Source: Candidatus Galloscillospira stercoripullorum
GTDB taxonomy: Bacteria; Bacillota; Clostridia; Oscillospirales; Oscillospiraceae
Reading direction: 5' to 3'
Assembly (NCBI GenBank): GCA_018715695.1
Contig: DVLB01000009.1
Coordinates: 1 to 32,171 of the forward strand
DNA length: 32,171 nucleotides
The translations under genes were made by a program, and so were the position numbers. Below the pieces are notes generated by a model. That model saw only the letters and a program-made list of their open reading frames with translations, was not told where the DNA came from and made no database searches. The first letter of the stretch is position 1; each line of letters starts with the position of its first letter. This document shows, one piece after another, positions 1-32,171 of the stretch.

Positions 1-16
1 GGTTATGGAATGTGTC

Positions 17-901
17 TCAGGCGTTGGGGGAGACGCAGCAGGCGGCCTCGATCTCGTCGGCGGCGTCGGCGCTCATGGCCCAATCCAGGAAGGCCTGGGC
101 GGCCTCGGACAGCTCGGTGCCCTCCTTGGTGACCATGACGAAGGGACGCTGGATCTCATAAGTACCGTCAGCCACAGTGGCCTCGGAGGGGGCCACGCCG
201 TTGACCTGCACAGCGGTCACAGTGTCGTCCACAGCGGACAGGGAGGCGTAGCCAATGGCGTTGGGGTTGCCGGCCACGGAGCCGATCACCTCGCCGGTGG
301 ACTCGTACTCGTTGGTGTAGACGCACTGGTCCTCAACGCCCACGATCTCCTCGAAGGCGCCGCGGGTGCCGGAAGCGGCGTCACGGCCGATGACGGCGAT
401 GGGGGCGTCGGCGCCGCCCAGCTCAGACCAGTTGGTGATGGTACCGTTGTAGATCTGGGCGATCTGCTCCACAGTCAGGCTGGTCACGGTGTTGGCGGGG
501 TTGATGACAACGGCCACACCGTCCAGGGCCACGATGTTCTCCACGGCGCCCTCAGCCTTCTCCTCGTCAGTCAGCGCACGGGAGGCAAGGCCGATGTCCA
601 CGGTGCCGTTCAAGACGTTGGTGATGCCGGAACCGGAGCCGGTGCCGGAATAGTTCACGGTCACGTCAGGCTGAATGACCTCGAAGCTCTCCTGGAAGGC
701 GGCCATCACGTCGGCCATGGAGGTGGAGCCGTCGGTATTCACGGTGCCGGAGATGGGGGCCTCGGTGGGATCGGCGGGCTGCTGGGTCTGGGTGTTGCTG
801 GGGGTATCGGTGGGGTCGCTGGCGGCGGGAGCGCAGCTGGCGAGCAGAGCGGCGCTGAGGGCAAGGGACGCGCCCAGGGCAAGGATCTTATTGAGTTTCA
901 T
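17..901 (-). CDS. pstS: Phosphate ABC transporter substrate-binding lipoprotein PstS
   Basis: MKLNKILALGASLALSAALLASCAPA lipoprotein signal with lipobox Cys; PBP-like body (VNYSGTGSGSGITNVLNGTVDIGLASRALTDEEK, GRDAASGTRGAFEEIVG). Start set at MKLNK (901) rather than the ORF-track start at 946. Confidence 0.93.
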   Translation of the reverse strand: MKLNKILALGASLALSAALLASCAPAASDPTDTPSNTQTQQPADPTEAPISGTVNTDGSTSMADVMAAFQESFEVIQPDVTVNYSGTGSGSGITNVLNGTVDIGLASRALTDEEKAEGAVENIVALDGVAVVINPANTVTSLTVEQIAQIYNGTITNWSELGGADAPIAVIGRDAASGTRGAFEEIVGVEDQCVYTNEYESTGEVIGSVAGNPNAIGYASLSAVDDTVTAVQVNGVAPSEATVADGTYEIQRPFVMVTKEGTELSEAAQAFLDWAMSADAADEIEAACCVSPNA

Positions 902-951
902 TGTCTCGTTTCTCCAATCATCATTTTTGTCCGTTTTGCGGTACAAGAAGG

Positions 952-1007
952 AGTATACCGGCTCTTTGTAAAGTTGTCCTTCAGTCTATTGTAAAGTGTG
1001 GGTAAAG
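952..1007 (-). promoter_or_regulatory. Candidate Pho box and promoter of pstS
   Basis: Minus strand: CTTTAC-N5-CTTTAC (11-bp period; plus-strand GTAAAG at 991 and 1002), third CTTTAC at 968-973, followed by TATACT (952-957). Confidence 0.55.
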
Positions 1008-1041
1008 TCTCCTTTCTCTCTAGGATGTCCCGCTTTACAAA

Positions 1042-1078
1042 AGAAAACCCGGCGCGGATGGAAAACATCCGTGCCGGG
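1042..1078 (-). terminator. Rho-independent terminator downstream of rpoN
   Basis: CCCGGCGCGGATG-gaaaa-CATCCGTGCCGGG hairpin with T-rich tail on the minus strand. Confidence 0.75.
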
Positions 1079-1096
1079 CATGCTGTTTTTCTGTTG

Positions 1097-2473
1097 TCAG
1101 TCAGCCGTGCTCTCGCCGCGTCCCTTGCGGAGCGCAGCGCTGGGAAGGCCCAGCTCGTCCCGGTACTTGGCCACGGTGCGCCGGGATAGGATGCATCCCT
1201 CTTCCGCCATGCGCAGGCACAGCTTCTGGTCGGACAGAGGGGCGCGCTTGTCCTCCTGCTCCACCAGGCGGCGGAGCAGGGCCTTGGCGGCCTCCGGGGC
1301 TGTTCCGTCGCCGGAGGTACATCCTCCCAGGCCGCGGGAGAAAAAGTAGCCCAGGGGATAGACTCCGGCGGAGCACTGGATGTACTTGTCCCGCACAGCG
1401 CGGCTGACTGTGGACTCGTGAATCCCCAGTTTCCTGGCCACGTCGGCCATGGTCATGGGCCGCAGATGGCCCCGCCCCCGGCGGAAAAAGGCCTCCTGCT
1501 CCTCCAGGATGCAGGCCGCGCAGTCCATGAGGGTGGTTCGCCGCTGCTCGATGCTGCGGATGACCCACTTGGCCTGTCTGATCTTTTCGCTCAGGTACTT
1601 CTCCACCTGTTCATCGCCGCTCTCCTTCATGAGCTGCTGGTAATAGCCGCTCAGGCGAAGGGTGGGAAAGAAATAGTCGTTGGTGAGCAGTTCAAAGTGA
1701 TCCGGAAAGCTGGCCACGATGATGTCGGGGGTGATATAGGTCAGCCGCTCCCGGGCAGCAAAACCCGCCCCCGGTCTGGGATTGAGCTTTCGGATATGCT
1801 CGCAGGCACGCCGGACCGCTTCCTCCTCCTCCCCCAGCTCCCGGGCGATATGGGAGAGGCGGTTTTTGGCCAGGTCATCCAGGTGATGCTCCACAATGGC
1901 CAGGGAGAGCGCGTCATCCTCCCCCCTGCGCCGGAGCTGAAGGGCGAGGCACTCGGCCAGGTCCCGGGCTCCCACTCCCGCGGGCTCCAGGGACTGTATG
2001 AGCTCCAGGGCCCGGAAGGCCAGCTCCTCCTCCAGGTCCAGCTCTCGCGCCAGCGCGGGGAGCTCCTCATCCAGCCAGCCGTTGGAATCCAGGCTCTCCA
2101 CCAGCAGCGTGCATGCCTGCCGCAGCGGTCCGGGCAGCTCCATAGTGCCCACCTGGGAGAGGACGTAGCGGCACAGGTCCTCCTCCCCGTCGTCCACACC
2201 GCCCAGCCGCTCCAAGGTGTCCTCCTCGGCGTCCTGCTGATGGTAGCAATAATTCTGACGGTCGTTGGACTCCAGCCATTCCAGTTTCCTGCGCAGGTCG
2301 GAGCCGCTCTCCTCCACGCGCGTCCTCTCGTCCGCCTCCAGCACCGGGTTCTCCTGCAGGGTCTCCCGGAGGTAGTCCAGCAATTCCTGGGAGCCCATCT
2401 GGAGGATCTCCACCGACTGCATCATCTGGGGCGACAGAGTCTGGCTCTGCCGCTGCTCCTGCGAAAGTTCCAT
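1097..2473 (-). CDS. rpoN: RNA polymerase sigma-54 factor RpoN
   Basis: Region I MELSQEQRQSQTLSPQMMQSVEILQMGSQELLDYLRETLQENPVLE; C-terminal RpoN box SRRTVAKYRDELGLPSA. Start set at MELSQ (2473). Confidence 0.95.
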   Translation of the reverse strand: MELSQEQRQSQTLSPQMMQSVEILQMGSQELLDYLRETLQENPVLEADERTRVEESGSDLRRKLEWLESNDRQNYCYHQQDAEEDTLERLGGVDDGEEDLCRYVLSQVGTMELPGPLRQACTLLVESLDSNGWLDEELPALARELDLEEELAFRALELIQSLEPAGVGARDLAECLALQLRRRGEDDALSLAIVEHHLDDLAKNRLSHIARELGEEEEAVRRACEHIRKLNPRPGAGFAARERLTYITPDIIVASFPDHFELLTNDYFFPTLRLSGYYQQLMKESGDEQVEKYLSEKIRQAKWVIRSIEQRRTTLMDCAACILEEQEAFFRRGRGHLRPMTMADVARKLGIHESTVSRAVRDKYIQCSAGVYPLGYFFSRGLGGCTSGDGTAPEAAKALLRRLVEQEDKRAPLSDQKLCLRMAEEGCILSRRTVAKYRDELGLPSAALRKGRGESTAD

Positions 2474-2744
2474 CTCTCTCCCACCTGGCTTTTGAATTTT
2501 TTTCAGTATACCATGGTGCGGGGAGGATTTCAATCGGGAAGCCGCTGGGGAAGTCAGGCTGTTTCCTCTCGCCGCCCTCCTTCCCTGGAGCTGTCTCTGC
2601 ACCGGCAGGGCCGGGGCTGAGGCACGGGCGTCTCCTTTTCCCTCTCAAGCGTAAATTTTTCGTTTTCCGCGCGTGGTCAATATTTTCTTCTTGACAATAT
2701 CGTTCCCTTCTGGTATTATAACTTCTGCTGTGGACGAGCCAGAT

Positions 2745-2820
2745 GCTGGTGTAGCTCAGTTGGTAGAGCAGCTGATTTGTAATCAGCAGGTCGGGGGTTC
2801 GAGTCCGTCCACCAGCTCCA
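2745..2820 (+). tRNA. tRNA-Thr (anticodon TGT)
   Basis: Acceptor GCTGGTG/CACCAGC, anticodon loop TTTGTAA, T-arm GGTTCGAGTCC, encoded CCA. Confidence 0.95.
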
Positions 2821-2942
2821 TCGTCGACATAAGCTTCGGAGCGCTCGCTTCCGTGTCAACACGAAAGCTCGTTTCCTCCGCTATGTCTCCTCTTCAAATG
2901 GAACCCGCTCCGCTGGGCTTCCATTTGATTCTAAGTTAATAT

Positions 2943-3027
2943 GGAGGAGTTCCCGAGTGGCCAAAGGGGGCAGACTGTAAATCTGTTGCGTCTCGCTTCG
3001 GTGGTTCGAATCCACCCTCCTCCACCA
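2943..3027 (+). tRNA. tRNA-Tyr (anticodon GTA), long variable arm
   Basis: Acceptor GGAGGAG/CTCCTCC, anticodon loop CTGTAAA, extended variable arm, T-arm GGTTCGAATCC, encoded CCA. Confidence 0.95.
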
Positions 3028-3030
3028 AAA

Positions 3031-3062
3031 GTCGGCAAGCACCTGAGTGCTTGCCGACTTTT
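3031..3062 (+). terminator. Terminator after the tRNA pair
   Basis: GTCGGCAAGCAC-CTGA-GTGCTTGCCGAC followed by TTTT. Confidence 0.85.
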
Positions 3063-3538
3063 ACTTGTTCGTCCTTCAATCTTCACCAAGTTTGCAGGGA
3101 TGATTTTGGGAGGCGAACAAACGATAGTGGACCGTGAATCAGTATAGCGTGGTTTTCCACAGAAAAGCCCATGCTCCCTTCTCTCTGTCCCTCTCTTCGG
3201 CAAAATCCCCGCCTGGGGTGCCGCTCTGATCCTTCGGGCCATCCACCCACAGGAAAATTTTTGTATACTTTTCAAAAGAACCGTGCTATACTATGTGGTG
3301 TATAGCTCCCCGTCAGGGTCGAGCAGCTTTTGTTTTGGCTTTCTGTGCGCAGGGCGCACCGAAAATAAAGCAGGACACAAATCAGCAGCGTACAGCGGCG
3401 ACGGACGTCCCTTTTTCCGGCGAGGCAGGGCCGGAAAGAGTGGAAGACATCGCCTTGTTTTAGTGCGCTTTGTTGTGCTGTCCTTACATACCGAGCCATC
3501 GGTAACGGATTATGATAAGGAGTGTTAATAACGACAAC

Positions 3539-5197
3539 ATGGCAGAAAAACTGAAAATCATCTCTCTGGGTGGTCTCAACGAGATCGGCAAGAACATCAC
3601 CGTCTACGAATATGGCGGGGACATGATCGTGGTGGACGTGGGCATGGGCTTCCCCGATGACGACATGTACGGCATCGACGTGGTCATCCCCGACTTTTCC
3701 TATCTCATCAAGAACAGGGACCGTATCCGGGCCATCTTCCTCACCCACGGGCATGAGGACCACATCGGCTCTATCCCCTATCTGCTGCGGGAGATCCAGG
3801 TGCCCATCTACGCCACCCGGATGACCGCAGGACTTGTCAAGCTCAAGCTGGAGGAGCACCGGCTGCTGAGTAAGACCAAGCTCATCACCTGCGAGGCGGG
3901 GGAGACGGTGAAGGCGGGCAAGTTCACCGTGGAATTCATCCACGCCAACCACTCCATCGCCGACGCGGTGTCCTTTGCCATCAAGTGCCCGGTGGGTGTG
4001 TGCATCCACACCGGCGACTTCAAGATCGACCCCACCCCGGTGTCCGGCGGCATGATGGACCTTGCCCGGCTGGGTCAGCTGGGCAAGGAGGGTGTTCTGG
4101 CCCTGCTTGCCGACTCCACCAACGTGGAGCGGCCCGGCTTCACCAAGAGCGAGCGGAGCGTAGGCGCCAGCTTTGACGCCCTGTTCCGGGGCTGTGAGGA
4201 GCGGATCATCGTCACCACCTTCGCCTCCAACGTGGACCGGATGCAGCAGATCATCTCGGTGGCCGCCAAGTACGGCCGCAAGGTGGCGGTGACCGGCCGG
4301 AGCATGGAAAACGCCATCAAGGTCTCCACGGAGCTGGGGTATATGAGCATCCCCGCCGGAGTGCTGGTAGACGTGAACCATCTCAAGAGCCTGCCCAAGA
4401 ACAAGGTGTGCATCATCACCACTGGCAGCCAGGGCGAGACCATGTCCGCCCTGACCCGGATGGCCTTCAACACCCACCGGCAGGTGGACATCCAGGCGGG
4501 AGACCGGGTGATCATCTCGGCCTCGGCCATCCCGGGCAACGAAAACGCCATTGGCAACGTCATCAACGAGCTCTACCGCAAGGGCGCTGATGTGGTCAAC
4601 GAGCGGGAGGCCCCCCTCCACGTCTCCGGCCACGCCTGCCAGGACGAGCTGAAAATCGTCCACGCCCTGGTCAAGCCCAAGTTCTTTATCCCCGTCCACG
4701 GCGAACAGCGGCATCTCAAGATTCATGCCAAACTAGCCCGTGAGATGGGCATGGACCCCAAGAACATCCTCATCAGCGACATCGGCAAGGTCATGGAGCT
4801 CACCCCCAACTCCGCCCGCATCAACGGCACAGTGCCTGCGGGTCGGGTGTTCGTGGATGGCTACGGCGTGGGCGACGTGGGCAGCGTGGTCCTGCGGGAC
4901 CGCAAGCACCTGGCGGAGGACGGCATGATCGTGGTGGTCACCTCCATGTCCGCCGAGGATGGCAGCGTGGTCTCCGGCCCCGACATCATCACCCGGGGCT
5001 TCGTGTATGTCAAGGAGTCCGAGGGTCTTATGGAGGAACTGCGCGGCGTGGCGATCAACGCCCTGCGCGAGTGCGAGGCGGAGCACACCACCGACTGGTC
5101 GGCCATCAAGTCCCAGCTCAAGAACGACCTGTCCGGTTTCCTCTACAAAAAGACCAAGCGCAACCCCATGATCCTGCCCGTTATCATGGAGGTCTGA
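3539..5197 (+). CDS. rnj: Ribonuclease J (metallo-beta-lactamase/beta-CASP)
   Basis: [91 protein letters not shown]. Start at MAEKL preferred; in-frame MIRS at 3512 is an alternative. Confidence 0.96.
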
Positions 5198-5224
5198 ATT
5201 TACCGCCGCGGCATAAACGCAAAG

Positions 5225-5264
5225 AGAGCGCGGAGACCGAAATCCGGTCTCCGCGCTCTTTGTT
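5225..5264 (+). terminator. Terminator of the RNase J gene
   Basis: AGAGCGCGGAGACCG-aaatc-CGGTCTCCGCGCTCT then TTGTTT. Confidence 0.85.
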
Positions 5265-5278
5265 TATTATGGCCGCCG

Positions 5279-6283
5279 TCAGTTGCAGCGGACGATGCAC
5301 GTGGCGGTATTACCAGCGGCATCCTTAGCGGTGATGGTGCAAGTGCCAGCGCCCACCCGGGCGACAGTACCGCCTGCGCTCACCGTAGCCACCGCACTGT
5401 TGCTGGTAGACCAGGTCACGGTGCCGGAAGCCCCGGTAACAGTGATGGTATAGGTGGGCCAGGTCTCATTGAGGGTGAAGTCCTCCCGGCTCAGCGAAAG
5501 GCCCCCGGAGGGCGCCTGCGTAGGCGTGGAAACAGGACCGCTGTCAGAACCGATGGTGGAGTAGACCTTGCAGGTCTGGGAATAGCCGCCGGCCATGGTG
5601 GCGGTGATGACGGCGCTGCCTGGTCCCACGGCGGACACCCGCCCGTTCTGGTCCACGGTGAGGGCACTGGGATTGGAGGAGCTCCAGGTGATCTCCCCAG
5701 TGGTGCCCGCGGGGGAGAAGGTAACCTGGATGGTCACCGGGTCGGGATACTGGCGACTGATGGAGAACTCAGTGTAGCTGAGGGTAAAGCTGGTGGCAGT
5801 CTGCCCGTCCGGGGTGGGCTCGGTGGAGGGCTCAGGCTCCTCGCTCTCCACAGGGTCGGTGGGCTCCGCCGACACGTCGCCGGGATCGGGCGTCTGGGTG
5901 ACCTGCTCCGAAGGATTGGGGTCCACGTTCCCCCGAATGATCCAAGGGCGGATGATGGTAATGACGACGAAGATGGCCGCGGCGATAATAACCAGGGAGA
6001 GCACCGTGCTCACGATTTTTCCTACCGAAGGAGGCCCGCCGTAGCCGCCGCCCCGTCGGTTGCCCAGGCGCTTGCCGCCCTTGCGGCGGACAGGACGTTC
6101 CTCGTACTCGTCCTCCTCATATTCGTCCAGGTCGTCATACTCCTCCTCGCGGCCGCCACCCCGTTCTCTCTCCCGGGCCTCCCAGGCGTCCTCCTCGCAG
6201 AAGGGACAGTGTTTATAGGTAGCGGAGTAGTCTTCTCCGCAGACGTCACAGTGGATCATCTCATTGGCGGATCGTTTGGCCAT
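5279..6283 (-). CDS. Zinc-ribbon, single-TM protein with C-terminal Big2 (Ig-like) repeats
   Basis: CDVCGEDYSATYKHCPFC zinc ribbon, acidic/basic linker, TM segment IVSTVLSLVIIAAAIFVVITII, two Big2-like repeats (VTWSTSNSAVATVSAGGTVARVGAGTCTITAKDAAGNTATCIV). SD GGAGGG upstream of 6283. Confidence 0.8.
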   Translation of the reverse strand: MAKRSANEMIHCDVCGEDYSATYKHCPFCEEDAWEARERERGGGREEEYDDLDEYEEDEYEERPVRRKGGKRLGNRRGGGYGGPPSVGKIVSTVLSLVIIAAAIFVVITIIRPWIIRGNVDPNPSEQVTQTPDPGDVSAEPTDPVESEEPEPSTEPTPDGQTATSFTLSYTEFSISRQYPDPVTIQVTFSPAGTTGEITWSSSNPSALTVDQNGRVSAVGPGSAVITATMAGGYSQTCKVYSTIGSDSGPVSTPTQAPSGGLSLSREDFTLNETWPTYTITVTGASGTVTWSTSNSAVATVSAGGTVARVGAGTCTITAKDAAGNTATCIVRCN

Positions 6284-6363
6284 TGATATCCCTCCTATTG
6301 GCGTTCCTTTCTTTATAACAATGTCGCAATTGATCTGAAAACGGCTGGGATCAGCTCTTTTCA

Positions 6364-6386
6364 AATAAACCGCATGGCGGTTTATT
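6364..6386. repeat. Perfect 10-bp inverted repeat (hairpin) in the leader of the zinc-ribbon/Big2 gene
   Basis: AATAAACCGC-ATG-GCGGTTTATT. Confidence 0.8.
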
Positions 6387-6535
6387 CAGCAGACATTATA
6401 ACATAATAGTACACGCTGCGGCGGAAATCGTCAACCGCAATCGCGAAATTCCGGCGTTATTTTCTCTGTGTTATGTCTACCAAACCTCCTGACTTGATTC
6501 CACCCATGGAATTGGATATAATAATGTCTGCTGAA
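6385..6535. promoter_or_regulatory. Divergent promoter region flanked by a perfect 15-bp inverted repeat
   Basis: TTCAGCAGACATTAT (6385-6399) and its exact reverse complement ATAATGTCTGCTGAA (6521-6535). Plus-strand TTGATT-N17-TATAAT (-10 at 6517-6522). Confidence 0.65.
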
Positions 6536-6719
6536 CAAAGCGGCAAGCGGTCTGTTCCCGCGGTCATAGCCGCGCAATTTTACAAAAGCCGCTAAAAAAG
6601 CGGCTTTCGGTCCAAATTACTCGAAATACTTACTTCTGAACAAAGGGAAGGCCAGGGCTTTCGGCTTTGTCAGGACGCGGTATGATAGCCGGCAGAATAA
6701 ATGGGAGGAGTGGAGGGCC

Positions 6720-8177
6720 ATGAAGGGTTCCATGACCGCTGCCGCGGTACACAAGCAGTATGAGGAGGGCGTGGATGCCTTTCGCCGCCAGATCGGGGAC
6801 AGCGCGCTGCGGGAGCGTTTTGCCCGGGAGGCCGACGTCTTCTTCCGCGCCTGCGCCCTAGGGATCTGGCACAGCGACGGCGGCAGCGTAACGCCCCGGC
6901 ATGTGGAGTACTATAACGCCATCTATCACAAGGGCAACCCCGTCCCCTCCATTTTGTTCTGGGAACTGAGCACCGCTGTGGCCGATTACCCCGGCTTCAC
7001 GCCGCCGGGCTTTTTCACCCGGATGCTGGCCTATGACAAAGTGGTGGGCGGCACTCTCTCCCGCCGCTTTGCCGACCTGATGACCCTGATGCTGCTACTT
7101 TTTGCGGCGGTGGACGACGTGGTCAGCGAGGAAGAGGCCGGCTTTGCCGGCCTCTGCGCGGACGCCCTTATCGGTCTTTGTGAGAAGGAGGGGCTCAGCG
7201 CCGGGAAGCCCCCTCTGGACGTAACGGAATTCGTCACCCGCCGCTCCCCCTCTCCTGAACAGAGCACCGCTCCTGCCGGAGAGAAAAAGGCGGAAGAAAA
7301 GGCAGAGGAAACGGAGGCGGAGGAGAAGGCCCCCAGCCTGGAGGAGCTACTCGCCGAACTGGACAGCCTGTGCGGCCTGGAGAAAGTGAAAAAGGACGTC
7401 AAGAGCCTTATCAACCTGGTAAAGGTGCGCAAACTGCGCCAGGAGGCGGGGCTGCCGGTGCCACCCATGTCCCTGCACCTGGTCTTCATGGGCAATCCGG
7501 GCACCGGCAAGACCACGGTGGCCCGGCTGCTGGCCGGGATCTACCACGCCATCGGGGTGCTGAGCAAAGGCCAGCTCATTGAGGTGGACCGTTCGGGGCT
7601 GGTGGCCGGCTTTGTGGGCCAGACCGCCATCAAGACCGGCGAGGTGATCGACAAAGCTTTGGGGGGCGTGCTGTTCATTGACGAGGCCTACGCCCTGGCA
7701 AATCCCGACTCCCCCAACGACTTCGGCAAAGAGGCCATTGAGACTCTGCTCAAGGCCATGGAGGACCATCGCTCCGATCTCATCGTCATCGTAGCGGGGT
7801 ACACCGAGCTCATGGACCGCTTCATCCACGCAAACCCCGGCCTGGAGAGCCGGTTCAACAAGTACTTTTACTTCGAGGACTATGACGGAGCGCAGCTCAT
7901 GGAGATCTTCCGCTCCCTGTGCCGCAAGAACGGCTACTCCCTCACCGGAGAGGCGGAGGACTACGCCCGGGGCCTGTTTACCCGGCTCTATGAGCAGCGG
8001 GATGAGAACTTCGGCAACGCCCGGGACGTGCGAAACGTCTTTGAGCGCGCCGTGGCCCGCCAGTCCGACCGGGTGGCCGCCCTGGAGAACCCGGACCGGG
8101 ACGCCCTTATGGCCCTCACCCTTCCCGACCTGAAGGAGGAGGAACCTGATGCTGCTCAGCCCTCCGGAGAGCCGTGA
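6720..8177 (+). CDS. AAA+ ATPase of the CbxX/CfxQ (SpoVK-like) family with N-terminal TerB-like helical domain
   Basis: Walker A FMGNPGTGKTTVARLLAGIYHAIGVLSKGQ, Walker B GGVLFIDEAYALA, ESRFNKYFYFEDY; N-terminal segment LLLFAAVDDVVSEEEAGF resembles TerB. Confidence 0.85.
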   Translation: MKGSMTAAAVHKQYEEGVDAFRRQIGDSALRERFAREADVFFRACALGIWHSDGGSVTPRHVEYYNAIYHKGNPVPSILFWELSTAVADYPGFTPPGFFTRMLAYDKVVGGTLSRRFADLMTLMLLLFAAVDDVVSEEEAGFAGLCADALIGLCEKEGLSAGKPPLDVTEFVTRRSPSPEQSTAPAGEKKAEEKAEETEAEEKAPSLEELLAELDSLCGLEKVKKDVKSLINLVKVRKLRQEAGLPVPPMSLHLVFMGNPGTGKTTVARLLAGIYHAIGVLSKGQLIEVDRSGLVAGFVGQTAIKTGEVIDKALGGVLFIDEAYALANPDSPNDFGKEAIETLLKAMEDHRSDLIVIVAGYTELMDRFIHANPGLESRFNKYFYFEDYDGAQLMEIFRSLCRKNGYSLTGEAEDYARGLFTRLYEQRDENFGNARDVRNVFERAVARQSDRVAALENPDRDALMALTLPDLKEEEPDAAQPSGEP

Positions 8178-8193
8178 TCCCCTGCCTGCCAAC

Positions 8194-8231
8194 AAGACGT
8201 GCCCCGGCGCAATGCGCCGGGGCACGTCTTT
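8194..8231. terminator. Bidirectional terminator between convergent genes
   Basis: AAGACGTGCCCCGGCGCA/TGCGCCGGGGCACGTCTT perfect stem. Confidence 0.85.
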
Positions 8232-8234
8232 CGT

Positions 8235-8567
8235 TCATTCCCAGGTCTTCCACACCTCGGGACAGTAGCCCACGGTGGCCTGTTTCCCGTTTCGCACCAC
8301 AGGGGTGCGGATGAGCCGGGGGTCGGAGAGGAGCTTTTCCAGCTTGTCCTCCTCATAGGCCAGGTAGGAGAGCAGGGCGGCGTCGGGGTGCTTGTCGTCA
8401 ATAAGGGCGGCGAGACCCACGGCGTTTTTCACGCTTTTGAGCTCTCCGGGGCTCATGCCGTATTTCACAAGGTCTATGGCCTGGAATTTGATCCGCCGCT
8501 CCTTGAAATACCGCTCGGCCTTTTTGGTGTCAAAGCACTTGCTCTTACCGAAAATCTGGATGTTCAT
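8235..8567 (-). CDS. ArsC/Spx-family thioredoxin-fold protein
   Basis: MNIQIFGKSKCFDTKKAERYFKERRIKFQAIDLVKYGMSPGELKSVKNAVG...LIRTPVVRNGKQATVGYCPEVWKTWE; single Cys plus RTPVVR motif. Confidence 0.85.
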   Translation of the reverse strand: MNIQIFGKSKCFDTKKAERYFKERRIKFQAIDLVKYGMSPGELKSVKNAVGLAALIDDKHPDAALLSYLAYEEDKLEKLLSDPRLIRTPVVRNGKQATVGYCPEVWKTWE

Positions 8568-8571
8568 ATCC

Positions 8572-8793
8572 TCACTCCCCGATATAGGTAAACCGCGGCC
8601 CGGCGTAGTCCGGCCGCTCCACCCGCTCCAGCCACATCTCCGCTGGGCGCACCCAAAAGCCCATCTCGCCGTAGAGGGCTTGGTAGACCACCATGTCCTC
8701 CCCGGTCTCCGAGTGGCGGGCGGTGAAGAGCACGCGGTACTCTCCCCCCTTGAAATGGCGGTAGCGGCCCGGCCTGATGCTGCGCGTATCCAT
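8572..8793 (-). CDS. DUF1653 domain protein
   Basis: PGRYRHFKGGEYRVLFTARHSETGEDMVVYQALYGEMGFWVRPAEMW; start MDTRS at 8793. Confidence 0.85.
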   Translation of the reverse strand: MDTRSIRPGRYRHFKGGEYRVLFTARHSETGEDMVVYQALYGEMGFWVRPAEMWLERVERPDYAGPRFTYIGE

Positions 8794-8832
8794 ATTTTCC
8801 TTCCCTCCGCTCCAGCCCTGCGGCCTGTTTTT

Positions 8833-8868
8833 CCCATTGTAGCACGGCTTCCTCCTTGATACAATGGG
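8833..8868. promoter_or_regulatory. Overlapping bidirectional promoter with 9-bp inverted repeat
   Basis: CCCATTGTA-N18-TACAATGGG. Plus: TTGTAG-N17-TACAAT (8837/8860). Minus: TTGTAT-N17-TACAAT (8859-8864/8836-8841). Confidence 0.6.
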
Positions 8869-8934
8869 GTTTATTTTTCCTGGAACTGGATACACTAAGA
8901 GGCGTCTTGACTCTATGGAAAAGGAAGTTTTCCC

Positions 8935-11262
8935 ATGAAAGCAGTCATTCTCTCCGGCGGAGAGGGCACGCGGCTGCGCCCCCTCACCCTAACCCGGCCC
9001 AAGCCTCTGACCTCCCTCTTTGACCGGCCCGTGGTGGAGCACATCATCGGTCTGCTCGCCCGCAGCGGCATCACCGACATCTGCCTGACCCTGAGGTATA
9101 TGTCCCGCGCCATCATGGACGCCCTGGGAGACGGCTCCACCTTGGGGGTAAGCCTGCACTATTTCCCGGAAACAGAGCCGCTGGGTACCGCCGGCGGCGT
9201 CAAGCGCTGCATGGAGGTGCTGGGCGAGGAGGATTTCCTGGTCATCAGCGGCGACGCGGTGTGTGACATAGACCTGCGCTGCGTCATGGGCTTTCACCAG
9301 ACCCGGCCCTCCGGAGCCACCCTGGTGCTCCACCGGCACAGCGCGCCGGTGGACTACGGTCTGGTCCTCACCGACCAGGAGGGCCGCGTGGAGGGCTTTC
9401 TGGAGAAGCCCGCCTGGGGGGAGGTGCTCACCGACCTGGTCAACACCGGCATCTATATCCTCACCCCCCAGGCCATGGCCCAGGTCCCTGAGGGCAAACC
9501 CTTCGACTTTGCTCGGGACCTCTTCCCTCTGCTACTGCGGCAGGGAGTGCCCCTCTACGGCTTTGAGGCTTCGGGATACTGGTGCGACATGGGCGAGTGC
9601 CAGGCTTACCTGCGCTGCGCCGCCGACGCGCTGAGCGGAAAGGTCTCCCTGGACCTGGGCGCTCCCCGGGTCCGCCCGGGGGTGTGGTCCCTGAGCCCCA
9701 TCCCGGACGATGTGCAGGTGGTCCCTCCCTGCTACATCGGCGCCAATGTATCCATCGGCTCCGGGTCTCTCATCGGTCCTCACGCGGTGCTGGAGGCCGG
9801 CTCCACCGTTGGCCGGCACAGTCTGGTGCAGCGCAGCGTCCTCCAGGGCGCGGCGGTGGGCCAGGACTGCACCCTGTATGGGGCGGTGCTCTGCCAGGGC
9901 GCCTCGGTGGGCGACGGCGCGGTGCTCAACGAGGGCTCCGTTCTGGGGCAGGATTCCTCCGTGGGCCGGGACGCCATTTTGCTGGAAAACGTGAAGGTCT
10001 GGCCCAACCGCCGGGTATCCCAGGGGACCCGGCTGACCGTCAACCTGACCGCCGGCGGCCTGCGCGAGCCCCTGCGCTTCGGGGACGGCGGCGTGCTCAC
10101 CGGAGAGGTGGGGGATGACCTCACGGTCCAGGCCCTCCACCTGCTGGGCAATGCCCTGGGGCGGCGAGGGGCCCTGGGCCTGGGCCACTGCGGAGGCAGC
10201 GCCGCTCGGATGCTCTGCCACGCGGCGGGAAGCGGCGCCTCGGAGGCGGGCGGCTGCGTACTGTATACCGACGCTCCCTGTCCCTCCGCCGCCGCCTGGT
10301 TCGCCGCCTCCTACTCCCTGTCCGCCTTTCTCTTCGTGCAGCAGGCGGGAAGCCGGGTCTTTCTCCACTTCTTTGACAGCCGGGGGCTGCCCCTGGACCG
10401 GGAGCGGGAACGCCAGCTGGAGGGCGCCCTTCTCCGGGGCGAGGTGGCCCGGATGCCTGCCAAGCGCGTAGGGACGTGGGAGCCCATCACTGGGGTGAGC
10501 GGGGCCTATGCCGCGGCGGCGGCCCGGTACGCCTCCCCCCTCGCCCGCCCGCTGACCGTGGCCCTGCCCGGCGGCGAGGATGCCGACCGGGTCCTGGGCC
10601 AGGCCCTGGAGCTGCTGGGCTGCACCGTGGTCCGGGAGCGCCGGGACAATACCCTGGCCCTGCGGGCCGAACACGGTGGGATGCGCCTGCGGGCCTGGGA
10701 CGAAGAGGGGCGTGAACTTCCCCCGGAGCGGCTGCTCACTCTGTGCGCCATGGCGGAGCTGCAGCGGGGCGTCCGCCGTCTGGCCGTTCCCGCCGCCGCT
10801 CCGGCGGCCATCGACCTGCTCTGCTCCTCCCAGGGCACCGCCGTATTGCGGCTGGGCCGGGACGGACCCGAGGCCGAGGAGCTCTACCAGGCCCGCCCCT
10901 CCCTGCGGGACGCCGTCTTTGCCGCCTGCCTGCTGTGCCAGCGTATGGCCCAGACAGGGGAGCGGCTCCATGTGCTGGACCGCCACGCTCCTCTTACCAG
11001 CATCCGCCGCTCGGAGGTGCCTCTCCGGGGCAGTCGGGCAGCGGTCATGGCGGCCTTGCTCCGCGCTGAGCCCGCCGCCCGTGCCGCCGGAGAAGGCGTA
11101 CGCTTTCCCGCCCGGGATGGCTGGGTGTATATCGCCCCGCTCTCCCGCCGCAGCGCTCTGCGGGTGGTGGGGGAAGGCTTTGAGGCGGAGACCGCCGGAG
11201 AGCTGTGCGCCTTCTACGCCGACCTGGCCCGGAAGCTGGACCGGCCGGAGAGCGGACAATAA
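8935..11262 (+). CDS. Sugar-phosphate nucleotidyltransferase / left-handed beta-helix / phosphomannomutase-like fusion protein
   Basis: MKAVILSGGEGTRLRPLTLTRPKPLTSLFDRPVVEHII, hexapeptide-repeat middle, C-terminal PMM-like region (HFFDSRGLPLDRERERQLEGALLRGEVAR). Confidence 0.9.
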   Translation: MKAVILSGGEGTRLRPLTLTRPKPLTSLFDRPVVEHIIGLLARSGITDICLTLRYMSRAIMDALGDGSTLGVSLHYFPETEPLGTAGGVKRCMEVLGEEDFLVISGDAVCDIDLRCVMGFHQTRPSGATLVLHRHSAPVDYGLVLTDQEGRVEGFLEKPAWGEVLTDLVNTGIYILTPQAMAQVPEGKPFDFARDLFPLLLRQGVPLYGFEASGYWCDMGECQAYLRCAADALSGKVSLDLGAPRVRPGVWSLSPIPDDVQVVPPCYIGANVSIGSGSLIGPHAVLEAGSTVGRHSLVQRSVLQGAAVGQDCTLYGAVLCQGASVGDGAVLNEGSVLGQDSSVGRDAILLENVKVWPNRRVSQGTRLTVNLTAGGLREPLRFGDGGVLTGEVGDDLTVQALHLLGNALGRRGALGLGHCGGSAARMLCHAAGSGASEAGGCVLYTDAPCPSAAAWFAASYSLSAFLFVQQAGSRVFLHFFDSRGLPLDRERERQLEGALLRGEVARMPAKRVGTWEPITGVSGAYAAAAARYASPLARPLTVALPGGEDADRVLGQALELLGCTVVRERRDNTLALRAEHGGMRLRAWDEEGRELPPERLLTLCAMAELQRGVRRLAVPAAAPAAIDLLCSSQGTAVLRLGRDGPEAEELYQARPSLRDAVFAACLLCQRMAQTGERLHVLDRHAPLTSIRRSEVPLRGSRAAVMAALLRAEPAARAAGEGVRFPARDGWVYIAPLSRRSALRVVGEGFEAETAGELCAFYADLARKLDRPESGQ

Positions 11263-11270
11263 ACAGCGGC

Positions 11271-11304
11271 GGAGCCGGGAGTTACCCCCCGGCTCCCCGT
11301 TTTT
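11271..11304 (+). terminator. Terminator of the nucleotidyltransferase fusion gene
   Basis: GGAGCCGGG-N8-CCCGGCTCC then CCGTTTTT. Confidence 0.75.
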
Positions 11305-12295
11305 ATGTGGTCTGGTACACCGCCCGCACGCCCTCCAGCTGTGCCTGGAGGGTCTCCCTGGCCCACTGGGGGGAGAGGAGCTCCACCTCCGCCCCCAGAC
11401 CGAACACCCAGCCAAGGAACTGGGGGGAGACCGCCGCCTCCACCGTGACGGTAAAGTGCTCCTCCCCGCCGGGCACCAGGATCACCTCCAGGCCGAACCG
11501 GTCCAGCACCACGCCCACCAGATGGTTCCGGCAACGCAGCCGCACCTGTCCCTCTCTGCCCCGGAACATGCCGAAATGCTTGCGGGCATAGGCGGCCATA
11601 TCGAAGTCCCGAACGGCCTCCTCCCCCTGCCGCTCCATAGCGGTTACCGCCAGCTCGTCCATCTTGTCCACCCTGTAATGGCGCAGCTCGCCGTGGTCAT
11701 GGTCATAGGCGGCCAGGTAGTAGTTCTCGTTGTCCCAGATGAGGGCGTAGGGGGAAACGTGGTAGCGCTTTCCCTCCCGGCGGTAAACCTTCTCCTTGCG
11801 CACGTTATACTCAAAGTACCGGAAAGTCACCGCCCGAGCGCCGGAAATGGCGGTATGGAGCTTGTCGATGCTGTAATAGACGCTCTCGTTCATGCTCTTG
11901 ACACGCCCGGCCACATAGACCTGCCGCTGCAGGCTCTTGGCCTGGTAGACGCTGGCAAGCCCCTCCAGCTTGGCAATGAGCTGGTCGGATTTGCGCCGGG
12001 TGATGAAGCGGCTGGACTGCACCGCGTCCACCAGCAGCTTAAGTTCCGGGAGCTGGAAGGTACGCTCTCCCAGGAACCAGCCCGGGCTCTTCCCCTTGCG
12101 CAGCTGCACATCCACCCCCAGCTGCGAGAGGGCCTCCAGATCGGCGTAAATACTCTTGCGCTCGGCGGTGATGCCCCAGGCCGCCAGGGCCTCAATGAGC
12201 TCGGGTACCGTCAGCGGATGCTCCTCGTCGGAGCGCTCCATGAGGGTCTTCCACAAAATGGGCAGCTTGAGCTTCTGCCCCGCCCCCTTGGCCAT
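11303..12295 (-). CDS. WYL-domain transcriptional regulator (YafY-like)
   Basis: N-terminal HTH (TVPELIEALAAWGITAERKSIYADLEALSQLGVDVQ); WYL region PYALIWDNENYYLAAYDHDHGELRHYRVDKMDELAV. Confidence 0.9.
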   Translation of the reverse strand: MAKGAGQKLKLPILWKTLMERSDEEHPLTVPELIEALAAWGITAERKSIYADLEALSQLGVDVQLRKGKSPGWFLGERTFQLPELKLLVDAVQSSRFITRRKSDQLIAKLEGLASVYQAKSLQRQVYVAGRVKSMNESVYYSIDKLHTAISGARAVTFRYFEYNVRKEKVYRREGKRYHVSPYALIWDNENYYLAAYDHDHGELRHYRVDKMDELAVTAMERQGEEAVRDFDMAAYARKHFGMFRGREGQVRLRCRNHLVGVVLDRFGLEVILVPGGEEHFTVTVEAAVSPQFLGWVFGLGAEVELLSPQWARETLQAQLEGVRAVYQTT

Positions 12296-12336
12296 GGCCC
12301 ATTCCCCCTTTCACAGTTCTATCCTATCCTTTTTGC

Positions 12337-12354
12337 AGTACGATAAACCGTACT
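12337..12354. promoter_or_regulatory. Palindrome upstream of the WYL regulator, candidate operator
   Basis: AGTACG-ATAAAC-CGTACT: perfect 6-bp arms, 6-bp spacer, about 40 bp upstream of the start codon. Confidence 0.45.
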
Positions 12355-12396
12355 TTTCCTTAGTTTACCACGGCTATGTCCTTCCGCCAAGACCCC

Positions 12397-12443
12397 ACAG
12401 ACAAAAAAGGGGAGCGGCATTGCCGCTCCCCTTTTTTGTCTGT
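12397..12443. terminator. Bidirectional terminator with 23-bp perfect arms downstream of hpf
   Basis: ACAGACAAAAAAGGGGAGCGGCA-T-TGCCGCTCCCCTTTTTTGTCTGT. Confidence 0.9.
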
Positions 12444-12480
12444 TCACTTTGGCGCCGGTCGGCGCAGCCGCGGCGTACGC

Positions 12481-13029
12481 TCAGTCTTCGTCCTCGATGA
12501 TACCGTAGTCCCCGTCGTTGCGCTTGTAGACCACGGCGAAGCGCCCGTCGTTGTCTGCGTCCCGGAAGGCGAAGAAAGAGTGTCCCACCAGGTTCATCTG
12601 GAGGATGGCCTCCTCAGCGCTCATGGGTCGTAGGGGGAAGCGCTTGGTGCGCACGATACGGAACTTGTCCTCCTCGCCCTCGGGCTCCGGCACAAAGGAG
12701 ACCTGATCAGCCTCCACCGTGCGGCTGAAGGCGTCCTGGCGCAGACGCTTTTCCAGTCTTGCCTTGTTCTTGCGCAGCTGCCGCTCCACCGAGGCCACGG
12801 CGGCGTCGATGGTGGCAAACATATCAGAGGTGCTTTCGGCCACCCGGATCACCGTGCCGCCGGAGCGAATGGTGAGCTCCACGTTATTGCGGTCCTTCTC
12901 GATGCTGAAGACGATGGCGGCCTCCGTGTCCGCCTTAAAATAACGCTCCAGCTTGCCCACCTTTTTCTCCGCGTAGGCGTGGACCTTGCCGGGCAAATTG
13001 ACCTTTTTGTCTGTAAACACGAACTTCAT
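12481..13029 (-). CDS. hpf: Ribosome hibernation promoting factor, long form
   Basis: MKFVFTDKKVNLPGKVHAYAEKKVGKLERYF...; C-terminal domain IVRTKRFPLRPMSAEEAILQMNLVGHSFFAFRDADNDGRFAVVYKRNDGDYGII. Confidence 0.95.
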   Translation of the reverse strand: MKFVFTDKKVNLPGKVHAYAEKKVGKLERYFKADTEAAIVFSIEKDRNNVELTIRSGGTVIRVAESTSDMFATIDAAVASVERQLRKNKARLEKRLRQDAFSRTVEADQVSFVPEPEGEEDKFRIVRTKRFPLRPMSAEEAILQMNLVGHSFFAFRDADNDGRFAVVYKRNDGDYGIIEDED

Positions 13030-13144
13030 ACCGCTCGCTCCTTTCGCCCTCCGAGGTGGAGGGTGGTGTCTGGGACAGCCATCCGGTCGTCCTATTTTAA
13101 TTATACCATAGAGCGGCAAAAAATCCACATTAATTTGTAAACTC

Positions 13145-13987
13145 TTACAACACGGCGCTGGCGTGGCGGGTGACGTGGCAGCCCAGGTTGACGGCGCAGG
13201 GCAGTCCGGCGATGTGGGTAGGGCTCTTGAGAATATGGGCACACAGAGCCGTGGTGGAGCCCCCCAGCCCCTGGGGACCGATGCCCAGGGCATTGACCCG
13301 CGACAGGATCTCCCGCTCCAGAGCGGCATAGAAGGGATCGGGGTTGGGCTGCTCCACCGGCAGGAGCAGCGCCTCCTTGGCAAGGCCCACGGCCACCTCG
13401 GAAGTGCCCCCCAGGCCCACCCCCACCACCACCGGGGGGCAAGGGTTGGAGCCGGCGCGCTCCACAGCCTCGGTCACAAAGGATACAATGTCCTCTGCCG
13501 TGGCCGCGGGGGTGAACATCTTAAGCACCGTCATGTTCTCACTGCCAAAGCCCTTGGGCGCCACGGTAAGGCGCAACTTGTCACCAGCCACCAGGCGCAG
13601 GTGGAGCACCGCCGGCGTGTTGTCTCCGGTGTTTTCCCGGCGCAGCGGGTCGGCTACCACCGAGCAGCGCAGGTGTCCCCCCACATATCCACGGGCCACC
13701 CCCTCGTTCACCGCGTCGGTGAGCAGACCGCCGGTAATGTGGACCTCCTGCCCCAGCTCGGCATAGACCACCGCCATGCCGGTATCCTGACAGATGGGCA
13801 GTCCCTTCTCCGAGGCAAAGGTGAAGTTCTCCACCAAATCTCCCAGGATGGAGCGACCCACCGGCGAGGCCTCCTCCTCCCGCCGCTGCCAAATGGCCCG
13901 GCATACATCCTCCGGCAGCTTGGTGTTGGCCTCGATGCACAGCCGCTCCACCGTCTCTGCGATCTGTTCGTATGTGACCTCCGTCAT
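13145..13987 (-). CDS. Fumarate hydratase (class I, two-subunit type) alpha subunit
   Basis: GLPICQDTGMAVVYAELGQEVHI, NTGDNTPAVLHL, GFGSENMTVLKMFTPA, CPPVVVGVGLGGTSEVAVGLAKEALL. Confidence 0.93.
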   Translation of the reverse strand: MTEVTYEQIAETVERLCIEANTKLPEDVCRAIWQRREEEASPVGRSILGDLVENFTFASEKGLPICQDTGMAVVYAELGQEVHITGGLLTDAVNEGVARGYVGGHLRCSVVADPLRRENTGDNTPAVLHLRLVAGDKLRLTVAPKGFGSENMTVLKMFTPAATAEDIVSFVTEAVERAGSNPCPPVVVGVGLGGTSEVAVGLAKEALLLPVEQPNPDPFYAALEREILSRVNALGIGPQGLGGSTTALCAHILKSPTHIAGLPCAVNLGCHVTRHASAVL

Positions 13988-14172
13988 CTCCGTACCCTCC
14001 CGATCCTTTCCCAGCGGGAAAATTCGACAAATGTTCTGTTTGACAAATTAAGGAAATTCTGGTACTCTATTCTTGCAGCTCAACCAATATGCGCATGACC
14101 GTTTCCCACAAGCATTCCATTCTCCCCGCACACACACCTTTGGGCGCCCGGCAACGGGCGCTCCTTTTTTTG

Positions 14173-14204
14173 AAAAAATTGCGCGGCCGAAACCGGCCGC
14201 GCAA
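14173..14204 (-). terminator. Terminator of the S1-domain (yabR-like) gene
   Basis: TTGCGCGGCCG-N4-CGGCCGCGCAA with A6 on the plus strand, i.e. U-run on the minus-strand transcript. Confidence 0.8.
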
Positions 14205-14213
14205 TGGAAGTGG

Positions 14214-14645
14214 TTATTTCCGGCCGCCCCGGCGGGAACCGCGGCGGTTATCGGCGGCCCGGATCTCGGAGAGCTTGCTGTCCGAGGAGGCCATGAACTG
14301 CTTGAGGCGATCCTCAAAGGTTTCGGGCGCCTTGGGCGCGGGAGTACCCCGGAAGCCCATGGGCCGGCCGCCGCCGGGGCCTCTGCCCTGACCGGCGGGA
14401 CGGGGAGGAGGATCCATCGCCTTCTTGATGGAGAGGTTGATCCGGCCGTTCTCATCAATGCCGATGACCTTGACCTTGACCTCCTGTCCCTCCTTGAGAT
14501 GATCCTTCACATCATTGACGTAGGAATAGGCGATCTCGGAGATATGTACCAGCCCGGACCGATTCTCAGGCAAGGACACGAACGCGCCGAACTTTGTGAT
14601 GCCAGTCACTTTGCCTTCCAGAACACTACCCACACCAAACTCCAT
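14214..14645 (-). CDS. yabR: S1 RNA-binding domain protein (YabR-like)
   Basis: MEFGVGSVLEGKVTGITKFGAFVSLPENRSGLVHISEIAYSYVNDVKDHLKEGQEVKVKVIGIDENGRINLSIKKA; basic Gly/Arg-rich tail. In-frame MEREDF start at 14672 is possible. Confidence 0.88.
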   Translation of the reverse strand: MEFGVGSVLEGKVTGITKFGAFVSLPENRSGLVHISEIAYSYVNDVKDHLKEGQEVKVKVIGIDENGRINLSIKKAMDPPPRPAGQGRGPGGGRPMGFRGTPAPKAPETFEDRLKQFMASSDSKLSEIRAADNRRGSRRGGRK

Positions 14646-14707
14646 AAGAACTGCAAAATCCTCTCTTTCCATAATGGGGCCGCAGGCCCTTGTGTGCACC
14701 CGTGGGG

Positions 14708-14983
14708 TCAGTCGGTGATGTGGAAGACACGTTCGCCGGGGACCACCAGGCCCAGCTCATCCCGCGCGATGTTCATCTGGCTTTCCAGGTCGCCGCTGTG
14801 GTCCAGATCATCCTGCAGGTCGGCGTTGACCTGCGTCTGCACGGCGATCTGCCGCTCCAGGGCGCTGATCTGTTCCTCCAGCGCGGTCCGGTCCCTGCCC
14901 TCGTTGAGCAGGATGATGGACAGCCCCACCAGCATGGCGAGAACCACCAGCTTAGTCAGAAGCCCGGCTCGTTTTATCTGCAT
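14708..14983 (-). CDS. divIC: Septum formation initiator family protein (DivIC/FtsB)
   Basis: N-terminal TM followed by coiled coil (LEEQISALERQIAVQTQVNADLQDDL) and ARDELGLVVPGERVFHI; gene order yabP-yabQ-divIC-yabR. Confidence 0.88.
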   Translation of the reverse strand: MQIKRAGLLTKLVVLAMLVGLSIILLNEGRDRTALEEQISALERQIAVQTQVNADLQDDLDHSGDLESQMNIARDELGLVVPGERVFHITD

Positions 14984-15476
14984 GGTTGCTGTCCCCCCTG
15001 TACCGCGCGGCCCGTGTCTGCCGCTCATCCTTCATTTCCTCGGGTAACAGCCTTATTCTAAACCATTTGCGTCGATAAAGAAAGCTATTTTTGAGAAATT
15101 TTTTGATTTTTTTACAGCACCACCCCAGTGCCCGCACCGGAGCCGTGGCGATGCGCCAGAAAAGGCCCCCCAGATCGGCCAGGGCGTAGCCCAGACGCAG
15201 GACCGGAGGGCTGAGGAGCCGGAAATAGAGGACCGCTCCGGCAAAGTGTCCGGCAAGGAGCGTGATACGCACCTCTCCGCCTCCCATGATCAGCGCGAAG
15301 AGGAAGAAAGCCGCCGTCACCGGCAGCCAGAAAAGAAAATCCAGCGCCGCGCCCAGTAGACGGAGCTTCAGCCGTACCCGCAGGATGCGGAGCACATCGT
15401 ACAGCAGCCCCACGGCCACCCCCAGCAGCACAGCCCACCCCAGGCTGGCAGCCTGCTGGGCCACCGAAGCCCCCAT
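14952..15476 (-). CDS. yabQ: Spore cortex biosynthesis protein YabQ
   Basis: Multi-TM protein GVAVGLLYDVLRILRVRLKLRLLGAALDFLFWLPVTAAFFLFALIMGGGEVR; position between yabP and divIC. Confidence 0.88.
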   Translation of the reverse strand: MGASVAQQAASLGWAVLLGVAVGLLYDVLRILRVRLKLRLLGAALDFLFWLPVTAAFFLFALIMGGGEVRITLLAGHFAGAVLYFRLLSPPVLRLGYALADLGGLFWRIATAPVRALGWCCKKIKKFLKNSFLYRRKWFRIRLLPEEMKDERQTRAARYRGDSNHADKTSRASD

Positions 15477-15477
15477 C

Positions 15478-15759
15478 TCAGCCCAGCAGCCGGGAGAGGA
15501 AACCACCCTTTCCCCTGCCGCCCTCTTCATAGGTCAGGGAATCGATCTCCCCCTCTACCTTCAGGTCTCCGCCGTCCAGGCTCAGCTTCTCGATGTGCAG
15601 ATCCTCTCCCTGGACCACCAGCACGCCCCGGCTGGTCTCCATGACGATGGTGTTCTCGTCAAAGCTGCGCACCTCCACCACTCCGGAGACCGAGAGGTTC
15701 TCCCGCTCCTCCAGAATCAAATGGTGGGGCGCCGAGCCTGGAAAGCGCTTTTCTTCCAT
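15478..15759 (-). CDS. yabP: Sporulation protein YabP
   Basis: HHLILEERENLSVSGVVEVRSFDENTIVMETSRGVLVVQGEDLHIEKLSLDGGDLKVEGEIDSLTYEE; start at MEEK with upstream AAGGA. Confidence 0.92.
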   Translation of the reverse strand: MEEKRFPGSAPHHLILEERENLSVSGVVEVRSFDENTIVMETSRGVLVVQGEDLHIEKLSLDGGDLKVEGEIDSLTYEEGGRGKGGFLSRLLG

Positions 15760-15829
15760 TGCCATATCCTTTTCCCGCCCTTTCATGGTTTGTAATATGT
15801 ATATGGGACAACTCCAACCAATATGCCTT

Positions 15830-16366
15830 CTAGCCCTGCCGTTTTAGAGCGGAGCGCAGCCGCTCCTTGAGCACAAAGGCCAGGGTCAGCTTGAGAAGGT
15901 CGGGAAGGATGAAGGGAAACACACACCAGCTCAGAACGGTGAACAGCTCGGCCGGCTTCCCCGCTGCAGAGTAGAGGACCATATACCAGACGGTGCCGAA
16001 GAGATAGCACACCGCGAGCCCCGCCGCCCCTGAGACGAAGTAGGCCGCCCTTCCCCTGCCCCAGAGAAACTCCAGCCCCCACATGACCAGGGCGATGAGC
16101 AGAAATCCCACCAGATACCCCCCCGTGGGCCCGGCAAAGGAGGCCACCCCTCCGGAAAAACCGGAGAACACCGGCAGGCCCACCGCTCCCAACAGCAGAT
16201 ATGCGCCTACGGCCAGACTTCCCAGTCTGCCTCCCAGCAGCCCCACTGCCAGGAACACCCCCATGGTCTGCAGGGTGAAGGGCACCGGCCCCGGCACCGA
16301 GATCCACGCGCACACCGCCATCCCCGCCGCCATCACGCCGGTAAGGGCGGCCTCTCTCGTTTTCAT
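15830..16366 (-). CDS. bioY: Biotin transporter BioY
   Basis: VPGPVPFTLQTMGVFLAVGLLGGRLGSLAVGAYLLLGAVGLPVFSGFSGG...FAGPTGGYLVGF. Confidence 0.94.
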   Translation of the reverse strand: MKTREAALTGVMAAGMAVCAWISVPGPVPFTLQTMGVFLAVGLLGGRLGSLAVGAYLLLGAVGLPVFSGFSGGVASFAGPTGGYLVGFLLIALVMWGLEFLWGRGRAAYFVSGAAGLAVCYLFGTVWYMVLYSAAGKPAELFTVLSWCVFPFILPDLLKLTLAFVLKERLRSALKRQG

Positions 16367-16436
16367 ACTCACCATCTCCTTCTCCGGCGCTGTACGCGCC
16401 GTGTATTTTCCTCGATGGTAAACCCTGCCATACAAG

Positions 16437-16467
16437 TTGTCAACTATTTTCTTTTTTTGGTTTACAA
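16437..16467. promoter_or_regulatory. Probable BirA operator in the bioY-birA intergenic region
   Basis: TTGTCAAC-N15-GTTTACAA. Left arm on the minus strand contains TTGACA, followed by N17 and TACCAT (candidate bioY promoter). Confidence 0.7.
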
Positions 16468-16590
16468 TTGCGCACCTTGACGGGGAGCCTCTCCGGAGGC
16501 TACAATAATATCCAAAACAAACCGCTCGCGGGATTTCAGCATTGCCGCACTGGAAAAAACCGCCCGGCAGGGCGTGAGGAGGAATGAACG

Positions 16591-17580
16591 ATGCTGCGGG
16601 AGGAAGTTCTCTCTCTGCTCAAGGGCGCGGAGGGCCCCCTGTCTGGGGAGGCCATGCGCCGCGGCCTGGGGGTATCCCGCGCGGCGGTGTGGAAGGCAGT
16701 GGAGGAGCTGCGGCAGGAGGGGTATGTGATCTCCTCGGCCCCCAACCGGGGGTACATGCTGGTGTCCTCTCCCGATCTACTCTCCCCCGGAGAGCTCTCC
16801 GGAGTCCTGGCCGGGCGGCTGATCGGCCGGGAGCTTTTGTGCCTGGAGACCGTGGACTCTACCAACAACGAGGTCAAGCGCCGGGCCGAGGAGGGCGCGC
16901 CGGAGGGGTTGGTGGTCCTGGCCGACCGGCAGACCGGGGGAAAGGGCCGGTTGGGCCGCACTTTTGTCTCGCCGCCGGGACAGCTCTACTTCACCGTCCT
17001 GCTCCGACCCTCCTGCTCCCTCCGCGAGCTCATGTGGCTCACGGCCTGGGCGGCAGTCTCGGTGTGCGACGGCATCGAGCGCGCCTGCGCCTTCCGCCCG
17101 GGCATCAAGTGGACCAACGATATCATCGTGGACGGGCGGAAGCTCTGCGGCATCCTCACGGAGCTGGGCATCGAGGGGGAGAGCGGCGCGGTGCGCTACG
17201 CGGCGGTGGGCATTGGGGTCAACGTGAATGAGACCGCCGCCGACTTTGGCCCCGAGCTCTCTCCGGTGGCCATCTCCCTGGCCCAGATCATGGGGACTCC
17301 CCCCCGGCGCGCGGCGCTGGCCGCAGCCATTCTCACCGCCCTGGACGACAATTACCGCCGCTTCCCCGGTGACAAGGCCGCCTTTCTGGAACGCTACCGC
17401 GCCGGATGCCTGACGGTGGGGCAGCAGGTGCGTCTTGTGCGGGGGGAGACCGAGGAGACGGGGTTTGCCGAAGGCGTGGACGAGGATTTTGCTCTGGTGG
17501 TCCGTTTGGACGACGGTAGCCGGAAAGCGGTCAGCTCAGGCGAGGTATCGGTACGGGGCATGCTGGGCTACGCGGACTGA
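16591..17580 (+). CDS. birA: Biotin protein ligase with N-terminal HTH (BirA)
   Basis: HTH GEAMRRGLGVSRAAVWKAVEELRQEGYVI; ligase core VDSTNNEVKRR, ADRQTGGKGRLGRTFVSPPGQLYF, IKWTNDIIVDGRKLCGILTE. Confidence 0.95.
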   Translation: MLREEVLSLLKGAEGPLSGEAMRRGLGVSRAAVWKAVEELRQEGYVISSAPNRGYMLVSSPDLLSPGELSGVLAGRLIGRELLCLETVDSTNNEVKRRAEEGAPEGLVVLADRQTGGKGRLGRTFVSPPGQLYFTVLLRPSCSLRELMWLTAWAAVSVCDGIERACAFRPGIKWTNDIIVDGRKLCGILTELGIEGESGAVRYAAVGIGVNVNETAADFGPELSPVAISLAQIMGTPPRRAALAAAILTALDDNYRRFPGDKAAFLERYRAGCLTVGQQVRLVRGETEETGFAEGVDEDFALVVRLDDGSRKAVSSGEVSVRGMLGYAD

Positions 17581-17719
17581 CCGGAAAAAGGCCCGGAAAT
17601 GAAGGGCCGCAACCGCCGGTTGCGAAAGTTCCAGCCCTCCTTGGTGGCGCGCAACCGCTTCGGATGGTACCATCAGGCCATGGGGAAACCCAAATCTGAG
17701 GACAACGAGGTGGCCAGCG

Positions 17720-18268
17720 ATGAAACTGCATGAAAAGATCCTGTCACTGCGCAAGAGCATGGGCCTTTCCCAGGAGGAGCTGGCCGCGCGGGTGGGGGTG
17801 TCCCGCCAGGCGGTGAGCAAGTGGGAGCTGGGGGAGTCGGTACCCGACGTGGACAAGCTCCTGGCCCTCTCCCAGATATTTGGCGTCACGGTGGACCAGC
17901 TGCTCCGAGGCGGCGAGGACGATGGGTCCCAGGGAGAAGAGTCCTCGCCCGCAGCGGCGCCGGAGAGCAAGACCGCTCCCCGCCTCCCGGGCCACCTTGG
18001 CCAGCTGGTCCGGCGGTGGGGCTGGCTTGCGGGGGTGTATATAGCCCTGTGCGGACTGGGCATCGCCGCCGTTGGTCTGCTGGCCCGGGTAATCTATAAC
18101 CAGATGTTCCCCCAGGAGTTTTTTCAGATGTTCGGCTCCACGCCCGGCTTTTCCGCGCCAGGCGGCCCCTTCCTCACCATCGCCACCGCCGCCCTGGCCG
18201 CAGGGGGTGTGATCGCCGTGGCGGGGGTGATTCTGGCGGTGTGGCTGCGCTGGTGGGGGCGCAAATAA
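17720..18268 (+). CDS. XRE-family HTH regulator with C-terminal TM segments
   Basis: MKLHEKILSLRKSMGLSQEELAARVGVSRQAVSKWELGESVPDVDKLLALSQIFGVTVDQLL, then two hydrophobic segments. Confidence 0.9.
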   Translation: MKLHEKILSLRKSMGLSQEELAARVGVSRQAVSKWELGESVPDVDKLLALSQIFGVTVDQLLRGGEDDGSQGEESSPAAAPESKTAPRLPGHLGQLVRRWGWLAGVYIALCGLGIAAVGLLARVIYNQMFPQEFFQMFGSTPGFSAPGGPFLTIATAALAAGGVIAVAGVILAVWLRWWGRK

Positions 18269-18269
18269 A

Positions 18270-18297
18270 TTGACAAATCTTCACATAGCGGTATAAA
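18270..18297 (+). promoter_or_regulatory. Sigma-A-type promoter upstream of the PTS EIIC-like gene
   Basis: TTGACA (18270-18275)-N16-TATAAA (18292-18297). Confidence 0.7.
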
Positions 18298-18302
18298 ATG
18301 GA

Positions 18303-18333
18303 GATCAGCGCGGGCAAAGCGCCCGCGCTGATC
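18303..18333 (+). repeat. 13-bp perfect hairpin at the predicted transcript 5' end
   Basis: GATCAGCGCGGGC-AAAGC-GCCCGCGCTGATC. Confidence 0.85.
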
Positions 18334-18358
18334 TTATATGCAAAAGGTCGTGAGAGAT

Positions 18359-19447
18359 ATGGCTGGCTTCAGCGCCTTCCTCAAGCGAAAAAACATCGTC
18401 ATCTCCGCCCGGCGGTACGGGGTGGATGCCCTGGGCGCCATGGCCCAGGGTCTGTTCTGCTCCCTGCTCATCGGCACCATTCTGGACACCCTGGGTACGC
18501 AGCTGGGCCTCGACTGGCTCACTACCGTGGGCGGCTACGCCTCAGCTATGAGCGGCCCGGCCATGGCAGTGGCCATCGGATACGCGCTCCAGTCGCCCCC
18601 TCTGGTGCTCTTTTCCCTGGCCACCGTGGGCTACGCCGCCAACGCGCTGGGCTCCACCACCCTCTCCGGCGGCAAGGGCGCGGGCGGCCCGCTGGCGGTG
18701 CTGTTCATCGCCGTCATCGCCGCCGAGCTCGGCAAGGCGGTGAGCAAGGAAACCAAGGTGGACATCCTGGTCACCCCCCTGGTTACCATCCTCGCGGGCG
18801 TGGGGCTCTCCGCCCTGGCTGCCCCGGCCATCGGCACGGCGGCCTCGTCGGTGGGGGAGTTCGTGCGGTGGGCCACGGTGCTTCAGCCCTTCCTCATGGG
18901 CATTTTGGTGTCGGTGGTCATCGGCGTGGCCCTGACCCTGCCCATCTCCTCGGCGGCCATCTGCGCCGCCATCGGGCTCACCGGTCTCGCCGGCGGGGCG
19001 GCGGTGGCGGGCTGCTGCGCCAACATGGTGGGCTTTGCCGTCCTCTCCTTCCGTGAGAACCGCTGGGGTGGCCTGGTGAGCCAGGGGCTGGGCACCTCCA
19101 TGCTCCAGATGGGCAACATCGTGAAAAATCCCCGGATCTGGCTACCCGCCATCCTCACCAGCGCCGTCACTGGCCCCCTGGCCACCTGTGTGTTCCGTTT
19201 GGAGATGAACGACCCCTCCGGCGGCGTGGCCGCCGGCATGGGCACCTGCGGCATGGTTGGTCCCATCGGGGTGTACGCCGGCTGGGTCAGCGACGTGGCC
19301 AGCGGCGTCAAAGCGGCCATCACCGCCCTGGACTGGGTGGGTCTCGTCCTGATCTGCTTTGTCCTGCCCGCCGTTCTCACCTGGCTTTTTGGTCTCTTCT
19401 TCCGTAAGATCGGCTGGATCAGAGAGGGCGATCTCAAGCTCTCCTGA
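18359..19447 (+). CDS. PTS EIIC-like (PTS_EIIC_2/PfoR-type) membrane protein
   Basis: Polytopic protein; GVDALGAMAQGLFCSLLIGTILDTLG, GPMGVY-like motif CGMVGPIGVYAGW. Start MAGFS preferred (AAAGG upstream); alternative MQKVV at 18338 directly abuts the hairpin. Confidence 0.8.
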   Translation: MAGFSAFLKRKNIVISARRYGVDALGAMAQGLFCSLLIGTILDTLGTQLGLDWLTTVGGYASAMSGPAMAVAIGYALQSPPLVLFSLATVGYAANALGSTTLSGGKGAGGPLAVLFIAVIAAELGKAVSKETKVDILVTPLVTILAGVGLSALAAPAIGTAASSVGEFVRWATVLQPFLMGILVSVVIGVALTLPISSAAICAAIGLTGLAGGAAVAGCCANMVGFAVLSFRENRWGGLVSQGLGTSMLQMGNIVKNPRIWLPAILTSAVTGPLATCVFRLEMNDPSGGVAAGMGTCGMVGPIGVYAGWVSDVASGVKAAITALDWVGLVLICFVLPAVLTWLFGLFFRKIGWIREGDLKLS

Positions 19448-19474
19448 CCGTCGGAAAGTCAGCGGAAATAAGCA

Positions 19475-19510
19475 GGGCGCGGTCCCCTTCGAGGGGACCG
19501 CGCCCGTTTT
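19475..19510. terminator. Terminator between convergent EIIC-like and htrA genes
   Basis: GGGCGCGGTCCCC/GGGGACCGCGCCC stem with T-rich tail. Confidence 0.85.
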
Positions 19511-19532
19511 CTTTTTTCGCCGCTATTTGCTG

Positions 19533-20861
19533 TCAGCGGATATTGTCCAGCACATACTGCTCGATGAGCTCCACATCAAACTCCAGGTACTCCCCGGAGC
19601 GCCACACACCCAGGGTAATCACGTCTCCCACGCCAAGGCCGTCGCGGATATAAAGCAGGTCGTCGTTCTCAGCGATGGGTTCTCCGTTGCCCGAGACGAT
19701 GATGTCCCCGGCGCGCACGCCGCTCTCCCAGGCGTCGCTGTTCCGCTGGACCTCCACCACCAGGATGCCGCCGGTGAAATCCTCCGGCAGATCGTAGCTG
19801 CTCCAGTCCGTCTCCGGCAGGGTCTGGACCGTAATGCCCAGAGTGGGCCTGCCGCCGATATAGCCCCTCTCGATGAGCTCCTCCACCACATCCTTTACCG
19901 TCACCGTGGGGATGGCAAAGCCCAGGCCCTCAATGGTGGCCTCGGTGTACTGAGAGCTCATCTTCATGTTGGTGATGCCCACCACCTGGCCATACTGGTT
20001 GATGAGGGCTCCGCCGGAATTGCCCGAGTTAAGGGCGGCGGTGGTCTGGAGAAGGGTCATGGTAATGCCGTCCACGTTCACGTCCCGGTTGATGGCGGAG
20101 ATGATGCCGTCGGTCATGGTGCCGGCCAATTCCTCGCCCAGAGGGTTGCCGATGGCCAGAGCCACATCCCCCACCCGCAGGAGGGAGGAGTCCCCGAACT
20201 CAGCGGGATAAAAGCCCTTTCCCTCCACCTTGAGCACAGCCAGGTCATTGGCGGCATCGCCGCCTACCAGCAGGGCGTCCAGCACCCGTTCCCCCTGGAG
20301 CAGCACCACCTCGGCGCTCTCCGCGCCCTCGATGACGTGGAAGTTGGTGATGATGTACCCCTCTTCCGAGAGCACCACGCCGGTACCGGTAGCACCGCCG
20401 TCAGGCCCGTAGGCCCGGATGCCCACGATGGAGGGCAGCACTTTCTCGTAGATCTCCTGAAAGGTGAGCGCCCCGGTCTCGGGCACACCCAGGAGCTCCA
20501 CCTCCACCTCTTCCCCTACCTGGGCCCGGGGAATGGTGGTCTCAGCGGAACCCAGCAGCTCGGAGCCGAAGTCAAAGTCGAAATCGAAGCCGAAGTCCTC
20601 TTCCCCGCCGGGCTTTTCAAAGGGCTGAGTAAAGGAGGGCAGGTCCAAGGTGAGCTGGAAGCCGGAGAAGACGGTCAGGGTGATGAGCCCGGCGGCGATG
20701 AGGGCCACCCCCACGCAAAACAGGGCAATGCGCTTTCCCTTCTTCCCTTTGCGCTCCCCGTCTCCGGGCACGGTCTCCTCGTAGACGGGTTCCGGCCCTC
20801 CCCCGGTCTGCCAGGGGTCGGTATAAGGCTGCGGGGGCATGTCATAGTAGCGGTTTCGCAT
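19533..20861 (-). CDS. Membrane-anchored HtrA/DegP-family S1C serine protease with PDZ domain
   Basis: N-terminal TM; triad segments ITNFHVIEGA, NDLAVLKV, TTAALNSGNSGGALINQYGQVVGI; C-terminal PDZ. Confidence 0.94.
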   Translation of the reverse strand: MRNRYYDMPPQPYTDPWQTGGGPEPVYEETVPGDGERKGKKGKRIALFCVGVALIAAGLITLTVFSGFQLTLDLPSFTQPFEKPGGEEDFGFDFDFDFGSELLGSAETTIPRAQVGEEVEVELLGVPETGALTFQEIYEKVLPSIVGIRAYGPDGGATGTGVVLSEEGYIITNFHVIEGAESAEVVLLQGERVLDALLVGGDAANDLAVLKVEGKGFYPAEFGDSSLLRVGDVALAIGNPLGEELAGTMTDGIISAINRDVNVDGITMTLLQTTAALNSGNSGGALINQYGQVVGITNMKMSSQYTEATIEGLGFAIPTVTVKDVVEELIERGYIGGRPTLGITVQTLPETDWSSYDLPEDFTGGILVVEVQRNSDAWESGVRAGDIIVSGNGEPIAENDDLLYIRDGLGVGDVITLGVWRSGEYLEFDVELIEQYVLDNIR

Positions 20862-20885
20862 GAGGGCCTCCTCCGGGAGGATCTG

Positions 20886-22331
20886 TCAGGCCAGCAGCAG
20901 CGTGAAGGTGAACTCGGTCACGCCGTTCTCGCTCTTGACGGTGATGCTCTCCCTGTGGTTATTGAGAATGGTCTTGACGATGTAGAGCCCCAGGCCCACA
21001 CCTTCCCGGTCCACGCTGCGGGATTTATCGCTCTTGTGGAAGCGGTCAAAAAGCAGGGGCAGCTCCTCGGGGGAGATGGTCTCCCCCTCATTGCGCACCG
21101 AGATGTAGGCCCTGGGACCCTTGGTGGTGATGCTCAGGGTAATAACGCTCCCCTCCCGGGCGAACTTGATGGCGTTGTCCAGCAGGTTGTAGCACACCTG
21201 GGTGATGCCGTCGGGGTCGCCCCACACCTTCACTGCCCCGTCGGGCAGGTGGGTCTCCACGTCCAGGCCCCGGCCGGTGATCTTGGTCTCCAGGCTCAGC
21301 AGCACCCGCACCAGCAGCTCGCTGATGTCGAACTGCTCCTGGGCGGTGACGTTTTCGGTGGCCTGGAGGCGGCTGAGGTCCAGCATCCGGCGCACCAGGC
21401 GGGACAGCCGTCTGGTCTCGTTGGAGATGGTCTGGAGGGCCTCGGTCTCCCGCTCGGGGGGGATGGTGCCGTCCAGGATGCCGTCAGAGAAGCCGGCGAT
21501 GGTGGTCATGGGGGTCTTGAGCTCATGGGAGATATTGGCCACGAACTCGCTGCGCCGAGCCTCGGCCTTGGCCAGAGCGTCGGCCATGTTGTTGAAGGCC
21601 TCGGCCAGTTCCCCCACCTCGTCCTTGCGGGGGCCCACTTCTACCCGGGTATCAAACTCTCCCATGCCGAACTTGCGCGCCGCCTCGGCCATCTCCTTGA
21701 GGGGCTTGGTCTGGCTCAGAGAGGTCACCGAGGTGGCCACGAAGGCAATGCACATGACCACGATGGAGGTGAAGAAAAAGATTGTGATAAAAGCCCGCCA
21801 TAGCTCGGTAACGTTGGCGGTCTGGGCCGCCACCAGCACCATGCCGGAGATCTGCTCGCCGGAGAGGGTGGACACCGTCACCGGCACACCGGAGACATAC
21901 CGCTGGTCTGGGAAGATGTCCCCCAGGGAGGTCATGCCGTTGTACTCCCCCGTCTCCACCAGCTGCTGCACAACGGCGGCCGGGAGCTTTCTATTGAGGA
22001 TGCTGCGGGAAAACTCCGCGGTCATGGTAGTAGTCCCGTCCACCGAATAGGCGATGACCCCCTCCGGGTCGCAGACGATGACGTAGGCGTCGGCGATCTC
22101 GGCCACCGAGTTGACGTAGGCCTGGTAGAGGCTGTCGTCCACGTTGCGGCCGGTGAGGAGAATCTGGCGGGTGTAGGTGGCAATGTTGTCGGCGTTGCGC
22201 TCCAGGCCGCCCCGGCGGTCCTGGATGATGTACTGGTAGGACAGGGCGATGAAGGCGGTGCCCAGGAGCAGGAAGGAGACCAGGATCATACCCGCCATCA
22301 GCGCAAACTGCCGCCGGTAGATGCTCCTCAT
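20886..22331 (-). CDS. Sensor histidine kinase (two TM, HAMP, HisKA, HATPase)
   Basis: H-box FVANISHELKTPMTTIAGFSDGILDG; N-box QVCYNLLDNAIKFA; GVGLGLYIVKTIL. Confidence 0.95.
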   Translation of the reverse strand: MRSIYRRQFALMAGMILVSFLLLGTAFIALSYQYIIQDRRGGLERNADNIATYTRQILLTGRNVDDSLYQAYVNSVAEIADAYVIVCDPEGVIAYSVDGTTTMTAEFSRSILNRKLPAAVVQQLVETGEYNGMTSLGDIFPDQRYVSGVPVTVSTLSGEQISGMVLVAAQTANVTELWRAFITIFFFTSIVVMCIAFVATSVTSLSQTKPLKEMAEAARKFGMGEFDTRVEVGPRKDEVGELAEAFNNMADALAKAEARRSEFVANISHELKTPMTTIAGFSDGILDGTIPPERETEALQTISNETRRLSRLVRRMLDLSRLQATENVTAQEQFDISELLVRVLLSLETKITGRGLDVETHLPDGAVKVWGDPDGITQVCYNLLDNAIKFAREGSVITLSITTKGPRAYISVRNEGETISPEELPLLFDRFHKSDKSRSVDREGVGLGLYIVKTILNNHRESITVKSENGVTEFTFTLLLA

Positions 22332-23020
22332 GTGCCGCTCACGACCTCGAACTTATAGCCCACGCCCCACACCGTCTTCAGGCTCCACTGGTCGCTGACC
22401 CCCTCCAGCTTCTCCCGCAGGCGCTTGATGTGCACATCCACCGTGCGGCTGTCGCCGAAGTAGTCAAAGCCCCACACCTCATCCAGCAGCTGGTTGCGAG
22501 TGAACACCCGGTTGGGGGAGGAGGCCAGGTGGAACAGCAGCTCCAGCTCCTTGGGGGGCGTATCCACCCGCTTGCCGTCCACGATGAGCTCGTAGGAGTC
22601 CATGTTGATGGTGAGCTTGTCAAAGGAGAGCTTCTTCTCCTCGCCCTTCTCCTCCCCGTCGAAACGGCGGAGCACGGCGTGGATACGGGCCAGGACCTCC
22701 TTCATCTCAAAGGGCTTGGTGATATAGTCGTCGGCGCCCCCCTCCAGGCCCTGGACCTTGTCGCTCAGCTCTCCCTTGGCGGTGAGCATGATGACGGGGG
22801 TCTTGTCGCTCTCCCGGATCTTTTTGAGCACCGACCAGCCGTCCATCACGGGCAGCATGATGTCCAGCAGCACCAGGTCGGGGTGGAAGGAGCGGAACAG
22901 CTCCACCCCCTTGCCGCCGTCGGGAGCCACCTGAGTCTCGAAGCCCTCCTTCTCCAGGTAGAGATGGAGAAGCTCGGCGATGTTGCTGTCGTCCTCTACG
23001 ATGAGCACTTTGCGGGCCAT
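22328..23020 (-). CDS. OmpR/PhoB-family response regulator
   Basis: KVLIVEDDSNIAELL, PDLVLLDIMLPVMDGW, winged-helix VWGFDYFGDSRTVDVHIKRLREKLE. Overlaps the kinase start by 4 nt. Confidence 0.95.
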   Translation of the reverse strand: MARKVLIVEDDSNIAELLHLYLEKEGFETQVAPDGGKGVELFRSFHPDLVLLDIMLPVMDGWSVLKKIRESDKTPVIMLTAKGELSDKVQGLEGGADDYITKPFEMKEVLARIHAVLRRFDGEEKGEEKKLSFDKLTINMDSYELIVDGKRVDTPPKELELLFHLASSPNRVFTRNQLLDEVWGFDYFGDSRTVDVHIKRLREKLEGVSDQWSLKTVWGVGYKFEVVSGT

Positions 23021-23134
23021 GGCCGCACCAGCCTTTCTCTTGTAGAATCTGCGGCAGCCCGAAAGCCGCCCGTTCTCTTATGTGACCTTATTATATATGC
23101 GGGAAAGTCCTTCTGCGGTGAACAATTTGTAAAT

Positions 23135-24307
23135 TTAAGTATTCACATAGGCCCGATCCACCTGGATCACGGCAAAATAGTTGCCGTCCAGGGTCTTGAT
23201 CTTCTCGCCGACGGCCTTACGGACTGCCTCGTCGCTCATGGTGCACCGGACGGGAGCCACCACGTCGAAAATCAGGTTGGTGTGGTGGGGCCCGGGGATG
23301 ATGCGGAAATCGTGGATGGTCATACCGCTGTCGATCTCTTTTACCAGTTCCTCCACCCGCTCCCGCAGGGCGTTGGTGGGCGCGTCATCCTGGGCCACCG
23401 GGTCCATGTGGATGGAGGTCTCGATGCCGAAGCGAGCGCGGATCTCCCGCTCAATGGCGTCGATGACGTCGTGGGCCTCCATAATGTCGGCGTCCATGGG
23501 GATCTCCGCGTGCAGGCTCATAATGCGCCGGCCGGGACCGTAGTCGTGGATGACCAGGTCGTGGATACCCACCACCTGCTCATGGGCCATGATGGTGTCT
23601 CGGATGTCCTTGACCAACTCCGGGTCGGGGCTCTGGCCCAGAAGGGGGTTGAGGGTATCCTTGGCGGCCCCCCAGCCAGAACGGAGGATGAACAGCGCCA
23701 CCAGCACGCCCGCCCAGCCGTCGATGCGGATCTGGAGGAAGTGGTCGGCCAACGTGCTCAGAAACACCACCGAGGTGGCCACGGCATCGGTGAGAGAGTC
23801 GGTGGCGGTGGCGGCCATGGCCGCCGAGCCGATGCGTCTGGACAGATTCCGGTTGAAGAAGCTCATCCACAGCTTGACGCAGACAGAGGCCGCCAGAATG
23901 ACCAGCGCGGGGACCGAGAAAGTCACCGCTTGGGGGGAGAGGATCTTCTCCGCCGAGGTCTTGAGCAGCTCCAGGCCCACCAGCAAAATCACCACTGATA
24001 CCGCCAGCCCCGACAGGTACTCCAGCCGCCCGTGTCCGAAGGGGTGGTCCTCGTCAGCCTTGGCCCCCGCCAGACGGAAACCCACCAGGGTGACCACCGA
24101 GGAGCCGGCGTCGGAGAGGTTGTTGAAGGCGTCGGCGGTAATGGAGATGGAGGCGGTCAGCGTCCCCGCGATAAGCTTACCCAGAAAGAGCAGCAGGTTA
24201 AGGGCGATTCCCACGCCGCCGGACAGGGTACCATAGCGCTGCCGCACCTGAGGGCTGCGGATATCGGCGGCGTCTTTTACAAAGGTACGCACCAGAAAGT
24301 CGATCAT
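23135..24307 (-). CDS. Cation diffusion facilitator family transporter
   Basis: SISITADAFNNLSDAGSSVVTLVGFRLAGAKADEDHPFGHGRLEYLSGL; C-terminal cytoplasmic domain HDVIDAIEREIRARFGIETSIHMDP. Confidence 0.94.
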   Translation of the reverse strand: MIDFLVRTFVKDAADIRSPQVRQRYGTLSGGVGIALNLLLFLGKLIAGTLTASISITADAFNNLSDAGSSVVTLVGFRLAGAKADEDHPFGHGRLEYLSGLAVSVVILLVGLELLKTSAEKILSPQAVTFSVPALVILAASVCVKLWMSFFNRNLSRRIGSAAMAATATDSLTDAVATSVVFLSTLADHFLQIRIDGWAGVLVALFILRSGWGAAKDTLNPLLGQSPDPELVKDIRDTIMAHEQVVGIHDLVIHDYGPGRRIMSLHAEIPMDADIMEAHDVIDAIEREIRARFGIETSIHMDPVAQDDAPTNALRERVEELVKEIDSGMTIHDFRIIPGPHHTNLIFDVVAPVRCTMSDEAVRKAVGEKIKTLDGNYFAVIQVDRAYVNT

Positions 24308-24392
24308 GTCTCCACTTCACCTTTTCTTCCAGGAATTCTTTATATTATCCCACTCTCCCGCCCGGTGCGTCAAGGGTAACCGGGCGGGCAGC

Positions 24393-24427
24393 AAAAAAGC
24401 CCCCCGGTCTTCAAGGACCGGGGGGCT
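24393..24427 (-). terminator. Terminator of the orphan kinase-like gene
   Basis: AGCCCCCCGGTC/GACCGGGGGGCT-type stem with A6 on plus strand. Confidence 0.8.
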
Positions 24428-24496
24428 GAGGCTGTCGATAAACCCTATTCGCCGAAGGTTTTGAGCGCACGGCTCTCAAAAGGTCCGCGCAGTCAT

Positions 24497-26862
<2,366 letters not shown>

Positions 26863-26894
26863 GACATCTCCCCCCTCTCTTTGACTCTTTATAA

Positions 26895-26937
26895 AAGGAA
26901 CTCCCCGCCGCATTCCGCGGCGGGGAGTTCCTTTCTT
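26895..26937 (+). terminator. Terminator of gapA
   Basis: AAGGAACTCCCCGCCG...CGGCGGGGAGTTCCTT then TCTTTTT. Confidence 0.9.
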
Positions 26938-26960
26938 TTTCTCCATTGCACATTTTCCCC

Positions 26961-27008
26961 TTGACAAGGCGCACCCCGCATGTCTATACTGTATATGCTG
27001 AGTATACA
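26961..27008 (+). promoter_or_regulatory. Promoter and candidate GntR (YtrA-type) operator
   Basis: TTGACA (26961)-N18-TATACT (26985-26990) overlapping TGTATA-N7-TATACA (26990-27008). Confidence 0.6.
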
Positions 27009-27029
27009 CAGTAAAACGAGGTGCACCGA

Positions 27030-27404
27030 ATGGACATCATCATCCGCAATACCGGTGGCGTGCCCATCTATGACCAGATCACCCGCCAGATCAAGGGTCT
27101 GATCCTGCGGGGTGAACTCAAGGAGGGGGAGGCCCTCCCCTCCATGCGGCTGCTGGCCAGAGAGCTGCGCATTTCCGTCATCACCACCAAGCGGGCCTAT
27201 GAAGAGCTGGAGCGGGAGGGCTTTATCACCACCGTGCCGGGAAAGGGGTGCTTTGTAGCGCCTCAGGACCCCACACTGGCGCGGGAGGAGACCCTCCGCC
27301 GGGTGGAGGAGCATCTGTCCCGAGCCGTAGAGGCCGCCAAAGTAGGCGGCGTCACGCTGGGGGAGCTGACCGACGCCCTCAATATCCTGTATGGAGACGA
27401 GTAA
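27030..27404 (+). CDS. GntR-family regulator, YtrA subfamily
   Basis: VPIYDQITRQIKGLILRGELKEGEALPSMRLLARELRISVITTKRAYEELEREGFITTVPGKGCFV; short, no large effector domain. Confidence 0.94.
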   Translation: MDIIIRNTGGVPIYDQITRQIKGLILRGELKEGEALPSMRLLARELRISVITTKRAYEELEREGFITTVPGKGCFVAPQDPTLAREETLRRVEEHLSRAVEAAKVGGVTLGELTDALNILYGDE

Positions 27405-27405
27405 T

Positions 27406-28269
27406 ATGAAAAACGCCATTGAGATCCGCCATCTCACCAAAGAGTACGGCAGCTTCAAGCTCAGCGATGTGACCTTCGACGTGCCCATGGGCACGGTCGT
27501 GGGCCTCATCGGGGAGAATGGCGCCGGAAAATCCACCACCATCAAGTGCATCCTAAACCTCGTCCGCCCCTCCGGCGGGGAGATCGTGCTGCTGGGCCGG
27601 GACAGCATCGCCGGTGAGCGGGAGGCCAAGGAGGAGATCGGAGTGGTACTGGACGAGTCCACCTTCCACGACACCCTGCGCGCTCTCGATGTGGGGAAGA
27701 TCCTCCGTCGGGTCTACAAGAACTGGGACCAGCCCTTTTTCGAGGCTCTGCTCAAAAAATTCGGCCTACCTCATAACAAGACCGTCAAGGACTACTCCCG
27801 GGGCATGAAGATGAAGCTGTCCATTGCCGCGGCTCTCTCCGCCCGGCCCCGGCTGCTCATTCTGGACGAGGCTACCGGCGGTCTGGACCCGGTGGTGCGG
27901 GACGAACTGCTGGATGAGTTTCTCTCCTTCGTCCAAGACGAGGACCACGCCATTCTCATCTCCAGCCACATCACCAGTGACCTGGAAAAGGCGGCGGACT
28001 ATGTGGTCTACCTCCACAAGGGCGCGGTGGCCCTCCAAGGGGCCAAGGATGAGCTGCTGGAGGAACACGGCCGCCTGGTGTGCGGCCGGTCTGACCTCCA
28101 GAAGGTAGACCCGGCCTTCCTGGTGGGAGTGCGGGAGAATCAGTTCAGCTGTGAGGCCCTGGTGCGCCGCCGGGAGGAGTTTATCCGGCGCTACCCGGAA
28201 CTCTCGGTGGAGAGCGTAACTTTGGACGACCTCATGGTCTTTACCACGAAGGGAGAGATGGCATCATGA
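27406..28269 (+). CDS. ABC transporter ATP-binding protein
   Basis: VGLIGENGAGKSTTIKCIL, YSRGMKMKLSIAAAL, RLLILDEATGGLDPVVRDELL. Confidence 0.95.
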   Translation: MKNAIEIRHLTKEYGSFKLSDVTFDVPMGTVVGLIGENGAGKSTTIKCILNLVRPSGGEIVLLGRDSIAGEREAKEEIGVVLDESTFHDTLRALDVGKILRRVYKNWDQPFFEALLKKFGLPHNKTVKDYSRGMKMKLSIAAALSARPRLLILDEATGGLDPVVRDELLDEFLSFVQDEDHAILISSHITSDLEKAADYVVYLHKGAVALQGAKDELLEEHGRLVCGRSDLQKVDPAFLVGVRENQFSCEALVRRREEFIRRYPELSVESVTLDDLMVFTTKGEMAS

Positions 28270-28907
28270 CGGGCATGGTCTGCAAGGACTTCCTGGTCCA
28301 GCGCAAGCAGCTGGGGTATTATATCGTGTTTTTCCTGCTCTATGCGGTCCTGGCGGTCATGGAAATCATGCCCATTGGCATCCTGTACACCATGACTCTC
28401 CTCATCGGCATGATACTGCCCATGTCCACCTTTGCCTATGACGACCTGGCCCGGTGGAACAAATACGCCGCCGCCACCCCTGCCTCCCGGCAGGGGGTCG
28501 TGGCGGGCAAGTACGTCTTTACCCTGCTCTCTGTGCTCATGGCGGCAGCTCTCTCCGCGGTACTGGTGATAGCGGTGTTGGCGATAAAGCCGGAACTGGG
28601 CGCCGTGGGTGAGTTGCTCATGGGGCTTGCGGTGTGCACGCTGCTCGCCATCCTCATCGACGCCGTCATACTTCCCCTGCTCATCAAGTTCGGCGCGGAG
28701 AAAAGCCGGCTCATCAGCATTCTGCTCTTCATGGCGGTCTTTGGGGGCGTCATGCTGCTGGGCCAGCTTGCAGGCGGATTGGAGAAGCTCCTTCCCCCTG
28801 ACTGGCTCCTCTCCGCCCTGCCCGGGCTGCTGGCCCTGCTGGCCATCGGAAGCTATGGGATCTCCTACTTCATCGCCCGGGGGATTTTCGAGAAAAAAGA
28901 GCTGTGA
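28266..28907 (+). CDS. ABC-2 type permease
   Basis: Polytopic protein overlapping the ATPase gene by 4 nt; MTGMVCKDFLVQRKQLGYYIVFFLLYAVLAV, DDLARWNKYAAATPASRQGVVAGKYVF. Confidence 0.88.
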   Translation: MTGMVCKDFLVQRKQLGYYIVFFLLYAVLAVMEIMPIGILYTMTLLIGMILPMSTFAYDDLARWNKYAAATPASRQGVVAGKYVFTLLSVLMAAALSAVLVIAVLAIKPELGAVGELLMGLAVCTLLAILIDAVILPLLIKFGAEKSRLISILLFMAVFGGVMLLGQLAGGLEKLLPPDWLLSALPGLLALLAIGSYGISYFIARGIFEKKEL

Positions 28908-28911
28908 CCGC

Positions 28912-28967
28912 ACAGGTATAAATCGGGGCCGCCCCATAATGGGGCGGCCCCGATTTATACCTGTTTT
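28912..28967. terminator. Terminator with 25-bp perfect arms between convergent operons
   Basis: ACAGGTATAAATCGGGGCCGCCCCA-taa-TGGGGCGGCCCCGATTTATACCTGT then TTTT. Confidence 0.9.
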
Positions 28968-28987
28968 TCTGTTCTGTCGCCGTGTCC

Positions 28988-30160
28988 TCAGCGGCGGATG
29001 AGCCGCACCCGCAGCACGCCGTCCACGGCGCGGATCTCGCTGAGCACGTCCTCGCCCACGCTGGTGTTGAGGTCCACCACGGTGTAGGCGTAGTCCTTCT
29101 TGGATTTGTTGGTCAGGTTCTCCACGTTGACCCCGTCCTGGGAGAGGATACCGGTGATGCTGGAGAGCATGGCGGGGATGTTGCGGTGGATGATGCACAC
29201 GCGGGCAGTTCCGCTCCATTCCTGCTCCAGGGTGGGCAGGTTGACAGAGTTCTTGATATTGCCGTTTTCCAGATACTCCCGCAGCTCCTGGGCGGCCATG
29301 ACGGCGCAGTTGTCCTCACTCTCGGGAGTGGAGGCTCCCAAGTGGGGGATGGCCACCACGTTCTTGGCCAGGGCGATGGTGTTGTTGGGGAAATCGGTGA
29401 CGTAGCGGGAAACCTTGCCGCTCTCCAGAGCGGCGATCATGTCACCGTCGCACACCAGCTCGCCCCGGGCCAGGTTGATGATGCGCACGCCGTCCTTCAT
29501 GCGGGAGATGGCGTCTGCGTTGATGGAACCCCGGGTGGCGTCGTTGCAGGGAACGTGGAGGGTGATGTAGTCGGCCTGACGGTAGAGCTCCGAGACGTCC
29601 TTGACCACATGGATATGGCGGTCCAGACGCAGAGCAGCGTCCACGGACAGGAAGGGGTCGTAGCCGTAGACCTCCATGCCCAGAGACAGGCCGATATTGC
29701 ACACCAGGGCGCCGATGGCCCCCAGGCCGATGACACCCAGGGTCTTGCGGTAGACCTCAGGCCCCACGAAGGCGCTCTTGCCTTTCTCCACCACGGCGGC
29801 CACATCCACGCCCTCGGTCATGGCCTGGGTCCGGACCCACTCCACGCCGCCCAGGATGTCCCGGGAGGAGAGGAGCAGGGCGCACAGCACCAGCTCCTTC
29901 ACGGCGTTTGCGTTGGCGCCGGGGGTGTTGAAGACCGCGATGCCCGCCTCGGAGCAGCGGGCAATGGGGATATTGTTGGTACCCGCCCCCGCTCGCGCGA
30001 TAGCCAGCAGGTTCTGGGGAAATTCGTACGCGTGCATGTCCGCCGAGCGGACCAGGATGCCGTCCTCGTTTTCCGCGTCGCCCGTCACGGCGTACTGATC
30101 CTGATCCAGGATCTTCAGCCCGGCGGGGGAGATCTTGTTGAGGGTCTTGATGGTAAACAC
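28988..30160 (-). CDS. serA: D-3-phosphoglycerate dehydrogenase with C-terminal ACT domain
   Basis: ARAGAGTNNIPIARCSEAGIAVFNTPGANANAVKELVL, LGVIGLGAIGALV, NLARGELVCDGDMIAALESGKVSRYVTDFP; ACT-like VCIIHRNIPAMLSSITGILSQDGVNVENL. Confidence 0.95.
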   Translation of the reverse strand: MFTIKTLNKISPAGLKILDQDQYAVTGDAENEDGILVRSADMHAYEFPQNLLAIARAGAGTNNIPIARCSEAGIAVFNTPGANANAVKELVLCALLLSSRDILGGVEWVRTQAMTEGVDVAAVVEKGKSAFVGPEVYRKTLGVIGLGAIGALVCNIGLSLGMEVYGYDPFLSVDAALRLDRHIHVVKDVSELYRQADYITLHVPCNDATRGSINADAISRMKDGVRIINLARGELVCDGDMIAALESGKVSRYVTDFPNNTIALAKNVVAIPHLGASTPESEDNCAVMAAQELREYLENGNIKNSVNLPTLEQEWSGTARVCIIHRNIPAMLSSITGILSQDGVNVENLTNKSKKDYAYTVVDLNTSVGEDVLSEIRAVDGVLRVRLIRR

Positions 30161-30204
30161 GATGGATACGCCTCCCGTTCTTATTCTTTGCAGGCTGCTA
30201 ATGA

Positions 30205-31290
30205 TCAGTTGTTCTTGTCGAAGGCTTTGATAAACTCCGCCAGCTTCTCTACGCCTTCCACAGGCATGGCATTATAGATGGACGCACGCATGCCGCCCAC
30301 GTTGCGGTGGCCCTTCAGGTTGGTGAAGCCGGCGGCAGTGGCCTCGGAGACGAACTTGGCGTCCAGCTCCTCGCTCACCGAGCGGAAGGTCACGTTCATA
30401 TCCGAGCGGGAGCCCTTCTCCGCCGGGCAGGTGAACAGCCGGGAGGAATCCAGCACGTCGTAGAGCAGCTGCGCCTTGGAGTGCTTGATGGCCTCCATGC
30501 CCTTGAGCCCCCCCTGTTCCTCCAGCCAGTCCAGCACCAGCCCCAGCATGTAGATGCACCAGCAGGGCGGGGTGTTGTACATGGAGTCCTTGTCGATCAT
30601 GGTCTTGTAGTTGAGCATGAGGGGGGTGTAGGGCAGTTCGTGGCCCGCCAGCTCCTCCTTGATGATGACCACGGTGAGACCGGCGGGGGCCATGTTCTTC
30701 TGGGCCCCGGCGAAGATAATGCCATACTTGCTCACGTCCACCGGGCGGGAGAGAATGTCGGAGGACATGTCGCACACGATGGGCACGTCCCCGGTGTCGG
30801 GCACATACTGCCACTCCGTGCCGTAGATAGTGTTGTTGGCACAGTAGTAGAAATAGCTGGCCTGGGGGTCCAGCTTGAGCTGGTCCTGGGTGGGGATGTA
30901 GGTGTGGTTCTTGTCCTCACTGGAGGCGGCCACGCTGATCTCGCCGTACTTCTTGGCCTCCTTGTAGGCCAGGTTGGAGAAGTTGCCGGTGACGGCGTAG
31001 TCGGCCTTCCCGGTCTTGCCGATGAGGTTGAGGGGAGCCATGGAGAACTGCATGGACGCGCCGCCCTGGAGGAAGAGGATCTTGTACCCCTCGGGCACGT
31101 TCATCATGCGGCGCAGCTTCTGCTGGGTGTCCTGAAAGATCTTGTCAAAAACCTTAGATCGGTGACTCATCTCCATCACGGACATGCCTGAGCCCTGGTA
31201 GTTGGTGATCTCGGCCCCGGCGCGCTCCAGGACCGACAAGGGGAGCATGGAAGGCCCCGCGGAGAAGTTGTATACCCGTTTGTCCGACAT
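30205..31290 (-). CDS. serC: Phosphoserine aminotransferase
   Basis: VYNFSAGPSMLPLSVLERA, GMSVMEMSHRSKVF, LFLQGGASMQFSMAPLNL, FAGAQKNMAPAGLTVVII, GHRNVGGMRASIYNAMP. Confidence 0.97.
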   Translation of the reverse strand: MSDKRVYNFSAGPSMLPLSVLERAGAEITNYQGSGMSVMEMSHRSKVFDKIFQDTQQKLRRMMNVPEGYKILFLQGGASMQFSMAPLNLIGKTGKADYAVTGNFSNLAYKEAKKYGEISVAASSEDKNHTYIPTQDQLKLDPQASYFYYCANNTIYGTEWQYVPDTGDVPIVCDMSSDILSRPVDVSKYGIIFAGAQKNMAPAGLTVVIIKEELAGHELPYTPLMLNYKTMIDKDSMYNTPPCWCIYMLGLVLDWLEEQGGLKGMEAIKHSKAQLLYDVLDSSRLFTCPAEKGSRSDMNVTFRSVSEELDAKFVSEATAAGFTNLKGHRNVGGMRASIYNAMPVEGVEKLAEFIKAFDKNN

Positions 31291-31436
31291 GGTTAGGTCA
31301 CCCTTTCATGGTTGGTCCGCCGCCGGGACACCCCGGACAGCGGCCTGGAGAAAGAAAACGGCCGCGCTGTACCGCAGCCCGCTCCGGGCCACGGCACACC
31401 GTGGCCGTCACTTTCTCTGTGTAAAGTAATAAATTC

Positions 31437-31465
31437 ATTATAACCATCCCTTTCCCCGCTGTCAA
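31437..31465 (-). promoter_or_regulatory. Consensus sigma-A promoter of serC
   Basis: Minus strand TTGACA-N17-TATAAT. Confidence 0.8.
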
Positions 31466-31508
31466 TCCAGCAGAAAGCCCAAACCACGAGTTTCTTTTCC
31501 AAAAAACT

Positions 31509-31526
31509 TTGTTGATTATTTAACAT
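31509..31526. promoter_or_regulatory. Probable Rex operator upstream of the DRTGG gene
   Basis: TTGTTGATTATTTAACAT against TTGTTAA-N4-TTAACAA: 12 of 14 specified positions match. Confidence 0.6.
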
Positions 31527-31626
31527 ACGCTTTTCTTTTCCTTCCCCGCTATGGTACAATGGGGATGACCCGAGCGCCGGCGGCGGTCATTCCCCCGGCG
31601 TACTCATCCCACAGGAGGTTTCAACC

Positions 31627-31968
31627 ATGACTCTGCGAGAGATCCGCGATATTCTGGGCGCGGAGGTCCTCTGGGGCGAGGACCGGCTGGACACCCAGGT
31701 CCGCTCGGCCTGCGGCAGCGACTTCATGAGCGACGTGCTGGCTTATGTAAAAGACCAGGGTCTGCTGCTCACCGGCCTTGTCAATCCCCAGGTGGTGCGC
31801 ACCGCCGACATGATGGACATGAAATGCGTGGTATTCGTCCGGGGCAAGCGCCCGGATCAGGCCATCCTGGACCTGGCCGCCGAGCGTGGCATTGTGGTCA
31901 TGGCCTCCTCCCATCGTATGTATACCGCCTGCGGCCTGCTCTATATGAGCGGGATCAGGGGGGAATGA
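31627..31968 (+). CDS. DRTGG-domain protein
   Basis: MTLREIRDILGAEVLWGEDRLDTQVRSACGSDFMSDVLAYVKDQGLLLTGLVNPQVVRTADMMDMKCVVFVRGKRPDQAILDLAAERGIVVMASSHRMYTACGLLY; SD AGGAGG upstream. Confidence 0.85.
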   Translation: MTLREIRDILGAEVLWGEDRLDTQVRSACGSDFMSDVLAYVKDQGLLLTGLVNPQVVRTADMMDMKCVVFVRGKRPDQAILDLAAERGIVVMASSHRMYTACGLLYMSGIRGE

Positions 31969-31972
31969 GGGA

Positions 31973-32171
31973 ATGGAGCCGATACGACTGAATTTTCTGG
32001 TGGAGGGCGGAGACCTCATCGGCGCCGGAGAGGCCTCCAGCAAGATGAAGCTCACCCTGAAGAAGCTGGGCCTGCCCCAGGATGTGATCCGCCGGGCGTC
32101 CATCTGCATGTACGAGGGCGAGATCAACATGGTCATCCATGCCGACGGCGGCCAGGCCGAGGTGGAGATCG
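31973..32171 (+). CDS. Anti-sigma-factor-like ATP-binding protein (3' truncated by window)
   Basis: MEPIRLNFLVEGGDLIGAGEASSKMKLTLKKLGLPQDVIRRASICMYEGEINMVIHADGGQAEVEI, matches the N-part of RsbW-like HATPase proteins encoded after DRTGG proteins. Confidence 0.75.
   Translation, partial: MEPIRLNFLVEGGDLIGAGEASSKMKLTLKKLGLPQDVIRRASICMYEGEINMVIHADGGQAEVEI

Follow-up and report, generated by a model that had tools for sequence, protein, structure and literature searches.

The window, i.e. the whole stretch of 32,171 bp of Candidatus Galloscillospira stercoripullorum DNA that was analysed, contains a divergently oriented gene pair. On the minus strand, positions 5279–6286 encode a zinc-ribbon protein with a Big_2 domain (Pfam Big_2, 5.7e-18; the zinc ribbon is assigned from CxxC motifs in the sequence), whose ATG is preceded by the ribosome-binding site AGGAGG, and on the plus strand, positions 6720–8177 encode a CbxX-like AAA ATPase (Pfam AAA, 1.4e-18; AAA_lid_6, 2e-19). 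A predicted promoter of the form TTGATT-N17-TATAAT precedes the AAA gene (6494–6522, plus strand; hexamers at 6494–6499 and 6517–6522), as an earlier note on this DNA had claimed, and one of the form TTGACG-N17-TACTAT precedes the zinc-ribbon/Big2 gene (6406–6434, minus strand; hexamers at 6434–6429 and 6411–6406).

That note had been drawn to the region by an inverted repeat, and its description of the repeat is accurate: TTCAGCAGACATTAT (6385–6399) is the exact reverse complement of ATAATGTCTGCTGAA (6521–6535), the two 15-bp copies are spaced 121 bp apart, the similarity extends imperfectly outward (41-nt arms with 80% complementarity, 6364–6404 and 6516–6556), and each copy sits at the -10/start position of one of the divergent promoters. 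The 15-mer occurs in the window at these two sites only, even when up to three mismatches are allowed (0.34 expected). A partial copy, seen at 6636–6645, is likewise real. We find two elements here, copies A and B, and in the second of them the partial copy makes up the last hairpin's 5' arm.

Copy A (6321–6396, minus strand) is an internally shortened single unit of 76 bp, of the type that we call the X unit, and reads ATGTCTGCTGAATAAACCGCCATGCGGTTTATT...GCGACAT on the minus strand, where it starts 9 bp past the -10 hexamer. It is bracketed by two identical copies of TATAACA (TGTTATA on the minus strand) at 6314–6320 and 6397–6403. Copy B (6524–6680, plus strand) is a degenerate composite of 157 bp, in which an X unit is followed by the last hairpin of a second unit, the Y unit, the internal part being deleted; its ends are decayed, and its right end GGCTTTGTCAGGACGCGG is similar to the Y end GGCTTTGTTCAGTACGCAT. 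The flanking heptamers of copy B are TATAATA (6517–6523), at the same time the -10 box in the promoter of the AAA gene, and TATGATA (6681–6687), with six of seven bases identical. R1, a covariance model built for the X unit, has exactly two matches in the window, namely 6321–6396 on the minus strand (36.6 bits), i.e. exactly copy A, and 6524–6625 on the plus strand (50.4 bits). The note's statement that no target-site duplication is visible hence does not hold; the duplications became apparent once the element ends were set at ATG...CAT, as learned from 95 other copies. With them the feature really covers 6314–6687, beyond the limits of 6385–6535 that had been noted.

As such, the noticed repeat is the X end of copy A and the X-like end of copy B, lying back to back. 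Judged from the sequence, the inverted repeats are one end each of two outward-facing elements, both of which have a second end and a target duplication of their own, and the DNA enclosed between them belongs to the host, as its divergent promoter region.

A dispersed, folded element family

When the pattern ATAATGTCTGCTGAAYAAA was searched with up to three mismatches, 22 sites were found in the organism's own 1.88-Mb draft genome and none with the reversed control. Read out, these sites belong to an element of about 255 bp that is scattered through the genome. It has an X end, ATGTCTRCTGAATAA..., as well as a Y end, ATGCGTACTGAACAA..., and its terminal inverted repeats (ATGTCTRCTGAAYAA on one side and ATGCGTACTGAACAA on the opposite side) face inward. 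A BLAST search of the same genome returned 44 pieces for the full-length copy L004, and family copies neighbour unrelated genes at about 20 genomic sites. Two closely spaced copies, one of them shortened across its middle, also lie in this genome at G000:C52:35467-35957 (L058, L061, L080). Among 199 relatives, 56 contain the degenerate pattern, one of them with more than 100 matches; carriers include Flavonifractor, Pseudoflavonifractor, Intestinimonas, Oscillibacter, Candidatus Enterenecus and Candidatus Limivicinus. The R1 model was positive in 46 of 301 family genomes, with copy numbers that are lower bounds, as at most 13 candidates were scored per genome. Genome G003 harbours a divergent subfamily in very high numbers (206 end matches at up to three mismatches, ends ATAATGTCCACTGAACAAA / TTAATGCCTGCTGAACAAT; loci such as L105, L130 and L138), which has other internal hairpins and is missed by the X-unit model.

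Between ATG and CAT the elements measure 43–257 bp, which is too short to encode a transposase. A single X unit of 101 bp that forms one cloverleaf (L238, about position 6182) is flanked by an exact TATAATA duplication, and a single-hairpin unit of 43 bp (L067, about position 1534) by an exact TATTATA duplication, so that the family is modular and copy A no odd fragment. In columns 104–110 of the alignment A1, a 7-base spacer, mostly TGTTACA, joins the cloverleaf units between CAT and ATG; it resembles a target duplication, as though the composite were two units inserted side by side.

Plasmid and phage collections gave no match to the family, so that there is no sign of its spread on known plasmids or phages. 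Rfam returned two tRNAs only for the window, with no known RNA family at the elements, and nothing above the gathering score for a full-length copy. A search of mostly open-access literature for miniature inverted-repeat transposable elements (MITEs) in Flavonifractor or Oscillospiraceae found no paper. By its short length, terminal inverted repeats, target duplication, dispersed multi-copy occurrence and the ends and duplication form in common with an autonomous element (see below), the family is one of MITEs, and it appears to be a widespread and so far undescribed MITE family of gut Oscillospiraceae.

The predicted fold of a full-length copy (-143.7 kcal/mol vs. -74.5 kcal/mol for shuffled sequences, z -13.7) consists of two adjacent multi-branch (cloverleaf) units with three hairpins each, of which the X unit is closed by AATGTC/GACATT and the Y unit by ATGCGTA/TACGCAT. 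Across the 40 aligned copies of A1, 96.3% of the cells are standard pairs, as compared to 88.7% after shuffling and 33–45% in slid versions, 42 of the 86 pairs have changed on both sides, and doubly changed cells number 259 vs. 70 in the shuffled alignment. The share of doubly compensated pairs grows with divergence, from 0.01 to 0.14, and that of broken pairs remains at about 3–6%. This covariation is a mark of structural constraint in the propagating lineage.

Target duplications and the candidate parent element

An exact 7-bp direct repeat flanks 48 of the 95 elements (mean 12.3, maximum 21 in 1000 shuffles of the right flanks) and an exact 6-bp repeat a further 16 of them (shuffled mean 1.1, maximum 6), which amounts to exact duplications of 6 or 7 bp in 64 of 95. 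Their form is mostly TA-N3-TA or TA-N2-TA; the length thus varies, and it is arguable whether the outer TA belongs to the element or to the target. TATAATA or its complement accounts for 34 of the 49 independent exact 7-bp duplications, although only 130 of the 910 TANNNTA sites (14%) in the DNA around the elements have this sequence (odds ratio 13.6, p 7e-17). As this heptamer is the -10 box of sigma-A promoters, insertions often land on promoters.

The sequence upstream of the duplications points in the same direction. When TTGACA-like hexamers (at least 4 of 6 bases) at spacings of 10 to 25 bp were compared, 40 of 335 independent ends had one exactly 17 bp upstream of the duplication, whereas the other spacings gave 8–18 (about 12). 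Divided by heptamer, this signal is present at 24 of 76 TATAATA ends (32%) and at none of the 40 TATTATA ends, which present the reverse face. Ordinary TATAATA sites, however, have a -35-like hexamer at 17 bp in 48 of 220 cases (22%), and the element ends are not significantly better (p=0.09). Additional promoter recognition beyond TATAATA is hence unsupported, and the association with promoters is explained by the heptamer preference. A literature search on the targeting of Pribnow boxes by IS5-type elements, again of mostly open-access papers, found no report.

A candidate for the source of mobility emerged in genome G067, where a lone family end (L262) pointed the way to a truncated transposase gene with matches to the NCBIfam IS5 model NF033578 (1.6e-97, above cutoff) and to Pfam DUF772. 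Longer homologues in other Oscillospiraceae (74–77% identity to the G067 transposase) belong to elements of 1553–1572 bp with matching ends. In total, IS5-type elements of 1553–1627 bp with the same or similar ends were found at five genome places: L271 carries ATGTCTACTGAACAAT at both ends, a TATATA duplication and a transposase gene with one stop; L270 (TACGTTA duplication) and L272 (TAAATA duplication) have open transposase genes; and L284 and L275 (1627 bp) are more distant relatives with related ends and TATATA and TAATTA duplications. MITEs and insertion sequences overlap in about 16 end bases and the form of the duplication only, with no internal sequence in common. The shared ends and the same unusual duplication form mark this IS5-type lineage as the likely mobiliser, and on these sequence features it very probably mobilised the MITEs in trans. 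A search of the window's own genome (74% complete) did not turn up this transposase, so that mobilisation there is historical or unproven.

Long inward-facing pairs of ends were also sought among the first loci as possible parents, and none was found. A pair of ends 24 kb apart on G067:C29 was considered as one large element and rejected, as one of its ends is interrupted by another insertion sequence with GGGGCTGTCTCATT ends and the other proved to be the truncated IS5-type element through which the parent lineage was traced. The interrupting insertion sequence (L261, about 723–790, G067:C29) lies directly inside a family end; it contains an internal repeat of about 170 bp and a reading frame that resembles a transposase.

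Origin of the locus and competing explanations

From our point of view, it is very likely that two independent, non-autonomous MITE copies, mobilised by an IS5-type element, inserted in opposite orientations between the zinc-ribbon/Big2 and the CbxX-like AAA gene. The two copies would have transposed separately into the intergenic region, with an IS5-type transposase (NF033578) acting in trans by binding the common ends ATGTCTRCTGAAYAA. Such a transposase would cut preferentially at TA-N2/3-TA, best at TATAATA, and leave a 6- or 7-bp direct repeat behind. The duplication preserves the -35/-10 pair and would place the element in the transcribed leader, with copy A following the -10 box of the Big2 gene and copy B duplicating that of the AAA gene. 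Given their location at the two -10 positions, the MITEs would form most of both 5' leaders. The family, its ends and duplications, the candidate parent, the target preference, the position at promoters and the covarying structure can be read from the sequence; what we infer from them is that transposition took place in trans, that transcription runs through the elements and that the folded leader may have an effect on mRNA or expression.

An exact repeat of 15 bp that occupies corresponding -10/start positions in divergent promoters is also what one would expect of a shared operator, as suggested in the earlier note, at which a dimeric regulator would bind both repeats and co-regulate the two genes. 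However, the same sequence forms the end of the 255-bp interspersed repeat at some 20 places beside unrelated genes, and each copy is flanked by its own target duplication. Orthologous loci, to which the note had also pointed, speak against an operator as well: the same divergent gene pair in genomes G043 (L300) and G014 (L304), the two pairs that could be examined, lacks the repeat and any element and yet keeps both promoters in place (TTGACC-N17-TATAAT before the AAA gene in both; TTGACG-N17-TAAGAT in L300 and TTGACG-N17-TATTAT in L304 before the Big2 gene). We consider the operator extremely improbable. The alternative that the note had offered, a mobile element, was right in kind and wrong in anatomy, as the repeats do not delimit a single element that encloses 6400–6520. 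A perfect inverted repeat around promoters does recall invertible promoter elements, but a single mobile cassette or invertible promoter at 6385–6535 that ends in the 15-bp repeats is very unlikely: the ATG...CAT ends of every full-length copy point inward around hairpins, whereas those at this locus point outward, the duplications bracket A and B separately, and BLAST matches elsewhere span the elements and not the intervening DNA. Returning to two separate insertions, the orthologues suggest that the promoters are the host's and that the elements arrived later. This order is based on the absence of the elements and the conservation of the promoters, the intergenic DNA being otherwise too diverged to align; in a base-by-base empty-site alignment with L300 and L304, removal of A and B lowered the score and gave no clear improvement over random removals.

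A further explanation would add to the insertion of two MITEs rather than replace it, namely that the elements are retained because their folded leader has been selected as a regulatory RNA, which would act through stability, RNase III processing or the binding of a ligand or protein, with mobility being secondary. The twin cloverleaf with its z of -13.7 and the strong covariation, in which double compensation grows with divergence and broken pairs stay flat, would fit such a role, as would the orientation of the elements: in full-length copies whose TATAATA or TATTATA duplications are exact, it is the X end that faces the -35 in 24 cases, as compared to 7 cases for the Y end (p=0.003). G-U cells also outnumber A-C cells (80:52), but the difference is weak, and it was the sense strand from which the structure had been derived. 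Furthermore, the same covariation is expected if the structure mattered for the propagating lineage only, and the folds of the window's own copies are decayed (z -4.75 for the closed multi-branch fold of A, -3.17 for B). We therefore regard a selected leader RNA as rather unlikely. Similarly speculative is the broader idea of mobile leaders, in which the -10 box serves as the landing site of an IS5-type system and each insertion supplies a portable, covarying twin-cloverleaf leader that acts as RNA and is under selection, including for its orientation; we would give it a minor chance.

Relation to known elements and significance

Correia elements (CREE/NEMIS) of Neisseria insert at TA, the RUP elements of Streptococcus pneumoniae are linked to IS630 and a TA duplication, and we know of no preference for -10 boxes in RUP or in the BOX elements of the same species. 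MITEs with hairpins near promoters, such as Correia, BOX, RUP and QMITE, are well known (PMC10969869, PMC3049150), and for Correia elements sigma-70-like promoters and RNase III processing have been described (PMC10969869, PMC3049150). The present family resembles Correia in being a short, non-coding, intergenic MITE with terminal inverted repeats that lies near promoters and would form hairpins when transcribed (PMC10969869, PMC3049150). Correia, however, carries its own promoters, whereas here the -10 box of a host promoter serves as the target and becomes duplicated, with 6–7 bp of the form TA-N2/3-TA, and the likely parent is of the IS5 type; the ends also seem unrelated. The modular BOX and the IS-derived RUP elements are likewise MITEs with extensive predicted RNA structure that likely affects co-transcribed genes (PMC3049150), but they differ in modules, ends and target. 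QMITE2 of Coxiella burnetii shares the strongly folded transcript and has direct repeats of 7–9 bp (PMC10969869); it differs in its unrelated host and duplication length, and its description there mentions neither a pair of cloverleafs nor an aim at -10 boxes (PMC10969869). With the IS5-type insertion sequences (NF033578, DUF772), finally, the family shares the end sequence ATGTCTACTGAACAA and the TA-N2/3-TA duplications, whereas those are autonomous, about 1.55 kb long with a transposase gene, and have no internal sequence in common with the MITEs. The family is hence ordinary as a MITE, and unusual in its target and its twin cloverleaf.

Overall, the two insertions account for the puzzling way in which the promoters of this uncultured gut bacterium are arranged here. 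As the preferred site is the -10 consensus, insertion can provide genes with a new leader while their promoters remain intact, a simple route by which a mobile element may alter expression at little harm. The covarying structure could be selected either as leader RNA or as transposing DNA, and it will be possible to test this directly in culturable hosts such as Flavonifractor.
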